Shown here one piece after another: positions 1 to 64,000 of a stretch of 64,000 bases of DNA. Numbering within the stretch: the stretch's first letter is position 1; every line of letters starts with the position of its first letter. Source of the stretch: Candidatus Nanohaloarchaea archaeon (GTDB lineage Archaea; Nanohalarchaeota; Nanosalinia; Nanosalinales; Nanosalinaceae); NCBI GenBank assembly GCA_014297435.1, contig JACOQA010000001.1, positions 186,001-250,000 on the forward strand. Direction: 5' to 3'. The notes below the pieces were generated by a model that worked only from the letters and a program-made list of their open reading frames with translations, did not search any database and was not told where the DNA came from. Made by a program: the position numbers and the translations under genes.

Positions 1-420
1 GTTTATGCCGTGTTCGACCTCGAAAGGTTTTACAGTGTATCCTTCTCCGGCGATTACATCTCCTTCGACAAGATCTTCTACGAATATGTCGTATGAACGG
101 TTGAAGTAGCCGGTGTCAAGGATTCTGTCGGTGAACTCTTCTGTTCTTGGCGGTCCGTAGATGTAGAGAGGTTTTTCTCTTCCTTCCATCTCAAGTGTCT
201 GGATTAGTCCTAGTAATCCTGAGAAGTGGTCTGCGTGCCAGTGTGAGATAAAGACTTTGTCTATCTTCATTAGTCCCATCTTGTGCTTCATCAGGTTTCT
301 CTGTGTTCCTTCGCCGCAGTCAAAAAGTATTCTTTCGCCCTTGTAGTTTATGAGGTTAGATGCTAGGGCTCTGTCTGCTGTTGGTACTGCGCTTGAGGTG
401 CCTACGGTCCAGATATCCAT
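1..420 (-). CDS. rnz: Ribonuclease Z, N-terminal part (cut by window edge)
   Basis: Metallo-beta-lactamase-fold endonuclease that removes the 3' trailer from pre-tRNA. Only the first 140 residues lie in the window. The start MDIWTVGTSSAVPT matches the usual N-terminus of the family. The zinc signature SHWHADHFSGLLG is present, as is the preceding DCGEGTQRNL segment typical of RNase Z. An ATG two codons further upstream (426) is an alternative start. None of the four tRNA genes in this window encodes CCA, so trailer removal must be followed by CCA addition. It lies near two other tRNA-maturation genes (Trm-G10 and RNase P subunit 4). Confidence 0.93.
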   Translation of the reverse strand, partial: MDIWTVGTSSAVPTADRALASNLINYKGERILFDCGEGTQRNLMKHKMGLMKIDKVFISHWHADHFSGLLGLIQTLEMEGREKPLYIYGPPRTEEFTDRILDTGYFNRSYDIFVEDLVEGDVIAGEGYTVKPFEVEHGIN

Positions 421-494
421 ATGCATTTCTTTGGTGTAGGAGTTTTAAGCAGTTGATGAAAAGAAATTTAACTGTCACCTATAGGTCACTATAT

Positions 495-905
495 ATGGGG
501 TCTAGTGCAGACTTTCCAAGTTCTTCTTCAAACTTCAAACACAGACGTATACGCGCTGAAGGATCCTCCTACATACTGACAGAAGGCAACCTGAATGTCA
601 AATGCAGATCTGAAAGCGATCTAATAGCCATCACTGACCTTGGTTGTGGAAAAAGCTACGCATCAACTAAATTGACTGACTCAGACTATGGGCTATGGGA
701 TCCTCTCAAAGAAATGTCAGGTGGGTCTTACGCCGATAAATTAAATGAATTTGGACCCGAAGAAGTGTGGGCTGTAGAGGAAACCAAAAGCGATACTCTG
801 GAAAAAATGAGAAGCCTACTACTGGACCATGAGGATCCGACATCTATTCTGGAGCCAAAGAGTGAGCCTGTCAGGGCAACAGAAAGGAGCATGAGATATT
901 ACTGA
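495..905 (+). CDS. Hypothetical protein, 136 aa
   Basis: I do not recognise a family. The protein is acidic and soluble, with no membrane segment. The start at 495 is chosen because an A/T-rich TATA-like stretch (about 464-472) sits about 27 bp upstream, the usual spacing for a leaderless archaeal gene. An in-frame ATG at 456 would overlap that stretch. The 3' end overlaps the convergent Trm-G10 gene by 7 bp. Confidence 0.6.
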   Translation: MGSSADFPSSSSNFKHRRIRAEGSSYILTEGNLNVKCRSESDLIAITDLGCGKSYASTKLTDSDYGLWDPLKEMSGGSYADKLNEFGPEEVWAVEETKSDTLEKMRSLLLDHEDPTSILEPKSEPVRATERSMRYY

Positions 906-1822
906 AGGATGTAGATATATCTGGTAAGGTTTTTGTGAACGTAGATATCGAATTCGGGACTCATCCCATCTAAGTTTTCTTTATCCGACATGAAAATTAT
1001 CTTGCCTTCGGTAAGCTTGGGTGCCGATTCAAGAAATTTCTCTAAGGTTTTTCCGTCCTTCTTCGAAGCTTTTCCATACGGAACATCTGTTACAACAGCA
1101 TCAAATTCCAAATCAAAAATATCCTCTACTTGATTTATACTTCCTTCTCTTATATCATGGTTTAAAATTCCGTAGTCCTCAAGATTCTTTTTTGTTCCCT
1201 CAACCATCGATACCTGTATATCAAGACCGTAAACATCTATACTACATAGTCCTGCCTCGAGAAGTATTCCTCCTGTGCCGCAGAAAGGGTCTAATAATTT
1301 TTCGCCTGTTGAAACTTCTGAAAGATTGACCAAAACTCTGGCTAGAACAGGATCGAGCGAGACAGGAGATGAAAACTCTCTATTTTGGTTCTTCCTTTGA
1401 TTGAAGAGACTTCTATCTATTTCAAGAATCTGTCTTCCTATAACATACTCGTCCTCTAGTATGTAGACCTTGATTACCTCTTCAGGGTTCTCAAGATCTA
1501 CTGAGTTTTTTTTCGTCTTAATTTCACTTCCTAAATTTTTCTCAACTTCTTTAGTATTCTTTTCGCCTGTTAAATCCTCTGCGCGTACAGCAAAACTGTT
1601 TTCTGGTTCATATTCTGTCTCGAGTTTTTTGGAGCGCTCGATTACCTTTGAAACTTCATGTGTTAAAGCAAGCCTTTTGATTTGGGATGGCTCTTTCTTG
1701 GTTAGAGCCAGCCGTTCTTCCCGTTTTGGATCTTCCTCAATTTCTTGAGAGCTGAGAAACCCCTTAAGCTCCGCCTCCGCTAGTTCTAGGTTTTCTCCGG
1801 CAAGAAGATACGCATAAGTCAT
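899..1822 (-). CDS. tRNA (guanine(10)-N2)-methyltransferase, Trm-G10 type
   Basis: SAM-dependent methyltransferase predicted to make m2G/m2,2G at position 10 of tRNA. The protein has 307 residues. A divergent N-terminal part of THUMP type precedes a Rossmann methyltransferase domain with the SAM motif DPFCGTGGILLEAG (about residues 176-189), an acidic GLDIQ turn, and the catalytic motif TDVPYGKAS, which corresponds to the (D/N)PPY of N-methyltransferases. The start at 1822 begins MTYAYLLAGENLELAEAEL, the family's usual opening, and overlaps the stop of the upstream membrane-protein gene by 4 bp (ATGA). This implies translational coupling in an operon with that gene and rnp4. The SPVSLDPVLARVLVNLS stretch before the SAM motif is also typical. 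Confidence 0.85.
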   Translation of the reverse strand: MTYAYLLAGENLELAEAELKGFLSSQEIEEDPKREERLALTKKEPSQIKRLALTHEVSKVIERSKKLETEYEPENSFAVRAEDLTGEKNTKEVEKNLGSEIKTKKNSVDLENPEEVIKVYILEDEYVIGRQILEIDRSLFNQRKNQNREFSSPVSLDPVLARVLVNLSEVSTGEKLLDPFCGTGGILLEAGLCSIDVYGLDIQVSMVEGTKKNLEDYGILNHDIREGSINQVEDIFDLEFDAVVTDVPYGKASKKDGKTLEKFLESAPKLTEGKIIFMSDKENLDGMSPEFDIYVHKNLTRYIYILQ

Positions 1823-2823
1823 GGAGCTCCTCCGTTCTTCAGTCCTGTGATCGATATGTAGCCTGCGATAATACCCGGCCAGTACGTGCATAGCCTGTAA
1901 AGAACAGCTGCAGCAACAGCTATACCGGCTTCCCCTGTCACTGCTGGGACAAACGTCGCTATGAGGAAAGCCATGGTTGCTTCGAAAGCACCAGAGCCTC
2001 CGGGGGTAGGAGTAAAGTTGGCTAGACCGGATATAACAATTACAAAGTATAGAGGAGTGAAATCAGGGTCTATACCAAGCGATACAAGCACTAAGTACAG
2101 GCAGCCAACTTGTAAAAGAAAGTAGATATGCGTTATTGCTGCTGTCTCGAGCAGATGTCGTGGATTCTCGCCGATAGTATCAAAGGCATTTTCTATTTCA
2201 TCCATTCTTTCATCAACACTTTCTACAATATTTTGTCCTCTTCCTATTGTATCAGAGATTTTCTGAAGAACAGTAACAATTATTCCTTCGACCGTGCCTG
2301 TTCTAAACCAGAGGGCGTATACAAGAGGACCACCTATAGCTATAATCATGAATGCAGCGTATACGGCTTGAAGCATCAGGTTGTTTATTGAACCGAAAAG
2401 AAGTAGGAAACCAGCCCCTCCAAGGATAAAGGTGAGGGTAGGCATTCCGTTGATAATATCTGCTGATAAAACTGTCGAAAAAGCCTTCTCGTAGGATAGA
2501 TCGGTATTTCTCTTGATTATGTAGGCCATGAATGGCTCTCCGCCGAACTGTCCGAGCGGTGTTATCGAGTTCATGAACTCTCCGGCCATGAATAGTCTGA
2601 AGGAGCTAATTCTTGAGATGTCCAAACCTGTTTTATTTAGGAATTCGTGCCAGGTGTTGGACAGAATAATAAACACAGAGAATCCGAGAATCAATGCCAA
2701 AAACACAAACTTAAGGTCTGCAGAACTTAGAGCATCGATGACCTTGTTTATATCCGCAACATATACCATTGCCACAAGAATTAAAGTGGCGACACCATAC
2801 CAAAGCAAGTTCTTAGTATCCAT
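1819..2823 (-). CDS. Lysylphosphatidylglycerol synthase-type TM (UPF0104) membrane protein
   Basis: Integral membrane protein of 334 residues with about eight hydrophobic segments. The C-terminal stretch ISGLANFTPTPGGSGAFEA is the hallmark of the UPF0104/LPG-synthase TM family, whose archaeal members are often linked to lipid or glycolipid flipping; the exact substrate is unknown. A short amphipathic cytoplasmic segment (about residues 180-215) interrupts the membrane part. The start overlaps the end of rnp4 by 11 bp and the stop overlaps the Trm-G10 start by 4 bp, so the three genes are probably co-transcribed. Three glycosyltransferases directly beyond rnp4 make a role in surface glycolipid handling plausible (inference). 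Confidence 0.8.
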   Translation of the reverse strand: MDTKNLLWYGVATLILVAMVYVADINKVIDALSSADLKFVFLALILGFSVFIILSNTWHEFLNKTGLDISRISSFRLFMAGEFMNSITPLGQFGGEPFMAYIIKRNTDLSYEKAFSTVLSADIINGMPTLTFILGGAGFLLLFGSINNLMLQAVYAAFMIIAIGGPLVYALWFRTGTVEGIIVTVLQKISDTIGRGQNIVESVDERMDEIENAFDTIGENPRHLLETAAITHIYFLLQVGCLYLVLVSLGIDPDFTPLYFVIVISGLANFTPTPGGSGAFEATMAFLIATFVPAVTGEAGIAVAAAVLYRLCTYWPGIIAGYISITGLKNGGAP

Positions 2824-3097
2824 AGCGATTCACCTCACCGCAGTTCGCACATATGTAATTTACCTCTTGTTTTTTAGAATCAATCCGTACCTTACAGTTC
2901 TTTCCTGGCTTAAGATATGAATTACAACTAGAACACATCCTTCTTCTCAGTTCGGAAGGCAGTGGGACGTTTTGGCTCATCCCTATCTTTCTAGCAAGCT
3001 CAATATAACGGTTTGAAAGCTCGGTGTTTTCGGGGAAACGTCTTTCGGCTAGCTCGAAAAGTCTTCGAATACGTTCCTCCGCAATCCGCTGCTCCAT
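2813..3097 (-). CDS. rnp4: RNase P protein component 4 (Rpp21/Rpr2)
   Basis: Small zinc-binding subunit of archaeal RNase P, which removes the 5' leader of pre-tRNA. The 94-residue protein has the family layout. A basic helical N-terminus (residues 1-40) carries the RIRRLFELAERRF pattern and is followed by a zinc ribbon with Cys55, Cys58, Cys83 and Cys86. The length is normal. It is the first gene of a three-gene minus-strand operon, 56 bp from the divergent glycosyltransferase. With RNase Z and Trm-G10 within 3.1 kb, the area forms a tRNA-maturation neighbourhood. Confidence 0.93.
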   Translation of the reverse strand: MEQRIAEERIRRLFELAERRFPENTELSNRYIELARKIGMSQNVPLPSELRRRMCSSCNSYLKPGKNCKVRIDSKKQEVNYICANCGEVNRYGY

Positions 3098-3153
3098 AAT
3101 GCCAATTTTTCCGGACAGTTTTTTAGAGTGTCTTCCTCATAGGGATTTAGTCG

Positions 3154-4143
3154 ATGAGGATAAGCCATTATTTCGAATGGGAGGACAAAATTACTGGCGG
3201 TTTAAAACAGTCGGTTAAGAATCAGAGAAAGATTCTGGACAGGAGAGGAATAGATTACACGACTGAGCCTGACCTTGATGCAGACATACTACATTTGAAC
3301 AATATGGGTCCGAAATCTGTCTATTACGCTAAAAAGGCGAAGAAAAAAGGCGTGCCGGTAGTAATACACGCTCACAATCCGGCTAAAGATTTTGGAGGCA
3401 GTTTCAAATTTTCAAATCTAATTGCCGGTCCTATGCAGCATTACTTGAACTATGCTTATTCTTTAGGAGACCATTTAATCTGTCCATCTAAGCACAATAA
3501 GGAAGTCCATGAAAGAAATGGTATTGATGTTGAGAAAACAGTAGTTAGTAACGGCTTTGACTCTGAGAAACTAGAAGGGTATGAAGATCTTAGAGAAGAA
3601 TATCTAGAAAGGTATGATCTTGAGCCGCCCGTGGTATTCTGCGTTGGTCATGTGATACCGCGTAAAGGTCTTGAAGCATTTGTGGAGACTGCCAGGAATA
3701 AGCCTGAACTTGATTTTGTCTGGTTTGGCTACATAAACCCTACAGGAGACTTTATGGGCAGACTCCTTCAAACGAGAAAGACTAAAAAAATAATCAAGAA
3801 CTCTCCGGAAAACTGCACCTTCACAGGTTTCATAGAGGATGTGAGAGGAGCTTTTGCCGCTGGCGATATATTTTTCTTCCCTACAAAGGATGAAAATGAG
3901 GGGATGGCTCTACTTGAGGCTATGTCCACGGGCAAACCGCCACTAGTAAGGGATATAGAGGTATTTGATTGGCTGGAGTCAGGAGAAAATGCTTTGAAAA
4001 CAGAAAATTTCGAGAATGCTCTAGAAAAGTTAAAAGACGAGGAACTTAGAGAGAGAATAGGAACTAACGCGGAGAAAAGGTCTGAAGAGTTTAGTCTTGA
4101 CAGAATAGGCGATAAAATTGCCTCTGTTTACAACTCAGTCTGA
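3154..4143 (+). CDS. Glycosyltransferase family 4 (GT-B fold)
   Basis: Predicted cytoplasmic or membrane-associated sugar transferase of 329 residues. The N-terminal half has the GG-loop-like segment ITGGLKQSVKNQRKIL. The C-terminal half has the GT4 donor-binding region with the E-x7-E type motif ENEGMALLEAMSTGKP near residue 250, and the FCVGHVIPRKGLE strand that opens the second Rossmann domain. The acceptor and sugar cannot be read from sequence. The 3' end overlaps the convergent GT2 gene by 9 bp. It probably acts with the two neighbouring glycosyltransferases on a surface glycan or glycolipid. Confidence 0.82.
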   Translation: MRISHYFEWEDKITGGLKQSVKNQRKILDRRGIDYTTEPDLDADILHLNNMGPKSVYYAKKAKKKGVPVVIHAHNPAKDFGGSFKFSNLIAGPMQHYLNYAYSLGDHLICPSKHNKEVHERNGIDVEKTVVSNGFDSEKLEGYEDLREEYLERYDLEPPVVFCVGHVIPRKGLEAFVETARNKPELDFVWFGYINPTGDFMGRLLQTRKTKKIIKNSPENCTFTGFIEDVRGAFAAGDIFFFPTKDENEGMALLEAMSTGKPPLVRDIEVFDWLESGENALKTENFENALEKLKDEELRERIGTNAEKRSEEFSLDRIGDKIASVYNSV

Positions 4144-5409
4144 TTTCTCTACTTGGTACCAGTCGTTTTGACCCTCAAAAATCTGTTCGAAGAACGCCTT
4201 AACAGTTACTAAACTAAATAGGGGGAACATTAACGGTGTTAGTATCCATGAGAGACCTATATTTCTTACTTCGCCATCCCGGAAGTCTTTGATTCTTATG
4301 AGAAGAGGTATTGACATAGTTCCTAGCAGAGGAGCTAGATAATTGGCTGAGGAGCCTGTGAAAAACAGAATTATGAACTTGGAAACGATTGTAAGCATTA
4401 GAAAGCTTCCAATAAGGCTTGAACCACAAATTATTACTGAAAGGAAACTTCTGTAGTTTTTTGTGTTGGTATTTCTCACGAGCTTTCCGAAAACCTGGAA
4501 GTAGCCTCTCATCCATCTTTTTCTCTGACCCCACCAGTCCTTCATGTTGTGAGCTGACTCTTCTTTCACAGGTAGACGATTCATGTCTTTGACATCAAAA
4601 CCTTGTTTGTAGCAAGTATGGGCGAAATCAAAGTCCTCGGTTAACATCTTCTCGCCGTAGCCATCGATCTCCTCGTATTTCTCTCTGGAAATCACTGTGG
4701 CTCGGCTCGCAATCATTCTAAAACCTGTAAATACATAAAGAAGCTGTCTTACTGCGTAATTAAAGACGACAGATTCATAGTAGGCTAGAGATTCGATAAC
4801 GCCGTCTTCTGGCATAGGGAGATAACGTCCTTGGACAGCATCGTGTTTATCTAGAAGTTTAACTGCTGTAGGAAGAAAGTCTTCAGGTACTTTTTGATCT
4901 GCGTCGAAGAATGCCAAAAGTTTTGAATCAGTTTTTGATACAGCATAATTTAAGGCTCCGGCTTTGGAGCTCTCACCTCTGTTTATAATGTAATCTACCC
5001 CTTCTTTCTCTGATAATTTTTCCGCCTCCTTTATTCCTTCTTTATCTTCTGGTTCGCATATTATTACGGTTTTCAGACCTTCGAGATTCGATTCTGAAAG
5101 AGATTCTACGCTTCTATGCAACACTTCGGAATCATGGTATGTCGGGATGAAAGCGGTTAGATCTGCTTCTTGAGACGTCTGCATATTTCTTGATCTGATC
5201 TTCAACCCGAAGACAGCTCCAGAGAAAATGATAAATGCTGCGAAACCTAGACTTGAGAAGGTGGCGTCCAGCATCACTAGATTGAAAGCTACCCTTGGTA
5301 TCTCTATGTAGTAGACTTCTAGACCTTGCCAGAAGCCGAAAGCGATAAGCGCCGCTGAGAGCGCTAGGAACCCTGTTCTCTCTGCCAGCTTTTCAATGTC
5401 GGGAAACAT
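4135..5409 (-). CDS. Membrane-embedded processive-type glycosyltransferase family 2
   Basis: Cellulose/hyaluronan-synthase-like GT2 enzyme of 424 residues. Two hydrophobic segments lie near the N-terminus (about 12-30 and 48-68). The catalytic domain follows with FIPTYHDSE (nucleotide binding), the DAD metal motif at 169-171, the TED motif at 257-259 (probable base) and QRKRW at 295-299 (the QxxRW motif). About three hydrophobic segments lie in the last 110 residues. This order is characteristic of membrane transferases that extend or export a glycan. The start at 5409 is divergent from the next GT4 gene, with about 40 bp between them. The sugar specificity is unknown. Confidence 0.88.
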   Translation of the reverse strand: MFPDIEKLAERTGFLALSAALIAFGFWQGLEVYYIEIPRVAFNLVMLDATFSSLGFAAFIIFSGAVFGLKIRSRNMQTSQEADLTAFIPTYHDSEVLHRSVESLSESNLEGLKTVIICEPEDKEGIKEAEKLSEKEGVDYIINRGESSKAGALNYAVSKTDSKLLAFFDADQKVPEDFLPTAVKLLDKHDAVQGRYLPMPEDGVIESLAYYESVVFNYAVRQLLYVFTGFRMIASRATVISREKYEEIDGYGEKMLTEDFDFAHTCYKQGFDVKDMNRLPVKEESAHNMKDWWGQRKRWMRGYFQVFGKLVRNTNTKNYRSFLSVIICGSSLIGSFLMLTIVSKFIILFFTGSSANYLAPLLGTMSIPLLIRIKDFRDGEVRNIGLSWILTPLMFPLFSLVTVKAFFEQIFEGQNDWYQVEKSD

Positions 5410-5448
5410 TACTGTTTAAAAGAAATAATGTCTTTACATTTTTTATTG

Positions 5449-6495
5449 ATGAGGATAGGGTTTTTTTCCGACAGCTACTTTCCGGAGATTGACGGCGTCA
5501 CATATACTTTGAAGAGCTGGAAAGAAGAACTTGAGAAGAGAGGTCATGATGTGACTATAGTTTATCCAGCGAATCCTGATTACGAGCCGAAGGAAAATGA
5601 AGTGCCTGTACGTTCTATACCTAACCCGTTTTACGGAGGTTACAGAATTCCTCTGCCTCAAAGAATGAAGAGCTTACCTGATTTTGATGTAGTTCACTGT
5701 CATGGACCGGCTACAGTAGGACGTATGGGGAAATTCTACGCTAAAAGAAACGATATACCGACCGTATACACCCACCATACTCCGATAGAGGACTATTTCG
5801 AGCAGAACGTGGGAAGTATAATGGCAGGGTTTCTTCAGAAGCTTTATGTGCCGGCTGAAAATCATTTTCTGAAGGATTTTGATGTGGTTACTGCATCCAC
5901 CGAGATCCACCGGGGCGTGGAAGCCGAGAAACTGCCTGTCGGGCTAGATACGGAGTTTTTCTGTCCTACTGAAGACAAAATGTTCGAGGACCTTGAAGAT
6001 CCAGTTATAGGTTATAGCGGCAGGTTGAGCCTGGAGAAAAATGTTGGACAGGTTATAGAATTTACTGAAGACTTTGAAGGCACTGTTGTGATAGTTGGTG
6101 AAGGTCCTCAGAAAGAAAGATTGGAGGATTTAGGAAACGGAAACACTGTTTTCAAAGACTTTCTTCCCCGTGAAAAACTCCCTCAATTTTATTCTTCGAT
6201 TGAAGCATATATCACAGCCTCAACAGGGGATACGCTTGGACTAGCGCCTCTAGAGGCAAACGCGTGCGGAACACCGGTTCTCGCTCCCGACGTTCATCCG
6301 TTTAATGAAACAATACAGAACGGAAATGGTGAAAGGTATGAGTTCGGAGATAGGCAGGACTTTGATCAGAAACTAAGAAAATGCCTAGACGAGAAGAGAG
6401 ATACGAGGAATGCTGTAGAAGAATACTCGCTTGAAGGAGCGGTTGAAAGATTAATAGAGATTTATAGAAGTCTCGGCATAAAGAAAAAGGTGTAA
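5449..6495 (+). CDS. Glycosyltransferase family 4, diacylglycerol glucosyltransferase-like
   Basis: GT-B fold transferase of 348 residues. The N-terminus MRIGFFSDSYFPEIDGV and the HCHGPATVGRMG and VYTHHTPIEDYFE segments are typical of the GT4 branch that includes alpha-monoglucosyl-diacylglycerol synthases and PimA-like enzymes. The donor site is TGDTLGLAPLEANACGTPV (E-x7-E variant). The start at 5449 is preferred to an ATG 21 bp upstream because the family begins exactly at MRIGFFSDSYFP. The gene is followed within 4 bp by the DUF2070 gene, so the two are likely co-transcribed. The lipid-linked role is inferred from the family. Confidence 0.83.
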   Translation: MRIGFFSDSYFPEIDGVTYTLKSWKEELEKRGHDVTIVYPANPDYEPKENEVPVRSIPNPFYGGYRIPLPQRMKSLPDFDVVHCHGPATVGRMGKFYAKRNDIPTVYTHHTPIEDYFEQNVGSIMAGFLQKLYVPAENHFLKDFDVVTASTEIHRGVEAEKLPVGLDTEFFCPTEDKMFEDLEDPVIGYSGRLSLEKNVGQVIEFTEDFEGTVVIVGEGPQKERLEDLGNGNTVFKDFLPREKLPQFYSSIEAYITASTGDTLGLAPLEANACGTPVLAPDVHPFNETIQNGNGERYEFGDRQDFDQKLRKCLDEKRDTRNAVEEYSLEGAVERLIEIYRSLGIKKKV

Positions 6496-6499
6496 ATCT

Positions 6500-8149
6500 G
6501 TGAGCGATAATGTAACAGCTTTTAAAACTATAATATTTCGTATTCCAGATCTTCGATTTTCTCTTGGAATGATACTTTTCTCTGCCCTTTTGTTTGCGTC
6601 CGGCTTCTATGGGTTTCTAGGCATATTTACTACTATCGATGTTGGTTTTTTCACGGTATTAGTGCCAGTTCTTTCGCTTTCCGCGGCTTCAATAGCTTCT
6701 GGAGAACTTTTTCACAATTTCCTTCCTGAATATCCGAGAAAATGGGCTTATTTTCTCTCACTCTCTAATCTAACAATATTATACCTTTATGGCTTAATGC
6801 TATTGTTTACCAACAGTTTTGAGGCAGCATGGAACGTATTTTGGCTCGGTTTGGTAACAGTATTTCTCTCCAACCTTCTGGTATTGATGTTGACACTAGG
6901 TTATCAAAGGATTGGTAGAATACTTCCTCTTAGCTTCGTCCAGCCAGTAGGCGTTCTAATACTCTTCCATTTTTTCCTGGGCGGACCGCTCAATATCACT
7001 CTTGGCTCTTATCTCCTTAACTTCGGTGTTGTTGTATTATCTGGCATTCTCCTGCTTATGGTTTTTGGACTATTCGAGTATCTACTAAGAGCGAATAGTT
7101 CCGGGATTTCAATATTGAAACTTACATCAGGGCTTTTACAGAAGAAACAGGAGGCACTGGATCTCGGATATCCGTCGAGACCGGATGTTCAGACGTTTGA
7201 GGTTGATAATGGAGAAAGTTATAAGATTGCAGCTCCTTGGGTTCATCCAGGACCTTTGGAGGGATTTGGAGGCGGAAATCTTTCATCTCATATAATCTCA
7301 AGTTTGAATAACGGCAAAAAAGGATTTTTCTTCCATGTTCCTTCGAGCCATAAATCTGATCCTGCGGACCCTAAAGACTCTGAAAAACTTCTTGAAGCCC
7401 TGAAATCGCCTGAAAAACATTCTAAGGCATCTAAAATGATAAAAAGAGAGTATGGTAATATCAAGTATTATGGAAGACGTTATGGAGATAGTAGTATAGT
7501 GTTTCTGGAGGCAGAAAAATTTGGGAAGTATGATGACTTCGATGTCTCCATATTTAATGAGTTAATAGATCCTGAGAAAACCATTGTGGTTGATCTTCAT
7601 TCTCACGATAGAAATGATTATGACGTTGAGGAGTGCTGGTACGGTACTGAGGATGCCGAAAAATTAAGAACTTCTTTCAAAGAATTTGTTGAAGAGCTTG
7701 AAGCTCAGCCTCTATATACTTACTCTGCAGGTTTCCATGTCAATGACCCAGGTTCGCCGATGACAGCTCTAGTAGAAGGAGTCGATGAACAGAAAACGCT
7801 CTTACTTGGTGTCGAAGGCAACGGCATATCTGAGAAGATGAGGGAAAAAGCTCGTCAACAACGTAAAGATTTTAACAAAGTCGTAGTATTCTCAACCGAC
7901 ACTCACGCTAGTATACATGAGATGAGTTCGGAGAAAACGCTTGAAAGAAGCGAGATAGATTCGCTTGTGGATACTGCCGATCAAAACTTGAAGGAAGCTT
8001 CGGCTGGAATTACTTCTTCCAAGGCTAAAGAGATGAAGCTTTTGAGAGAGGACTACATGAGTCTCATTTTCTCAATTAATATCCTTATACGATTGATCCC
8101 CCTATCCCTGATTCTAGTTTTCCTAGGGTTAGCGGTCTGGATGTTGTAA
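6500..8149 (+). CDS. DUF2070 family membrane protein
   Basis: Archaeal protein of 549 residues. An N-terminal membrane domain has about six hydrophobic segments (roughly residues 18-195). A large soluble domain with the DUF2070 signature APWVHPGPLEGFGGGNLSS follows, with conserved DLHSHD and STDTHASIHEM stretches rich in His and Asp that look like a metal site. A final hydrophobic segment closes the protein. The start is GTG at 6500, only 4 bp after the upstream glycosyltransferase stop. The function of DUF2070 is not established. The His/Asp motifs suggest a hydrolase-like activity tethered to the membrane (inference). Confidence 0.85.
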   Translation: MSDNVTAFKTIIFRIPDLRFSLGMILFSALLFASGFYGFLGIFTTIDVGFFTVLVPVLSLSAASIASGELFHNFLPEYPRKWAYFLSLSNLTILYLYGLMLLFTNSFEAAWNVFWLGLVTVFLSNLLVLMLTLGYQRIGRILPLSFVQPVGVLILFHFFLGGPLNITLGSYLLNFGVVVLSGILLLMVFGLFEYLLRANSSGISILKLTSGLLQKKQEALDLGYPSRPDVQTFEVDNGESYKIAAPWVHPGPLEGFGGGNLSSHIISSLNNGKKGFFFHVPSSHKSDPADPKDSEKLLEALKSPEKHSKASKMIKREYGNIKYYGRRYGDSSIVFLEAEKFGKYDDFDVSIFNELIDPEKTIVVDLHSHDRNDYDVEECWYGTEDAEKLRTSFKEFVEELEAQPLYTYSAGFHVNDPGSPMTALVEGVDEQKTLLLGVEGNGISEKMREKARQQRKDFNKVVVFSTDTHASIHEMSSEKTLERSEIDSLVDTADQNLKEASAGITSSKAKEMKLLREDYMSLIFSINILIRLIPLSLILVFLGLAVWML

Positions 8150-8180
8150 GCTCATAAAGATTCGTCTAACTTAGGTTAAC

Positions 8181-8495
8181 ATGGTTTCAGAGGATGATGT
8201 CAGGGAGCAATTAAAGGAAGTTATAGATCCAGAGCTAGAAGTGAACATTGTTGATCTGGGTCTTATCTATGAGATAGAGGTTGATGATGGAGATGTATTT
8301 GTTTTAATGACTTTGACAACTCCTGGCTGTCCTTTACACGGTGTTTTCGACGAGATGGTGAAGAGAGAGGTAAGAAAACTGGATGTCGAAGACGTTGAAG
8401 TTGAACTTACGTTTGAACCGCGTTGGACGCCGGATAAAATGAGTGAGGATGCTCAGGCCGATCTTGGAAATATACCGGGCATGAATAGTTTCTGA
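8181..8495 (+). CDS. sufT: DUF59/MIP18-family iron-sulfur assembly factor (SufT-like)
   Basis: Small protein of 104 residues of the MIP18/SufT/PaaD family, which helps mature iron-sulfur proteins. It shows the family core VIDPELEVNIVDLGLIYEIEV, the LTTPGCPLHGVFDEMV loop with the conserved Cys, and the VELTFEPRWTPDKMSEDAQ ending. The length is that of a stand-alone family member. It lies 10 kb from the suf cluster, so the functional link is by family rather than by operon. The symbol is by homology; paralogues in other archaea have varied names. Confidence 0.88.
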   Translation: MVSEDDVREQLKEVIDPELEVNIVDLGLIYEIEVDDGDVFVLMTLTTPGCPLHGVFDEMVKREVRKLDVEDVEVELTFEPRWTPDKMSEDAQADLGNIPGMNSF

Positions 8496-8572
8496 AAGAA
8501 AAAGACCGGTTCCCAATGGTAATCTGGTTTCTAAAAGTAATCCATAAAAGGATGTTTCTACACAGATTAACC

Positions 8573-8920
8573 ATGAGTCAAATGCCTGTGGAATGTAAAG
8601 GCGATAACTGGTGCCCCATCACCGCAACAGCAAACCTGATAGGGAAGAAATGGCATCCTGTGATAATCCATCGTCTGATAGAGGAAGGACCCCATGGCTT
8701 CAACTCACTTAAAGAGGAAATTGGAGGTATCTCAAGCAAAGTACTTTCAGAGAGTCTTGATGATCTTCAGGAAAAGAATCTACTGGATCGAGAGGTTGTG
8801 AGCGAAAAACCTGTGAGGGTTAAGTACAAATTGACGGAAGCTGGCGAATCCCTAGAACCTGTAATTGAGGAAATGCTGGTTTGGGGACGCTCCAACCTGG
8901 TAGAATCAGATACCATATGA
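8573..8920 (+). CDS. HxlR-family winged-helix transcriptional regulator
   Basis: DNA-binding regulator of 115 residues with the HxlR/MarR-like winged helix. The N-terminal CPITATANLIGKKWHPVIIHRL, the recognition segment GISSKVLSESLDDLQEKNLLDREV and the wing PVRVKYKLTEAGESLEPVIEEM are all present. Cys9 and Cys14 near the N-terminus could be redox- or ligand-sensing, as in other HxlR proteins. The start at 8573 is chosen because the homologous region begins there. A TATA-like TAAAAG lies about 27 bp upstream. The stop overlaps the next start (ATGA), so the pair is co-translated. Confidence 0.85.
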   Translation: MSQMPVECKGDNWCPITATANLIGKKWHPVIIHRLIEEGPHGFNSLKEEIGGISSKVLSESLDDLQEKNLLDREVVSEKPVRVKYKLTEAGESLEPVIEEMLVWGRSNLVESDTI

Positions 8921-9348
8921 AACTTAAACGACTGGAGCTGCGAGAAGGCGACAAGGTATTGTTTAACGACAGAAAACAACCTCTCGAAGTCGAGAAAGTA
9001 GAAGACGATAGGGCTCTAATCAAAGGCAGTGGCGGAGGAGAATATGAGATATATGAAGCCGAAGATACAGACGAACTTCTGTTCTGTTCGAGAGGGAAGA
9101 GGCGTTACTCCTCGTACTGCAGAGAACTCAGGAAAGTAGGAGAATGGATAAGAGAAGGGGACAAATGGACTCATACCTCTGGATCTTCAGTAAGACTGGA
9201 GAAGAACGAAATGGGTTACTGGACGGTAGACTCCGAAGATATTGATATAGATCGAGAAATTGACTTGCCGAAATATGGCTATAGTGATAAAGAAGAGGCT
9301 GAGAAGGATCTAGAAAAGATAGTAGGGAAATACCCTGAAGGCTTCTAG
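8917..9348 (+). CDS. Hypothetical acidic protein, 143 aa
   Basis: No family recognised. The N-terminal MKLKRLELREGDKVLFNDR looks like a small beta-rich domain. The rest is acidic and ends in a helical EEAEKDLEKIVGKYPEGF stretch. It is translationally coupled to the HxlR regulator by a 4-bp overlap, so it may be the regulator's partner or target. Its 3' end overlaps the convergent ABC permease gene by 4 bp. Two Cys residues (in LLFCSRGKRRYSSYC) are 13 apart. Confidence 0.65.
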   Translation: MKLKRLELREGDKVLFNDRKQPLEVEKVEDDRALIKGSGGGEYEIYEAEDTDELLFCSRGKRRYSSYCRELRKVGEWIREGDKWTHTSGSSVRLEKNEMGYWTVDSEDIDIDREIDLPKYGYSDKEEAEKDLEKIVGKYPEGF

Positions 9349-10364
9349 AGATCCTGCCTCATGAAAGCCGCATAAGACGCTGTAAACATCAACATAGTCT
9401 GGCTTAACAGGTAAACCAGGTAACCTATAGAGGACATCAAGCTTTCTCTCATAGTCGGTTCCACGCCCTGTTGGTTATAGCTGGTTCCTAGCATGGTGCC
9501 CACATAGTTGCTGTAGCTGGTGGAAGGTGAAAGTCTTGAAACGATCTTCTTGAAGTTCTCTCTCTTCTGCTCGACCTCTTTTCGTTTCTCCTCCCTTTCA
9601 CTTGATCTGCCTATATCAACACCGGTTGACCCGGATACAGCTACATCTGAAGAGACAGCCATGCCTCTTTCTACTGGAACGCTCGGACCGCCACTGCTTG
9701 GAGGAGAGTCATCAAACGTGTAGATGTGGCTGGCAGCTATGTTAGCCAAAAAGGGTGTTGCGAGGAAAGCCAGTAAAAATGCGGCTGAAGCGAGTAGCGA
9801 TCTCCAGCTTGAACGGAAAACTGTTGAGAACAAGGTGCCTAACGCTAAGAAGAAACCTAAATATATTACAGTTCCAAACCACATGAAACAGAGCCTGGAA
9901 AGCTCCTCAACTGTAGGCAGGACGCCTGTCATAAATATTGCAAGACCTGCAGAGGTCGTGAAAGCCATCAAAGATGCAAAAGAAAGTGTAAAGATTCCTG
10001 CAACTAACTTCCCGTTAATCACCTCGTCCCTGTACACAGGATAAGAAAGTAGCAGCTCTATTGTCCCATCCTCCCTTTCCTTGGATACGGCATCATAACT
10101 AAGAAGCAAGGCAAGGAGTGCTGCAGCCAAAGGCATGTTCAACTGCATCATGGGGGCGAAAACATCAATCAAGGAGGGTTTCTCCGGCGCAGGTCCATAT
10201 ACTGAGCCTGAGCGGAAGTCCTCTAACTGCTGCTGGTAGTTGTCCACCCCTATATATACAGAACCTAGTGAGAAAACAAGGAACAGACCTAAAACCATCA
10301 AAAACTTTCTGGAAGAAAAACTATCTCTAACCTGCTTAGCACCTACATCCCATAGAGATCCCAT
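9345..10364 (-). CDS. ABC-2 type exporter permease
   Basis: Membrane subunit (339 residues) of an ABC exporter. It has about six hydrophobic segments and the signature DAVSKEREDGTIELLLSYPVYRDEVINGKLVAG after the second one, which is diagnostic of NosY/ABC-2 permeases. A long extracellular loop of about 90 residues (about 205-295), partly a charged helix, interrupts the last two membrane segments; such loops occur in exporters that handle surface proteins or lipids. It follows its ATPase by 2 bp. With the NEW3-domain protein it forms a three-gene operon starting at 12366. The substrate is unknown. Confidence 0.88.
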   Translation of the reverse strand: MGSLWDVGAKQVRDSFSSRKFLMVLGLFLVFSLGSVYIGVDNYQQQLEDFRSGSVYGPAPEKPSLIDVFAPMMQLNMPLAAALLALLLSYDAVSKEREDGTIELLLSYPVYRDEVINGKLVAGIFTLSFASLMAFTTSAGLAIFMTGVLPTVEELSRLCFMWFGTVIYLGFFLALGTLFSTVFRSSWRSLLASAAFLLAFLATPFLANIAASHIYTFDDSPPSSGGPSVPVERGMAVSSDVAVSGSTGVDIGRSSEREEKRKEVEQKRENFKKIVSRLSPSTSYSNYVGTMLGTSYNQQGVEPTMRESLMSSIGYLVYLLSQTMLMFTASYAAFMRQDL

Positions 10365-10366
10365 TT

Positions 10367-11263
10367 CTAGGCACCTCCGGTTAACTTAAGATAGGCTGTC
10401 TCAAGGGTTTCTTCTTCCAGATCAAACCTAGTGACGGATATATGGTTCTGATTCAGGGTGTCGAACACGTTTGATCTCTTATTCTTCTCTATTTCAAGTA
10501 TAAATGCATCTCTTTTCGATCTGTAGGTGTAATCGTTAGATTCGAGCACTTTCTCCAGCTTTTCAGAGTCTTCTGCTTCTATATGAAGGTTTATGCCTTC
10601 TCCGGTCTCCGAACTCAGCTCGGCTTTAGTGCCTGATGCAACGATTTCGCCATCGAAAAGAACGCCGAACCGGTCGCACAAAGGTTCTATCTCCGTAGTT
10701 ATATGTGAAGAGATTACAACGGTTTTTCCTTTCTCGTCATTGATCTTTTCTACATGTCTTCTGAAATTTCTCTTTCCTTCTGGGTCAAGACCGGTAGTAG
10801 GCTCGTCGTAAATTATTATCTCTGGGTCCTTAATGAGGGACTGTGCAATACCCAATCTCTTCTTCATTCCTGTAGAGAATCCTTTAACATCTCTTTCGGC
10901 GTCATCTGAAAGCCCGACAAGTTCTAGAAGATCATCTATTTCAGGATCGGTGTCTGCAAGCCCTGCAAAGAATTCCAAGTTTTGTCTGGCTGTCATCGAC
11001 TCGTAGAAGCTGATATCTGAAGGCAGATAACCTATTTTCCGCTTAATTTCTTTTCCTCTGTCGTGTTTCTCACCATCTATTCTTATTTTGCCGGCATCTT
11101 GCTTCAGAAGCCCTAAAACTGTCTGAAATAAAGTGGTTTTCCCGACACCGTTGGGTCCAAGAAGACCGAAGATCTCTCCTTTCTCTACCTCGAAGCTGAC
11201 GCCTTTAAGCACTTCATGGCTGCCATAGCTTTTCTCAACGCCCTCCAGTTCTATTGTCGCCAT
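10367..11263 (-). CDS. ABC transporter ATP-binding protein
   Basis: ATPase partner (298 residues) of the following permease. Walker A is GPNGVGKTT, the Q-loop is at YLPSDIS, the signature is GFSTGMKKRLGIAQ, Walker B is EIIIYDEPTTGLDP and the switch His is in VISSHIT. The signature starts with F-S-T-G rather than LSGGQ, common in ABC-2 exporters. A C-terminal regulatory extension of about 80 residues follows. The ATG at 11263 is preceded by a strong GGAGGTG ribosome site. A GTG at 11272, overlapping the upstream stop, is a less likely start. Confidence 0.92.
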   Translation of the reverse strand: MATIELEGVEKSYGSHEVLKGVSFEVEKGEIFGLLGPNGVGKTTLFQTVLGLLKQDAGKIRIDGEKHDRGKEIKRKIGYLPSDISFYESMTARQNLEFFAGLADTDPEIDDLLELVGLSDDAERDVKGFSTGMKKRLGIAQSLIKDPEIIIYDEPTTGLDPEGKRNFRRHVEKINDEKGKTVVISSHITTEIEPLCDRFGVLFDGEIVASGTKAELSSETGEGINLHIEAEDSEKLEKVLESNDYTYRSKRDAFILEIEKNKRSNVFDTLNQNHISVTRFDLEEETLETAYLKLTGGA

Positions 11264-11268
11264 TTCTT

Positions 11269-12366
11269 TCACCTCCTCTGGAATCTCCGGTAGACAAATG
11301 CCATCAAAATAAGGCTGAAGACCATAATGCCTATACCTATCTTGCCAAGACCGCTTTTCCCTCTTATATGAATTCTTATTTGCTTAGGTTCGTCAATAGA
11401 GGTCTTATCCGAGAACGCATTAACTTCTGCGAAGTAGTCGCCTGGCTGGACGTCCTCAGGTACTTCAATAGAGACTCTAATTCGTTCGTTTCCGTACCGG
11501 GCTCTAAGATTGTCGACAACTGAAGGTCTAACCGACCCGCTCCAGGAATCAGGTGTCTCAGCCGTCACATTCACGTTATTTACTTCAGCTTCTCCCCGGC
11601 TCGTAATCCTCATATTTGCCGTTATAGTCTCTCCAGGCTCCCCAACCTTATATCTCTCCTCTACATCTAGCTCAAGCCGTCTATCTTTCTTCTCTCCTTT
11701 AACTTCGATTGTAACATTTTCTTTGGACAGAGTCTTACCTTCGGCAATGAATGTAATGTTATGGAGTCCTTTTCTAGCTCTTTCCGGTATTTCAACACGT
11801 GCGTCCAGTGATTTGGAAGTTTTAGTAGGGACGTCTAGCTCTGTAATGTTAAAATCAGTATGGCTGAATACAACGGGAAGAGTCGAATTTGCTGATAGGC
11901 TGAAGGTCTGGTTTGTGGCGCCTGTGTTCTCAAGCTCCATAGGCACCACAACGTCCTCTTCTCGTGAAGAAACCATTTTTTCAGGGGCAGAGCTCTTTAA
12001 TTTTGAACCTGAGAATATATTCCTATTAGAGTAGACAGTAGTGTTCAGGTAAAGACCTTGAGGATCGCTCTGAATGTTCTTAACATAGATTTCTAGACTA
12101 TGATCTTCAACTGGTATGTTGAAAGGTGCAGCTCCATAGATATTATCGCTTTTGATCTGTCTAAGTATTTCGACCGTTCTCTTCTTCTCGTGTTTTATCT
12201 CAAGATAGTCTTGGTTATCCTCGGAAAAACTGATTATGTAATCATCGAGTTTCTGTGTTTCGCCCGAGTGTAGCTTCATATCATGGCTATAGTCAAGATT
12301 TTGAGCGCTAACAGCAGAAACTGAGCACATTATCAGAACAACAGTTAATACGGCTTTGACCTTCAT
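11269..12366 (-). CDS. Secreted, membrane-anchored NEW3/CARDB-like domain protein
   Basis: Exported protein of 365 residues. A signal peptide (about residues 1-22, ending SAVSAQ) leads into beta-rich repeats. The C-terminal one, with PGETITANMRITSRGEAE and VEVPEDVQPGDYFAEVNA-like strands, resembles the NEW3/NPCBM-associated domain often found beside ABC exporters in archaea. A final transmembrane helix (about 340-358) ends in a basic RRFQRR anchor. It is the first gene of the ABC operon. The start at 12366 fits a leaderless transcript: a TATA-like TTAAAA at 12391-12397 is about 28 bp upstream. The palindrome at 12410-12427 lies just above that box. Confidence 0.78.
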   Translation of the reverse strand: MKVKAVLTVVLIMCSVSAVSAQNLDYSHDMKLHSGETQKLDDYIISFSEDNQDYLEIKHEKKRTVEILRQIKSDNIYGAAPFNIPVEDHSLEIYVKNIQSDPQGLYLNTTVYSNRNIFSGSKLKSSAPEKMVSSREEDVVVPMELENTGATNQTFSLSANSTLPVVFSHTDFNITELDVPTKTSKSLDARVEIPERARKGLHNITFIAEGKTLSKENVTIEVKGEKKDRRLELDVEERYKVGEPGETITANMRITSRGEAEVNNVNVTAETPDSWSGSVRPSVVDNLRARYGNERIRVSIEVPEDVQPGDYFAEVNAFSDKTSIDEPKQIRIHIRGKSGLGKIGIGIMVFSLILMAFVYRRFQRR

Positions 12367-12409
12367 GAAACCGATTAAAACCATCGATGCTTTTTAACTT
12401 TCTATTATC

Positions 12410-12427
12410 GTTCGATATAATTCGAAC
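12410..12427. promoter_or_regulatory. Perfect inverted repeat, candidate operator
   Basis: GTTCGA and TCGAAC half-sites separated by six bases, in the divergent promoter region between the NEW3/ABC operon and the PTPC secreted protein. The centre is 52.5 bp upstream of the start at 12366 and 13 bp above its TATA-like box. The same half-sites and spacing occur before the membrane-bound ArsR-like regulator at 47439, centred 53.5 bp from its start. Confidence 0.6.
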
Positions 12428-12463
12428 CAAGCTTTGTTAGAACCAGACCGAACGAAAACAGTC

Positions 12464-12473
12464 TATTTTAAAT
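12464..12473 (+). promoter_or_regulatory. TATA box for the secreted PTPC protein gene
   Basis: TATTTTAAAT about 25-33 bp before the ATG at 12497, implying a leaderless mRNA and supporting that start over upstream in-frame codons. Confidence 0.6.
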
Positions 12474-12496
12474 CCTGTCGTTTCGTATGGCGTGGT

Positions 12497-13069
12497 ATGA
12501 AAAAACAGATTTTGATCGCATTGATTACAGTTGCGCTCTTGGCTTCAGCCGGAGCAGTAGTTAGAGAGGACGGAACTAGCCCTTCAAACAATCCGGGGGA
12601 AGGTCAGATGGGCATCACATCGGGTGGTGCTGCTGCTTCAGCCACTACTTCGGTAGGACCTAACGGAACACGGTACTCGGTTTCAGTAACCCCAATCAAC
12701 CAGTCATCCAACGTAACTGAGGACAAGGTTCTAGAAGTCTCAGAGTTTCCTCAAGGTGTAAGATTCAACGGATTGGTTAAGTCGCCGACACCTTGCCACA
12801 CATTAAACCACGATGTGGAGAAGAACGGTTCGAAGATTGATCTCAGGATTTACATGGAGTCAAGTAACCAGACATGCACTCAGCAAATGGTTATGAAGAA
12901 GTACCATGCTGAGGTCGAGTCCGAAAACTACTTTGAACTGGACATCTATCACGGTGACTCAAACAAGACAATGGAAACAGTGACCTATGGAGAGAAACAG
13001 GATGAGACAGATGAGGAAACTGAAGAAGATGTAGGGCTTCTTGGATGGATTCTAGGCGTCTTCCTCTAA
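12497..13069 (+). CDS. Secreted PTPC-motif protein (paralogue A)
   Basis: Exported protein of 190 residues with a signal peptide (about 1-20, ending SAGAV), a Gly/Ser/Ala-rich stretch and a beta-rich core. The core has GVRFNGLVKSPTPCHTL, then CTQQMVMKKYHAEV and a last Y-H-G strand. The two cysteines, one in PTPC and one in CTQ about 37 residues later, probably form a disulfide. N-x-S/T sequons are frequent. The end is a very acidic tract followed by a hydrophobic tail (VGLLGWILGVFL) that could insert into the membrane. A paralogue with the same architecture lies at 39451-40062. I know of no established function for this motif family. It diverges from the NEW3/ABC operon. Confidence 0.75.
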   Translation: MKKQILIALITVALLASAGAVVREDGTSPSNNPGEGQMGITSGGAAASATTSVGPNGTRYSVSVTPINQSSNVTEDKVLEVSEFPQGVRFNGLVKSPTPCHTLNHDVEKNGSKIDLRIYMESSNQTCTQQMVMKKYHAEVESENYFELDIYHGDSNKTMETVTYGEKQDETDEETEEDVGLLGWILGVFL

Positions 13070-13086
13070 ATTTTTTTATTTTTCTT
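13069..13086 (+). terminator. T-rich transcription terminator
   Basis: Two runs of T (TTTTTTT then TTTTT) directly after the PTPC stop codon. They match the oligo-T intrinsic terminators of archaea and lie between two convergent genes. Confidence 0.45.
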
Positions 13087-13273
13087 TCTCTACCCTAAGC
13101 TTTTTTTCAGATTTCGAAAATAGCGCAACAGAAACTAGAGCGGAAGAACCTATAAATCCTGCACCCATCATACTGTTTCCTTTGAAGAGGTGAAAGATTC
13201 CTATAGCAACCGCTCCTTCAATGAAGAGACATGAAACTGTAAAGACAAACTCGTCAAACCATTCAGGCTTCAT
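13076..13273 (-). CDS. Small two-helix membrane protein, 65 aa
   Basis: No family recognised. There are two hydrophobic segments (about 9-30 and 35-53) and a strongly basic C-terminus (SEKKLRVEKEK), so the tail is probably cytoplasmic. It sits alone between the PTPC gene and the S-adenosylmethionine synthetase gene. The continuous frame, the two clean helices and the charge distribution support a real gene. Confidence 0.55.
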   Translation of the reverse strand: MKPEWFDEFVFTVSCLFIEGAVAIGIFHLFKGNSMMGAGFIGSSALVSVALFSKSEKKLRVEKEK

Positions 13274-13321
13274 AAAAATAAATAGGATGAAGGATTGTCT
13301 AAAAAACTTGTTTTAACGGAT

Positions 13322-14458
13322 TCAGAATGTAGTGTTATCTGGTTCTAGAATCCTCTCCGTCATATTGTCCACATTTTGGACTTTGTCATTCACGAGATCT
13401 TCGATGTTTTCTGCTGAGGTCTCCACCTCTACGGCTTTTGGGTCGTCGATGGGTTCTCCGATCTGTGAAAGGATTCTGACTTGGGCAAATTCTCCCCTCT
13501 CTTCGTAGATTTCCCTAGCTATCTCCTCCGCAAGAAAATTATAGATCTTTCCAACATGTGTGACAGGGTTTTTGCCTGAAGCTGCCTCCAAACTCATCGA
13601 TCTGTTCGGAGTTATCAAACCGTTTATTCTGTTGCCTCTACCAACGGAGCCATCGTCTCCCATCTCGGCTGAGGTCCCGGTTACTGTAATGTAGACCTCA
13701 CCATCTTCAGGACTGTCCGCAGTATTAACCCTTATATCAGGTTCCAGATCTGTTTCCGATCTGATGATATCCTCCGTCTCATCTTTGATTCTCTGTTTTA
13801 CATCGAGGTATTCTTCCATGGAACTAACTCTTCCCGATATAATGGCAGCGGCTACAGTAGTTTCCATTCTGCTATTTCTTCTCAAGCCCATCACTTTAAC
13901 ATCCTCTCCGACCTCATTGATCCTTGAGTGTAGCTCTGACTCGATTTTCTTGACAGCTCTCTCAGTTTGGGATAAAGGGTAGTGTCCTACGCCGAAACTG
14001 GTGTCGTTCGACCGGGGAACCTTATTCTCGAAAACAGCTTTCAAGTCGGTAGAGGTCTCTCCTATACGTGATTCTATCTCGACGTCTTTAGGTTTAAGTT
14101 TCTTGAAATTCTGTTTGATATAGTTTCTCGCTGCTTCTATGGCGATACGATCCACAGGTATCTCTTCGTCCTCGAACGCCTTGGTCGCTCTGCCTGCAAG
14201 AAGAATGTAGATAGGTTCTATTAGCTCGCCGCCTCCAAATTCGGGGTTGGAGTTTCCAGCAACTAACTGAACCTCATCAGTATTATGGTGAAGGATTTTT
14301 CCAAAACGCTTTCTGTACTCTTTTGATAGGGCTTTTGATATTGATTCGGCGATACCATCGGAGATCGAATCAGGATGTCCTATACCTTTTCGCTCCACAA
14401 GTTCAGTATCTCTCTTTTCAACAGGATCTGCTTCTATCTTGTTAATGTATGTATTCAT
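13322..14458 (-). CDS. mat: S-adenosylmethionine synthetase, archaeal type
   Basis: Makes S-adenosylmethionine from methionine and ATP, the methyl donor for the Trm-G10 and fibrillarin methyltransferases encoded nearby. The 378-residue protein is of the archaeal family, unrelated at sequence level to bacterial MetK. Hallmarks are the N-terminal [36 protein letters not shown] and [15 protein letters not shown] segments. The start at 14458 ([11 protein letters not shown]) is preferred to an ATG four codons upstream. It ends 49 bp from the small membrane-protein gene and has its own promoter region next to tRNA-Gly. Confidence 0.96.
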
Positions 14459-14570
14459 AAAATAATACAATTTTTTCTTGGACTCTAGTAAGTCTTTGTC
14501 ATGGATAGTTCGATTTAATTGTGTATTGAACTTGCTAGGACAATTAATCTTGAGTAGAAGAGCGGCTGAG

Positions 14571-14642
14571 TGCGGCGACCGGGATTTGAACCCGGGTCAC
14601 CGGCTTGGAAGGCCGGGGTCTTAGCCACTGGACCATCGCCGC
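14571..14642 (-). tRNA. tRNA-Gly (UCC)
   Basis: Complete 72-nt cloverleaf. The acceptor stem GCGGCGA pairs with TCGCCGC, discriminator A. The anticodon stem CCGGC/GCCGG encloses the loop CTTCCAA with anticodon UCC. The T arm is CCGGG-TTCAAAT-CCCGG. CCA is not encoded and there is no intron. Confidence 0.95.
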
Positions 14643-14752
14643 CAACACTTAACCAGACTGTCTTAAGTCAATATTGTTCAGTTGACCTGTTAAATTCTTA
14701 AAAGGTGGCTTGCTGTGAAGCTTTGAAAAGCTTCGCTCAAGTATCTAAAAAC

Positions 14753-15187
14753 ATGAACGAAGACGAGTTGGAACAAAAACTTACTGAAAGAGTCAGGAAA
14801 GCAATCAACCGTGACCTCTCAGATGTTGGTAGTGGAGACGAAGAACTGGTTAGCCACGAACCTAGAGATGAACATGAGGAAAGATCCTTGAAACAGTCGA
14901 CCAAGAAGCGTCCGATGCAGTGGGATCCAAGAGAATCTGAATTCTTCTTCAACAACCGGGACTCGATGGGTAATGACGAGCTCAAAAAGTTCCTTGAAGG
15001 ATCTTCTGATTTCCAGGAAAGCCTTGAAGATCAGGAGGAATGGGATGAGTTCTCCAGAGATGAGGAAAGAAAGCTTGTGACTATGCAAGGCGGTATGCAG
15101 GCAGATCAGATAGCGGAAGAGCTTGGAAGAGATGAAGAAGAGGTAAAACTTAAGATGCGTATGATGGGAATGAGAGCAGGTTTCTAG
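14753..15187 (+). CDS. Hypothetical protein with C-terminal helix-turn-helix, 144 aa
   Basis: Acidic, probably disordered N-terminal half with a basic patch (KQSTKKRPMQWDPRESEFFF), followed by a C-terminal three-helix unit, QADQIAEELGRDEEEVKLKM (about residues 115-135). The latter resembles a sigma-region-4 or SANT/Myb-type helix-turn-helix. No named family recognised. It stands 4 bp before nop5 in the same direction and is very likely co-transcribed with it, so it may be an RNP-linked or regulatory protein. The ATG at 14753 is chosen because upstream codons overlap the A/T-rich promoter area. Confidence 0.65.
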   Translation: MNEDELEQKLTERVRKAINRDLSDVGSGDEELVSHEPRDEHEERSLKQSTKKRPMQWDPRESEFFFNNRDSMGNDELKKFLEGSSDFQESLEDQEEWDEFSRDEERKLVTMQGGMQADQIAEELGRDEEEVKLKMRMMGMRAGF

Positions 15188-15191
15188 AAAA

Positions 15192-15941
15192 ATGGATAAA
15201 GAGGACATAAGGAGGAAGGCACTAGAAGATACTAAAGAAGAGCTGCGTGAGGACGTTGATAGAGACCGTTTAATGGTTAAAGCGGTAAAGTTTCTAGATC
15301 AGACGACATGCGACTTTACAGATGAGATGGACCGTTTCAGGGACTGGTACGCACTCCATTTCCCGGAACTCGAAAAAGAGATACAGGACGACGAACAGCT
15401 CGTAAATATTCTTTCAAGAGGAATAGAGAGAGATAACTTGGAGGCTTTCTCGGAGATGGCTGAAAGCTCTACCGGAACCGAACTTACCGAGGAAGATCTT
15501 GAAATGCTTGAAAAAGCGTTCGAAACAGTCAAGAAAAAAGAAGATATCAGGGAAGACCTGGAAGACTACGTAGAGAGGATAGCTGAGGAAGAGATGGAGA
15601 ACATGGAGGCGCTTCTAGGTCCGCTTTTAACCGCTAGACTTGTTGCATTGGCAGGAAGCCTTGAAGAGATTGCAAAGAAGCCTTCTTCGACTGTTCAGAT
15701 GCTGGGAGCCGAGAAAGCTCTTTTCCGACATCTAAAAGGTCAAGGCTCAGCTCCTAAACACGGCATCCTTTTCGAACATCGTTACGTCAACAATCTTTCC
15801 GAGGATCAAAGAGGTAAGATGGCGCGGTTCCTCGCGAACAAAACAGTTATGGCAGCAAGGCTTGACCAGTACGGTGACAAGTTCAAGGGCGATGAATTAA
15901 GGGGAGAGTGTGAAGAAAAGTTCCAGGAACTGAAGGATTAG
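15192..15941 (+). CDS. nop5: Nop5/Nop56-58 C/D box RNP core protein
   Basis: Scaffold of the archaeal C/D box sRNP, bridging L7Ae-bound guide RNA and fibrillarin for 2'-O-methylation of rRNA and tRNA. The NOSIC/Nop core is unmistakable: FRDWYALHFPELEKEI and, in the C-terminal Nop domain, GAEKALFRHLKGQGSAPKHG and the following LFEHRYVNN. At 249 residues it is short. The N-terminal fibrillarin-binding domain of larger homologues is reduced and the Lys-rich tail is absent. Both features are known in compact DPANN proteins. Fibrillarin follows 300 bp downstream on the same strand. Confidence 0.95.
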   Translation: MDKEDIRRKALEDTKEELREDVDRDRLMVKAVKFLDQTTCDFTDEMDRFRDWYALHFPELEKEIQDDEQLVNILSRGIERDNLEAFSEMAESSTGTELTEEDLEMLEKAFETVKKKEDIREDLEDYVERIAEEEMENMEALLGPLLTARLVALAGSLEEIAKKPSSTVQMLGAEKALFRHLKGQGSAPKHGILFEHRYVNNLSEDQRGKMARFLANKTVMAARLDQYGDKFKGDELRGECEEKFQELKD

Positions 15942-16186
15942 TCCTCAAGCTGTTCGTTTACCCATTTCAAACCTTCTGCGCCCGCTTTAAAGCTTGCTAC
16001 AGTTAAAAGCCCGGCGCCTATAGCCAATCCAGCTGTATCTGGAGGTGTTGAAGCAAATTCTGAGGAGTAGTTTCCCAGAAACTCAACTACATCTTCCTCG
16101 TAAAGTGCTGTATATCCAGAAACCGAGGTAAAGGAAAGACCGTAGCCAATAGCCTTCCGAGCCTTATCTGAGTTGTATTCTTCCAT
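15938..16186 (-). CDS. Hypothetical protein, 82 aa, antisense between nop5 and fibrillarin
   Basis: No family recognised. One or two moderately hydrophobic stretches (about 12-30 and 50-66, rich in Gly and Ala) suggest a weak membrane association. It overlaps the nop5 stop by 4 bp on the opposite strand and splits a pair that is adjacent in many archaea. The ATG lies 56 bp from the fibrillarin start, with two palindromes between them. Being an uninterrupted frame in a compact genome favours a real gene. Confidence 0.5.
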   Translation of the reverse strand: MEEYNSDKARKAIGYGLSFTSVSGYTALYEEDVVEFLGNYSSEFASTPPDTAGLAIGAGLLTVASFKAGAEGLKWVNEQLED

Positions 16187-16200
16187 ACAATTTCGGAGTT

Positions 16201-16235
16201 GTTTCGAAACGATAAAACTGTTCGGTTACCGAAAC
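16201..16235. promoter_or_regulatory. Two adjacent palindromes before fibrillarin
   Basis: GTTTCGAAAC (16201-16210) is a perfect 10-bp palindrome. TTCGGT-T-ACCGAA (16221-16233) is a second inverted repeat 10 bp further on. They share TTCG/CGAA half-sites and lie in the short divergent region between the 82-aa gene and fibrillarin. The second ends about 10 bp before the ATG, where a repressor would block initiation. No binding protein is known. Confidence 0.4.
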
Positions 16236-16242
16236 GTATTCT

Positions 16243-16887
16243 ATGAAGGAAGTACAACCCGGCATCTACAGAAAGGATGGAAAGCTCTATACCAAAGCTG
16301 CTTCAGACAAAAAAGTCTACGGCGAACAGCATATTGAATTTGAAGGAGAAACTTTCAGGGAATGGGTTCCCGGAAGATCTAAAGCCGGGGCAGCAGTTAT
16401 GAAAGAAGTCGAACTCGGATTGGAAAAAGATTCAGAGGTTCTTTACTTGGGAGCAGCTTCAGGAACAACTGTATCGCATTTTTCTGACATACTCGAAAAA
16501 GGTTTTGTCGTAGGCGTTGAATATTCTGACACGGTTATACGTCAACTGGTTGAACTTGCGGAACATCGAGAAAACATAGCACCGGTACTTGGAGATGCAA
16601 GAAAGCCTGAAGAGTATGAAGACATGGTTGGAGCTGTCGATGTAGTTTTTCAGGATATATCGCAGAGAGATCAGCCTGAAATCTTTCTCAAGAACTGCAG
16701 GAAATTTTTGAAGAATGGAGGAACGGCTTTACTTGCAGTAAAAGCACGTTCGATGTCATCTTCAAAGACTAAAGGCGAGATATTTGAGGAAGTTAAGGAT
16801 AAAGTTAGAGAAGAGCTTGATATAGTTGAAGAGACTGAGCTTGATCCTTATGAGAAAGAGCATCTCTTTCTTAAGATGAAAAAGTAG
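16243..16887 (+). CDS. flpA: Fibrillarin, C/D RNP 2'-O-methyltransferase
   Basis: SAM-dependent 2'-O-methyltransferase of the C/D box sRNP (214 residues). The N-terminal small beta domain (GIYRKDGKLYTKAA, then YGEQHIEFEGETFREW) leads to the Rossmann domain. Its SAM site is SEVLYLGAASGTTVSHFSD, with the acidic GVEYSD turn, GDARKPEEY, the catalytic-region Asp in VDVVFQDISQRDQ and a Lys in LLAVKARSM, as in the K-D-K-H tetrad. The length is normal for archaea. It works with Nop5 encoded just upstream. Confidence 0.97.
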   Translation: MKEVQPGIYRKDGKLYTKAASDKKVYGEQHIEFEGETFREWVPGRSKAGAAVMKEVELGLEKDSEVLYLGAASGTTVSHFSDILEKGFVVGVEYSDTVIRQLVELAEHRENIAPVLGDARKPEEYEDMVGAVDVVFQDISQRDQPEIFLKNCRKFLKNGGTALLAVKARSMSSSKTKGEIFEEVKDKVREELDIVEETELDPYEKEHLFLKMKK

Positions 16888-16908
16888 AATGTGGAGGAGA
16901 AGGTCTTG

Positions 16909-17130
16909 CTAGGCTTTTCCCAGCAGACCTCCTAGATCCTTTGAAACCTTGTTTTCTTTGAAGCCTCTGGAGTCGAAGTACTGAGGTTTTTTGCAGCATT
17001 CGGCGTTTGACTCCAGTCGGTTTATTGTTCCCAGCACGGCGTGTTTGCCGGGTAAAACGTTTTTCTCCTCCCTCTCCCCACAATTGTGACACACAAGTTC
17101 GATCATTTTTCTCTCGACCCTCGCAACCAT
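16909..17130 (-). CDS. Small zinc-ribbon protein, 73 aa
   Basis: No named family. Cys14 and Cys17 (CHNCGE) pair with Cys45-Cys46 (ECCKKP), a likely single zinc site. The C-terminus is basic and may bind nucleic acid. The start at 17130 fits a leaderless mRNA, since a clear TTTATAAAG box (about 17147-17155) lies 20-25 bp upstream. An internal ATG at 17106 is an alternative. It is divergent from a second small zinc protein at 17223. Confidence 0.65.
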   Translation of the reverse strand: MVARVERKMIELVCHNCGEREEKNVLPGKHAVLGTINRLESNAECCKKPQYFDSRGFKENKVSKDLGGLLGKA

Positions 17131-17222
17131 TAATACTCGAGACTCGCTTTATAAAGGAGCGAGGATTGTTCCGGAAGTTCCGGTAGAAAAAGTCTTTACA
17201 TCGACCAAACAAAAGTAAGGTT

Positions 17223-17390
17223 ATGGAGAAGAAGTGGGAATGTGATGACTGCGGAAGACAACTCGAATCCGAACTCGAACCTCAGAACTGTCCGTGTGGC
17301 TCTGAAGAGATCCGGGCGCAGGAACAGTTATCTATGCTTGAACAGATGATGAAGGACTTCCTTAAAGATAATAGTCCGGGCAGAAGCTAG
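17223..17390 (+). CDS. Small zinc-ribbon protein, 55 aa
   Basis: Compact protein with Cys7, Cys10, Cys23 and Cys25 (ECDDCGR and NCPCGS), a rubredoxin-like or zinc-beta-ribbon knuckle pair, followed by an amphipathic helix (EQLSMLEQMMKDFLKD). Such tiny ribbons are common in halophilic archaea and usually uncharacterised. The frame is closed by TAG at 17388-17390. It diverges from the 73-aa zinc protein across a 92-bp promoter region. Confidence 0.65.
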   Translation: MEKKWECDDCGRQLESELEPQNCPCGSEEIRAQEQLSMLEQMMKDFLKDNSPGRS

Positions 17391-17417
17391 AGACAGAAAG
17401 ATTAATCAATATACTTG

Positions 17418-17427
17418 AGTGTACACT
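17418..17427. promoter_or_regulatory. Perfect palindrome AGTGTACACT, candidate operator
   Basis: A 10-bp perfect palindrome between an A/T-rich TATA-like region (about 17405-17415) and the TTG start at 17441. A repressor here would cover the initiation zone. Confidence 0.35.
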
Positions 17428-17440
17428 TTTTGGGGCAACT

Positions 17441-18001
17441 TTGGGAGTCAGACAACTAGATACCGGAACCTCTGAACCTTACAAAAACCTGGTAAAACAG
17501 GACTACGACACCGATTTCTTAGTACGCCGCTCTGACTACGAGGGCGACATACATGACTCGCTTATCGAGGCTATGGAGTACATCAGTGAGGATGAGCTAG
17601 AGGAAATATTCGGAATAAGAAACTTCAACCGGCTTCTAGGCGAAGGATACGAGATGGAAGGAAGTCTGGAAGTAGAGGACTGGGCTATAACCGGTTCATG
17701 CCAGGGCGGAGAAATAGCGGTCGGTCAGACAGTATCCTGTGATGGAAAAGAGGTAATTCCTGGTACAAAAATACCTCGAGACTTCCACCAAGCCATCAAA
17801 TTCGGCGAACGTGTAGAAGAAGAACTGGGAATGAATGTTACAGGTTTCTACGTGGTAAGGACATGCTATGAGCCAGAAGAGGTAAGAAGACACAGAGAAA
17901 GAATCGATGAGAACATAGATTTCTTCGGTTTCGAAAGCATAGACGTCGAAATATATGAACTCGAATCAGAAGAGAAAGAAGGAATTTGGAGACAGGTCTA
18001 A
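17441..18001 (+). CDS. Hypothetical protein, 186 aa
   Basis: No family recognised. Soluble and acidic, with a central beta-rich part containing AITGSCQGGEIAVGQTVSCDG (two Cys about ten apart) and a conserved-looking FYVVRTCYEPEEVRRHR. Cysteines next to Gly could bind metal or form a redox pair. The start is taken as TTG at 17441 because there is no ATG or GTG between the promoter-like region and the coding frame; the next in-frame ATG would remove over 40 residues. It converges on sufC with a 4-bp overlap. Confidence 0.6.
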   Translation: MGVRQLDTGTSEPYKNLVKQDYDTDFLVRRSDYEGDIHDSLIEAMEYISEDELEEIFGIRNFNRLLGEGYEMEGSLEVEDWAITGSCQGGEIAVGQTVSCDGKEVIPGTKIPRDFHQAIKFGERVEEELGMNVTGFYVVRTCYEPEEVRRHRERIDENIDFFGFESIDVEIYELESEEKEGIWRQV

Positions 18002-18747
18002 GCCTCCTCTCTAACCCAGTCGTAGCCCTCATTCTCAAGCTTCTCAGCCAGTTCAGCGCCACCAGACTTCACAATGTTCCCATCAACCATGATATGGACA
18101 TGGTCGGGTTCAACGTAGTCAAGAATGCGCTGGTAGTGCGTGATCATCAACATTCCGCGATCTTCCTCAGCAAGCTTATTGATGCCGTTCGCAACCACCT
18201 TCAAAGCATCGATATCAAGTCCTGAGTCGATCTCGTCGAGAACAGCGTACTTAGGCTGAAGAACTGCCATTTGAAGGATCTCGTTCCTCTTCTTCTCGCC
18301 CCCTGAAAAACCGTCATTAAGATATCTCCTTGCGTACTCCTCATCCATATCCAGCATTTCAAGCGCGTCTTCCATCCTTTCACGGAACTCAGACTGCTTG
18401 ATAGGATCTTTTCCGTCTTCCTCACGTTGTGCGTTTATAGCTTCCTTTAAGAACTCGGCGACCGAAATACCTGAGATCTCTGAAGGGTACTGGAAACCAA
18501 GGAAAAGTCCTTCCCTCGCTCTCTCATCCGTTTCCTCATATGTTACATCCTCGCCATCTACGATTATATTGCCAGAGTCGATGCTGTAAACAGGGTTACC
18601 CATCAAAGATTTACATAGAGTGGACTTACCGGAACCGTTAGGTCCCATTATTGCGTGTACTTCTCCGGGTTTAACCTCCAAAGAGACTCCTCTCAAGATT
18701 TTTTCGTCTTCAACCGAGACCTCTAGGTCTTTGACTTCTAGTGTCAT
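17998..18747 (-). CDS. sufC: SufC, Fe-S assembly ATPase
   Basis: ABC-type ATPase of the SufBCD scaffold that assembles iron-sulfur clusters in the cytoplasm. In 249 residues it has Walker A GPNGSGKST, the SufC-specific LFLGFQYPSEISGISVAEFLKEA region around the Q-loop, signature GFSGGEKKRNEILQM, Walker B YAVLDEIDSGLD and the switch His in MLMITHYQR. It is the most downstream gene of the cluster, 38 bp after sufU. In many genomes sufC precedes sufB, so the order here is rearranged. Confidence 0.96.
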   Translation of the reverse strand: MTLEVKDLEVSVEDEKILRGVSLEVKPGEVHAIMGPNGSGKSTLCKSLMGNPVYSIDSGNIIVDGEDVTYEETDERAREGLFLGFQYPSEISGISVAEFLKEAINAQREEDGKDPIKQSEFRERMEDALEMLDMDEEYARRYLNDGFSGGEKKRNEILQMAVLQPKYAVLDEIDSGLDIDALKVVANGINKLAEEDRGMLMITHYQRILDYVEPDHVHIMVDGNIVKSGGAELAEKLENEGYDWVREEA

Positions 18748-18785
18748 AATTTATAGCACACTCCAACTTTCTTAACTCCCACTCT

Positions 18786-19136
18786 CTAAGGTTTCAAAGC
18801 TTTCTTTACGGTCTCAAGACCCAGCAAAGCACACTTCATTCTCATAGGTGAAACATCCATGCCTAGTTGGTCCAGCATCCAGTCTTCATCTAGATCCTCA
18901 ACTTCCCCGGTTGTTAGACCTGTAAGTTCCTCAGAAACTATTGAAATAGCTGCTGTGGATATCGCGCAGCCATCAGTCTCGTGTTTAATCTGTTTGATCT
19001 TGTTGTCCTCTATTTCAACGTAAATGTGTGTTTTATCCCCGCATGAAGGATTTTCAGCCTGTGCATCTTTTCCTCTTTCAAGGCTTCCCTCGTTCAAAGG
19101 ATGTTTGTAAAGATCAAGGATTTGGTCGCGGTACAT
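18786..19136 (-). CDS. sufU: SufU/IscU-like sulfur-transfer scaffold
   Basis: Zinc-dependent sulfur acceptor for SufS, or cluster scaffold (116 residues). The three conserved cysteines are present: Cys32 (NPSCGD), Cys57 (DGCAIS) and Cys102 (KCALLG). The last sits in the longer spacing typical of SufU rather than IscU. It is shorter than Firmicute SufU but complete in the core. It lies between sufS and sufC, separated from sufS by a decayed gene on the other strand. The pairing with SufS argues for a persulfide relay. Confidence 0.92.
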   Translation of the reverse strand: MYRDQILDLYKHPLNEGSLERGKDAQAENPSCGDKTHIYVEIEDNKIKQIKHETDGCAISTAAISIVSEELTGLTTGEVEDLDEDWMLDQLGMDVSPMRMKCALLGLETVKKALKP

Positions 19137-19172
19137 AAATACAAATTTAGCAGGTCAATTCTTATCTAGGTC

Positions 19173-19539
19173 ATGGAAGAGGAACACCGTCGAAGCCTTA
19201 GATGAAATTGAAGAACAGATGGATGAACCCCTCAACTATCTAACCGGTCAAGGACTTGAGGTGATAGAGTATACTGTATCAAGTGATCCTTAAAGAGGAC
19301 GTGGAGAGAACTGTGAGAAAGCGTTTGAAAATATGGATTTTTCAGTCGTAGGCTTTGTTCGTTTTGAATCGTAAGATTATCCCGAAATTGGCATAGAACT
19401 TTTGTATGAGCCGTCCGAAGATTTGGGTTACTTTGCTGTAGCTAATATTGAGGACGAAGAGAGGCTTAAAACTGCTGAAAAATATTTCGAGGACTTAGCG
19501 GGATTGTTAGACTACAACATTGAGGTCGAGTTCAGCTAA
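19173..19539 (+). pseudogene. Decayed gene inside the suf cluster
   Basis: Translation in the frame starting at 19183 gives a coherent acidic protein of about 119 codons, broken by TAA at 19291 and TAA at 19372. The only upstream ATG (19173) is in another frame and stops after ten codons. The protein-like parts (ALDEIEEQMDEPLNYLTGQG, GFVRFES, then ERLKTAEKYFEDLAGLLDYN) have the composition of neighbouring genes, so this is more likely a gene that decayed than random sequence. No family is recognised. Its last 8 bases overlap the sufS stop on the opposite strand. This interval otherwise holds no gene between sufU and sufS. Confidence 0.6.
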
Positions 19540-20713
19540 AGGTTCTTTTTACTTCCTTTACCGCTTCTACCAGTTTTTCTACATCTTTCTCCGTGTTGTA
19601 TAAGTAAGGGGATGCTCTTGTAGTTCCTGATATGTCAAGTGATTCCATAAGTGGTTGTGTGCAGTGATGCCCGGCTCTAACCGCCACGCTGTTCTGATTG
19701 AGTATCTCGGCCACATCGTGAGGATGTGCAAAATCTGTTGTGAAAGAAACCACATAGGTATCTTCTTCAGGTGCGAGCACTTTCACGCCCTCAATGCCGC
19801 TTAAACCTTCTTTCATCTTCCTGCAGAGCTTCCTATCATGCTTTTCTATTTTTTTCATTCCTACGTTTTCCAGGTGTTCGATCGCTGCTGAAAGACCTAC
19901 AGCTCCTGCCACATTAGGTGTGCCAGCTTCAAACTTTTCCGGAACCTCCTCATATTTGACCTCATCTTTTTTCACGGATCTTATCATTCCGCCACCGACT
20001 TTGTACGGTTCCATGCTTTCAAGTAAATCCTTTTTTCCATAGAGTACGCCTATACCTGTCGGTCCCAGCATCTTGTGTCCTGAGAAAACAAGGAAGTCGG
20101 CATCCAACTCCTTAACATCAGTCTTCATTCTAGGAACGGATTGTGCTCCATCGACCATGACAAGCGCGTCGTTTCTATGCGCCAGCTCAACTATTTCTTC
20201 TAATGGGTGCTCTGAACCGGTCACGTTTGAGACATGTGAGATTGTGACGAGAGCGGTTTCTTCGTCGATTATTTCTTCTGCAGCATCCATGTCAAACTCT
20301 CCATTTTCGGTCGGTATGTATTCGAGTTCTAGATTTTCTTCTTCTGCCTTTCTCCTCCAAGGTAGTTGTTCGGAGTGATGAGCTATCTCGGAAACAACTA
20401 TATTTCCTTCAAGCTCAAGAGAGTGTGCAAGAAGGTTGACTGCTTCTGTAGTGTTGTTGACAAAAACGATTTCGTCAGTCCTTGCGTTTATGAAGTCTGC
20501 TACTTTCTTTCTTGATTCTCTGAATTTCTTATTTGCGTCTCCGGCCAGTTCATAAAGTCCACGTCCCACGTTCGCATTATTTTTGCTGTAAAAGCTCTGA
20601 AGCGCATTAATTACCTGTTCCGGTTTCTGGGAAGTGGCGGCCGAATCTAGGTAAACTAGTTCTTCTCTTTCTTGGAAAATTGGAAAGTCTTCCCTCAGTT
20701 TTTCTGGATTCAT
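19532..20713 (-). CDS. sufS: SufS cysteine desulfurase
   Basis: PLP enzyme (393 residues) that takes sulfur from cysteine as a persulfide for cluster assembly. It is class V aminotransferase fold, group II: LDSAATSQKP at the N-terminus, His112-His113 in the cofactor region, VDGAQSVPR, the PLP lysine Lys214 in SGHKMLGPTG, and the catalytic Cys351 in RAGHHCTQPLM. The length and motif order match SufS/CsdA rather than NifS. It belongs to the suf cluster, upstream of sufU. Confidence 0.96.
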   Translation of the reverse strand: MNPEKLREDFPIFQEREELVYLDSAATSQKPEQVINALQSFYSKNNANVGRGLYELAGDANKKFRESRKKVADFINARTDEIVFVNNTTEAVNLLAHSLELEGNIVVSEIAHHSEQLPWRRKAEEENLELEYIPTENGEFDMDAAEEIIDEETALVTISHVSNVTGSEHPLEEIVELAHRNDALVMVDGAQSVPRMKTDVKELDADFLVFSGHKMLGPTGIGVLYGKKDLLESMEPYKVGGGMIRSVKKDEVKYEEVPEKFEAGTPNVAGAVGLSAAIEHLENVGMKKIEKHDRKLCRKMKEGLSGIEGVKVLAPEEDTYVVSFTTDFAHPHDVAEILNQNSVAVRAGHHCTQPLMESLDISGTTRASPYLYNTEKDVEKLVEAVKEVKRTFS

Positions 20714-20749
20714 GGAAATTATCTCCGGGTCGAACTTTTTAACAGCAAT

Positions 20750-20926
20750 TCAGTTCCTGATCCATGAGAGAATACCTGAACCAACTGAAACAAACAGGAA
20801 TACTGAGATGAATGCGCCCAGGTTTTTCGGGTTGACCCAACCCGAGGTATAGATGTCCATAAACACGTAGGCCAGAGAACCGCATGTAATTGAGATAGCT
20901 AGGAATTTCCAGTCCTTTTTCTTCAT
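20750..20926 (-). CDS. Small two-helix membrane protein between sufD and sufS, 58 aa
   Basis: The frame begins MKKKDWKFLAIS and has two hydrophobic segments (about 6-25 and 38-55) around an SGWVNPKN turn. The basic N-terminus predicts both ends inside. It lies 43 bp after sufD and 36 bp before sufS on the same strand, so it is probably transcribed with them. No family recognised. A membrane protein is unexpected in a suf operon. Confidence 0.55.
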   Translation of the reverse strand: MKKKDWKFLAISITCGSLAYVFMDIYTSGWVNPKNLGAFISVFLFVSVGSGILSWIRN

Positions 20927-20969
20927 CAGGTTGAGAAACTGATACTTCCAGTTTTAAACCTTATGTTTC

Positions 20970-22046
20970 CTACTTAAGCTTCCTTTCGACCTCATCCCTG
21001 ATCCTTTCTTTCAGGTCAGGAAGCTCTACCTCTTTGAGTACCGGTTCAAAGAAACCCTTGACAATCAGTCTCTGGGCTTTCTCCTCTGAAAGCCCTCGGG
21101 ACTCAAGGTAGTGAAGCTCTTTCTCAGGCAGGTTTCCGGCAGAAGCAGCGTGACTTGCCTCTACGTCCGGATCCTCGATCATCAGTTTTGGGGAAGCATC
21201 AACTTCAGCATCGTTAGAAAGTGTCAAAACGTTTTCGTTTTGGAAGCTCTGTGTGTCGTCTGCTTCATCCTCAACTTTCTGAAGTCCTTCGTATACGGAC
21301 CTTGCCTCGTCGTCCACAACCGCACGTGAATCCATGTCGCACCTCGTGTTAGTTCCTATGTGCCTGACATGAAGCGAGATGTCGACGTGCTGGTCTTCTG
21401 TAGGGTACCATATGCCCTGCATATCGGCTTCGGAGTTGTCTCCTTTCAACACTGTCTCGACCTTAGTCCTGTTCAAATCACCTTCGAACTGCGAGTTCAA
21501 CCATTCTATCTTCGCGTCCCTATCAAGAACTGCTTTTCTACGAGAATAGGAAAGTTCTGACTCGGATGCCTCAACAGAACCATATCTCAAAGTTGAGTTC
21601 TCGCCCAGGTAGAACTCGTTGAAAGAAGTTTGTATCTCATTAGTTCCGGTAAGGCTTTCAGTTACTGTTAGTTCAGCATTTCTGGAGGTCTCGACGACCA
21701 GATGTGAGAAAACATTCGAGGTGGTATCATAATCGAGTTGAACTTCTGCTTCGCCTTCAGCTTCTATGTAGATAATCGAGTTCAGGTTTGCTGCGTGGAA
21801 CGCATTCATCCTGTCCTCATCGACCTTTATTGAATCGAAAAGTTTGTCACCTGCAGCCTCAATAGCTTCCTCGCCCGTAAATACTTCTGCTTCGCCTTCA
21901 ACGTCCATCTCAGGTTGGAAATCTTTCTCTTTGATATTGAATTCTTCTACGTCGGGGTATCGTGTCCATGTTCTTCCCGGCGTCCTTATGCTTGAAGGCA
22001 TTTCGAGTTCTTCAAACTTTTCTTCTGCTTTCTGTTTAAAATTCAT
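20970..22046 (-). CDS. sufD: SufD, Fe-S assembly scaffold subunit
   Basis: Partner of SufB in the SufBC2D complex. The 358-residue protein carries the SufBD beta-helix core with the C-terminal DVEASHAASAGNLPEKELHYLESRG and AQRLIVKGFFEPVL segments, where the conserved His of the SufBD interface lies. The start overlaps the sufB stop by 4 bp, so the two are coupled. Confidence 0.94.
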   Translation of the reverse strand: MNFKQKAEEKFEELEMPSSIRTPGRTWTRYPDVEEFNIKEKDFQPEMDVEGEAEVFTGEEAIEAAGDKLFDSIKVDEDRMNAFHAANLNSIIYIEAEGEAEVQLDYDTTSNVFSHLVVETSRNAELTVTESLTGTNEIQTSFNEFYLGENSTLRYGSVEASESELSYSRRKAVLDRDAKIEWLNSQFEGDLNRTKVETVLKGDNSEADMQGIWYPTEDQHVDISLHVRHIGTNTRCDMDSRAVVDDEARSVYEGLQKVEDEADDTQSFQNENVLTLSNDAEVDASPKLMIEDPDVEASHAASAGNLPEKELHYLESRGLSEEKAQRLIVKGFFEPVLKEVELPDLKERIRDEVERKLK

Positions 22047-23437
22047 CCTAGGCTTCCCTCCATCTCTAACTGGATAAGCCTGTTCAACTCAACAGCGTAT
22101 TCAAGAGGTAGCTCCTTCGCTATAGGTTCAATAAATCCTCTTACAATCATCTCTTTAGCCTCCTCCTCTTCTATACCTCTCGACATCAAGTAGTGTATTT
22201 CTTCGTCGCCGATAGATCCTACGGTGGCTTCGTGCGCTACATCAACGTCATCCTCTTTCAACTCAACGTAAGGTTCGGTATCGGAGGTTGCTTCCTCATC
22301 AAACATAAGTGCATCGCATTCGATTGAGGTCTTGCTGCCATGTGCGCCGTTAGCGACTCTTACAAGTCCTCTGTAATTTGTTCTTCCATTATCCTGTGAA
22401 ATTGACTTGGACTCGATAGTTGATTTTGTGTTCGGAGCGTTATGGATTACCTTGGCTCCTGTATCGATGTCCTGTCCTTCTCCGGCGAAAGAAATTGTAA
22501 TGTGGTTGGCTTTAGCCCCTTCTCCATTCAAATGGCTTGAAGGGTAGAGCATCGTTACTTTTGAGCCCATGGAGCCGGAAACCCATTCCATAGTCCCGTT
22601 CTTCTGTACCTTCGCTCTTTTAGTATTCAGGTTGTATGTGTTCTTCGACCAGTTCTGGACAGTTGAGTACTGGACGTGTGCATCTTCTTTGACAAATACC
22701 TCGACACATCCTGAGTGAAGATTGCTACGTGTATATTGTGGGGCTGAACACCCTTCGATATAGTGAACCTGTGAGTTTTCTTCCGCAATAATGAGTGTGT
22801 GTTCGAACTGCCCCATACCTTTCGAATTCATCCTAAAGTAGGCTTGAACAGGTATCTCTACCTCTACACCCTCCGGAACGTAGACAAAAGATCCTCCTGA
22901 CCATACAGCACCGTGTAAAGCAGCGAACTTGTTATCCTGAGCAGGCACACACTTAGTCATGAAGTATTCTTTAACTAGCTCTTCATGTTCCTGCAAAGCT
23001 TTATCCATATCGCAGAAAATGACTCCTTTCTCTTCCCATTCTTCTTTCATATTCTGGTAAACGACTTCGGAATCGTACTGTGCGCCAACGCCGGAAAGTG
23101 CATCTCTTTCTGCTTCAGGTATTCCCAGTCTATCAAATGTTTCTCTTATCTCGTCTGGAACCTCGTCCCACTCGTTACTCTGATCTGCATCCGGCTTGAT
23201 GAATGCAGTAATTTCCTCGAAGTCGATTCCCGAAAGATCTGGACCCCAGTCTGGCATTGGTCTTTTCTTGAAATGCCTGTAGGCTCTTAACCGTTTCTTC
23301 TTCATCCATTCAGGCTCATCTTTCTGTTCTGATATTTCTTCAATTATCTCTTCGGAGAGACCTTTTCCTGAGTCATATGCGGGTTCAGAATCTACTTTGT
23401 GGTCGAAACGTTCCTGGTTTTTCTCAACTTCAGACAT
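22043..23437 (-). CDS. sufB: SufB, Fe-S assembly scaffold subunit
   Basis: Main scaffold subunit on which the nascent iron-sulfur cluster is built (464 residues). Typical segments are WMKKKRLRAYRHFKKRPMPDWGPDL, CVPAQDNKFAALHGAVWSGG, EGCSAPQYTRSNLHSGCVE with the conserved Cys pair, KAKVQKNG-type strands and the DVAHEATVGSIGDEEIHYLMSRG ending. The length is normal. It is the first gene of the cluster. A short region upstream (23438-23521) separates it from a divergent unknown gene. Confidence 0.97.
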   Translation of the reverse strand: MSEVEKNQERFDHKVDSEPAYDSGKGLSEEIIEEISEQKDEPEWMKKKRLRAYRHFKKRPMPDWGPDLSGIDFEEITAFIKPDADQSNEWDEVPDEIRETFDRLGIPEAERDALSGVGAQYDSEVVYQNMKEEWEEKGVIFCDMDKALQEHEELVKEYFMTKCVPAQDNKFAALHGAVWSGGSFVYVPEGVEVEIPVQAYFRMNSKGMGQFEHTLIIAEENSQVHYIEGCSAPQYTRSNLHSGCVEVFVKEDAHVQYSTVQNWSKNTYNLNTKRAKVQKNGTMEWVSGSMGSKVTMLYPSSHLNGEGAKANHITISFAGEGQDIDTGAKVIHNAPNTKSTIESKSISQDNGRTNYRGLVRVANGAHGSKTSIECDALMFDEEATSDTEPYVELKEDDVDVAHEATVGSIGDEEIHYLMSRGIEEEEAKEMIVRGFIEPIAKELPLEYAVELNRLIQLEMEGSLG

Positions 23438-23521
23438 ATCAAATAATTCCCCATGAAGCTTTAAATCCTGACTTATCTACCAGGATTCTGTGATAAAGTT
23501 TTCTTTATATTTGAGTAAGGT

Positions 23522-23911
23522 ATGCCGACGCACTATGGTGAGAGAATATATGATTCCGTCAGTAAAAGAGATTTGGAAGAAGGATTGAGGGATTTAAGAG
23601 ATCCCATAGGTGAATTGCTTGACGATTCAGTGGATGAGAGCTCATCAGTATATTCATTCGGTGTTGAGGACGTAAGCGAAATAGGATTTAATGAAGAATA
23701 CTCTTTCACTTCAGGTCAGGAACAAGAACTTGATCTATCTATAGCTCTTGCAGAACTAGATGGTCGCAGGCTTATGACCAGTATTTATCGTGATGGGAAT
23801 GAAGATATCTACGAAGAATTTACAGAAAAGATTGATGAAGCAATTGAGGGTCTAAAGGCAGGTAAGAGATGCACAAGCTCTAACAGTGAGACCTGGGTAT
23901 TTAACCCTTGA
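23522..23911 (+). CDS. Hypothetical acidic protein, 129 aa
   Basis: No family recognised. Soluble and Asp/Glu-rich, with a helical C-terminal part (EEFTEKIDEAIEGLKAG) and a Ser-rich end. It is divergent from sufB and overlaps the convergent FAD-synthase-like gene by 11 bp. Confidence 0.6.
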   Translation: MPTHYGERIYDSVSKRDLEEGLRDLRDPIGELLDDSVDESSSVYSFGVEDVSEIGFNEEYSFTSGQEQELDLSIALAELDGRRLMTSIYRDGNEDIYEEFTEKIDEAIEGLKAGKRCTSSNSETWVFNP

Positions 23912-24293
23912 TTTCTGATGAAGAGTAGCCCTCTCTTTCTTTTATCCTATGTACCTCAACTTTGTGATTTGTTGCATCCTCTGCCATTTCCTTCACTTCT
24001 TCGTCTGAGTGTTTCTGATCGTGACCTAGAGTGATGATATCCGGATCAACTTCCTTCACGGTCGAGTATATGTCGCCTTCTGAGCCCAGAACAGCTCTAT
24101 CAACAACTTCGAGAGAATCAAGCATTTCTCTTCTTTCTTCCTCAGAAAACTCCAGATCTTTTCTTCCTCTAACTCGAGAGTCTCTAGCAACAACTACAAT
24201 CAGTTTATCGCCCAGATCAGCTGACCTTTCCAGATAATACAGGTGACCTGGATGAAGCACATCGAAAGTTCCCTGAGCCATCACGTTCTTCAT
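23901..24293 (-). CDS. ribL: Archaeal FAD synthase / cytidylyltransferase-like nucleotidyltransferase
   Basis: Small nucleotidyltransferase (130 residues) with the HxGH signature in GTFDVLHPGHLYYLE, the VARDSRV strand and the C-terminal ITLGHDQ and SSSEIKG motifs that replace ISSTxIR. The archaeal RibL family joins FMN to AMP from ATP (or uses CTP). Closely related members make CDP-glycerol-type products, so RibL is the best but not the only assignment. An in-frame ATG at 24281 (MAQGTFD) is an alternative start. Confidence 0.78.
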   Translation of the reverse strand: MKNVMAQGTFDVLHPGHLYYLERSADLGDKLIVVVARDSRVRGRKDLEFSEEERREMLDSLEVVDRAVLGSEGDIYSTVKEVDPDIITLGHDQKHSDEEVKEMAEDATNHKVEVHRIKEREGYSSSEIKG

Positions 24294-24347
24294 GGAGAGT
24301 GATACTATGGTTATGCACTTAAGGCTTGATATTTGAGTGTCGAGTTT

Positions 24348-26180
24348 TTAGAAAAACTCTTCTATCTCTTTCCAAGGAGCCTTTGTACTTTTTAGACTGG
24401 TTCCTGGAGGGAAGACTTTCCTGTAGTTGCTCCAGTCGTACCTCTTATCCATGTAAACTATTACTCCTTCATCAGTCTTTGATCGAATACATCTGCCTGC
24501 GGCCTGTATCGCACGGTTCATAGCGGGATAGCTATAGCCGTAGTCCCAGCCCTTGCCGAACAATTCATCGTAGAAGTCGATCAATTCCTTTGTTTCAAGG
24601 TCAGGTCTCTGCAGGGGAAGACCTACGACGAAAACCCCTTTCAAAACTTCTCCGGGATAGTCCACACCTTCACCAAATGAACCTGCAGCAACACCTAGTA
24701 GTACAGAGTCTTTCTCTCCTTTTCTAGCTGCGAAGTCGTCAAGAACCTCCTGTTTTTCCTCCTTGTCCATAGAACGATCCTCAATAAACAGTTTTCTGTC
24801 CGTCCTCGTTTCAAGCAACTCCTTTACCTTGTACATCATCGAGTAGCTAGGGAAGAAAACCCCACAGTTTCCATCAACTGATTCGAACGATTTCGCGAGA
24901 TACCATGCGTATTTCTGTCTCATCGAGTCGTCTCTTTCCTCGTATTTTGTGGTCAGAGTCGGTATTACTAGACTGATCTGATTCTCCTTCGGGAAAGGTG
25001 ACTCAAAGGATACCTTCTCGGTTTGTTCCTCTTCTAAGCCCGTTAAATCGATGTACATCTGTTGTGGGGTTAATGTACCTGACATCAAAACAGAGCTGAA
25101 AGACTTGTTCAAAGGTTCCTTTGTGGATATCTGTGGATCGAGACAGGAATAGTTTATTCTTATCTCGCGGTTACCTCCGCTCGTCCTAGCTCTCTTAATA
25201 CATCTGACAAATCCTTTGTCCTCACCGTTCCAGTGATCTAAAAACTCAGCTACGTTTGCGCAGTAGCTTCTTTCCTGCTCGTCCTCAACTTCCTCCGCAA
25301 CATTTTCTAGGTCGAGAATGAGTTCATCATAATCGTAGAAGCTTTCTACAGGTTCTTTCAAAGTTGTTTTTTCAAGTGTTTCTTCATGGCTTGTCTGTCC
25401 GAGTTTGTCTCGTGCTATCCGGTTTATAGCCCGATCAAGCTGCTCTAGGTATTCCTGTTCTCTGTAGTAACCAAATTTCTCTGCTTCGGTCTGCGCCTTC
25501 TTTATCTGTGGAATTGTTACAGAGCTTGAGAACAAGGACCTGGTTCTCGAAGGAAGGTTATGGGCTTCATCAACAATTATTATTGTGTCATTTAGATCGA
25601 TACCTGCTTTTTCAAATACTATTTCTCTCACGCCAGGGTGGAAGATGTGGAAGTAGTCTGCGACAACCAAGTCGGCTTCAGCCGTCATATGCATCAAGAT
25701 CTGGTAAGGACAGACATCTGTACAGCGCTTCTTGACCTCTTCCGCGGTCAAACCTTGGTTCTTGAACTCTTTGATCCGGTTCCTGGCTTCATCCGTTAAC
25801 TCGTGTGCTTCTGTAAAAGTATTGTCGTGTCTCGGGCAATCGGGTCCTTCCTGCCCTCTAATACCAGCTTCGCCCTCGCAAAGATGTGATTTTCCTATTA
25901 AGTCTACTGAAGAAACGGTTTCATCATGTTTTTCGTTAATCTTTCTTGCTGTCTCTATAGCTATCTGGTGCTGGCTGTGTCTAGGAGTGACAAAAAATAC
26001 TTTCTTATCGTTCTGTTTTGCGTACTCTAAAGCAGGTGTTATTGATCCTGCTGTCTTTCCTAGACCCGTAGGAGCATGAGCTACAACTGAGCCTTCTCTA
26101 TCTATCGCTTCTTCTACTTTTTCTATTAGTTCGTCCTGTTTCTCCCTTACCTCTGAGAACGGGAATAAGTCCATAAACAT
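24348..26180 (-). CDS. XPD/Rad3-like superfamily 2 DNA helicase with Fe-S cluster
   Basis: 5'-3' DNA helicase of the XPD family used in repair (610 residues). It shows the Q-motif-like LFPFSEVREKQDELI, Walker A APTGLGKT (36-43), the iron-sulfur cysteines in SHLCEG, DCPRH, KRCTDVCPYQ, the DEAH box IIIVDEAHNLPSR and the C-terminal helicase motifs GVAAGSFGEGVDYPGE and QAAGRCIRS (motif VI, where the Arg finger lies). The arch domain is shorter than in human XPD, as in other archaea. An ATG two codons downstream (26174) is also possible. The Fe-S cluster links it to the neighbouring suf genes. Confidence 0.93.
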   Translation of the reverse strand: MFMDLFPFSEVREKQDELIEKVEEAIDREGSVVAHAPTGLGKTAGSITPALEYAKQNDKKVFFVTPRHSQHQIAIETARKINEKHDETVSSVDLIGKSHLCEGEAGIRGQEGPDCPRHDNTFTEAHELTDEARNRIKEFKNQGLTAEEVKKRCTDVCPYQILMHMTAEADLVVADYFHIFHPGVREIVFEKAGIDLNDTIIIVDEAHNLPSRTRSLFSSSVTIPQIKKAQTEAEKFGYYREQEYLEQLDRAINRIARDKLGQTSHEETLEKTTLKEPVESFYDYDELILDLENVAEEVEDEQERSYCANVAEFLDHWNGEDKGFVRCIKRARTSGGNREIRINYSCLDPQISTKEPLNKSFSSVLMSGTLTPQQMYIDLTGLEEEQTEKVSFESPFPKENQISLVIPTLTTKYEERDDSMRQKYAWYLAKSFESVDGNCGVFFPSYSMMYKVKELLETRTDRKLFIEDRSMDKEEKQEVLDDFAARKGEKDSVLLGVAAGSFGEGVDYPGEVLKGVFVVGLPLQRPDLETKELIDFYDELFGKGWDYGYSYPAMNRAIQAAGRCIRSKTDEGVIVYMDKRYDWSNYRKVFPPGTSLKSTKAPWKEIEEFF

Positions 26181-26258
26181 TCCTCAGGACTGCAACTGAT
26201 TTTAAGCTTGACACATCTCAGGAAACAGGTAAAAAATTATTATCTAATAATCAGGTTT

Positions 26259-27137
26259 ATGAGCTGGCATGCCACTGATGCTATCGATGAAACCGTCGAG
26301 AAAACCAAGGACTTCTTGATGCCTTTTGATCTAGGTCTTTGGTCGAGACTGGCTTTAGTCGTATTTTTTGTTGGAAGTATAAGTCTGAGCGTGCCGTTGC
26401 CGCCGCTTCCGCCTGAAGCATTTATGGCTTTAACAGAAATATCTGGTATCGGAGTTTCAGCAGCCTTTATTGCAGGAATAATCGCCGTATCTTTCATAAT
26501 AGGGTTAGGCATGCTCTTCCTCTCTAGCGTGTTTAACTTTGTTCTTTTCCAGGGCTTGATCGAAGAAAATTTTGATCTAGGCAGTCTTTTCAGCCAGAAT
26601 ATAGGCAGAGGCATCCAGTTCATGAGCTTTCAGTTGGTAGCGCTTCTCGCTGGTATTATATTTTTAGCGGGAACATTTGCTCTAGCATTTGTACAGCCAT
26701 TATTCTTGATACCTGCTGTAATTGTTTTGATCCCGCTTGCAGTTATTTCGGGAATAGTTATGACGCTTGTTCATGACTTTGTTCTACCAGAAATGATCAA
26801 GAAAGACACAAACTTGATAACGTCCTTGAAATCAGTTTATCCGGATCTAAAGGATCAAAGCTTTGAAGTTCTTATCTATGTTGTGTTGAAGATAGCGATC
26901 TCTCTTGCCGTAGGCTTTGCTGTATCGTTTGGATCCATTGCAGCTATTATACTTTTGGCAGTTGTTCTAGGTATTCCTGCAGCGATCCTCTCCATGATCG
27001 GTATACCTGTAGGTGGCATCGCCATAATGCTTGGCTTGATCGGTTTCGTGATCTTGATGGTGTTTATAGTGGCTGTGCCGGTAAATGTCTTCATGTACTT
27101 TTACGCCCTGAACGTCTACGAAAAATTGCTTGAGTGA
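26259..27137 (+). CDS. Multi-spanning membrane protein resembling haloarchaeal DUF7544-type proteins
   Basis: Protein of 292 residues. It begins MSWHATDAIDETVEKTKDFLMPFDLGLWSRLALV, like a set of uncharacterised haloarchaeal membrane proteins with an amphipathic N-terminal helix. About six to seven hydrophobic segments follow, the last three Gly/Ile-rich. A soluble loop (PEMIKKDTNLITSLKSVYPDLKDQS) sits near residues 180-205. The start at 26259 is taken at the family-like MSWHATDA. The function is unknown. Confidence 0.72.
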   Translation: MSWHATDAIDETVEKTKDFLMPFDLGLWSRLALVVFFVGSISLSVPLPPLPPEAFMALTEISGIGVSAAFIAGIIAVSFIIGLGMLFLSSVFNFVLFQGLIEENFDLGSLFSQNIGRGIQFMSFQLVALLAGIIFLAGTFALAFVQPLFLIPAVIVLIPLAVISGIVMTLVHDFVLPEMIKKDTNLITSLKSVYPDLKDQSFEVLIYVVLKIAISLAVGFAVSFGSIAAIILLAVVLGIPAAILSMIGIPVGGIAIMLGLIGFVILMVFIVAVPVNVFMYFYALNVYEKLLE

Positions 27138-27169
27138 AAAATGAAAATGTAGAAGGGAGGGGGGAAGTA

Positions 27170-27322
27170 TTATTTGTCGAGGCTGTAGTCCTCGTACTGA
27201 AGTAAGAGTAAACGTACTGCTTCGTGGAAAGCATCGGTCTTATCCTTGAACAGTCCCTCTTCGACCATTCGATCAATCTCTTCATTTAATTCGTCCGATA
27301 GTCTTACAGAGACTGTTGACAT
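27170..27322 (-). CDS. Ribbon-helix-helix DNA-binding protein, 50 aa
   Basis: Minimal CopG/MetJ-type regulator. MSTVSVRLSDELNEEIDRMV forms the beta-strand and first helix. A turn (EEGLFKDKTD) and second helix (AFHEAVRLLLLQYED) follow. Such proteins act as dimers that insert the strand in the major groove. There is no linked toxin gene: neighbours are a membrane protein (convergent) and nre upstream. It is complete despite its size; the stop is TAA at 27170-27172. Confidence 0.75.
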   Translation of the reverse strand: MSTVSVRLSDELNEEIDRMVEEGLFKDKTDAFHEAVRLLLLQYEDYSLDK

Positions 27323-27423
27323 CCACTTTCTGTACTACAATTCCAGCAGCTTGTTTATAAAGTCTCGGTTGTTTTGTGTTACAGAAACTGAAATCTGTAA
27401 AAAATGTAATTCAAATGTATTAC

Positions 27424-28599
27424 TTAGAAATCTCCTAAGCTTGATTGCCGTCCGCCAATCATCTTAGACCTCTTTCTTAAATGGTTGTACAGGAACTTGA
27501 ACTTGTTAGATATCTCGAACTTCACCTGCCTAAAGCTATCAAGTTCCTCAGGATCATCAAAAGCATCTCTTACCGTTTCACGAATAACCCAGACGCCGAG
27601 CGGAGCCCAGTAATCAGGATGAACCTCTCTCAGTACAAGTGCTTTGGCCTGACGCTTCCTATTAATCAAGTGTTCTACTATTCCAAGTCTGGCAGCGTAG
27701 AACGCACCTGAAGTCTCCTGTGCGTACTCTGTTCTGCCCGAATATGGTTCGTGGTCGATACCTACATGCGTGTTTTCCGCGGCATTCCAGACCGAACCCG
27801 GACGCTTCATCTCAATCAACTCATACTCCCACTTGCCCGGAATCAAAAAGATGTGGAAATCGTTTCCAACATAGCTGTTCTTGTAGTATTCTATCTGCCC
27901 AAGCTCCTGATAATTCTTGATGCGGGAACGCATCTTTTTCGATATCATGTCGTCGGAAGCCGTAATACTCCAGCGTGTAGGTACTAATTTCCTGTTATCT
28001 TCTTGTCCAAGCATTCCTGTACTCAGAGACTGTTGAATCTTGTAATTGTCTATCCCTTTCTCGTGCAGTTCGTCTACCGCGGTCTCGGTCTTCACATCTG
28101 TGTCGTAGAACTTTTTCTCGATCTTTTTCTCTACTGAAGGATTCTCGTTCAGCATGAAACGGTCGATATCACCCGAAGCAGATACAGGCTTCACTCTTCC
28201 TCCAGAAATACTGCTTCCCGGCTTCTTATCAAGCTCAACCTCTATATCAACCGGTTTCTTCGACATCGCTACCTCTCTAGTATTCATAACGAAGTTTCCG
28301 GTGTTCTCGACCTTGTACTTCTTTTTCGAGTTAACTAGTGAGGTTCTCAGTGATGCTACTTTTTCGACGTTGTAGCTGTTCTTGTACCAGTCCTTCGGAG
28401 AGTCAAGCAGACTAGAATCGCCAGGATGCTGTGGAGATAGAACTCCTGTGTTAACTTTCGGGTATGTGTGAGAACCTATGAAAACTGAAGGCGCTTTTCC
28501 CTGAAACTGTTTCGCTCTCTCAATAGAAGGCATTACCTCCTGGAGCTTCCTTTTAGCCTCCTCGGAGCTCATTCCTTTCGCGAGTTTGCCGTATCCCAT
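27424..28599 (-). CDS. nreA: Nre-family DNA repair protein
   Basis: Archaeal repair protein of the Nre family (391 residues), implicated in haloarchaea in repair of DNA crosslinks. Family blocks include PSVFIGSHTYPKVNTGVLSP, LDSPKDWYKNSYNVEKVASLR and the DDMISKKMRSRIKNYQELGQI region. The last residues QSSLGDF form a PIP-box-like PCNA-binding motif, a known feature of Nre proteins. The N-terminal Cys zinc finger found in many homologues is missing: the protein begins directly with MGYGKLAKGMSSEEAKRKL and no upstream extension in frame was seen. Confidence 0.88.
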   Translation of the reverse strand: MGYGKLAKGMSSEEAKRKLQEVMPSIERAKQFQGKAPSVFIGSHTYPKVNTGVLSPQHPGDSSLLDSPKDWYKNSYNVEKVASLRTSLVNSKKKYKVENTGNFVMNTREVAMSKKPVDIEVELDKKPGSSISGGRVKPVSASGDIDRFMLNENPSVEKKIEKKFYDTDVKTETAVDELHEKGIDNYKIQQSLSTGMLGQEDNRKLVPTRWSITASDDMISKKMRSRIKNYQELGQIEYYKNSYVGNDFHIFLIPGKWEYELIEMKRPGSVWNAAENTHVGIDHEPYSGRTEYAQETSGAFYAARLGIVEHLINRKRQAKALVLREVHPDYWAPLGVWVIRETVRDAFDDPEELDSFRQVKFEISNKFKFLYNHLRKRSKMIGGRQSSLGDF

Positions 28600-28686
28600 A
28601 CCTAGGAATATGGTAGAGAAATAATTTGAAGATGGTTACGAATGTATCTAGAAAATTTATCAGTTTGCTCTCTGAAGCAAATTATT

Positions 28687-29427
28687 ATGCTGTCTTTTTT
28701 GAGATCTTTAATAAGTTCAAATAGAAGCTCGAAATCAGGTCAGGAAAAAGGAACTCTCGACACAAATGTTGATGAGGCAGTTTCTAGAGCTTCAGAGATC
28801 CTTAAAGATCTAGGATTTGAACCGGAAGAAGTCAGGACTTCTTATGAGAACTACAAGAAAACTGATCTGGAACAGGGTAAGACAATAGAGAGCTACATCA
28901 AGGAGAATGATAAATTTATTTACAGCCTTGAACCTGACGAGAACGTACCTATTGCCGTTATCGTCGAAGACATTATCCGGTACTCGGATCGGGGAGTTTA
29001 TACCGACTTCTCCTACGGGGAGGATCAAGTGCAGAGAAAGCTTTCAGCCGCTTTTCCTGAAGGATATTCTATTAGATTGGAGGATCTTGAAGGTCACAAG
29101 CTTGGTTACTGGAAAGATCGAGAGGAGAATTACTATGTTGAGGAGGGCGATACTTTCCGGGCGATTCTGAAGACAGAGAACGAAGAAAGATCTACAGATT
29201 TCAGCTATCCTGAGGATCATTACGGCAAAAGCAGCTTTGATAGGCTCGTCAAACAAGTAAATAAAGATTTGCTGATTGCTGAGGATTTCAGCATATACCA
29301 GTTCAAACGCTTTGGAGATTACTGGGAATTTGCAGTTCTCAAAGATCGTGAAGCTAAAAGATTCAAGGATAAGTATGGTTCAGAATCTCAGATTGCTGAC
29401 CAAACTCTTATAGAGTTTGATTTCTAG
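28687..29427 (+). CDS. Hypothetical protein, 246 aa
   Basis: No family recognised. A short hydrophobic N-terminus (MLSFLRSLISSN) precedes a long acidic, mixed alpha/beta soluble part with several Tyr-Gly and Asp-Glu rich repeats (DFSYGEDQ, DFSYPEDHYG). These two near-identical D-F-S-Y segments, about 60 residues apart, suggest two copies of one small domain. The start at 28687 is preferred to an ATG 45 bp upstream in A/T-rich promoter-like sequence. Confidence 0.55.
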   Translation: MLSFLRSLISSNRSSKSGQEKGTLDTNVDEAVSRASEILKDLGFEPEEVRTSYENYKKTDLEQGKTIESYIKENDKFIYSLEPDENVPIAVIVEDIIRYSDRGVYTDFSYGEDQVQRKLSAAFPEGYSIRLEDLEGHKLGYWKDREENYYVEEGDTFRAILKTENEERSTDFSYPEDHYGKSSFDRLVKQVNKDLLIAEDFSIYQFKRFGDYWEFAVLKDREAKRFKDKYGSESQIADQTLIEFDF

Positions 29428-29429
29428 AT

Positions 29430-29522
29430 GGGAGACCAGCTGCTACACCGTTTCATAGGCGAAAGCATTTTTCCCTTTGATGTGGTCTAAGGCTCTGTCC
29501 TTTAGGTCGGGGAGGATGTCAC
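29430..29522 (+). mobile_element. Possible remnant 3' end of an IS200/IS605-TnpB element
   Basis: Non-coding stretch ending in GTCCTTTAGG and GGGGAGGATGTCAC, a pattern I associate with the right end and guide-RNA (omega RNA) scaffold of haloarchaeal IS605/TnpB elements. No transposase or TnpB coding sequence remains nearby. The identification rests on remembered resemblance, not on an alignment. Confidence 0.4.
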
Positions 29523-29932
29523 CTCAGCTTAAAAAATGAGTAAAGTCCTGAGGTGTAGGTCACCAGCCAGAAACCTAGGAAGGTGTAGTAAAGCAGATCG
29601 ATTCTGGCTGTGAACAGAGAGACTATGAATGCCGCTAGGAATACATAAGCGATCATTCCGGAACCTACGTGAAGTCTCATGAAAAGCTTTGGTCTGTTCA
29701 ATCGCTGAAACGTACCTGAAATCACGCCGCTGTGAACAAAATAGACTGTGCTGAAATCAAAAATTCCTGCTACGGCTATTAAAGCTGTTAAGGTTGTAGC
29801 AGACCGGTCAAAAAGCATTAAAGCCCCGAAAAATAGTATTCCGGCAATTGTAGACCCGGTCTGATTCATTATCCTTGCGTTTGATTCTGAAACGCTGTCA
29901 AGCCTGTTTGTTATCTTGTCAGTAATCTTCAT
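29519..29932 (-). CDS. Four-helix membrane protein, 137 aa
   Basis: No family recognised. An amphipathic N-terminus precedes four hydrophobic segments (about 27-45, 49-66, 86-106, 112-132). Conserved-looking polar residues within or beside helices are FVHSGV and MRLHVGSG, two His that could bind metal or heme. The stop overlaps the IS605-like end. It is preceded by 263 bp without a gene. Confidence 0.6.
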   Translation of the reverse strand: MKITDKITNRLDSVSESNARIMNQTGSTIAGILFFGALMLFDRSATTLTALIAVAGIFDFSTVYFVHSGVISGTFQRLNRPKLFMRLHVGSGMIAYVFLAAFIVSLFTARIDLLYYTFLGFWLVTYTSGLYSFFKLR

Positions 29933-30195
29933 GGGTTCGCCAGCACCTTTTGATTTGAGTATTAGGTAATTTACGGGAAAGGTCTTATCATTCTTTAACG
30001 TATTTGATTGGGTTGTTGAGAATGCGGTTTTAGTACAATCATAATTTGTAGGTTGTTAGAACGAGACAGATTAGTAGAAAAATAGGTTATTAACCTGTTA
30101 AACATTCTAAGTAGCAGAGCGATGATTTTGGGATGAAAGAGTATCCGTGCCGTGATGCATTTAACTTTTACTAAAGAATAACAACGTGTGATAAT
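29933..30195. promoter_or_regulatory. Intergenic region with inverted repeat and promoter
   Basis: No gene seen in these 263 bp. A TATA-like TTTAACTTTTA (about 30160-30170) lies about 30 bp before the ATG at 30196. A perfect inverted repeat AGGTTA-T-TAACCT is at 30084-30096, about 100 bp upstream of the gene. Confidence 0.4.
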
Positions 30196-30789
30196 ATGGC
30201 AGAAAACACTACACCACTTTCAATGAAATCATCAGATGTTTATGCAGAAGGGGAAGTTTCACCGTCAAAAGCAGAACACGTAATGACAACACTAACGAAA
30301 GGAAGTGTTGGAGTTGAATATGACGGTCCAGGAGCACTGGAGGACAAAGAGTTAGTTGAACCAGAAGATGCAGTGGATGTTCTCAATACAGCACTAGGAT
30401 ACAGCTCACAGATGACTCCGGATGAACAACTAGAGAGACGGCAACTGATGGAAGAACTAGGATTCGACAACTCAACATATGGAAGCGGATCAGTCGTCCA
30501 AGAACTTGTAGAAGGTCATGGCAAACAAGGAGCCGATACTCCGGTGTATCTGATGGCTGCTTTTGATGAAGAATTGGCAGATAAGGAGTCAGGGATAGCC
30601 TCAGAATACGCGGTTGTAGTTGACGACCTTCAAACCGCAGTTAGATCAACCCAAGAAGATTTTGAAGCCAACCTAAAATTCACGGGAAACATGCTAGGCG
30701 AATCAACAAGCCAACGAGATGTGCAAGAATACGCTAGAACCGTCGGCGGAGAACTAAGCGAAGCTTACCAGACAATAGCCGACTTATAG
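30196..30789 (+). CDS. Hypothetical protein, 197 aa
   Basis: No family recognised. It is soluble and acidic, without Cys or membrane segments. The C-terminal 60 residues are helical (QEDFEANLKFTGNMLGES, then AYQTIADL). It is transcribed alone from a clear TATA-like box and ends before tRNA-Ala on the other strand. The codon choice includes more CAA/ACA-type codons than most neighbours. Confidence 0.6.
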   Translation: MAENTTPLSMKSSDVYAEGEVSPSKAEHVMTTLTKGSVGVEYDGPGALEDKELVEPEDAVDVLNTALGYSSQMTPDEQLERRQLMEELGFDNSTYGSGSVVQELVEGHGKQGADTPVYLMAAFDEELADKESGIASEYAVVVDDLQTAVRSTQEDFEANLKFTGNMLGESTSQRDVQEYARTVGGELSEAYQTIADL

Positions 30790-30866
30790 ATAAAGAAAAA
30801 ACCCAACTTCATTTTTACTTTCTTCCTATCTGTAGAATGTGAAGACAATATAGTTCAGTACAGGTT

Positions 30867-30941
30867 TGGACTCTCCGGGATTTGAACCCGGGGCCTTCTG
30901 CTTGCGAAGCAGATGCTCGTCCCAAGCTGAGCTAAGAGCCC
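30867..30941 (-). tRNA. tRNA-Ala (CGC)
   Basis: Complete 75-nt cloverleaf. The acceptor GGGCTCT pairs with AGAGTCC through the G3:U70 wobble that defines alanine identity; discriminator A. Anticodon stem TCTGC/GCAGA with loop TTCGCAA, anticodon CGC. T arm CCGGG-TTCAAAT-CCCGG. No CCA encoded, no intron. Confidence 0.95.
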
Positions 30942-30980
30942 TTCCCTCCAAAAAGGAGATGATGTAGAAAAGTTAAAAAC

Positions 30981-31601
30981 TCAGTTCTGGTCTTCCTGGA
31001 TCTCCAGAGGTAATTCTTTGTCTTCACGGATTCCGGTAGTCATCACAAGTTTGAGACCTTCTTTGACCGAGATGTCTACATCCTCTACGTTGTCTTCTTC
31101 AGCGATTATTAGGTGTCCGGCTGTAGGATTGGGGCTTTGTGGTATGAAGATGTTGATTTTTTCTCCAAGTTCCTCGGGGGAGTCTCCTGTTACAAATCCT
31201 ATGCTTTCGATACCTTCTCTAGGATATTCTACTAGTACGACGCGCTGGTACCTGCTTTTTTCCACCATAGAGTTAGCAAGATGTCTGACAGAGAAATAGA
31301 TTGTTCTTACTAGTGGTATGAGGTTGATGGCTCTTCCTCCGCCGCCCAGTATTCTTCTTCCAAAGGTGCTGGCTGCTAATAGACCTATGAAAGTCACAAG
31401 TGTGATTATTGTAAGCCCGGTTAGTAGTTGTGCTACTAGTTCTATGTTTGCCGTATACCGAGCTAGACCTAGGTTGATAACTATAGGGTTGATAATGCCC
31501 AGAGCCCAGGTGAAAACAAGTTTTAGAACGAATATTGTAACAGCTAAAGGAGCTAGAATTATTGCGCCGGTGATAAACGAGTTTTTGAGCTTGTATCTCA
31601 T
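30981..31601 (-). CDS. DUF502 family membrane protein
   Basis: Protein of 206 residues with two strong N-terminal membrane helices (about 8-30 and 58-80) and a soluble C-terminal beta domain. The family pattern is clear: FITGAIILAPLAVTIFVL, IPLVRTIYFSVRHLANSM and EYPREGIESIGFVTG, IFIPQSPNPTAGHLI. DUF502 proteins occur in bacteria and archaea, with function unknown and roles in envelope homeostasis suspected. Confidence 0.9.
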   Translation of the reverse strand: MRYKLKNSFITGAIILAPLAVTIFVLKLVFTWALGIINPIVINLGLARYTANIELVAQLLTGLTIITLVTFIGLLAASTFGRRILGGGGRAINLIPLVRTIYFSVRHLANSMVEKSRYQRVVLVEYPREGIESIGFVTGDSPEELGEKINIFIPQSPNPTAGHLIIAEEDNVEDVDISVKEGLKLVMTTGIREDKELPLEIQEDQN

Positions 31602-31639
31602 GCTAACAACAGGTCTTTTCTATGGTATAAACCTTGTGT

Positions 31640-31825
31640 TCAGCTCGAATGTTTTGAGTAGTATTTTGAAACAATACTTACAAGAACAACCATCAATGTC
31701 GCGAAAACAATTAAACCCTCTACTAGACCGATAGTAGTGATGGCTACAGCTGTTAAAACCATTATAGACAAGTTCAGGATGGAGAATACAGCGAAAAGTT
31801 TGGTCGCCCTGCGGTCGATCTCCAT
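31640..31825 (-). CDS. Small two-helix membrane protein, 61 aa
   Basis: No family recognised. MEIDRRATKLFAVFSILNL leads into two hydrophobic helices (about 9-30 and 34-54) and a basic end. It sits 38 bp before the DUF502 gene on the same strand and may be co-transcribed. The start is set at 31825, where a charged N-terminus begins. Confidence 0.55.
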   Translation of the reverse strand: MEIDRRATKLFAVFSILNLSIMVLTAVAITTIGLVEGLIVFATLMVVLVSIVSKYYSKHSS

Positions 31826-31880
31826 ACTCAATAAAAACAAGTCCGGGGTTTAAATCTCTACAGCTAAATAATAGGGAAAT

Positions 31881-32087
31881 ATGAGTTTGTTACACGCAGC
31901 AATCGGTTTTTTCGCCGGAACATTCGTAGGTCTTGGGCTATCAGTGCTCTACATTAGGTGGAAAATAAGGTCCCAGCTCGGCGCCATGCAGCAGCAGATG
32001 GACTCGATGTTTGAAGCAACAGAAGCGATGAACGATTCTTTTGATGATATCGAGGAAGCTGATTTTGAAGAAAAAGAAGAGGAGTAG
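31881..32087 (+). CDS. Single-helix membrane protein with acidic tail, 68 aa
   Basis: An N-terminal hydrophobic helix (about 4-26, with GFFAGTFVGLGLSVLYIRW) is followed by a Gln/Met-rich amphipathic helix (QLGAMQQQMDSMFEATEAMN) and an Asp/Glu tail. The layout recalls TatA/B or YtxH-like proteins, but no specific motif of either is present, so no function is assigned. A TATA-like TAAATAATA lies about 20 bp upstream. Confidence 0.6.
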   Translation: MSLLHAAIGFFAGTFVGLGLSVLYIRWKIRSQLGAMQQQMDSMFEATEAMNDSFDDIEEADFEEKEEE

Positions 32088-32091
32088 AGAG

Positions 32092-32325
32092 CTATTCCAT
32101 CTCCGATATCTTGTAGCCGAACCAGATCTGGTAGAGACCTGAAAGCCCTACAAGCAGGTAAACTGTTGCCTCAAGCGTCCCTTCCATAACGTCTCCAAAC
32201 AGCATGGCTACAAGGTTCCAGTTGCTCTCGAAGAAGTATCCTAGGCCGATAAGACCCCAGTTCAAGGCACCTATAATCACAAGGGTCAGGGTTGCCCAGT
32301 CTAGGAAGTTCAAGTTTCTATTCAT
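32092..32325 (-). CDS. DUF378 (YuzA-like) membrane protein
   Basis: Two-helix protein of 77 residues matching DUF378: TLVIIGALNWGLIGLGYF, VAMLFGDVMEG and ATVYLLVGLSGLYQIW. Small membrane proteins of this family are widespread in bacteria and archaea, with function unknown. Confidence 0.88.
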   Translation of the reverse strand: MNRNLNFLDWATLTLVIIGALNWGLIGLGYFFESNWNLVAMLFGDVMEGTLEATVYLLVGLSGLYQIWFGYKISEME

Positions 32326-32390
32326 AAAGTTTGATCACCTGTGAGGTTTTCCTACTTCCCGAGTTATAAGCAACGCTGTACTCTATCTAA

Positions 32391-32753
32391 CTATTTCCCG
32401 TTTTCAAGTCTTTCAGCGGTCTTCTCCATCTCATCAGAGATTGAGTGAAGCTGCTCGATGAAAGCCTCTGTCTTCGCATTGTACTGCTCGTCGATCTCAA
32501 TGTTTCTCAACGATTTACGTACATGAGCCTCTTTTACCTTCGCCATCATCTCTGCATCGTCCATAGTCTGGTCGATAATCTCGTCCAGAAGCTCGGAGAG
32601 AACACAGTTTATGACGTGTGGAACATCTCCGTCTAGTGTCTGTTCCTCGTCCATGTTTTCTCTTAGAAGTCGTGCGATCCTCCCCTCAGATAATGCAAGA
32701 TCGGAGTTTTCCAGCTGACCGTAGTTGTCAGGTACAAGCTTCTCTAAATTCAT
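32391..32753 (-). CDS. Possible histone-fold protein with coiled-coil tail, 120 aa
   Basis: Residues about 24-85 resemble a histone fold. GRIARLLREN matches the first helix of archaeal histones. A short acidic loop, a long central helix (HVINCVLSELLDEIIDQTMDDA) and a final KVKEAHVRKSLR segment follow, the last like the K-T-I-K-A-E-D-I end of HMf. A 35-residue predicted coiled coil (AFIEQLHSISDEMEKTAERLE) follows. Canonical histones are about 68 residues, so this would be a tailed variant. Whether it binds DNA cannot be read from sequence: the usual basic residues are few. Confidence 0.5.
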   Translation of the reverse strand: MNLEKLVPDNYGQLENSDLALSEGRIARLLRENMDEEQTLDGDVPHVINCVLSELLDEIIDQTMDDAEMMAKVKEAHVRKSLRNIEIDEQYNAKTEAFIEQLHSISDEMEKTAERLENGK

Positions 32754-32776
32754 AGAACTGTATGGAGAAGAAAAAT

Positions 32777-33220
32777 TTAAACGGGTTCAGTCTTGAATCC
32801 ACCGTTCCCGTTTCTCCAGTTCTTCTCATTCCTCTCCAAAGGATCTGCTATTATCTCATCATCAGTCATTTCATAACACTCAAGTATAAAGTCGGCTCTA
32901 ACGTCTGTATAATTTTCGTAGACCTCCTTCGCCGATTCCCGAACATCTTGAGCTTTAACACCATCTCTGGGAGATTCAAGGTGATCGGAGACATCTTTAA
33001 GCTTATTAATTATACTACTTAGTTGTCTCATTCTTTCCTCTGTCGCAATAAGTGTTTCAGCCGCTTTATCGGTTTCCTCGCAGTACTGTCCTGTTTCAAC
33101 TCCTGTCGTCTCCTTGTACTGTTCCAAGGTATCAAGATATGTGTTGAAGACATGTTCTGCGATACCGAGTTCGGCTTTTGCTGTCTCAACTTTGCTGTAT
33201 AGCTCTGAGATGTCCGTCAA
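32777..33220 (-). CDS. Coiled-coil protein, 147 aa
   Basis: No family recognised. It is largely helical, with heptad-like stretches in 1-40 (SELYSKVETAKAELGIAEHVF) and 50-85 (ETDKAAETLIATEERMRQLSSIINKLK). A less regular C-terminus ends in a Gly/Asn-rich segment (NWRNGNGGFKTEPV). It lies 23 bp before the possible histone-fold gene on the same strand; the two may form a unit. Confidence 0.6.
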   Translation of the reverse strand: MTDISELYSKVETAKAELGIAEHVFNTYLDTLEQYKETTGVETGQYCEETDKAAETLIATEERMRQLSSIINKLKDVSDHLESPRDGVKAQDVRESAKEVYENYTDVRADFILECYEMTDDEIIADPLERNEKNWRNGNGGFKTEPV

Positions 33221-33288
33221 GTGTAGGACCCTTCGAAGTCTTGGTTTGGATCAAGTTAAATAATTTAGGGCGAAAAGTCAGGTTACAA

Positions 33289-33363
33289 GCCCGAATGGTG
33301 TAGTCTGGCCAATCATTTTGCCCTCTCGAGGCAAAGACCCGAGTTCAAATCTCGGTTCGGGCA
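33289..33363 (+). tRNA. tRNA-Glu (CUC)
   Basis: Complete 75-nt cloverleaf. Acceptor GCCCGAA/TTCGGGC, discriminator A. Anticodon stem TTGCC/GGCAA with loop CTCTCGA, anticodon CUC. T arm CCGAG-TTCAAAT-CTCGG. An A/T-rich TATA-like box (about 33255-33267) lies some 25-30 bp upstream. No CCA, no intron. The D-arm sequence is nearly that of the tRNA-Asp gene at 62755. Confidence 0.95.
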
Positions 33364-33463
33364 TGGTTCATATAGTTAAACACTCTCCGGTTATAGTTTC
33401 TAAACTTTATGCTCCTGGCAGCTTCCTAGAAATGAAAAGAAAAAGATTTGATGCGGATTTCTG

Positions 33464-34393
33464 TTAACCCTCAAATAGTTCGTTGATTTCGTCCCTGTGT
33501 CTCTTGGTCTCGAATGTTCCTGTTCCGGCAGTTTTCTGAATCTCTTTCTTATTCATATCGGTCTCGTTTTCCAGTATTACCGATGATACGATTCTAGGAT
33601 CTTTGCCAGAGATTGTGAGGTTCATTAGATCTTCCTCATAATCGTCCGGAACTCTTTCTGAAAGTATCTCTGCTGTTTTTTCAGCACCTAGCCCGTCTTC
33701 GCCATACATCAGGTCTTGAATCTGTCGGTTCGGCACAAATGAAACGCCCTCCTCTTTCAGACCTTCATCATTCACGAAAAACTCTATTGCTTGAGAAGTC
33801 TTCTTAGGCTCAGAAGACGAAGCAATTTTGTCCGCAAACACTCCGGAATGTTTTTCAATAGCCTTAGCAGCCTCTTTAGGTTTATTGCTACTGTAAATTT
33901 CGTCTCTAAATTCTTCCCCGGCTATTTCTTCTGCTTCAAGGTATTTTTCTACTCTTGAAGCATTTCTAGCTACGCGGGAGTTACTTGCGTTGAAAACTTC
34001 TGCAGCTTCGTCAGGCGTGTTTTCCGTCAAAACACTGTAGATTCCTGCAGTATATGTTTTTGCTTTCCCGCCGTCTTCTTCGATATGGTTGTCGATTAAG
34101 GTATGGAATTTTTCAGGAACTAATGCCTTATATCCTTCTACAACGTCTGAATTATCTTCGCCGTAGCCTAGTGCTTCACCTGTTTCTCTTACTGTTACTG
34201 GAGTTACTCCTGCCTTATCAGCAGCCTCCTTCTGATTTAGGTCTTCTTCATAGTGTAGCACGGCACCAATAGCTCCGGAGGCTTTTCTACCTGAAGCCAC
34301 AGCATCGTATACTTCTTGCTCATAGCCTTCGGGTATGTTTTCTAACGTCTCGTCTGGTATCAACTGTCGAACCTTGTTTTCATCTAGACCCAT
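33464..34393 (-). CDS. TFB-like protein built of degenerate cyclin-type repeats
   Basis: Protein of 309 residues. Near the N-terminus SGRKASGAIGAVLHYEE, then NQKEAADKAGVTPVTVRET, matches the second half of a TFB/TFIIB cyclin repeat, including the Q-x-E-x-A-x-x-A-G-V-T-x-V-T-(V/I)-R signature. Weaker copies seem to recur: GKAKTYTAGIYSVLTENT with SNSRVARNASRVEKYL, and at the end GKDPRIVSSVILENE with NKKEIQKTAG. No zinc ribbon or B-finger is present, so it cannot be an ordinary TFB. The start at 34393 has a TTTATAAATTTTT box about 25 bp upstream, indicating strong leaderless expression. Confidence 0.6.
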   Translation of the reverse strand: MGLDENKVRQLIPDETLENIPEGYEQEVYDAVASGRKASGAIGAVLHYEEDLNQKEAADKAGVTPVTVRETGEALGYGEDNSDVVEGYKALVPEKFHTLIDNHIEEDGGKAKTYTAGIYSVLTENTPDEAAEVFNASNSRVARNASRVEKYLEAEEIAGEEFRDEIYSSNKPKEAAKAIEKHSGVFADKIASSSEPKKTSQAIEFFVNDEGLKEEGVSFVPNRQIQDLMYGEDGLGAEKTAEILSERVPDDYEEDLMNLTISGKDPRIVSSVILENETDMNKKEIQKTAGTGTFETKRHRDEINELFEG

Positions 34394-34464
34394 GATAATT
34401 ACTCTACCGTAACAAAAATTTATAAATTCTTTTTCAGAAGTAGAAGAGAAAAAATGAGTCAATT

Positions 34465-36066
34465 CTAGTCTTTTTTCTCAAACCTCACTGACTGGTTTTC
34501 TCCAATCTCTATCTTGTTTACTAATTCTCCGTTCTCCATAACGACTACGTTCCATACTCCTTCAGTTGTTTCTCCTGAGGTCTGGTTGCCTTCTGTTGGT
34601 GTTCCGTTCTCAACTTCTTCGTTCTGTAGGAAGTCAATGATCTGCTGATCTGTTTCAGCGTTTATGACGTCGCCGCTCTGTGCATTGACGAATGAGGTAA
34701 ATGCTATTCCGGCGGAGTCAAGCGGAACCACTCTGACCTGCCAGTAGAGCTGGTCGTTAACAACCACGGGGATTGGCTCTGAAGGTTTGAAACCGGTTTG
34801 AACGTTTTCGCTGGAGCTTGATATGTCCGCCCAGTTCACCTTCGAGTTCGCCTTCCTTACGTAGTTGGTTGCTTTGTTTGCTCCTAGAAGCGCCTCACTT
34901 CTGTTAAGCTTTAGTACGGAGTAGTCTCCGGTATCTGCATCGATCGTCCAGATCTGGAAGAGTCCCTGAGCGTTTCCGTAAGGTTCGGCTGCTACGAAAA
35001 GTTTCACGCCTTCTTGTGTCAGGATCGTGAACGGCTGATCGTTTCCTACCCCTGGAACTCCAGCAACTTCCAACTGATCTCTGTGCGTAAACCAGGCGTT
35101 GATAATACCGTTCTTGTAAGCTAAAGAACTTACCTTCTTTTTCGCTAGGTCGTAAGGATAGAGTCTCTGGTCTTGAAGCACTTCGTTCTGTCTTGCTTCT
35201 TCAGGTTCCAGAAAGTCGATGTTTCCTTCAGGGTTTACCAGTGCGACTCCAGACCAGTCAGGTGTCGTGTAGAATATTGGCGAGTCGAAGTGGAACTCGT
35301 AGTCCTTGTAAGGAACTGCGATGTAGGTCTTTCCATCGTGTTCGATGTTGATAGGATCTTCGTACTTAACCCAGTACTTCTCTTTCTTCAAACGCCACAT
35401 CACGTTGTCGGTTACTCCCATTCCAAGTCCTGCTTCCATTTCGTCCTCCGTGTAGCTGATTCTCTTGTTCTGGGTTGTCATGTCTACGAAGGTTGCTCCT
35501 TTCTGCTCCAACGCAAAGTAGTTGTAGAGTCCGTCAGGTTTTTTCGGCATCGACCAGTAAGGCGTTCCGTTATCCGAGATAGAGATATCTGCGTCGCCTA
35601 AAGTATATCTAGGTGTTTGGAGAGAGTTTGATGCGTACTCCTCTGCAACCGATTTAGGTAGGACGCGTGGTCTCTGCGGGTCGATATCCGGCAAACTCTG
35701 CAATTTGTTAGCGTTATCCTGAACTTCTCCTGCGAGTTCCTCCATCTCAAAAGCGTTTGAGAGAGGCATTCCAAATACTAGTAGAGGCACTAGTAGTACT
35801 GAGATCCCTAGAAGCCATACGTTGGCTCTTCCTGCATCGAACTGTTCTTCGGAGTCAAGTGCTTGTAGTTTTTCAGCAAGAGTCTTTCCTGCTATCGCAA
35901 CTCCGAGTACTGTTAGACCAGCTACCTGCAGCAGATACGGGTTTGAATATATGCCGATCAGCATGCCATGTAGCCATGGTCTGAAGAAGTAGGTCAGACC
36001 TCCGAGGATAATTATTGGTGTTAGCAAACCGATTATTTTTCCGGCTTCAAGCTCTTTTAGTTTCAT
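34465..36066 (-). CDS. Large membrane-anchored surface protein, 533 aa
   Basis: Three hydrophobic segments (about 11-28, 43-62 and 84-103) are followed by an extracellular domain of some 420 residues. It is rich in aromatic-Pro strands (GTPYWSMPKKPDGLYNYFAL, YWVKYEDPINIEHDG, AWFTHRDQLEVAGVPG) and ends in a Thr/Glu-rich linker and a short beta unit. The ectodomain is homogeneous and full length, with no frameshift. I do not recognise a named family. The only gene closer than 80 bp is the TFB-like gene downstream. Confidence 0.65.
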   Translation of the reverse strand: MKLKELEAGKIIGLLTPIIILGGLTYFFRPWLHGMLIGIYSNPYLLQVAGLTVLGVAIAGKTLAEKLQALDSEEQFDAGRANVWLLGISVLLVPLLVFGMPLSNAFEMEELAGEVQDNANKLQSLPDIDPQRPRVLPKSVAEEYASNSLQTPRYTLGDADISISDNGTPYWSMPKKPDGLYNYFALEQKGATFVDMTTQNKRISYTEDEMEAGLGMGVTDNVMWRLKKEKYWVKYEDPINIEHDGKTYIAVPYKDYEFHFDSPIFYTTPDWSGVALVNPEGNIDFLEPEEARQNEVLQDQRLYPYDLAKKKVSSLAYKNGIINAWFTHRDQLEVAGVPGVGNDQPFTILTQEGVKLFVAAEPYGNAQGLFQIWTIDADTGDYSVLKLNRSEALLGANKATNYVRKANSKVNWADISSSSENVQTGFKPSEPIPVVVNDQLYWQVRVVPLDSAGIAFTSFVNAQSGDVINAETDQQIIDFLQNEEVENGTPTEGNQTSGETTEGVWNVVVMENGELVNKIEIGENQSVRFEKKD

Positions 36067-36139
36067 ACCTAGTTATTGTAGGTAAGGATGTTTTATTCTT
36101 CCGGAAAGATTATTGAACTTATCAGTTCATTCATGAGTT

Positions 36140-36898
36140 ATGATTCTTGACAAGATACTTTTTAGCACATCAATCTACTTCCAGACAATAAGGTTTGGAG
36201 CTGCTTTTATCCTCGGAATGTTGTTCACGCGGGCGGTGCTGATGCCTGTCTCCGGACGGCTTTTCTCTAAAAGACCGGGCAAGAAAGCAGAGCACTCCGC
36301 AGAAAACATAACAGGGCTTCTAGGCATATTCGTAACTGTAGTTCTATCTTTACAGGTAGGAGGGTTCGGTAACCTTCTGACACTTGTAGGAACTATAGCA
36401 GCTGCGGCAACAGTAGCTATCGGATTCGGTATGAGAGATCAAGTTTCTAGTGTGATCGCAGGATTCTTCCTCTACACAGACAATCCGTTCCTCAGAGGCG
36501 ACTACATCAAGGTAAACGAAACAGAGGGAAGAGTGAAAGAAATTAATTTGAGGACAACAGTTCTCAACGGTCATAACTCGGAAAAACAGATAGTTCCAAA
36601 CAGCATCCTGACTACAAACAACGTCAAGAACTTTACGAAAGCCGAGAGAACCAAGCTAAGCCTTGAGTTTAAAGGAGAAGCTTCGGAAGAATTCGAGCAG
36701 AAAATCCTTGACATAATTAAAGAGGAGGAAGAGATTCTTGGAAGACCTGAACCTGAAATTGTCTATACAGGTTTAGATGATGGAAAACCTGTTATGCAGG
36801 TTCATTCCTGGGTAAAAGAATCCGCTGACTACAGAAAAATACGTTCAAACGTTTACAGAAAAATCGCCCCACTTATCGAAGATAAAGAAGAGGAGTAG
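36140..36898 (+). CDS. MscS-family mechanosensitive channel
   Basis: Small-conductance mechanosensitive channel (252 residues) that releases solutes on hypo-osmotic shock, relevant to a halophile. Two N-terminal helices lead to the pore helix with the Gly/Ala pattern TIAAAATVAIGFGMRDQVSSVIAGFFLYTDNPF. The beta domain follows with RGDYIKVNETEGRVKEINLRTTVL and the (V/I)PNS segment. The start at 36140 is the only one giving the full first helix; an ATG at 36133 stops after five codons. Confidence 0.94.
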   Translation: MILDKILFSTSIYFQTIRFGAAFILGMLFTRAVLMPVSGRLFSKRPGKKAEHSAENITGLLGIFVTVVLSLQVGGFGNLLTLVGTIAAAATVAIGFGMRDQVSSVIAGFFLYTDNPFLRGDYIKVNETEGRVKEINLRTTVLNGHNSEKQIVPNSILTTNNVKNFTKAERTKLSLEFKGEASEEFEQKILDIIKEEEEILGRPEPEIVYTGLDDGKPVMQVHSWVKESADYRKIRSNVYRKIAPLIEDKEEE

Positions 36899-36929
36899 TC
36901 TTTAACCCTGTCAATGAACATGTTTAGGT

Positions 36930-37478
36930 ATGAGTCTGGAGAAAGCAAGTTTCGGAATGGGATGTTTCTGGAGTCCTGAAGCCTTATTTGGATCGACCAA
37001 AGGCGTTAAGAGGACTAAAGTAGGTTACTCGGGAGGCGAAAAGGATGATCCCGACTACCACCACTTAGGAAGACACACAGAAACCGTTCAGATAGAGTTT
37101 GATCCTGAGATAATCTCTTACGATGAACTTCTCGAGATATTCTGGGGCAACCATGATTTCGGTGAGAAAAGGAAGGATCAGTACCGTTCTGTAATATTTT
37201 TCCACTCCGAATCTCAGAGGAAGAAGGCTGAAGGATCGATGAGAGAGAATACAGAGACAGATCTGGAGCCGATGACTGTTTTCTACGATGCGGAGAACTA
37301 CCACCAAAAGTTTAGACTAAGGCATTCTCCTTTGGCAGACTTCTTTGATAGTCCTGAGGAGATCAAGAGTTCGGAACTGGCTGCTAGATTAAACGCATTT
37401 GCGGGGGGAAAACTCACCAAGAAAGAGCTGGACGAATTAATCGAGTTGCCTGCCGAGATAGCTCAGAAGCTTGACTGA
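36930..37478 (+). CDS. msrA: Peptide methionine-(S)-sulfoxide reductase
   Basis: Repairs oxidised methionine. The 182-residue protein has the catalytic GMGCFWSPEALF motif with Cys12, then GYSGGEKDDPDYHHLGRHTETVQIEFDP and KDQYRSVIFFHSESQ, as in MsrA, and DAENYHQKFRLRH. No second cysteine is present, so there is no resolving Cys; reduction must come directly from a thiol partner. It lies 31 bp after the MscS gene and probably shares its transcript. Confidence 0.94.
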   Translation: MSLEKASFGMGCFWSPEALFGSTKGVKRTKVGYSGGEKDDPDYHHLGRHTETVQIEFDPEIISYDELLEIFWGNHDFGEKRKDQYRSVIFFHSESQRKKAEGSMRENTETDLEPMTVFYDAENYHQKFRLRHSPLADFFDSPEEIKSSELAARLNAFAGGKLTKKELDELIELPAEIAQKLD

Positions 37479-37514
37479 AAACCTATATACATAGGTTCGT
37501 CTCAATTCTAGACT

Positions 37515-38699
37515 GTGAAACGCATAGAGGTCACAATTCCCAAGAAGAATGAACAGGACGTCTTGGAAGTACTGGAGGATCGTGATCATACCGCAACGGT
37601 CATAGAGGCTGAAAAAGACGGTGAAGATATTGTCAGATGTGAATTTGTACAGGACTCGGCTGAAGTCGACGAGGTAATACAGGATCTAAAAGACATTAAG
37701 GAGATTGATTCAGGCGATCTTACGGTAGAGCTTATAGAGCAAAAGGCCTACGTTGAGAAAGGTAAAAGAAGGAAAGGCGGAAGTTCCTCTATCTCTGCGA
37801 ATGAAATGTATTCGAAGGCTTTTGATTTCTCCAGTTTTGACGTTAAGTCCTGGTCTTTGATCGGTCTGGCATCCGCAATAGCGGTTATGGGGCTTGCTGC
37901 CGAGAACTTAATCGTTGTTATAGGCGCTATGGTTATTGCTCCGATGCTAGGTCCTTTTATGTCAAGCTCTTTCGGACTTGTTATTGGGGACAGAAAGATA
38001 ATAAGACAGAGCATGGTTTACGGGGCAGGAAGTATACTGATGGCTGTAATATTTTCAGCAATAATTTCACTTCCTTTTAATATAGAAACGAATAGTTTGA
38101 TATCTTTGATAGCAGATCCGGGATTCACCACAGTCCCTCTCTCACTCTTTGTAGGAAGCGCTTCCGCGGTTGCCTTTTCAACAGAGGCAAGAGAAACTTT
38201 AGCAGGCGTAGCTGTCGCAATCGCTTTAGTGCCGCCATCAGCTGTTGCAGGAATAGCTATCTCAGCTTTAAACTTTGATTTGATGTTTCATGTATCTCTT
38301 GTAATTCTGAGCAACGTCATGGCATTAATACTTGCCGGATCTGTTACTTTCAAGCTTCTTGGAGTGTCGCCAGCAACTTACTACCGTAAAAAGGTTTCAA
38401 AGGATAAGATGAGGAAGGCAGTAGCAGTATCAGGTATTTCGCTTGTTTTGATAGGGGGGATTGTCGGCTTTCTTTCCTATCAAGATCTCCAGGAATCTAG
38501 ACAGGTCGAGACAGTTCAGAAAAATTTAGATGAGAGATTTGGTCAGAGACTTCTTTCTAGTGATGTGGAAGGTAACTCTGATTCTTTGGAGGTTACATCT
38601 GTAGTTGTTGAATCGAGTGTTAACTCGACAGAGCTAGAGGAGAGTTTGGAGTCGAATACTGGTGTAGAGGTAGACCTTAATTTCTATACTGTTTCTTAA
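37515..38699 (+). CDS. TIGR00341/DUF389 family membrane protein
   Basis: Protein of 394 residues. A soluble ferredoxin-like N-terminal domain (about 1-76, MKRIEVTIPKKNEQDVLEVL) precedes eight or so membrane segments with the family block ENLIVVIGAMVIAPMLGPFMSSSFGLVIGD. It ends in a soluble C-terminal domain. The start is GTG, in a 36-bp gap after msrA. The family is common in archaea and cyanobacteria, function not established. The stop overlaps a convergent gene by 4 bp. Confidence 0.88.
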   Translation: MKRIEVTIPKKNEQDVLEVLEDRDHTATVIEAEKDGEDIVRCEFVQDSAEVDEVIQDLKDIKEIDSGDLTVELIEQKAYVEKGKRRKGGSSSISANEMYSKAFDFSSFDVKSWSLIGLASAIAVMGLAAENLIVVIGAMVIAPMLGPFMSSSFGLVIGDRKIIRQSMVYGAGSILMAVIFSAIISLPFNIETNSLISLIADPGFTTVPLSLFVGSASAVAFSTEARETLAGVAVAIALVPPSAVAGIAISALNFDLMFHVSLVILSNVMALILAGSVTFKLLGVSPATYYRKKVSKDKMRKAVAVSGISLVLIGGIVGFLSYQDLQESRQVETVQKNLDERFGQRLLSSDVEGNSDSLEVTSVVVESSVNSTELEESLESNTGVEVDLNFYTVS

Positions 38700-39055
38700 A
38701 TTCCGGGTATGCCTATTGCTCCGAAACTAGCGAGGTTAAAGGCTCCAAGTATGTAGAATATTATAATTACGGTAAACCATGCAATAACTGAGATTAGGAT
38801 GGCTGAGAAAAGACCTCCTTCATAACGCGCATTAATGAAACCAAGCCAGATTAGGAACGCAAGTAAAGGACCTAGTAGCGGGATCCATCCAAGGAAAAAA
38901 CCTGCAATTGACCATACTAGCCCTCCGATTAATGCTGTAAGAAGGGCATAGCTGAAGTCGTCCTCGCCAGTTACCAGTTTTGCACCGGTGTAGATGCCCA
39001 GTGTGCCTATAGCGAGACTGACGGCGAAGACGACGAGCGAATCAATCAGAGACAT
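38696..39055 (-). CDS. Four-helix membrane protein, 119 aa
   Basis: No named family recognised. Four hydrophobic segments cover almost the whole protein (about 6-24, 36-55, 58-74, 83-108). Conserved-looking Gly and Trp residues (IGTLGIYTGAKLV, GFFLGWIPLLGPLLAFLIWLGFI) suggest packing in the bilayer. It converges with the DUF389 gene. Confidence 0.6.
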   Translation of the reverse strand: MSLIDSLVVFAVSLAIGTLGIYTGAKLVTGEDDFSYALLTALIGGLVWSIAGFFLGWIPLLGPLLAFLIWLGFINARYEGGLFSAILISVIAWFTVIIIFYILGAFNLASFGAIGIPGI

Positions 39056-39101
39056 AGTAATGTTTTATTTGGTGTTTGATTAAAGGTTTTGTTGGTTTAT
39101 C

Positions 39102-39368
39102 TCACTCTGAACGCTTCTCAATCACTAGAACGGTTTCTTTAGCATGCTCTATTATCTTCAAAGGGTTGTTTTCTACATCTACAAAACTGTTCTTACGTTC
39201 ATGTATTTTTCCGTAAGTTTCTCTAGAGAGGCTTAGATGCATTAATCCGCCATTTGAACGATAAACAAGCTCGTAAAAGTAAAGCTCTGTCACTATATCT
39301 ACAACGTATCGATTATCGTACCTCTTAGATTTCTGTTTTCTGAACTCAAGTTCAAGTATGTCAGACAT
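39102..39368 (-). CDS. Hypothetical protein, 88 aa
   Basis: No family recognised. The protein is more basic than its neighbours, soluble and mostly beta and helical: RKQKSKRYDNRYVVDIVTELYFYELVYR, then LSRETYGKIHERKNSFVDVE. The gap before the next gene (39369-39450) holds its promoter. Confidence 0.55.
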   Translation of the reverse strand: MSDILELEFRKQKSKRYDNRYVVDIVTELYFYELVYRSNGGLMHLSLSRETYGKIHERKNSFVDVENNPLKIIEHAKETVLVIEKRSE

Positions 39369-39450
39369 CTGTCGCTGGTTGAATCATTTCGTTAACTGGT
39401 TTTGAAGCCGATAATTCTTTTTGAGGGCTGAGTCCGACTAAAGTCTTGTT

Positions 39451-40062
39451 ATGGAGAAGAAAATCCTAGTAACTATTGCCGCTATATCGATTCTTGCCGC
39501 ACCTGTAGCTGCTGACTTTCAAACCAACTATTCATCAAGTTACAGTTATTCTACATCAAGTAACGATCCGAATCAGTCATGGAGCTTCCAAATACAAAAA
39601 ATAGGTGCTTCATGTTCCAACAGCTCGAAAACATTGAGGAACGTAAAGTTCCACGAAGAAGGAGTGAGTTTTGAGGGTGCGCTCGAAGTTCCTACTCCCT
39701 GTAGAATGCTGGAAGCGGACATAGAACAAACCGGCAACAGGACTTTTGCGTTAAAAATAGATTCAGAGCCGACCAAGATGCCGTGCACGCAGTGTGTAGG
39801 ACAGATAAACTATAAACTCTCATTTAATTCTTCCCAACCTTATAAGCTGCGTCCATACCACAAAGGAAAGGTGGTGGAGACCTTTGAACATCCGGATTTT
39901 GATAATGAATCCCGTGAATTCAACCAAACATCGATAACGCCATTAAACCAAACCTCGCTCGATGATCAAACTAATGCGGTTGAAGAGATAGACGCAGATA
40001 ATACTGAGAGAAGAATGAGCGTTTTTGAAGGATTCTTGAATTGGTTCGGGGGTCTCTTCTAG
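39451..40062 (+). CDS. Secreted PTPC-motif protein (paralogue B)
   Basis: Second copy of the family at 12497. It has 203 residues, a signal peptide (about 1-21, ending APVAAD), a Ser/Tyr-rich stretch and then the core GVSFEGALEVPTPCRMLEADIEQTGN. CTQC about 40 residues later and the Y-K-L-R-P-Y-H-K-G strand follow. Compared with copy A the spacing of the Cys pair and the final Y-H-x-G strand is conserved, but CTQQ is CTQC here, and one extra Cys precedes the core. It also has an acidic region and a hydrophobic C-terminus (VFEGFLNWFGGLF). It is convergent with ychF, overlapping by 4 bp. Confidence 0.75.
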   Translation: MEKKILVTIAAISILAAPVAADFQTNYSSSYSYSTSSNDPNQSWSFQIQKIGASCSNSSKTLRNVKFHEEGVSFEGALEVPTPCRMLEADIEQTGNRTFALKIDSEPTKMPCTQCVGQINYKLSFNSSQPYKLRPYHKGKVVETFEHPDFDNESREFNQTSITPLNQTSLDDQTNAVEEIDADNTERRMSVFEGFLNWFGGLF

Positions 40063-41252
40063 TTGCTTGAGACAATTTCTATAACGTCTCTATGTTCTAG
40101 TTCGTGGTCTGAGCCGATCTGACGGTTCTCTCTACAATCAATTCCATGCAGGAAACCTTCTCCAAGATCTGAGTGAATCGTGAAGGCAAAGTCCTCCGCA
40201 GTTGACTCTTCGGGGACAAGGAAGCAATCAGGAAGAATATTTCCATGTTCGTCTCCTAGACCATCAGCTCCTCCGGGGAATACTGCCATAACTCCAAGCT
40301 CATCAAACAGAGCGGTCTCAAGAGCTTTTTGGACTCCTGTTCCTCCATATTCGTCCATAAAGTTTCTTATTTTTTCTAGACCTTCATGTTTCTTCTCTGG
40401 TATATCCTCAAGAACCTCAAAGTCTTTTTCACCTGGATGGTAATCTACAATATCTTTTTCTGCCGCATTCTTCAACGCCTTTTCAGCGTGGGCTGATGAT
40501 GGAACGATCTCTAAGTGTTCGTATTCCGGATCAGTGGTGATCTCCTCGAAATTTTCTCTAGCTTTCTCCGTATCCATCTTGTTAGCAGTAATAATCATAG
40601 GCTTCGTCTCCTTCCTGATCTTCCTCGCCAACTCTTCTCTATCATTTTCATCCCATGTATCCGGATCTAGATCAAGATCGAGCGATAAAATTATCTGTTT
40701 AATCTCGTTCTTATTTGTTTTAAATGCAGACATCTGTTCTGCCAGCTCTTCCTCAAGCTTTACGTCTTGAGGTCCTTTCTTAGATTCGTAGCGTTCGATT
40801 CCTTTTTCGAGAATCTCTAAGTACCACATGTCGAGTTCTTCTTCTAGAAAATCGATGTCTTTTCTTGGATCGTGACCTTCAGTAGGTTCTCCTTCAATAT
40901 CGGTCTCTCCAGAGAAGTCCACTATATGAATAAGGACATCAGCCTCGTTAAGATCGGTAAGGAACTTGTTGCCGAGACCTTTACCCTCGTGTGCCCCGGG
41001 AATTAGTCCTGCAACGTCTACAAGCTTGACTGGAACGTAACGTGTTCCGTGGTTACAGTAACCGACTCTTGGATCACATTCCTCGTCGAAGTCTGGTGCA
41101 GCGCACTGCACGCGTACGTATGCTTCGCCGACAGAAGGATCTATAGTTGTAAAAGGGTAGTTTCCTTCATCGACTGAGTTCATGGTTGCTGCATTGAAGA
41201 ACGTTGATTTTCCGACTGAGGGCTTTCCGACAAGCCCGATTTTGTAAGGCAT
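40059..41252 (-). CDS. ychF: YchF/OLA1-type translation-associated P-loop NTPase
   Basis: Obg-like NTPase (397 residues) of the archaeal branch. The G1 loop is GLVGKPSVGKST, the effector TT in YPFTTIDPSVGEAYVRV, G3 is DVAGLIPGAHEGKGLGN and G4 is NKMD. Several cysteines follow the G2 region (CAAPDFDEECDPRVGYC), as in archaeal members. A helical insert and a C-terminal TGS domain (LGEGFLHGIDCRENRQIGSDHELEHRD) complete it. The family binds ribosomes and may hydrolyse ATP rather than GTP. The start ATG at 41252 is at the usual MPYKIGLVGKP. Confidence 0.95.
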   Translation of the reverse strand: MPYKIGLVGKPSVGKSTFFNAATMNSVDEGNYPFTTIDPSVGEAYVRVQCAAPDFDEECDPRVGYCNHGTRYVPVKLVDVAGLIPGAHEGKGLGNKFLTDLNEADVLIHIVDFSGETDIEGEPTEGHDPRKDIDFLEEELDMWYLEILEKGIERYESKKGPQDVKLEEELAEQMSAFKTNKNEIKQIILSLDLDLDPDTWDENDREELARKIRKETKPMIITANKMDTEKARENFEEITTDPEYEHLEIVPSSAHAEKALKNAAEKDIVDYHPGEKDFEVLEDIPEKKHEGLEKIRNFMDEYGGTGVQKALETALFDELGVMAVFPGGADGLGDEHGNILPDCFLVPEESTAEDFAFTIHSDLGEGFLHGIDCRENRQIGSDHELEHRDVIEIVSSN

Positions 41253-41337
41253 ATACTCGAACTGATTTTGAAAGCTTAAAAGTCGGTTCAGAATATTATC
41301 GGTTCGCCCTTAAAGCTCGTCCCGTAACCATTTACGT

Positions 41338-41703
41338 ATGCGAAAGTTCAAACTCCCGGGGAGAGATCCTTCAAGACCCAGACTCGACGAAAAGGACATC
41401 GAGTTGATCAAGAAGCAAGGGATCGACAAGATCAAAGAGATTTCTGAGGTGATGGTGGAGGATAAACTAGTCAACGGAAAAGAGATTCCTCGTGGAGGTA
41501 ACCCGGTCTACAAGGCTATGCATGCCTGTAATGTTTCGAATCGAGGAGAGCTTGAAGGAGCGCATAGAATTAGAAAGGATAGGGAGCTGAAACAGAGCGA
41601 CATTAACTCAATTGTCAACGTTATAATGCGCTGGATCGTTAGAGAATACAACTTCTACATGGAAGAAGAGAAAGAGAAACAAAAAAGCCTTCAGGAATTC
41701 TAA
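41338..41703 (+). CDS. Hypothetical basic protein, 121 aa
   Basis: No named family recognised. It starts MRKFKLPGRDPSRPRLDEKD and has a helix-rich body with the distinctive HACNVSNRGELEGAHRIRKD and a final helix of Glu/Lys repeats. Its charge balance is more basic than neighbours, which suggests RNA or nucleoprotein binding. It starts divergently from ychF (86 bp apart). It is complete and uninterrupted. Confidence 0.6.
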   Translation: MRKFKLPGRDPSRPRLDEKDIELIKKQGIDKIKEISEVMVEDKLVNGKEIPRGGNPVYKAMHACNVSNRGELEGAHRIRKDRELKQSDINSIVNVIMRWIVREYNFYMEEEKEKQKSLQEF

Positions 41704-41746
41704 GGCTTTTCCCAACGAAAAATGATTGTGAAGAAGTCTAGAGTGA

Positions 41747-43048
41747 TTAGATGAAGTTCTCTGACTTCAGGTGCTCGATTATCTCATCTTTCCCGATCTC
41801 CTCTTCCTCACCAGATTCCATGTGCTTCACAGTCACTTGATCGTTTTCAAGATCTCTTTCTCCAACTATAAGAACACGTTTTGCATTTATGTCGTCAGCG
41901 TAACCTAGTTGGGAGCCGAACCCTCTTCCGACCAAGTCGGTCTCCACAGACAGACCTTTCTCTCTCAACTTGACCCCATAATCAAGGGCGACATCTCTTA
42001 CTGAGTCAGAGACTGAGAGAACGTAGACATCTGTCTCAACCTCTTTCAGAGGGTACCGATCCTCCTTCTTCAGCAGTTCGATAGTAGTGGAGTAACCGAA
42101 TGCGAAACCTACTGCAGGAACTTCTCTGTCTCCGAATTGACCGACAAGTTCATCGTAGCGACCCCCGCCAAATAGAGCTCTAAGTTCTCCTTCAGAGTCG
42201 AAGGCCTCGAACACAAGACCGGTGTAGTAAGCCAGACCTCTTACAATCGAAAGATCGAACCGGCACATATCTGCAACACCGTAGGCTTCAAGAGCTTCAC
42301 CAAGGCTTTCCATCCGGTTAACAGAGTCTTGAACCTCTTCCGGAGCTTTTTCTCTTAACTCATCTATCTGATCAAGTATAGGTCCGGAAATATCCGTCAG
42401 CTCGTCCACCTGCTCAGCGTCCTCTCGTGAAAGACCTCTTTCCCCAAGATCGTCTAGGAACTCCTCACGGGAAAGCTTCTCCTTGTCATCAACCACTTTC
42501 ATAGCTTCCTCGGTTTTCTCGATTCCATGTGATTCGAGAATTGACTCAAGGAGTTCCCGGTCGTTTATCAGAAACTTCACGCGGTTATCCAGATCAAGTT
42601 TCCGGTAGATAGTCGCTGCTGCCGCGATGATCTCTGCATCTGTCTCCACAGACTCAACTCCGAAGATATCGAAGTCTCCCTGCAGGAATTCTCGGTCACG
42701 ACCTCTCGTGACATCTTCATACCTCCATCTCTTGGAAGTATTGTACCACTTCACCGGAGTTTTGAGATCCTTCCTCTTCTGGATCAGCCTTGCTCTTGTC
42801 GGAGTTTGCTCCGGAACCAGCGTTATCTCGTTATCTCCTTTGTCTGTAAAGGCATACATTTCATCTGTAACTGAGTCCTCCTCTTTTTCTGTCCAGAGTT
42901 CCTGTCTCTCGATGCTTGGCGGTTCGATTTGCCTAAAACCAAACTCCTCCGCAGTCTCCTCTACTGTTTCGATCAGGTGTTTCCATGTTGCCCATTCATT
43001 AGGGTAACGATCGTAGGTACCTTTCAGACTCTCCAGATTGATTGCCAT
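41747..43048 (-). CDS. hisS: Histidyl-tRNA synthetase
   Basis: Class II synthetase (433 residues). Motif 1 region LKGTYDRYPNEWATWKHLIET, motif 2 region WRYEDVTRGRDREFLQGDFD and the histidine-specific motif LSIVRGLAYYTGLVFEAFDSEG, with an RALFGGGRYDELV strand. The anticodon domain is of normal length, ending EEIGKDEIIEHLKSENF. It is preceded by 15 bp from an unknown gene on the same strand, with which it probably shares a transcript. Confidence 0.97.
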   Translation of the reverse strand: MAINLESLKGTYDRYPNEWATWKHLIETVEETAEEFGFRQIEPPSIERQELWTEKEEDSVTDEMYAFTDKGDNEITLVPEQTPTRARLIQKRKDLKTPVKWYNTSKRWRYEDVTRGRDREFLQGDFDIFGVESVETDAEIIAAAATIYRKLDLDNRVKFLINDRELLESILESHGIEKTEEAMKVVDDKEKLSREEFLDDLGERGLSREDAEQVDELTDISGPILDQIDELREKAPEEVQDSVNRMESLGEALEAYGVADMCRFDLSIVRGLAYYTGLVFEAFDSEGELRALFGGGRYDELVGQFGDREVPAVGFAFGYSTTIELLKKEDRYPLKEVETDVYVLSVSDSVRDVALDYGVKLREKGLSVETDLVGRGFGSQLGYADDINAKRVLIVGERDLENDQVTVKHMESGEEEEIGKDEIIEHLKSENFI

Positions 43049-43063
43049 TTTTAACTAGTCCTC

Positions 43064-43837
43064 TTAAATAGGGCTTTTATCCGAGTTTTTATACTGGTTT
43101 TGAGTTCTTTCAAACCTTCCAAGCCGGCTGGTCATTCCCTCCACAGCTTCGTAGTCAAGCCCTACATCTTCAGCTGAACTGCCGGAAACGAACATGTAGA
43201 CGCCGGCAACCTCTTCAGGTGTTTCTGCCAGCAACTCTTCCTCCTCACCGAAATCAGCGAAGTCGGAAAAAGAGATGTAATCGGGATCGGAGCCCCAGTA
43301 CCTCTCAGCGGCTGTTTTCCCAACCGATTGAAACTCATCGGGCAGCAGAACAGTCTCCGGCACTACATTCAGATCTGTGTTCATTACTCCCCATTTCACC
43401 TCGTCGCCATACGTCTCCTCAAGCCGATAACCTTTTTCTTCGACAGTTTCCTCGATCAGTTCTTCAAATGGCCTATCGATCTCATCTTCTGTGTAGTTTC
43501 CTTCTACTAGCCAATCAAAGCCTTGGTAGAACCTGTCCGGGTTGAAAGCTAGAGGGTTCTGATCGAAGGACTGGATTTTTACGTCTCTGAAGCTTGTCTC
43601 GGTAAAAACAGGTCTGTTGAAAGCTCGACCGGTATCCTTGAAACTGACGCAGTCAAGTTTCACAACCGCCCTTTCAATCCAGTGACGGTTCAAACCGGTA
43701 TTTGCATAAATCTTTCCCACGCCGTTCAGGACGTCCAGTATGTAATCTTTATCGTATTCTTCGGGTAATTCCTCTCTTAAGGCTGTTCCGGCATTTCTGC
43801 CTTTCTCCGGAACCCCGATAACAGACTCATTTGTCAC
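43064..43837 (-). CDS. Hypothetical protein coupled to an AbrB regulator, 257 aa
   Basis: No family recognised. Soluble, acidic and mixed alpha/beta, with an IGVPEKGRNAGTALREELP opening and long stretches rich in Asp, Glu, Phe and Tyr. The start is set at GTG 43837, because a GGAGG ribosome site stands 9 bp before it and it lies just inside the 3' end of the AbrB gene. An ATG at 43864 would extend the overlap to about 40 bp. Its gene is coupled to the AbrB gene and followed by hisS. Confidence 0.55.
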   Translation of the reverse strand: MTNESVIGVPEKGRNAGTALREELPEEYDKDYILDVLNGVGKIYANTGLNRHWIERAVVKLDCVSFKDTGRAFNRPVFTETSFRDVKIQSFDQNPLAFNPDRFYQGFDWLVEGNYTEDEIDRPFEELIEETVEEKGYRLEETYGDEVKWGVMNTDLNVVPETVLLPDEFQSVGKTAAERYWGSDPDYISFSDFADFGEEEELLAETPEEVAGVYMFVSGSSAEDVGLDYEAVEGMTSRLGRFERTQNQYKNSDKSPI

Positions 43838-44090
43838 GGAGAACTGCCTCCAGTACTTCTCCATCAAAGCTGAACTCTTTCACATCTTTGATGTCTGAAA
43901 CAATTTCCAGGGCCTCAGATTTTGATGAAACCTTTTCTCTAACTACTCTGGTAGACCGGAGTGCAATTGAAACCCTGTCTCCTTTTTTCAGGTTAAATTT
44001 GTCTCTGATTCTAGCAGGGGCCGTTATACGGCCTTTAGAATCTATTTTGCCTGAAAAAGATACGCCAGAGCTGCATGTGAACCCGGTCAC
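43827..44090 (-). CDS. AbrB/MazE-type DNA-binding protein, 87 aa
   Basis: Swapped-hairpin AbrB regulator: SFSGKIDSKGRITAPARIRDKFNLKKGDRVSIALR carries the G-R-(I/V)-T-(I/A)-P-A-x-(I/V)-R core. The C-terminal 35 residues are acidic and could bind a partner. The start is GTG at 44090 (no in-frame ATG precedes the core). The stop overlaps the next gene. In many archaea such proteins are antitoxins or autoregulators. Confidence 0.8.
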   Translation of the reverse strand: MTGFTCSSGVSFSGKIDSKGRITAPARIRDKFNLKKGDRVSIALRSTRVVREKVSSKSEALEIVSDIKDVKEFSFDGEVLEAVLRDK

Positions 44091-44177
44091 CCTTGGTTGA
44101 TCGGATCTGTGAGCTAGAATTATCTAGAAGATTTTGAGAGCTATTCGAAACTTGTTCGTCTTCCCTGTCCAGGGAGA

Positions 44178-44216
44178 TGATCGTATCCACCTTGCATTAG
44201 TGATCGCCTATCCACC
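44178..44216. repeat. Direct repeat TGATCG-nn-TATCCACC before an AbrB gene and a divergent gene
   Basis: Two copies, TGATCG followed by TATCCACC at 44178-44191, and TGATCG-CC-TATCCACC at 44201-44216, repeat 23 bp apart, two helical turns. They lie between the AbrB gene (44090) and the divergent gene at 44332, just above its TATA box. They may be operator half-sites. The second copy lies about 17 bp before that box. Confidence 0.45.
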
Positions 44217-44232
44217 AAAAAATCACTGAAGG

Positions 44233-44242
44233 TATATAAATA
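44233..44242 (+). promoter_or_regulatory. Strong TATA box
   Basis: TATATAAATA, the clearest TATA box in this region, would start transcription near 44262, leaving a leader of roughly 50-70 bases before the coding sequence at 44314/44332. Confidence 0.6.
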
Positions 44243-44331
44243 CAAGTGGTATATGGGTGGGAGAATCGGTCTGTTAGTCGTTGTGAACGATTACACGAAT
44301 CGATAAAAGGCAGTTGAACGCCGAGAGTTAC

Positions 44332-44760
44332 ATGCAGTTCGGCATGAGAAGCTTCAAGGCCTCCAAACCGATCGATGAATATCGGGAGTTCAGAGAGGTC
44401 TACGCAGAGTTGACATCCTCTTTAATCCAGCACGGTTTCGATTTTGACGCCCGACCCAAGTTCGATGAGGACGAAAGACATAGCTCGGTCTGTATATACG
44501 GCGACGACTTCAGGTTTGAAATCGACTATTACCCTGTGGAAGCCCATTTCGATTCATGGCGCGAACAGCTGGATGCCGAATCATGGGCAACCCTTGAAGC
44601 GGATCTCAGAGTTTCTAAAGATCTAAGCTCTGCTAGAGAGTACATGGAGTCCAACTTCGGCACCGATAACCTGGAGGAGAGTGACGAATCTCTCAAAGAG
44701 TATGTTGAGAGAAGATTTGAGAAGCTGGAGCGAACGTTCGACGGACTCGGAACTAACTAA
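44332..44760 (+). CDS. Hypothetical protein, 142 aa
   Basis: No family recognised. It is soluble and acidic, with FEIDYYPVEAHFDSWREQLD in the middle and a helical coiled end (EYVERRFEKLERTF). The ATG at 44332 is preferred to a TTG at 44314; neither has a clear ribosome site. The divergent AbrB gene and the repeat pair suggest regulated expression. A 23-bp gap separates it from the DUF457 gene, probably the same operon. Confidence 0.55.
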   Translation: MQFGMRSFKASKPIDEYREFREVYAELTSSLIQHGFDFDARPKFDEDERHSSVCIYGDDFRFEIDYYPVEAHFDSWREQLDAESWATLEADLRVSKDLSSAREYMESNFGTDNLEESDESLKEYVERRFEKLERTFDGLGTN

Positions 44761-44783
44761 AACACCGGAGTGAAACCGGAACC

Positions 44784-45254
44784 ATGGGAGACTTCTCTGA
44801 ACATGTCCTGTTCGGAATGCTGTCAGCCTCGGTCGCGTTCTACCTCGTAAGCGACTTCGTCAACCTGACCGGTGCAGAGACAGTGATGGCGGGAACCATG
44901 CTTTTCATAGGATCGGTACTTCCTGACATAGATCACAAAAACTCTTACGTGCATAGAGCCGCAAAAGCAACTCTAAGTATTTCAACAGGAATTTTCTTGG
45001 CTTTGCTTGCTCCTTTCGGTGTAAAAGACAGATTTCTGCTTGGAATGGCAGGTTTTACAGCCGTGTACATAGGTTTCTCCATGTTGAAGATGAAGCACCG
45101 GGGTTTCACTCACTCAATTCTTTTCGCTTTCACAGTCACCATGCTTGTCGCCGCTTTCGGTCTTTACTCGGCTTCAACGCTTGCCCCGGCCGTAGCTGTA
45201 ATGCTGGGAATAAGCTCCCACTTGATACTTGACGGAGAGTTCAAGCTCCGTTAG
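44784..45254 (+). CDS. DUF457/YdjM-type metal-binding membrane hydrolase
   Basis: Protein of 156 residues with four hydrophobic segments and the family residues LPDIDHKNSYVHRAA, KHRGFTHSILFA and SSHLILDGEFK, in which Asp and His line a membrane metal site. Families of this type are annotated as membrane-bound metal-dependent hydrolases, with unknown substrate. It is co-directional with the preceding unknown gene. The convergent MBF1 gene overlaps the stop by 4 bp. Confidence 0.85.
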   Translation: MGDFSEHVLFGMLSASVAFYLVSDFVNLTGAETVMAGTMLFIGSVLPDIDHKNSYVHRAAKATLSISTGIFLALLAPFGVKDRFLLGMAGFTAVYIGFSMLKMKHRGFTHSILFAFTVTMLVAAFGLYSASTLAPAVAVMLGISSHLILDGEFKLR

Positions 45255-45700
45255 TTTATGTCTGCGACGTCTTCCATCGTCGCTTTTCTGGAGTCAGCGT
45301 CGTCGTTTCTGGAGTAGTCAGCGACCTCAGGATTGGTGTAGAGCTTGATATCGAACTTCTTCGATATCTTTTTCGCCAGAGGCTTGTCGGGCTTTAACTG
45401 TTCCTGCTCAAGCTTTTTGAGAAGTGATTCTTTCTCGTTTATATCCTCTGCGACCTCTGCGATTGAAAGCTGCTTTGATTCACGTGCTTTCTTGATCTTC
45501 TCGCCGTAACCGTTGACGAGAACGTCTTTGCTCGATGATTTCTTCTTTCTTTTTTTCTTTTTCCTCTTCTTGCTGCTTGAAGATGAGCCTACTTCATCAC
45601 CCATCGATGCACATGATTCGCAGGTCTTGAGGATTGTTCCCTCGATTTTAACTTTCTTCAGAGAATCTGCTTCTTGTCCACATAGTTCACACGATGACAT
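45251..45700 (-). CDS. mbf1: Multiprotein bridging factor 1 (archaeal MBF1)
   Basis: Transcription and translation-linked factor (149 residues). An N-terminal zinc ribbon has Cys4, Cys7, Cys27 and Cys30. A Ser- and Lys-rich linker (KKRKKKKRKKKSSS, about 43-57) is an unusually basic strip in this acidic proteome and may touch the ribosome. The Cro-type helix-turn-helix starts GYGEKIKKARESKQLSIAEVAED and ends at the KLYTNPEV stretch. The length and order match archaeal MBF1. Confidence 0.94.
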   Translation of the reverse strand: MSSCELCGQEADSLKKVKIEGTILKTCESCASMGDEVGSSSSSKKRKKKKRKKKSSSKDVLVNGYGEKIKKARESKQLSIAEVAEDINEKESLLKKLEQEQLKPDKPLAKKISKKFDIKLYTNPEVADYSRNDDADSRKATMEDVADIN

Positions 45701-45859
45701 TCTTGGTTCACGGATATATAGTCGCTAAGTTGTGTTTGTACTAACGTCAAACTCTTTCCCGAGGTTTAATACCTTTACGCCGCATCGGAAACATTTTAAA
45801 TCAAAAACCAATTTATCTCCTACAAATGGTTTAAACATTTTGTCCTTCTCGTAAATTTT

Positions 45860-46543
45860 ATGTCGGATATAGAGACACTTTTACGTTCCAATTTAGAACA
45901 TTCGGAAAACTTCGAAGACTGCTTTGATGATTTACAGGACTCTCAGTTGCCACACTCTGTAACTTTATGTTGTTCTGACTCAAGAGTACTCCAGGATCAT
46001 GCATGGGGCAACGATCAACCAGGTGAAATATTTACGGTAAGTAACATCGGAAACAGAACTTACCAAAAAACAGAAAATGGTGAAACGCCTTCGGGAGATG
46101 TTCTGTATCCAGTTGTCCATACTGATACCGACAATATTGTTGTCATGGGTCACACGGGATGCGGTGCTGTAACGGCAACTTATGATTCTTTAACAGGTAG
46201 TCTTGAAGGAGAAGAACCCGAGGGAATAGAGTACTGTGTAGGGCTTCTCGAATCAAGACTTGAAGAAGGAGTAGATGAGCTCCCTGAAGGACTTGAAAGA
46301 CCAGAAGCTATTAACAGGCTTGTAGAATACAACGTTGACCGACAGGTAGAGTTCCTTGATGAGTCAGAAGAGGTTCCAGATGATGTCAATGTTTACGGTG
46401 TTGTCTATGACTTTCAGGATGTCTACTCTGGTTCGAGAGGCGAGATCCACCTTATCAACGTAGATGGAGAGAACAAAGTAGAGGACTTAAAGGATTCTTA
46501 TCCTGAGGTACAGGACAGGGTTGAAAGACTCTGGGAGTACTAA
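45860..46543 (+). CDS. Beta-carbonic anhydrase
   Basis: Zinc enzyme converting CO2 to bicarbonate (227 residues). The zinc ligands are Cys38 in CCSDSRV (with Asp40-Arg42 as the catalytic dyad), His98 and Cys101 in MGHTGCGAV, the standard beta-class set. The rest, VVYDFQDVYSGSRGEIHLINVDG, matches the family. The upstream 159 bp holds a promoter. Confidence 0.95.
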   Translation: MSDIETLLRSNLEHSENFEDCFDDLQDSQLPHSVTLCCSDSRVLQDHAWGNDQPGEIFTVSNIGNRTYQKTENGETPSGDVLYPVVHTDTDNIVVMGHTGCGAVTATYDSLTGSLEGEEPEGIEYCVGLLESRLEEGVDELPEGLERPEAINRLVEYNVDRQVEFLDESEEVPDDVNVYGVVYDFQDVYSGSRGEIHLINVDGENKVEDLKDSYPEVQDRVERLWEY

Positions 46544-46609
46544 AACTATTTCTCTCCTCTTTCCTAATTTTTCCTAAATTATTTGACTTCAAGAACGATA
46601 TTATACAGC

Positions 46610-46864
46610 ATGGGACGGGGGATGTATCTTTACAGAGGGGAAATGGATGAAACCGAGTTCGGGAATCTACAAGAAAAAATACTCAAGGAATATGGTATGT
46701 AGAAAGGGGTTGACTATTAAATTGGTGATGAACCAGATAATCCTAAACTAGGTATGAATCCAGATGATCCGGAACTGAAGGTAGACGTTGTCCCCTTGAG
46801 TCTAACAGTACCTTATTACGGCGAAGAAGATGTACTTGAAGCCTTTGGAAATCTAACGGATTGA
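46610..46864 (+). pseudogene. Decayed gene with two in-frame stops
   Basis: A frame of 85 codons starting ATG GGA CGG is broken by TAG after residue 30 and TAA six codons later, yet continues with protein-like sequence, GDEPDNPKLGMNPDDPELKV, and ends in VPYYGEEDVLEAFGNLTD. The acidic composition matches genes of this organism. Nothing else occupies 46544-46896. No family recognised. Confidence 0.5.
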
Positions 46865-46896
46865 TTCTCTCTATATCGGTTTCAAATGAAACGGAT

Positions 46897-47439
46897 TTAT
46901 TCCCCGAGTTTCCTCATAGTGTAACCATAAACGAAGCTAACCATTGATATTCCAAAGAGTCCTAGAGCTAGGAATAGGAACAGATCTGCGGATACAAGTC
47001 CGCTTTCGGAAGCTTTCTGCGCCTTTTCTGCTGTATCCATAGCTCCCATTTGGTTCATCGTAGTCATGGCAGAGGCTGCTTCCTCCTGAGCTTTCTGCTT
47101 TCCAAGCTGTGTGAACGAATAAGTCCCTATGCCTAACGCGGCAATTCCTGAAATCGCTGAGCCGGTAAGTGAGAACTTGACTTTTCTTTCTTTTCCGTTT
47201 ACTATCGTTTCAGCTTTTCTCGTAGGCTTGTAAACCACTCGCTTCCGTCCATCTTTCTCGTCTTTTTCGACGAGTTCTGCTTCGTGAAGCTTTGTCAGGT
47301 GAGAGGAGACAGTTGACTTGGACTTGCCTATCTCATTACTTATGCTGGTAGGTGTTGCGTCTTTCTCCATTACGCTGTTTAGTATCCTGATCCTTGTTGG
47401 TGAGGAGAGTGCTTTAACGGCGTTGAAGTCAAGTTCCAT
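46897..47439 (-). CDS. Membrane-tethered ArsR-type transcriptional regulator
   Basis: 180 residues with an N-terminal winged helix (MELDFNAVKALSSPTRIRILNSV, KSKSTVSSHLTKLHEAELVEKDEKDGRKRVVYKPT; about 1-75). Two membrane helices follow (about 90-110 and 150-172), with a Met/Gln/Ala-rich loop between them that lies outside the membrane. No metal-binding Cys is seen, so the sensed signal is probably in the membrane or on its outer face. A perfect palindrome at 47481-47504, just upstream of its TATA-like AAATAAAAG, suggests autoregulation. The same palindrome lies before the NEW3/ABC operon. Confidence 0.85.
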   Translation of the reverse strand: MELDFNAVKALSSPTRIRILNSVMEKDATPTSISNEIGKSKSTVSSHLTKLHEAELVEKDEKDGRKRVVYKPTRKAETIVNGKERKVKFSLTGSAISGIAALGIGTYSFTQLGKQKAQEEAASAMTTMNQMGAMDTAEKAQKASESGLVSADLFLFLALGLFGISMVSFVYGYTMRKLGE

Positions 47440-47480
47440 GATCTAAACTTTCTTAGGGTATCTTTTATTTTTCATATCTG

Positions 47481-47504
47481 TTTGTTCGAGTTGAGTCGAA
47501 CAAA
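47481..47504. promoter_or_regulatory. Perfect inverted repeat, candidate operator
   Basis: Nine-base half-sites TTTGTTCGA and TCGAACAAA flank six bases. The palindrome is centred 53.5 bp upstream of the regulator start at 47439, some 10 bp above its TATA-like box at 47463-47471. The core half-sites GTTCGA/TCGAAC and the 6-bp gap equal those at 12410-12427. Confidence 0.65.
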
Positions 47505-47649
47505 TTTTTGTAGGTCGCTGAACCTGTTTTTATGTGTTGCCATAGGTGTGAGCTGGTATTAACTCTTCTCGACCTTGTTTTTAAGGGTTTCGGCGAGAAC
47601 CCGGTTTTTAGACCTTAGTAGTAAAGATTTCAGGGAGTATCGCCCGTAC

Positions 47650-47659
47650 CTATAAAAAA
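47650..47659 (+). promoter_or_regulatory. TATA box of the histone-like gene
   Basis: TATAAAAAAG about 35-42 bp before the ATG at 47693. A GGTGATC ribosome site (47681-47687) lies 6-12 bp before the start, so this gene appears to have a short leader with a Shine-Dalgarno sequence, unlike most here. Confidence 0.6.
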
Positions 47660-47692
47660 GAGGCTTCATAATGTTTCCTTGGTGATCAGAAC

Positions 47693-47860
47693 ATGGTAGA
47701 CGTACTTAAGAAGTCTGGCGTCCGTGACGCAGCTGACGGAGTCAACGTAGGCTCCGATTTCTATGAAGCTCTAGACGACGAGGTAAAGGACCTTGTAGAA
47801 AGAGCAGTAGAAAGAGCACAGGAAAACGGACGAAAGACCGTCAAGGCAAGAGACGTTTAA
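47693..47860 (+). CDS. DUF1931-type histone-fold protein, 55 aa
   Basis: Compact DNA-associated protein. Its sequence, starting MVDVLKKSGVRDAADGVNVG and ending NGRKTVKARDV, matches archaeal DUF1931 proteins, which share the histone-fold ending R-K-T-(V/I)-x-A-x-D-(I/V/L). The central helix EALDDEVKDLVERAVERAQ is amphipathic. The short length is normal for single-copy members. Strong promoter and ribosome-site signals suggest high expression. Confidence 0.85.
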   Translation: MVDVLKKSGVRDAADGVNVGSDFYEALDDEVKDLVERAVERAQENGRKTVKARDV

Positions 47861-47931
47861 AATACGTTCTCTAGCTTTCTAATTTCAACTGTTTCCCTTT
47901 TTATTTTCACGAAGAAAGAAAATTAAATGTA

Positions 47932-48147
47932 TTAGAGCTCTTCGCCCCTTCTCTCGACTTCATCCAGGTACATTTCGATCTCCTGAAGTGCTTCCCTTAA
48001 CTCTTCAACGGTCTCAATATTCTCTATAGGCAATCTACCTAGGTCTCCCTCGTTAATAGTGATTACAGCTTTTCCATCATCAGCCTCTACCTTAAATTCG
48101 AGGACATCATGAGGTCCTTCTTTGAATTCGTGTAAGATCTCGTTCAT
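47932..48147 (-). CDS. Hypothetical acidic protein, 71 aa
   Basis: No named family. It has a beta-rich first half (HDVLEFKVEADDGKAVITINEGD) and a C-terminal coiled helix (VEELREALQEIEMYLDEVERRGEEL). It lies 3 bp after the phosphohexomutase gene in the same direction and is probably co-transcribed. Confidence 0.65.
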   Translation of the reverse strand: MNEILHEFKEGPHDVLEFKVEADDGKAVITINEGDLGRLPIENIETVEELREALQEIEMYLDEVERRGEEL

Positions 48148-48150
48148 AAA

Positions 48151-49485
48151 CTATACAGTTTTCGAGACGGTTTTATGGTTTCCGGGAACCTTCGATCTTA
48201 TTCTCTCCAGAAGCTTCTCCATCTCCTCTTCATCTTCACCCTCTAATGTGACACGGACTATTGGCTCCGATCCAGAAGATCTTATCTTCGCTTCAACCTG
48301 CTCTTTTCGGATTATAACAGTATCAAGCTTTCTATTGACAGTTCCTTCAGTCTCTATATCTTCTATTTTATTCACGGCTTCGTGCTTCTGGTCTGTTTCA
48401 AGGTTTTTCTTGGATATCTTTCTCTGAGGCAGTTTCTCCTGCATCAGGGAAAGCCTTTCATCCTTTTCAATTAGTAGTCCTGCTACTACAGCTGTGAAGA
48501 GACAGCCACTGTCATAGGGCGTGAAATTCGAGTCCATTAAGTGACCGTTAGGCTCTCCTCCAAAAACCGTTTCCCCGTCTGTAAGTATGTCACCTACCTC
48601 GACGTGCTTTACCTTGTCTTTTCCAACTACTTCCTCGATAAGCCCGCTTGAATTTATTGTGCAGATAATTTTACTGGAGAACTCGAGATACTTGGCGCCA
48701 AGAAGCGCTAAGGTGTGGTCTCCAGGAATATACTCCCCCTTTTCATTTACAAAAACAGCTCTGTCAGCATCCCCGTCTGTTGCAACACCCATGTCGGCGT
48801 CTGAACTCTCTACTCTTTTCTTAAGACTCTTTATATTTTCTTTTTCGGGTTCAGGAGATCTTTCTGGGAATTTGTGATGAATATTTTCATTTACGGTTTC
48901 GACTTCGGCGCCCAGTTCCACCAGTATTTCTGGAAGGAACGGCGCAGAAACTGAGTGACCGGGATCAACTACAATCTTCAGCCCTTTCAAATCATCTTCG
49001 AAAATTTGGTTATAACGCGCTATTACTCCGTTTATGTACTCTCTACCGAGATCTTTTTGTCGAATTTCGCCTTCCGCTGATTCATAATCCTGATTTTTGT
49101 ATAGTTTCTCTAGCTGCTGTTTTTTCTTTCCGTGAAGTATTTTTCCGGTTTGATCCAGGGCTTTGACTCCTCCGAAGTTAGGGGGCATATGTGAGGCTGT
49201 GATGTTGGCGCCTCCATCAAAATTCTTCTTATTGACCATGTATGATATCATGTCGGTGGTAGCGATACCTACTTGGGTTACCGTACATCCTCCATCTTTC
49301 AATCCTTTGCTAAGTTGTCTGTAGAAACGTGGTGAGGATTCTCTACCGTCTCGACCAACAACTATGTTTCCGGTGTTGTTATAGAAGTGTGCGAGTGCTC
49401 GTCCCAGTCTGTAGATTTTTTCGGAGTTGATTTCCTCTGGCACTTTACCCCTTATATCGTATCTTCGGAACAGTTCGTCTGTCAT
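48151..49485 (-). CDS. Phosphomannomutase/phosphoglucomutase family phosphohexomutase
   Basis: Interconverts hexose 1- and 6-phosphates, feeding the sugar nucleotide enzymes encoded upstream. The 444-residue protein has the phosphoserine loop GANITASHMPPNFGG with Ser98 (usual TASHNP changed to TASHMP), the metal loop TDGDADRAVFV, the sugar-binding GGEPNGHLM and the phosphate-binding IRSSGSEPIVRV near the C-terminus. Mannose versus glucosamine specificity cannot be decided; archaeal GlmM and ManB are alike. It stands 49 bp after the HAD gene. Confidence 0.92.
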   Translation of the reverse strand: MTDELFRRYDIRGKVPEEINSEKIYRLGRALAHFYNNTGNIVVGRDGRESSPRFYRQLSKGLKDGGCTVTQVGIATTDMISYMVNKKNFDGGANITASHMPPNFGGVKALDQTGKILHGKKKQQLEKLYKNQDYESAEGEIRQKDLGREYINGVIARYNQIFEDDLKGLKIVVDPGHSVSAPFLPEILVELGAEVETVNENIHHKFPERSPEPEKENIKSLKKRVESSDADMGVATDGDADRAVFVNEKGEYIPGDHTLALLGAKYLEFSSKIICTINSSGLIEEVVGKDKVKHVEVGDILTDGETVFGGEPNGHLMDSNFTPYDSGCLFTAVVAGLLIEKDERLSLMQEKLPQRKISKKNLETDQKHEAVNKIEDIETEGTVNRKLDTVIIRKEQVEAKIRSSGSEPIVRVTLEGEDEEEMEKLLERIRSKVPGNHKTVSKTV

Positions 49486-49534
49486 TCCTGCATTCGATTA
49501 GTCGGTGGACGAACATTAAAGTCTATGTGCCTAT

Positions 49535-50053
49535 CTATAGATGTTTCTTCGCATATGTTTCTTTGTTCTTCTCGATCTTATCTACAAGATCTTTCATCCC
49601 CATCTCACTTCTCTTGAATAGAATGCCTGAGACATCCACTCTGTCAAGCTCTTCTTGAGTATCATCAACCAGCACATCAATATCATGAATTTCTTTCGAC
49701 CTATCCTGAACAATGAAGAAATCGCTGAAATACTTTAGAGCACCAGAGTTCTCCAGTTTCTTTCTCTGGAATTTAGGATCTCCTCTAGTAACTATAACCT
49801 TCTCATGGTCAAGTTTATCTAGCTGTTTCACATCACTGAAAAGAAAGTTATCGGCGTTCTCAAGTTCTGAAAGAAGTGTTTCAGGTTTTACTCCTAGAAT
49901 ATCCGCATGCTCCCTGAAATCATAACCTTCATGGTTTCTAGCTTTAGAATAAGTTTCCGAGAAACGGGAAAACCTGCTCTCAAGTTCTTCTTTAAACGCA
50001 TCTGTATCGAACAACACCCGGTCAAAGTCAACGCCAATCCTCAATGGTTTCAC
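49535..50053 (-). CDS. HAD-superfamily hydrolase
   Basis: 172-residue phosphatase-like protein. Motif I is IGVDFDRVLFDTD (the nucleophile Asp followed by F-D), motif II is in the VIVTRGD strand, and motif III/IV is DVLVDDTQEELDR. The cap is small and helical. The start GTG at 50053 overlaps the GlmU stop by 26 bp. It is placed between the nucleotidyltransferase and mutase genes, so it may act on a sugar phosphate (inference). Confidence 0.82.
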   Translation of the reverse strand: MKPLRIGVDFDRVLFDTDAFKEELESRFSRFSETYSKARNHEGYDFREHADILGVKPETLLSELENADNFLFSDVKQLDKLDHEKVIVTRGDPKFQRKKLENSGALKYFSDFFIVQDRSKEIHDIDVLVDDTQEELDRVDVSGILFKRSEMGMKDLVDKIEKNKETYAKKHL

Positions 50054-51248
50054 CGTCCTTCAATAATGTGTTGTCAGCTATGTTCTGCGTCACTTTTTCG
50101 TTGCTGTCAGTTGCAGCTCTGAAACCTATCTTTCTCCCAGGTTTGATCGTGGAGTTAACACCGATCTTGACTTCGGACGCTATTATGCTTCCGAGCTTTT
50201 TTCTACCTGTATCGTACATTTCACCTTTCACTTTCATTTTAACGTTTTCCGAATCGTTTCTCAGGTTCGCGGTTTTTGCTCCAGCACCTAGATTCACCTT
50301 TTTCCCGATGTAGGAATCTCCGATGTAGTTAAAGTGAGGGATGCCGGTTTTCTCTCCTATTATAGAGTTCTTCACTTCAGACTTTCCGACATCAACATCT
50401 TCTTCAAGAACCGTTCTAGGTCGGATGTAAGCCCCAGGACCTACTTCACAGCCTGACTTCACTACAGCAGGACCTTCTATAACAGAGTTAGAATCTATTT
50501 TAGCACCTTCTTCGATTATCACTTTGCCTTTTATCTCGGCTGAATCAGCAACATCACCTCCTATGCTGGTTTCATTGATTTGTTCAGGTAACAGGACTTC
50601 GTTTGCCTCGATCAGCTGCCATGGATAGCTGCATGGAAGCCATCTGTCCGCTTCAACACACCTAACCTCTTCATCTTCTATATACTGGTTGAGGGCGTCA
50701 GTAATCTCATACTCTCCTCTTTCAGACTTTTCAACTTTCTCAAGCAGCTCGAAGAATCTTTCCTCAACAAAGTAACAACCTATATTTACCATGTCTGATT
50801 TAGGGTTGTCGGGCTTCTCCTCCACATCGATTATTTCCCCGTCTTCAATGTCGAATACCCCAAAATTTTCAGGCTTGTCCGCTTTTTTGGCAAGTATAGC
50901 CGAGTCGTTATCTAGAACTTCTCTGACTGATTCACCGTAGATATCATCGCCGTTCAGGATCAGAGTCCTTCCATCAACCTCTTCTTTAGCCTGTAGTGCT
51001 GCATCAGCTGTACCCTGAGCTTTATCCTGCTCAACTATCTTTATCCCGGACTTTTCGCCGTAAAGTTTCTCAAACTCCTCTATCATATAGCCAGCTACAA
51101 TTACAACCTCGTCAACTTTATCCTTGATTAGCTCTATATTGTGTTCGATTATGGGTTTACCTGCCACGGGTAGAAGAGGTTTTGGTGTATCACGGGTTAG
51201 GGGTCTCATCCGGGTTCCTTCTCCCGCTGCCAGTATAACGGCTTTCAT
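50028..51248 (-). CDS. glmU: Archaeal GlmU-type sugar-1-phosphate nucleotidylyltransferase/acetyltransferase
   Basis: Bifunctional enzyme likely making UDP-GlcNAc (or dTDP-glucose-like) from sugar 1-phosphate. The 406-residue protein begins MKAVILAAGEGTRMRPLT (intact nucleotide-binding loop) and has the KPLLPVAGKP, QDKAQGTADAA and GDDIYG motifs. The left-handed beta-helix repeats are clear (AEIKGKVIIEEGAKIDSNSV, VVKSGCEVGPGAYIRP) and the acetyltransferase part ends LKDGETIEDWR. The domain order matches archaeal GlmU. The start at 51248 is at the family's usual MKAVILAAG. Confidence 0.92.
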   Translation of the reverse strand: MKAVILAAGEGTRMRPLTRDTPKPLLPVAGKPIIEHNIELIKDKVDEVVIVAGYMIEEFEKLYGEKSGIKIVEQDKAQGTADAALQAKEEVDGRTLILNGDDIYGESVREVLDNDSAILAKKADKPENFGVFDIEDGEIIDVEEKPDNPKSDMVNIGCYFVEERFFELLEKVEKSERGEYEITDALNQYIEDEEVRCVEADRWLPCSYPWQLIEANEVLLPEQINETSIGGDVADSAEIKGKVIIEEGAKIDSNSVIEGPAVVKSGCEVGPGAYIRPRTVLEEDVDVGKSEVKNSIIGEKTGIPHFNYIGDSYIGKKVNLGAGAKTANLRNDSENVKMKVKGEMYDTGRKKLGSIIASEVKIGVNSTIKPGRKIGFRAATDSNEKVTQNIADNTLLKDGETIEDWR

Positions 51249-51307
51249 TATGAATTCCAAGCGCCACGAAATACTTTATGAGTTAAGGTTGGTTTCATGA
51301 AGTCAAT

Positions 51308-52408
51308 TCACTTACTTATCTCGGATAGATCTGTTCTGGCATCCGGGACGAACTTCACGCCGTAGATAGAGTTGTTGACTTCTATGAAGCTTCTTGGACC
51401 GATAAATGACTCTCTTATTGAGGTGTTTGACTTGATGTCGGACTCCTCACCGATCACGGACTGTTCGACAACAGTTGAAGAATCCACAATATTTTCCTCG
51501 AAAAGAAGGGAAGATTCGACGTTGCAAGAGCGTAGCTGGCAGCCCTTGGAAACTGTGGAATCCGAAACAACTGCGTTGGGTCCTAAAATCGCACTCTCTC
51601 CTATATAGCAAGATCCCTCGACAACTGTCCCTGGCTTAATTTCAGCGCCTTCTTCCACCACAGCTTCTCCCAGTATCTCGACGTTTTCATGAACTTCCGC
51701 ATTCCCATCTATCTTGGTTTCACTGATCTCTTTGTTTCTCATCACTCTGTCGGCTTCCCAGAGCTTTCTAGGCGATCCGATATCGATCCAATAATCCTCA
51801 GCGAGCTCAAACCTTGCTTCACCCTTTTCAATTATCATCTCGACAGCTTCAGTAAGATCTTTTTCAGATCCCATATCGTCTAAATATTCGAAGACAGAAG
51901 GTTTGAAAGCGTAAATGCCCGTATTCACAAGCGTGTTTTCTGGGTTTTCAGGTTTTTCTTTGATTGAGTCAATTTTATCGTTCGTAATGCTTAGAACTCC
52001 GAATTTTCTGGGACTTGAGCTCTCTTTACTCAGAACAGTTACTTCTGAGTCAGAGCTTTCATGTTTCTCTATTAGAGATTTCAGATTATTCTCTGAGGTT
52101 GCGACATCGCCGTTTACAACCAGAAAATCGTCTTCGATAAAGTTGCATTCCTCTACTGCCGATCCTGTGCCTTCTATCTCTTCCTGCGTAACTATGTTTA
52201 CATCTGTGAACTCGCCGAACTCTTCACGGAACATCTCCTCCCGGTAATTTGTAACAAGATAAATATCGTCTATTCCTGATGATTTCAGTTTTCTGACGAG
52301 ATGTTTGACCAATGGCTGACCCATCACAGGCATCAAACCTGTAGGTTTCGATTCAATTAGTGGGAAAAGCGAGTCTTCTTTCTTCGCACACGGGATAACG
52401 GCTTTCAT
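51308..52408 (-). CDS. Sugar-1-phosphate nucleotidyltransferase paralogue with altered nucleotide loop
   Basis: Second GlmU/RmlA-like protein (366 residues), 33% or so similar by eye to the neighbour. The opening reads MKAVIPCAKKEDSLFPLIESKPTGLMPVMG: the conserved G-x-G-T-R loop of nucleotidyltransferases is replaced by K-K-E-D-S. Downstream features remain (EEIEGTGSAVEE, VVNGDVATSENN, VNTGIYAFKPS, SEKDLTEAVEMIIE). Beta-helix repeats follow (AEVHENVEILGEAVVEEGAEIKPG). It may be inactive, regulatory, or have changed substrate. It lies 59 bp after the Gfo/Idh gene stop overlap. Confidence 0.8.
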   Translation of the reverse strand: MKAVIPCAKKEDSLFPLIESKPTGLMPVMGQPLVKHLVRKLKSSGIDDIYLVTNYREEMFREEFGEFTDVNIVTQEEIEGTGSAVEECNFIEDDFLVVNGDVATSENNLKSLIEKHESSDSEVTVLSKESSSPRKFGVLSITNDKIDSIKEKPENPENTLVNTGIYAFKPSVFEYLDDMGSEKDLTEAVEMIIEKGEARFELAEDYWIDIGSPRKLWEADRVMRNKEISETKIDGNAEVHENVEILGEAVVEEGAEIKPGTVVEGSCYIGESAILGPNAVVSDSTVSKGCQLRSCNVESSLLFEENIVDSSTVVEQSVIGEESDIKSNTSIRESFIGPRSFIEVNNSIYGVKFVPDARTDLSEISK

Positions 52409-53655
52409 CCTGCCAAAGTCTCAGAACCTTCAGCTTCAATAAGCTTTCCATCATCCACAACCATAGACTTCAGTTTGTCGTTCGCTTTCTCAACCTCTTC
52501 CATGTAGTCGCCGCCAATATTCTCTTTGATGTTGAAAATCGCTTCCATGAAAATATCTGTTTCTTTCTCCACTTCTTCAGGTTCTTTATCTCCTACAGCT
52601 TCCAAGATCGCTTTCTCAAGAACTCTCCAAAGTTGGTCATGCATAAAGTATTCTGTTTCTATTTCTTCACCTGTATCTAGGTCGAATAGCTTGTTGTGGA
52701 GAAGATCGCCTGCCAAATTTTTGTCTCCTTCGATTACCACTAGTCTTGCTTCTTCGTCTACATAGGCGGTTCCTTCAAGGTGGGAGAAACCTCTTTCGAA
52801 AGGTCGATGTCCTGTTTTCTCTTCTATCCTTTTAGCTTCCATCAGTAGTTCTTGGCTGAGACCGAACCAGCTTGAATGCATCTTTACTTTCATGTCGCTA
52901 GAATTAAATTCTGCCTGTGTTACTGCTGTTGCTGTTTCCTCGTCTATATTCTCTGTTCTCCCGCCATGGATGGACATCAGGCGGTCGGAGTTCATTTTTG
53001 CAGGCATTAAGTGATCTGTTTCTACTTTTTCTAATTCCATTTCTGTCTCTCCCGGTGTTTTCTCTAAAAAGTCTAGAATGTAGGCTTTGTGAACCATTTT
53101 GTCAAGTACATCGCCGCCCTTGACTCCTGCACGTTTCATGGGTTCGAGAGCTTTTTCAACGCCCACTGAGCTTTCTCTGTAGGTTCTTATCTCATCAACT
53201 TCTCTCACTAAATCAGTCATTTTCTTTATGACTGGGCTTTCTCTCTCTATGAAGTCGGTTTTCCACATCACCCGTTCGTTTTCCGCCAGTCTTTTCTCTT
53301 CCAGGTGTTGGTCTCGGGTCAGAGAGGCAGGTTTTTCGGCTAGGTGGAAGAATCCGTGTCTTATCGACTTCATGACGTGTTCGGGGTGTGTCTCTGTAGG
53401 ACCGGAGTCGTAGATCATGACTTTTTCGTGTTTCTCTGCCTCTTCGTACATCTCCTCTGGATCTTGGAATGTCTGTATATCGATTCCGTTGGCTTCTGCG
53501 AACTTTTCGGCTTTTTCAAGCCTCTCAAAGTCGGTATCGCATACGGCCTCGATCTCTACGTCGACATCCTCGAATTTTCTGCTCATTCTCACAAGTTTTT
53601 CAAATCCGTACCGACCAAAGCTTCCTACTCCGATCTGAAATATTTTGATTCTCAC
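52405..53655 (-). CDS. Gfo/Idh/MocA-family NAD(P)-dependent oxidoreductase
   Basis: Sugar-type dehydrogenase (416 residues). The N-terminal Rossmann motif is IGVGSFGRYGFEKLV, followed by VEIEAVCDTDFERLEKA, and the family Lys-Pro motif appears as LAEKPASLTRDQ. The C-terminal half is the alpha/beta domain of the superfamily, here with extended helices. It is the first gene of the sugar cluster and overlaps the altered nucleotidyltransferase by 4 bp. The substrate is unknown. Confidence 0.85.
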   Translation of the reverse strand: MRIKIFQIGVGSFGRYGFEKLVRMSRKFEDVDVEIEAVCDTDFERLEKAEKFAEANGIDIQTFQDPEEMYEEAEKHEKVMIYDSGPTETHPEHVMKSIRHGFFHLAEKPASLTRDQHLEEKRLAENERVMWKTDFIERESPVIKKMTDLVREVDEIRTYRESSVGVEKALEPMKRAGVKGGDVLDKMVHKAYILDFLEKTPGETEMELEKVETDHLMPAKMNSDRLMSIHGGRTENIDEETATAVTQAEFNSSDMKVKMHSSWFGLSQELLMEAKRIEEKTGHRPFERGFSHLEGTAYVDEEARLVVIEGDKNLAGDLLHNKLFDLDTGEEIETEYFMHDQLWRVLEKAILEAVGDKEPEEVEKETDIFMEAIFNIKENIGGDYMEEVEKANDKLKSMVVDDGKLIEAEGSETLAG

Positions 53656-53791
53656 AATAGATTCTTTCGAATACCTCTGTATAAAAACAGTTGTTCAAGT
53701 TGCATCGAGGCTTAATCTGTTTGAGCTTTTAGGTCCGGACAACAGACGAGTATTTAAACATTTAGTCACTAGTTAGTTAAAGGGGGATAAG

Positions 53792-54439
53792 ATGAGTTCT
53801 GAGGTTTATCCAGACTGGGAAATAGTTCCTGGCTTTAAAGAGGAGAGTGGTAAAGAAGGGTCGAAAACCGTTACTCTTAGGCTTTACGATGAATCAGATA
53901 GGGACGACCATCACCAAGATCTATTGGACTTCCAGAAGGATATAGTGGAGTTAGATATCGCTTCTAAGACAGATGTATATACTGCCGCAATCGCCAGACA
54001 AACAGGTGTAAGCTCTGTTGTATCTCAGTACATAAGAGACGTTATGTCGGATGCTTCTCAAGTTCAGTCAAATGTTGACGGTGAAGACCTTTCAAGAAAC
54101 TTTATGAAAGCGTTTTCCGTTGTTAGAGAGCTTGATTACTGGAGTAAAGCCTATGAGGGCATGACAGGAAAGTCTTATCTTTCCAGAAGTGTAGATGATT
54201 TTCTAGAAGACTACAATAACCAGGAATTCTTGGAGAGCGTAGAAGAAAACGAGGATCATTTAGAAGAATATGCAAAGGACCTAAGAGATCTTGTTCACCA
54301 GGCTGAAGATGTTAACCGGGTACTATTTAACGGTAACTGGGACGACAGAGTCAAACAAGACGTCGAGAGAATGCAGATGGAACTAGAAGATTTCAAAAAT
54401 CCATATCTTCTTGGTCTCAGGATGAAGACGGGCGTATAG
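53792..54439 (+). CDS. Hypothetical protein, 215 aa
   Basis: No family recognised. It is soluble, acidic and helical, with a DNA-binding-like segment DVYTAAIARQTGVSSVVSQYIRDVM (about residues 62-86) resembling a helix-turn-helix. The C-terminus is a coiled coil rich in Glu. It is preceded by an A/T-rich promoter and a GGGGATAAG ribosome site (about 53781-53789) close to the start. It is probably transcribed separately from L10e. Confidence 0.6.
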   Translation: MSSEVYPDWEIVPGFKEESGKEGSKTVTLRLYDESDRDDHHQDLLDFQKDIVELDIASKTDVYTAAIARQTGVSSVVSQYIRDVMSDASQVQSNVDGEDLSRNFMKAFSVVRELDYWSKAYEGMTGKSYLSRSVDDFLEDYNNQEFLESVEENEDHLEEYAKDLRDLVHQAEDVNRVLFNGNWDDRVKQDVERMQMELEDFKNPYLLGLRMKTGV

Positions 54440-54505
54440 ACTGCCAAAACTCCTACCCTATTTAAAACTTAACTTCCAGCGTTTCTACAAGAGGTTTTCA
54501 AAACA

Positions 54506-55027
54506 ATGGGAGACAGACCTGCACGAATCTACAGGGAACATCCTGGTCAGCCATACACCAGGAAGTCCCAGCAAGGAAAAGACAACTACATCAAGGGAGC
54601 TCCGGCTCCAAGAGTAACCCAGTACGAACAGGGAGCCAAAAAGAAAGAGTTCCAGAAAAAAGTGGTAATGAGAATTGGGGAAGACTGCAACGTAAGATCC
54701 GAGGCACTAGAAGCCGGGAGGGTTGCAGCCAACTCCCACCTATCAAAGGTAATGGATCCTGAAGAGGATTACTTCCTTCAGATCAGACCTTACCCTCACC
54801 ACGTTCTGAGATACCACCCTCTGGCTGGTGTTGCACAGGCAGACCGTTACTACGAAGGTATGCGTAAGCCTTTCGGACGACCGATCGGAAGAGCAGCAAT
54901 CGTCGACAAAGACCAGATTCTCTACGAGATTAATGTCGATGAAGGTGACGTTCAGGAAGCCAAGAAGGCTCTGGAGCGTGCTAACCACAAGATGCCGGTA
55001 CCATGCCGGGTACTTGTAGAAGAGTAG
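54506..55027 (+). CDS. rpl10e: Ribosomal protein L10e/uL16
   Basis: Large-subunit ribosomal protein near the peptidyl-transferase centre. 173 residues starting MGDRPARIYREHPGQPYTRK, with YIKGAPAPRVTQYEQG and YFLQIRPYPHHVLRYHPLAGVAQADRYYEGMRKPFGRP. The ending LERANHKMPVPCRVLVEE is as in archaeal L10e. Basic residues are fewer than in non-halophiles. Confidence 0.98.
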   Translation: MGDRPARIYREHPGQPYTRKSQQGKDNYIKGAPAPRVTQYEQGAKKKEFQKKVVMRIGEDCNVRSEALEAGRVAANSHLSKVMDPEEDYFLQIRPYPHHVLRYHPLAGVAQADRYYEGMRKPFGRPIGRAAIVDKDQILYEINVDEGDVQEAKKALERANHKMPVPCRVLVEE

Positions 55028-55087
55028 ATTCTTCTCAATTTCCTTTTTTCCCTTAACTATTAATTCGAGTAAAACCCGTTCTTTCCC

Positions 55088-56653
55088 ATGGTAGAGTGGA
55101 AAGGAAAACTCGAAGGAGATGTAGGAGAGAAAGCTTCCCTACTGGACAGGATTGATGCATTTCCGGTACCCAACTTCTTTGTTATAACTCCAGATGAAGT
55201 ATCTCAATTATTCAAAGACGTTAGAGACCATGAACGTGTGCTTAACGCGCAAGTTAAGGGAGAGGTTAAGAACGATATTAAAGACGCTTACGAGGATATC
55301 GGGATGAGCTCCGAGGTCAGAACGGCTGCTGGCAGAGCTAAAAATCTTGTGGGGGGACAGAGAAACAATCAACTAGTATCTATAAGGATTTCAGGTCGAG
55401 GACAGTACGAATACAGACTAAATATAGGTTCCTCCAATCTTTTCCGCTCAATCAAGGAAGTCGCAGCATCCTACTATGAAGAGAACGATGATGATCCTTC
55501 TATCATAGTCCAGAAAATGGTTGAAGCGGACTACTCAGGAGCTGCGATCGACTCGAACAGGAGAAGCATACTCGAGGTCGTCGAAGGTCTAGGAAAGTCT
55601 CTTGAAGAAGGAATATCAACGCCACACCTCTACATGGTCGAAAGAAACGAAGTTATAGAAAAAAGGAAAGCGGAAAGACAGCTTAAAGTCACTAGAAATC
55701 CGATTAACGGTGATGAGAAACGGAAAAATACGGAGCCTAGGAGCATGCCTTTCTCGGATCAAGAGGTCGAAGAGTTATTTGAGAAGATTTCGAGCTCAGG
55801 TATGAACCTCAAGTTCGCCTATAAGAGAGGAGACTTCCATATTGTCGATGTGTGGAGAGGAAACCCCGAGATCGCACAGAACGGTTTAAACGGTGTAAGA
55901 GTTTCAAATGGCGCTATAAGTGGAAAGGTAGGCAGAGATATCGAGTTTTCGGATGCCACTATACCTTCTGGTCAGTACGACAAAGCTTTGATCTCCCGGA
56001 AAGGAGGTTACAGCTCGAGAGATGCAGAAAAAGCACGAGAAAAAGAAAAACCTGCGATATTCAGCTTTAACGGAGAACTTGAGAACGGACAACAAATAGA
56101 AATTTCGGAGAGCTCGGTTAAGGTAAAGCAGAAAAACAGTTCGAAGCTCCAGGATATTAACCCGTTTAGCTCCGGCAAAACAGAGCAAAAAACCGAGAGA
56201 ACTCCGGAAGAAGACAATGACGAGGAAAGAGTTGAGGAAAAAATAAATATTAATGCTACAGAAGTTCTGCCAATAAACCCTTCAAGAGGCAGAGGCTTAC
56301 ATCTTTCTCCGCCCTATGGGAAGGGCTTTACGCTTGGTAACTCAGGTAAAGGGAATGTAGATAGGCAGGGATATGTTAATTCTTTCCGTGAGCTGTTCGC
56401 TTTCGAAAATGAAAATCTTATCTTCGATACTCGTGGTCTTGAACCAGAAGGTTTGTTGAACGCTATAGAGTACATCGAGGCAGATCTGAAGATTCTTGTG
56501 GTCGACAATCCATCGCCTGAGTTGCTTCAAAAAGCCGTAGAGGAAGACTTCGACGTGATAGCTGCGGAAGAAAGAACGATTAACTCGGTTAAGAGAAAGG
56601 TGGCACGAGCCGAGAAGAAGTTTATGATCGACCGTCTCCGTGATCTGGACTAA
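55088..56653 (+). CDS. PEP-synthase-like ATP-grasp protein, lacking the mobile His domain
   Basis: 521 residues. The N-terminal 200 residues match the pyruvate/PEP-dikinase nucleotide-binding domain: VGEKASLLDRIDAFPVPNFFVITPDEV, VSIRISGRGQYEYR in place of VRSSA-type segments, IIVQKMVEADYSGAAIDSN and EVVEGLGKSLEEGISTP. The phosphohistidine swivelling domain T-x-G-G-x-x-S-H was not found. The C-terminal 250 residues begin after a Lys/Glu-rich linker and are unassigned. A full PEP synthase is about 750-800 residues. The cut form is unusual and may be a regulatory or altered enzyme. It precedes dph2 by 27 bp. Confidence 0.6.
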   Translation: MVEWKGKLEGDVGEKASLLDRIDAFPVPNFFVITPDEVSQLFKDVRDHERVLNAQVKGEVKNDIKDAYEDIGMSSEVRTAAGRAKNLVGGQRNNQLVSIRISGRGQYEYRLNIGSSNLFRSIKEVAASYYEENDDDPSIIVQKMVEADYSGAAIDSNRRSILEVVEGLGKSLEEGISTPHLYMVERNEVIEKRKAERQLKVTRNPINGDEKRKNTEPRSMPFSDQEVEELFEKISSSGMNLKFAYKRGDFHIVDVWRGNPEIAQNGLNGVRVSNGAISGKVGRDIEFSDATIPSGQYDKALISRKGGYSSRDAEKAREKEKPAIFSFNGELENGQQIEISESSVKVKQKNSSKLQDINPFSSGKTEQKTERTPEEDNDEERVEEKININATEVLPINPSRGRGLHLSPPYGKGFTLGNSGKGNVDRQGYVNSFRELFAFENENLIFDTRGLEPEGLLNAIEYIEADLKILVVDNPSPELLQKAVEEDFDVIAAEERTINSVKRKVARAEKKFMIDRLRDLD

Positions 56654-56680
56654 AAAAGATTCCGTACCATTCTACTTTTT

Positions 56681-57688
56681 ATGACAGAACAGGAAAACCC
56701 GGAGAGGGAACAGTACAATTACGAAAGTCTAGACGAAATTCTTGAAGAAGTCAAGAAGGAAGACTACGACAAAGTAGGTTTACAGGGTCCTGACGGAATC
56801 AAACCTGAATTGATCGAGATAGCTGACGAACTTAGAGAACACGATATTGAACCTGTAATGGTTGGTGCCTCAACTTTCGGAGCCTGTGGAATAGCCAACG
56901 AGAAAGTTGAACGGATGGGTGCTGATGCACTTATCCACGTAGGACATACAAGATTTCTTCACCCGGAGAAAGCCGATATGAAAGACTTCGATGTCTACTA
57001 TCTCCCTTACAGGGAAGACAGGGACCTCATGGGAGTTCTGGAAGAACATTATGAGGAGATCGAAGCTGAAAAGGTCGGTCTCGTCGGCGTAACTCAGTAC
57101 ATGGACCGTGCGGATAAAGCACGAGAATTTCTACGTGATAAAGGCTTCGAAGTAGTTGAAGGGAAGACTGGCTTAAGAACAACTGAGCCGGGACAGGTAT
57201 TAGGTTGTGATGCAGGAGCTGCACACAATATTGCGCACAAGGTCGATGCGTTTGTATTCCTTGGTTCAGGACACTTCCATCCATCCCAGGTCTCGGAGAC
57301 AGGGAAGGAAGTGTACGTTGTTGATCCCTACGAAAAGCATATCTGGGTTGAACCAGCAAACAGCTTGGGGGATGAGATGCAGGCTGAAATAGCCCGTGTT
57401 ATGAAGCACAAGGATAAGAAGAAGTGGGGTATAGTAACCTCTTCGAAGAAAGGTCAAAACTACATGCGGGCAGTAGAGATTGCGAAAGAGAAGCTAGAGG
57501 AGCATGGTAAAGAGGTCTACATCTTTGTTGAAGACAGAATTTTCGAGTCTGACTACAAAGGTTATGGGATTGATATCTACGTTAACTGTGCCTGTCCACG
57601 TATGACTAAGGACTGGAGGGATCTAGCTTTTGTCTCTCCTAAGGCACTTGATGCTCTGGACGAGGTTGAAGAAATGGAAACAAAATAG
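56681..57688 (+). CDS. dph2: Dph2, diphthamide biosynthesis 4Fe-4S radical enzyme
   Basis: Transfers the 3-amino-3-carboxypropyl group from SAM to a His of elongation factor 2. 335 residues with Cys69 (FGACGIA), Cys176 (VLGCDAG) and Cys303/Cys305 (VNCACPRM), the cluster ligands being one from each third. LQGPDGIKPELIEIADEL, HVGHTRFLHPEKADM and FLGSGHFHPSQV support the assignment. It uses an Fe-S cluster made by the suf system and SAM made by the synthetase at 13322. Confidence 0.96.
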   Translation: MTEQENPEREQYNYESLDEILEEVKKEDYDKVGLQGPDGIKPELIEIADELREHDIEPVMVGASTFGACGIANEKVERMGADALIHVGHTRFLHPEKADMKDFDVYYLPYREDRDLMGVLEEHYEEIEAEKVGLVGVTQYMDRADKAREFLRDKGFEVVEGKTGLRTTEPGQVLGCDAGAAHNIAHKVDAFVFLGSGHFHPSQVSETGKEVYVVDPYEKHIWVEPANSLGDEMQAEIARVMKHKDKKKWGIVTSSKKGQNYMRAVEIAKEKLEEHGKEVYIFVEDRIFESDYKGYGIDIYVNCACPRMTKDWRDLAFVSPKALDALDEVEEMETK

Positions 57689-57745
57689 TGTTACGTCTTT
57701 CCAACAACAAGTTATTTATTTACTAATTTACAATATATCTAGTAT

Positions 57746-58504
57746 ATGAGTATGGATCCTTTGCTTGAGAGATCCGAAGAAAATCTTCTTAGGGAGGACG
57801 AAAGACTTCTCCAACGCGACGACACAAAAGTTGGTGAGGGCGCCAACACATCAGCACACAGGAACCATTACAACCAGATAATCAAGTCAAGACCTTACGA
57901 TCCGGAAAGCGATGACGCAGGTATGAATCCTTCTGAAAAAGAAAATCTACTTAAACAGCTTGATAGAGCAGTATGGACCGACGTGGGAAAAAGAGAAGTT
58001 GATGCACCCTTCGAGTACATGCTCGTGAGGATGGAAAGAGGTATAGAGCACGCGGAGGCTGTAGATAGGTACAGTCCTAATGTGGACCAGCTTGTGGCTG
58101 AGGATCTCGATATGTTCTTTGATATGCGTGAGGAAGGCGTAACTTATAGGGACTTCAAACCCGATAATATAGGTTACTTCCCAGGAGACGGTGACTGCCA
58201 AGGATTCTGGAGCGACCCCGATAGCTACAACTGGGAAACTGTTGTTGCAAGACCGATTGATGTCATGGACGAAGGACTGAAAAGGGAGGAAAACCTTTCA
58301 AACACGGAAATGGCTAAAGTACTCGACATATACATTGGAGATGTTCCGGGAGAAGAGGGAATCGTAGATTTATACACTGTCTCGACCGAAGATGCTGAAA
58401 GAGCTGTTCTCAACTACCTCGGATTGGATGGAGAAGTAACCGGCGACCCATACATGGACATGAGGCGTGTTTTCCACAAAGAAGGCACGATTAAATCTAA
58501 TTAG
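57746..58504 (+). CDS. Divergent protein-kinase-like protein, 252 aa
   Basis: Residues 134-141 read YRDFKPDN, the catalytic loop of Ser/Thr kinases (D136, K138, N141). A Gly-rich loop precedes it (VGEGANTSAH, 29-38), with the hinge-like YMLVRMERG (91-99). A metal-binding candidate, PIDVMD (D172), lies about 30 residues later in place of DFG. The N-lobe lysine cannot be placed with confidence. No membrane segment. It could be a minimal kinase or a pseudokinase. The metallophosphoesterase gene follows by 63 bp on the same strand. Confidence 0.6.
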   Translation: MSMDPLLERSEENLLREDERLLQRDDTKVGEGANTSAHRNHYNQIIKSRPYDPESDDAGMNPSEKENLLKQLDRAVWTDVGKREVDAPFEYMLVRMERGIEHAEAVDRYSPNVDQLVAEDLDMFFDMREEGVTYRDFKPDNIGYFPGDGDCQGFWSDPDSYNWETVVARPIDVMDEGLKREENLSNTEMAKVLDIYIGDVPGEEGIVDLYTVSTEDAERAVLNYLGLDGEVTGDPYMDMRRVFHKEGTIKSN

Positions 58505-58567
58505 CGAATTATAAGGTTGAAATCAATTAAAATAATTGCTTTATTGTGAAAAGATAAACTAGTTTCG

Positions 58568-59254
58568 ATGACTGTATACGCGCTGGGAGACTACCATGGT
58601 AGAAGCATAGAAGGTTTTATCGAGAACGAGCAACCTTTTGAAGGAGACCTTATACTATCGACAGGAGACTTCGATAATGTAGAAGTAATCCACGAAATTC
58701 TTGAACTAAAGCAGGATACGGAGTTTATAGATGTAGGCGCCAACCACGATCACGCCATGCTTGAGAGAAAACCGATCACCTCCGGAACGCTTGAAGCACA
58801 AGAATATAGCTTTCAAGAACTGGCTGAAGAGCTCAACAGGGATGACCAGGCTAGACGCTATTTACAGGATCTTGTCGCAAATCCTGTAAGGGAGTTCAGC
58901 CTAGGAGACATGAGTGGTGTTCTGGTTCACGGTGGTCTAGATGGTCATATTCAAAGCCCGCGGACGCCTGAGAACGTGAAAAAGCTCTGGTATCGTCTCT
59001 GGGATGATGAAGATTACAGGAAAAACTTCAGCGCCATGGATAGAAATAATTACGATTTGATGGTAAGAGGTCATGATCACCGGAGGGAGCATGTATTAAG
59101 TCCGGATACCTTTGATTTGGAGTACGGTACAGGTGATAAAACCTATGATCTAGGGCAAGAGGGCTTCCACCTAATCACTCACGGTTCCTGGTATGAAGGA
59201 GATTATGCCGTAATAGACGAGCAAGAAGAGACTCTTGAATTCAAAAGTATCTAG
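58568..59254 (+). CDS. Calcineurin-type metallophosphoesterase
   Basis: Phosphoesterase of 228 residues with the metal motifs GDYHG (7-11, usually GDxHG), GDFDN with Asp34, GANHDH (57-62, in place of GNHE/D), the GVLVHGG strand and GHDHRREH. HITHGSWY-like ending is seen in GFHLITHGSWYEGDY. Most similar to the ApaH/PrpE-like branch in its size, which includes protein phosphatases. It may reverse the action of the kinase-like neighbour (inference). Confidence 0.85.
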   Translation: MTVYALGDYHGRSIEGFIENEQPFEGDLILSTGDFDNVEVIHEILELKQDTEFIDVGANHDHAMLERKPITSGTLEAQEYSFQELAEELNRDDQARRYLQDLVANPVREFSLGDMSGVLVHGGLDGHIQSPRTPENVKKLWYRLWDDEDYRKNFSAMDRNNYDLMVRGHDHRREHVLSPDTFDLEYGTGDKTYDLGQEGFHLITHGSWYEGDYAVIDEQEETLEFKSI

Positions 59255-60438
59255 CTCCAATAACTCTTTTCGAGCAATTTCTCCCGGTTTTTAACTGCCT
59301 CCTTTTCCCTAATTATTTTTTTCAGCTCTTCCTGACCTCGTGTATAACCAATCATAACAGCTCCAACAAGCTTGTCGTCTCTGAAGAAAAGCCTTCTATA
59401 ATGGTTCTCTTCTTCGTAGTTTTTCGAGACAGGTTCTCCAGACCAGTCGCCTATCGCTAAAAACTGTGCCTGGAAATGACCTACTCCGTAAGTATTAACG
59501 AAATCAAAGTCTTCTTCCTTTCCAGCCATGTTCTCTCCGGCTGTTTCACCCATTGCTTCTGAGTGATCCCATGATCCGTTGAATGTTCTCTTTTCGAAAA
59601 CCGGTGAGTAATACTCTACCATGTTTCCTGCCGCATAGACATTGTTAATAGATGTCTCGAGCTGTTCGTTTGTTTTCAACATTTCGTATTCGTTTTTCTC
59701 AGCTTCAAGAATATCGGAGTTAGGATTCTGACCTATCGCGACCGCCATAGAGTCGCACTCGTATCTTTCACCTTTACTGTCGACTACGACCTTTACATTC
59801 GAGTCTTCGGATTCGATCTCCTCAACCTCAGAGTTGGTTAAAACGTTTACTCCTTTTTCCTCCATCTTCTTGTGTATTATTTCGGCTCCATCTTTGTCGA
59901 GACCTCTCTGCCACCAGTTGTCACCTCTTATAAGGTAGTATGTCTCTGTGTCGTTTTCTGCGTACGCCATAGCAAGGTCGATACCTAGTAGTCCGCCGCC
60001 TACAACTACTGCTTTTTCGGATTCTTCTGCCGCTTTCTTTATGTGTTCGGCATCTCCCATCGTCCACATGTAGTGGAGATTGTCGAAATCTTCGTCCTGC
60101 GGAAGTTTCTTCGGTGAGCCTCCTGTTGCAACCAGAAGTCTATCGTAACCGAACCTGTCTCCGTCGCTAGTTTCCACTTGGTTGTTCTCAGGTAGAACTT
60201 GTTTAATCTCGGTCTCTAAGTGGAGCTGGATGTCTCTCTTGTCGTACCAGTTTTCATCGTGTAGACGTGTGTACTGTTTAGGTAAAGATCCTTTCATGTA
60301 GGTCTTCAGCATGATCCGGTTGTACAGAGGATCTGTTTCATCGGTCAGGACGTGGATTTCTGCGTCTTCATCCTTTTTTCTTATCTCCTCCGCTGCGGTG
60401 GCTCCGGCTACACCGTCTCCAATTATGACGTGTTTCAT
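59251..60438 (-). CDS. FAD-dependent NAD(P)H oxidoreductase (NirB/rubredoxin-reductase-like)
   Basis: Pyridine-nucleotide disulfide-type oxidoreductase (395 residues). FAD motif MKHVIIGDGVAGATAAEEIRK, RIMLKTYMKGSLP (as in NirB-like proteins), VATGGSPKKLP, the NAD motif AVVVGGGLLGIDLAMAYAEN and the second FAD motif INNVYAAGNMVEYY. No redox-active Cys pair is present, so it belongs to the non-disulfide branch (ferredoxin or rubredoxin reductase, NADH oxidase). The start at 60438 is chosen at MKHVIIGDG. It overlaps the phosphoesterase stop by 4 bp on the opposite strand. Confidence 0.88.
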   Translation of the reverse strand: MKHVIIGDGVAGATAAEEIRKKDEDAEIHVLTDETDPLYNRIMLKTYMKGSLPKQYTRLHDENWYDKRDIQLHLETEIKQVLPENNQVETSDGDRFGYDRLLVATGGSPKKLPQDEDFDNLHYMWTMGDAEHIKKAAEESEKAVVVGGGLLGIDLAMAYAENDTETYYLIRGDNWWQRGLDKDGAEIIHKKMEEKGVNVLTNSEVEEIESEDSNVKVVVDSKGERYECDSMAVAIGQNPNSDILEAEKNEYEMLKTNEQLETSINNVYAAGNMVEYYSPVFEKRTFNGSWDHSEAMGETAGENMAGKEEDFDFVNTYGVGHFQAQFLAIGDWSGEPVSKNYEEENHYRRLFFRDDKLVGAVMIGYTRGQEELKKIIREKEAVKNREKLLEKSYWS

Positions 60439-60532
60439 GTGGCAGGTTTCGGAACGAAAGATTATAACTTCCGGCAAAAGTTGCACTCTAACATATAAAC
60501 TCTATTTAGTTCGTCCAAATCAATTCGACCCT

Positions 60533-61351
60533 ATGGCTTCATCTACACCCTTGGTATGTAATGGGAAAGAACCCTACTGCCGGGAAAATGTCGAGGAGAT
60601 TCTAGATCTAAACTTTATACAGACGGAAGAGCGGTGGGAACCACGATATCTAGAAGGCACGGAGGAGGTCGAAAAAAATATTGAGGAGTACAGGAATAAT
60701 GTTGTCGAACAGGATCCAACAAAACACGATGGCAAACTACCTTTCATAAAACATATAGAGAGGTACAGTGGTCACATGGACGTGTACCTTGGTGAAACCA
60801 CATTTTCGGAATACATGCACGCCGTACAGTCACCTACAGTGGTAGGAAGAACTGTTACTTCTGATAACAAACTTCTGATGGGTGTAAGAGGAGAGGATGT
60901 CTCAAGTGAACACGGCAAAATAGCTTTTCCTGGAGGATTTATCGATATGTATGAGGAACCTCTTGAGGCGGTAAAGAGAGAGGTTGAAGAAGAGATATCT
61001 CCTGAAATCGATATAGAGTCGACAGAACTACTGGGATTTGTTTATCCTGATGTCAATCAAACCGATGGTTCTTTGGTTGATGATCCTCAGCCACCTGTCT
61101 TCATGTACGATGTCTTCATCGATCGGGATATGCAGGAGGTCAGACAGGCATACACGGGAGATGAATTTGAAGAACTTGAATTTATTGAACCGGCTGAACC
61201 TGTAGAATCTGGAAAGTTCTCGCCCAACAGTCGAAGAACTTTGAAAGCAGGCAGATGTGGTATAGCAACGCAGCCACAGGAACCGCTCGAAGCATCACGG
61301 AATGGCTTGAGATCCGGTCTCAAGGCTGTAGGAAACTACCTCGTACCATGA
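60533..61351 (+). CDS. Nudix hydrolase with long N-terminal region, 272 aa
   Basis: Hydrolase of nucleoside-diphosphate-linked substrates. The Nudix box lies at about 134-156: GGFIDMYEEPLEAVKREVEEEI (G-x5-E-x7-R-E-x-x-E-E pattern). The preceding 130 residues start MASSTPLVCNGKEPYCRENVEEIL and have no assigned domain; they may select the substrate. A TATA-like ATATAAACT stands about 40 bp before the ATG. Confidence 0.85.
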   Translation: MASSTPLVCNGKEPYCRENVEEILDLNFIQTEERWEPRYLEGTEEVEKNIEEYRNNVVEQDPTKHDGKLPFIKHIERYSGHMDVYLGETTFSEYMHAVQSPTVVGRTVTSDNKLLMGVRGEDVSSEHGKIAFPGGFIDMYEEPLEAVKREVEEEISPEIDIESTELLGFVYPDVNQTDGSLVDDPQPPVFMYDVFIDRDMQEVRQAYTGDEFEELEFIEPAEPVESGKFSPNSRRTLKAGRCGIATQPQEPLEASRNGLRSGLKAVGNYLVP

Positions 61352-61390
61352 CCTCTAGTTTTTAAACCGGCTTCACCAAAAAAATTCTTT

Positions 61391-62155
61391 GTGGTACTAG
61401 AGCTTTTTCTCATTTGCTCTGCTGTACTAGTGGGCGCTGTAATGAAAGGTTTGAACGGCTTTGGATATGCCGTAATTGCAACATCCATCCTTTCGTTCTT
61501 TTTACCGGCTTCAGAAGCTGTTGTGGTGGTAATAATTCCTTTAATGGCGGCACAACTCGATCTGGTTTTTGAACTAGATTCATCATCTTTCAAGAGGTGT
61601 TTCAAGCGGTTTTACCCTTATATCTTCTCTGCTATGGCCGGCACATTCCTGGGTGTGCTTATGCTCAACAGGGTGTCTGAAAGATTTGTTGCAGCAGGTC
61701 TTGGAGTTTTCATAATTTTGTTCAGTGTTTCAAGAACTGGCTACGGAGATAAGATCTCTGAAATAATATCCGATAAATGTTTCGAGGAAAAAACCGTTTT
61801 TAAGACAGTTTTAGGATTTATTTCAGGCCTAATATTCGGTTCAACTAACATAGGTGTTCAGGTGGTCGCATACCTCGAATCACTTGAACTTGATAGAGAA
61901 CTGTTCATCGGCGTCCTCGCTATGTTTTTCCTGTTTATCTCCGGTCTCAGAGTAGTCATGTCGTTTACTTTGGGTTTATACAGTTCGGGCAACATGCTCC
62001 TGATCTCGGCACTTGCGGCACTGCCCGGATTAGCAGGTATTGCTATAGGGCAGAGGATGGCTGGCTTTATTGATGAAGACCGACTTGAGAAAATAACGCT
62101 ACTGATGCTTTTCTTGGTTGGATTACGTCTATTATCTAAGGCATTTATTGTTTAA
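61391..62155 (+). CDS. TauE/SafE-family membrane exporter
   Basis: Membrane transporter of 254 residues with about seven to eight hydrophobic segments. Family features are AVLVGAVMKGLNGFGYAVIA at the N-terminus and GFISGLIFGSTNIGVQVVAYLESL in the second half, the repeated G-x-x-x-G-x-G (F/Y) pattern of this family. Members export sulfite, sulfoacetate or similar anions; the substrate here is unknown. The start is GTG at 61391, preceded by an A/T-rich stretch. Confidence 0.88.
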   Translation: MVLELFLICSAVLVGAVMKGLNGFGYAVIATSILSFFLPASEAVVVVIIPLMAAQLDLVFELDSSSFKRCFKRFYPYIFSAMAGTFLGVLMLNRVSERFVAAGLGVFIILFSVSRTGYGDKISEIISDKCFEEKTVFKTVLGFISGLIFGSTNIGVQVVAYLESLELDRELFIGVLAMFFLFISGLRVVMSFTLGLYSSGNMLLISALAALPGLAGIAIGQRMAGFIDEDRLEKITLLMLFLVGLRLLSKAFIV

Positions 62156-62171
62156 ACCGCTCGTTTGGTAC

Positions 62172-62687
62172 ATGAATCCGTTAAATGGAAATGTTGGAAA
62201 GGTTGATGAGGTCGCAGAACTACTGGAAGAAAACGGGTACACAGTGGAGGCCACCCGGGCTTTTCTAGAACGAAGAAACGAACATCCTGTATACGGTGAG
62301 ACAGCAACCGAAGCAGTACAAGGACTTCTCGAGGACGATGATACCTCCTTCTCAATAAACATGGATGTCTATCCGGAAGGCGTTACAGACAAGAAAGGCA
62401 AAGTCACGATCTTTTATACTCCCGAAAAAGATTACTTTGACGTCCAGAGCGTCAGACCTTCCAACGAGATTGAAGACACTCAAGGGCTCGAACATCTTGC
62501 ACAAACACGTCCGGAACAACTAGGATCAGAAAATAACAGGATCGTACTCAACCAAATTCCTGAAGATGCAATATTTGAGATGGATCGGGTAGACGCAACA
62601 ATAGAAATACTGCTAATGGATGCAGGATACAGAGTCCAAGTCGGAAACAACTACGTAGACAACCCGGCCGTTAAAGACTTTCCCTAG
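62172..62687 (+). CDS. Hypothetical protein, 171 aa
   Basis: No family recognised. A soluble acidic protein with helical NGNVGKVDEVAELLEENGYTVE at the start, a beta-rich centre (SFSINMDVYPEGVTDKKGKVT) and a second copy-like ATIEILLMDAGYRVQVGNNYV at the end. The two G-Y-x-V segments about 120 residues apart hint at a repeated fold. The ATG at 62172 is 17 bp after the TauE stop. Confidence 0.6.
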   Translation: MNPLNGNVGKVDEVAELLEENGYTVEATRAFLERRNEHPVYGETATEAVQGLLEDDDTSFSINMDVYPEGVTDKKGKVTIFYTPEKDYFDVQSVRPSNEIEDTQGLEHLAQTRPEQLGSENNRIVLNQIPEDAIFEMDRVDATIEILLMDAGYRVQVGNNYVDNPAVKDFP

Positions 62688-62754
62688 TATTCACTCAAAA
62701 ATCAGGGTTCGATATGGTTTAAAAGAATTTACGTTTAATTCAACGATACAGGAT

Positions 62755-62829
62755 GCGGAGCTGGTGTAGTCTGGCCCATCATATCACCCTGTCACGGTGA
62801 TGACCCGGGTTCAAATCCCGGGCTCCGCG
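62755..62829 (+). tRNA. tRNA-Asp (GUC)
   Basis: Complete 75-nt cloverleaf. Acceptor GCGGAGC/GCTCCGC, discriminator G. The anticodon stem TCACC/GGTGA-like region encloses CTGTCAC, anticodon GUC. T arm CCGGG-TTCAAAT-CCCGG. A TTTAAAAG box lies about 30-37 bp upstream. No CCA, no intron. Confidence 0.95.
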
Positions 62830-62842
62830 CTCTAATGTTCTC

Positions 62843-63613
62843 TCAAGGCACTTTACCATCAAATAGCTTCTTTAATTGCTTTTTAGGATGCCTCGGCTTT
62901 ATTTTAGTTAGAAATTCTTCTACTTCATCTCCGGTTATGTATGTTCTGTACATGTCTCTACAGTTTTCTCGCTTGTCTATAAAGCGGTAAGTGTTGTGTT
63001 CTAGATTAAAATCTGATAGTAAGTTCTCCGTAGTTTCCGCGAGTGGCTTACTAATGGTATTAAAAATTAGTCGTTTCTGATTTAGATCTAGATGACCATC
63101 TGTGTCTATAAGCCCTCTCAAAAATCCTTTTTTGAACTCTTTGCTGATTTCATTTTGCTTTAGGTGTATTGAAGCTGTTTTGTCTTTTTTGTCCCAATCT
63201 AGGTGTTTTGAGAAGAATTTGTAGATTACCTTGGATTCGTACCGCAGTCTAAGTCGGTTGAACTCTTTTTGTTTGAGTGTTAGCGGTTCTTTGTTTAATT
63301 TTTCTGTTAGCAGTTCTTGGACTTCTTCCCAGTAATTGTCGTTTATGTTAAGGGTGATAGTTATGCGGTACTTGTGATTAGCTTTTTCGTGGTAAAAGTT
63401 TCCGTCTCCTGCGAATATTCCGCATAGCTCTCCTTTAAACTCTTCACATTCAGGTATCTCTGGCTGGTTCTCCTTCTGTTTCTGCCCTACCTCTTTCCGG
63501 AAATGGTAATAGACAGTTGATTTAGGTATTTTTAGTTCTTGTTTTATTTTGTTGACTGATTTGCCGTCTGAAGCCATTTTCCGGATACTTTTGATTTCTT
63601 TCTCGGAGACCAT
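62843..63613 (-). CDS. Free-standing LAGLIDADG homing endonuclease with N-terminal helix-turn-helix
   Basis: Probable site-specific DNA endonuclease of 256 residues. A resolvase-like helix-turn-helix (about 1-40, SVNKIKQELKIPKSTVYYHF) precedes two LAGLIDADG helices, LCGIFAGDG (63-71) and LRGLIDTDG (165-173), with the acidic catalytic residues intact in both. No intein or intron context is seen: the frame is complete and ends 13 bp from tRNA-Asp, convergent with it. Lys and Asn are more frequent and the DNA looks more A/T-rich than neighbours, suggesting recent acquisition. Confidence 0.85.
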   Translation of the reverse strand: MVSEKEIKSIRKMASDGKSVNKIKQELKIPKSTVYYHFRKEVGQKQKENQPEIPECEEFKGELCGIFAGDGNFYHEKANHKYRITITLNINDNYWEEVQELLTEKLNKEPLTLKQKEFNRLRLRYESKVIYKFFSKHLDWDKKDKTASIHLKQNEISKEFKKGFLRGLIDTDGHLDLNQKRLIFNTISKPLAETTENLLSDFNLEHNTYRFIDKRENCRDMYRTYITGDEVEEFLTKIKPRHPKKQLKKLFDGKVP

Positions 63614-63687
63614 TACTTACTGAAAATGGATGTTCTTTAAATCGCTTCAGCGTCAGTTCATTTGACGGCTCTGTAAAAAAGATCTTT

Positions 63688-63963
63688 TTAATCAGCCTTC
63701 CTTTTTAGTCGTGCGTAAGCACGAACATTTTCAGACTCGCCATATTTGTTAGTGTCGACAGCTTGAAGATTTCCTCGGTATGCGAACCATGAGGGATTTT
63801 TCTCTACGTCATCAAATTTTCTAAAGTCTGGAAGTAATATTTTTTCTACTGCTTCAAGACCGGTTTCGGTTGTCTCATCCAGTTCAGGTATATCAATATT
63901 GGAGGCGAAGTTTTCGAGTAAATCCTCATCTAGGGTGTAGCCGACGGTTTCTTCGTAACTCAT
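63688..63963 (-). CDS. Hypothetical protein, 91 aa
   Basis: No family recognised. Soluble and acidic in the N-terminal two-thirds (YTLDEDLLENFASNIDIPELDE), more basic at the end (NVRAYARLKRKAD). It is transcribed toward the endonuclease gene, 74 bp away. It could be a neighbour of the endonuclease by insertion rather than by function. Confidence 0.55.
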   Translation of the reverse strand: MSYEETVGYTLDEDLLENFASNIDIPELDETTETGLEAVEKILLPDFRKFDDVEKNPSWFAYRGNLQAVDTNKYGESENVRAYARLKRKAD

Positions 63964-64000
63964 ACTTCTGTAATTGTATTAGTAAGTAATAAGTCAGTAT

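Follow-up and report, generated by a model that had tools for sequence, protein, structure and literature searches.

Transmembrane transcription regulators (TTRs; CadC, ToxR, and others) combine a DNA-binding domain and a membrane segment in one protein and are widespread in bacteria and archaea (PMC10269533). They constitute a broad architectural class without common ancestry, and most are single-pass proteins. Among archaeal one-component systems, ArnR and ArnR1 of Sulfolobus acidocaldarius are membrane-bound and activate the genes for archaellum and pili (PMC6396743). ArnR carries an N-terminal HTH domain, then a cytoplasmic HAMP and sensor region, then two membrane helices, and its boxes (TCGAC-N5-GTCGA) are located just upstream of BRE/TATA (PMC6396743). 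The TrmB family (TrmBL1, Tgr, VNG1451C), composed of soluble sugar sensors, also uses a palindrome upstream of BRE/TATA at activated promoters; more generally, archaeal activators bind upstream of BRE/TATA and TrmB-family repressors bind downstream (PMC4158304). Also relevant are the ArsR/SmtB metalloregulators, which are built on a winged-helix fold.

Nanohaloarchaea are very small, salt-loving archaea that live attached to haloarchaeal hosts, a lifestyle that makes control of the cell surface central to their biology. We analyzed a 64,000-nucleotide stretch of a Nanohaloarchaeal genome (the window), which contains a regulator gene with the following features:

Positions 46897 to 47439, minus strand: membrane-anchored ArsR-type winged-helix regulator, 180 aa (Pfam HTH_5, E = 3.9e-14; hydropathy; AlphaFold model).
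Positions 47462 to 47470, minus strand: AAATAAAAG as read on this strand, the regulator gene's TATA box, -31 to -23 from the ATG, from sequence and promoter profile.
Positions 47481 to 47504 (core 47484-47501), no strand assigned: predicted operator of the regulator gene, TTTGTTCGA-GTTGAG-TCGAACAAA, an extended perfect palindrome and exact match.

The HTH domain spans residues ~1-75 and is followed by membrane helices at ~87-105 and 153-171. Of the ArsR-type winged helix with two membrane helices proposed in a preliminary description of this DNA, the HTH and the clear helix at 153-171 (hydropathy 2.27) stand, while the helix at 87-105 is weak, falling below the hydropathy cut-off in this protein and clearing it in several orthologs. 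Hydropathy and the positive residues beside both helices place the HTH on the cytoplasmic side. In the AlphaFold model, the winged helix matches the DNA-binding structures of ArsR/SmtB proteins, with NolR, CzrA, SmtB, and BigR as PDB matches; against NCBIfam HTH_metalloreg, the protein scores 50.3 bits, under the 55-bit cut-off. Aligned orthologs share 43-52% identity with it, the DNA-binding part being best kept and the outside loop variable. All named relatives (45-58% identity) are from Nanohaloarchaea, and 20 of 28 genomes from the phylum carry the gene in a single copy. Divergent from the regulator gene, positions 47693-47860 encode a 55-aa protein weakly resembling archaeal histones (CBFD_NFYB_HMF, below cut-off), and this histone-like neighbor is also present in genome G007 (L077).

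The regulator has the TTR architecture, a DNA-binding domain joined to one or more membrane segments within a single protein, but is two-pass with an ArsR-type domain. The winged-helix fold (Pfam HTH_5) is common to the ArsR/SmtB metalloregulators, from which the regulator differs in its membrane anchor, in an operator position that suggests activation, and in the absence of any cysteine among its 180 residues, which leaves it with no ArsR-type thiol metal site. Like ArnR, it has an N-terminal HTH and two membrane helices, and the targets of both are cell-surface structures: archaellum and pili for ArnR; S-layer, beta-propeller proteins, and ABC exporters here. In both cases, an inverted repeat lies upstream of the BRE/TATA of surface genes, although the sequence differs and the box here is single, with a TCGA-to-TCGA spacing of 10 bp as opposed to 11 bp for ArnR (PMC6396743). 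The HAMP and sensor layout of ArnR is missing, given that only ~12 residues separate the end of the HTH (~75) from the start of the first helix (~87). Moreover, ArnR needs two boxes and is phosphorylated, whereas the regulon described below has one operator per promoter. The regulator would work like ArnR, an analogy that does not assign it to ArnR. TrmB-family regulators belong to a different family with different motifs.

The preliminary description had noted that the same palindrome core, GTTCGA-N6-TCGAAC, recurs upstream of an envelope export operon in the same window, and the recurrence was borne out. The second locus contains two divergent transcription units:

Positions 9345 to 10364, minus strand: ABC-2 type permease (Pfam ABC2_membrane_2, E = 2.4e-34).
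Positions 10367 to 11272, minus strand: ABC transporter ATPase (Pfam ABC_tran, E = 1.3e-33).
Positions 11269 to 12366, minus strand: first gene of the ABC operon, for a NEW3-domain secreted protein with a membrane helix at its C terminus (Pfam NPCBM_assoc, E = 1.8e-12).
Positions 12390 to 12398, minus strand: GTTAAAAAG as read on this strand, the NEW3/ABC operon's TATA box, from sequence and promoter profile.
Positions 12410 to 12427, no strand assigned: predicted operator of the NEW3/ABC operon, GTTCGA-TATAAT-TCGAAC, an exact match.
Positions 12436 to 12453, plus strand: predicted operator of the PTPC gene, GTTAGA-ACCAGA-CCGAAC = GTTAGAACCAGACCGAAC, an 11/12 match centered 52.5 nt from the ATG at 12497.
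Positions 12466 to 12472, plus strand: TATA box of the PTPC gene (TTTTAAA, -31 to -25), from sequence and promoter profile.
Positions 12497 to 13069, plus strand: PTPC small secreted protein, 190 aa, with a signal peptide, a predicted beta-sandwich, and a conserved Cys pair.

The operator at 47484-47501 is centered 53.5 nt from the ATG at 47439 and that at 12410-12427 is centered 52.5 nt from the ATG at 12366, distances that agree with those reported earlier; both loci have a TATA box. The two exact sites were correctly counted, but the third operator, at 12436-12453, had been overlooked. With it, the divergent region (12367-12496) contains a pair of operators spaced by 26 bp, and each is centered 52.5 nt from the start codon of its gene. 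The earlier judgment that this geometry is hard to explain by chance also holds: the window contains two exact matches, whereas 100 of 100 dinucleotide-preserving shuffles contained none. Across the 1-Mb genome, only four exact sites occur, namely the two in the window, C8:68979, and C8:51986, and the pattern read backwards gives at most one match with one mismatch allowed. The PTPC protein matched no known family, and its fold model gave no significant match to the PDB. A further PTPC paralog of 203 aa (window positions 39451-40062; VPTPC motif, C-terminal GLF) has no operator upstream, indicating that the PTPC family is not wholly inside the regulon. The same genome also encodes a second NEW3/ABC operon (L075:5639-9485, contig C10), which has the operator GTTTGATTTCAGCCGAAC at 52.5 nt and comes after a glutaredoxin-like gene and a separate HTH gene.

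A genome-wide regulon was assembled from pattern and homology searches. Whole-genome homology searches across Nanohaloarchaea yielded 76 homologs from five unrelated families, of which 64 have TGTTCGR-N6-YCGAACA centered 49.5-55.5 nt before the start codon; 56 of these 64 operators are centered at 50.5-53.5 nt. The motif is conserved upstream of both genes named in the preliminary description: 18 of 19 regulator orthologs carry GTTCGR-N6-YCGAAC (match of at least 11/12) centered 49.5-55.5 nt before the ATG, and 11 of 12 NEW3/ABC operons, whose NEW3 homologs were collected in all relatives without using the motif, carry the operator. The other three families were picked because some members had sites, and their members were then gathered by homology alone; operators precede 10 of 11 secreted beta-propellers (PF09826), 6 of 9 DUF4349 membrane proteins (PF14257), and 19 of 25 homologs of the PTPC small secreted family. 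The PTPC profile was built largely from site-bearing members, and the counts over all members provide the fair test. Controls with the gap changed to N5 or N7 or with permuted half-sites reached 10/12 at the operator position in 0-4 of 463 genes from the same stretches. Across 28 genomes, the N6 gap yielded 42 sites, compared with ~10 for every other gap length between 0 and 14 (Poisson P ~1e-13), and most exact sites are placed where surface-protein genes start, not at random positions. Among more distant HTH relatives in archaea, a two-helix HTH gene of another archaeal family (L027, genome G031) is preceded by an operator (GTTCGCCGATGACCGAAC, 11/12, 51.5 nt). Given that this genome lies outside the order, the circuit is suggested to be older than Nanohaloarchaea, although L027 is the sole exception, with no such operator upstream of the other distant relatives (L151-L170).

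Alignment of the 64 promoters refined the motif to TGTTCGRT-N4-AYCGAACA, of which the promoter-proximal half-site is more conserved. The operator sits directly upstream of BRE/TATA and ends 13-14 nt before the TATA box (TTWWAAA), which begins at -30/-31 from the start codon; this is the placement of the archaeal upstream activators TrmBL1, Ptr2, and TFB-RF1. A TATA box at -30/-31 points to leaderless or nearly leaderless transcripts, and the operator-bearing promoters are probably leaderless. No BRE consensus was found in the targets or in other genes, and the target TATA boxes are strong.

Our favored reading, to which we assign a probability of about 0.72, is that a membrane-tethered, self-regulating one-component factor, predicted to act mainly as an activator, uses the palindrome as its operator and controls a regulon of surface genes. 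The link originally proposed between the ArsR-like membrane regulator and the envelope ABC operon is supported and withstood both refutations named with it: the operator is conserved in position at both genes in relatives, and most exact sites are not randomly placed. Weighing against the favored reading are the regulator gene of G012, which lacks an operator of its own, the nonstandard geometry of the S-layer sites, the weak first membrane helix, and the operators of genomes in which no regulator was detected (both described below). From the observed operators, their placement and conservation, and the membership of the regulon, we infer that a dimer of cytoplasmic winged helices would bind TGTTCGR-N6-YCGAACA ~53 bp before the start codon while anchored in the membrane. 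The regulator would control its own gene and the NEW3/ABC, beta-propeller, DUF4349, and PTPC genes, and variably S-layer and MacB/CARDB/FtsX operons. Because the operator lies just upstream of BRE/TATA, it would mainly activate by aiding TBP/TFB binding, with positive autoregulation, and the trigger would be a membrane or envelope state sensed via both membrane helices and the short external loop. A bolder version, which we put forward tentatively, holds that a self-activating membrane-embedded factor senses the state of the membrane, the S-layer, or contact with the host and switches the surface in a coordinated way from fixed-spacing operators in leaderless promoters, forming a dedicated Nanohaloarchaeal envelope circuit. 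The regulator type, a membrane-bound one-component factor, is already known. The regulon appears undescribed in the literature searched, of which targeted searches with incomplete coverage found no Nanohaloarchaeal regulon. Here, regulator, operator, and surface-protein regulon are predicted jointly from sequence, and the promoter geometry varies very little. This renders a surface-control circuit testable in hard-to-culture Nanohaloarchaea; the operator and the protein are small enough for direct tests.

The same regulator and regulon could instead operate mainly by repression. ArsR-family proteins are mostly repressors, and negative autoregulation is common; bound upstream of BRE, the protein would block TFB until an envelope signal released it, and would repress its own gene. 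The nearest structures (NolR, CzrA, and BigR) are those of repressors, and promoters with such strong TATA boxes might not need an activator. The position of the operator argues the other way, as it lies ~13 nt upstream of the TATA box and not over TATA, BRE, or the start site. In characterized archaeal cases, an upstream position goes with activation (PMC4158304; for ArnR, PMC6396743), and Pyrococcus promoters regulated by CopR, in which the motif is directly upstream of BRE, are up-regulated (PMC7830388). On balance, we view a predominantly repressing role as rather unlikely.

The operator could also belong to another transcription factor, with the membrane-anchored HTH gene as only one among its targets. 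The genome encodes other HTH proteins, such as an HxlR protein at 8516-8920, and operators are kept where no regulator ortholog was detected: G004, which is 98% complete, yet has an operator at its PTPC gene, and the less complete genomes G022, G024, G025, and G027. Against this reading, exact sites are commoner in regulator-bearing genomes (16 of 19, compared with 2 of 8; P = 0.006, a value that overstates independence because the genomes are related), and the regulator gene is the most consistent operator carrier of all families. In G005 (L264, C3:324130-324415), a decayed, frameshifted copy of the regulator gene lies beside a DUF4349 gene with an intact operator; the decay could be gene loss or an assembly error, and the arrangement is consistent with recent loss of the regulator. 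Control by a different factor is accordingly judged improbable. That the palindrome is a chance or structural feature of DNA or RNA (hairpin, terminator, or tRNA T-loop) with no regulatory role is hardly conceivable: a few trivial matches resemble tRNA T-loops (e.g., C1:95952 and L099) and several one-mismatch sites lie inside coding sequence, but the shuffles, gap scan, and positional controls rule out the chance and terminator readings, the distance to start codon and TATA box is fixed, and a site upstream of TATA lies outside the main transcript.

The predicted regulon is wider than the preliminary description proposed, extending to beta-propeller, DUF4349, PTPC, S-layer, and MacB/FtsX genes, and almost all of its products are secreted or membrane proteins. 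The constant members are the regulator, the NEW3 protein with the ABC ATPase and ABC-2 permease, and the PTPC, beta-propeller, and DUF4349 proteins. In G006, G013, and G023, the DUF4349 gene is divergent from the regulator gene and the two genes have one operator in common; no operator lies upstream of the DUF4349 gene in the window's own genome (C8:246058). The exact site at C8:68979 in that genome precedes genes for a MacB-type ATPase, a CARDB/NEW3 protein, and FtsX permeases, with the TATA box at the usual spacing and the ATG at 65.5. This operon was considered as a core target and rejected, as an operator is present in only 3 of ~16 relatives examined, which makes it a variable member.

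Another four exact sites, which have no gene at the standard distance, precede an S-layer gene in G000, G006, G008, and G009, with the gene identity (S_layer_C, PF05124/TIGR01564) checked in two of the four. The distance from these sites is 390-543 nt to the ATG and 165-296 nt to the TATA box, so the standard geometry is not applicable there. The S-layer leader of ~200 nt contains a conserved block around GGGATCCCG; it had no match in Rfam, and a structured leader RNA is unsupported beyond one short helix with little covariation. The block TGAACGGTTA, which lies ~40 nt ahead of the TATA box of the S-layer gene, is shared without change by four genomes (L073:6987-7534, on contig C8 of the window's own genome, L080, L085, and L089).
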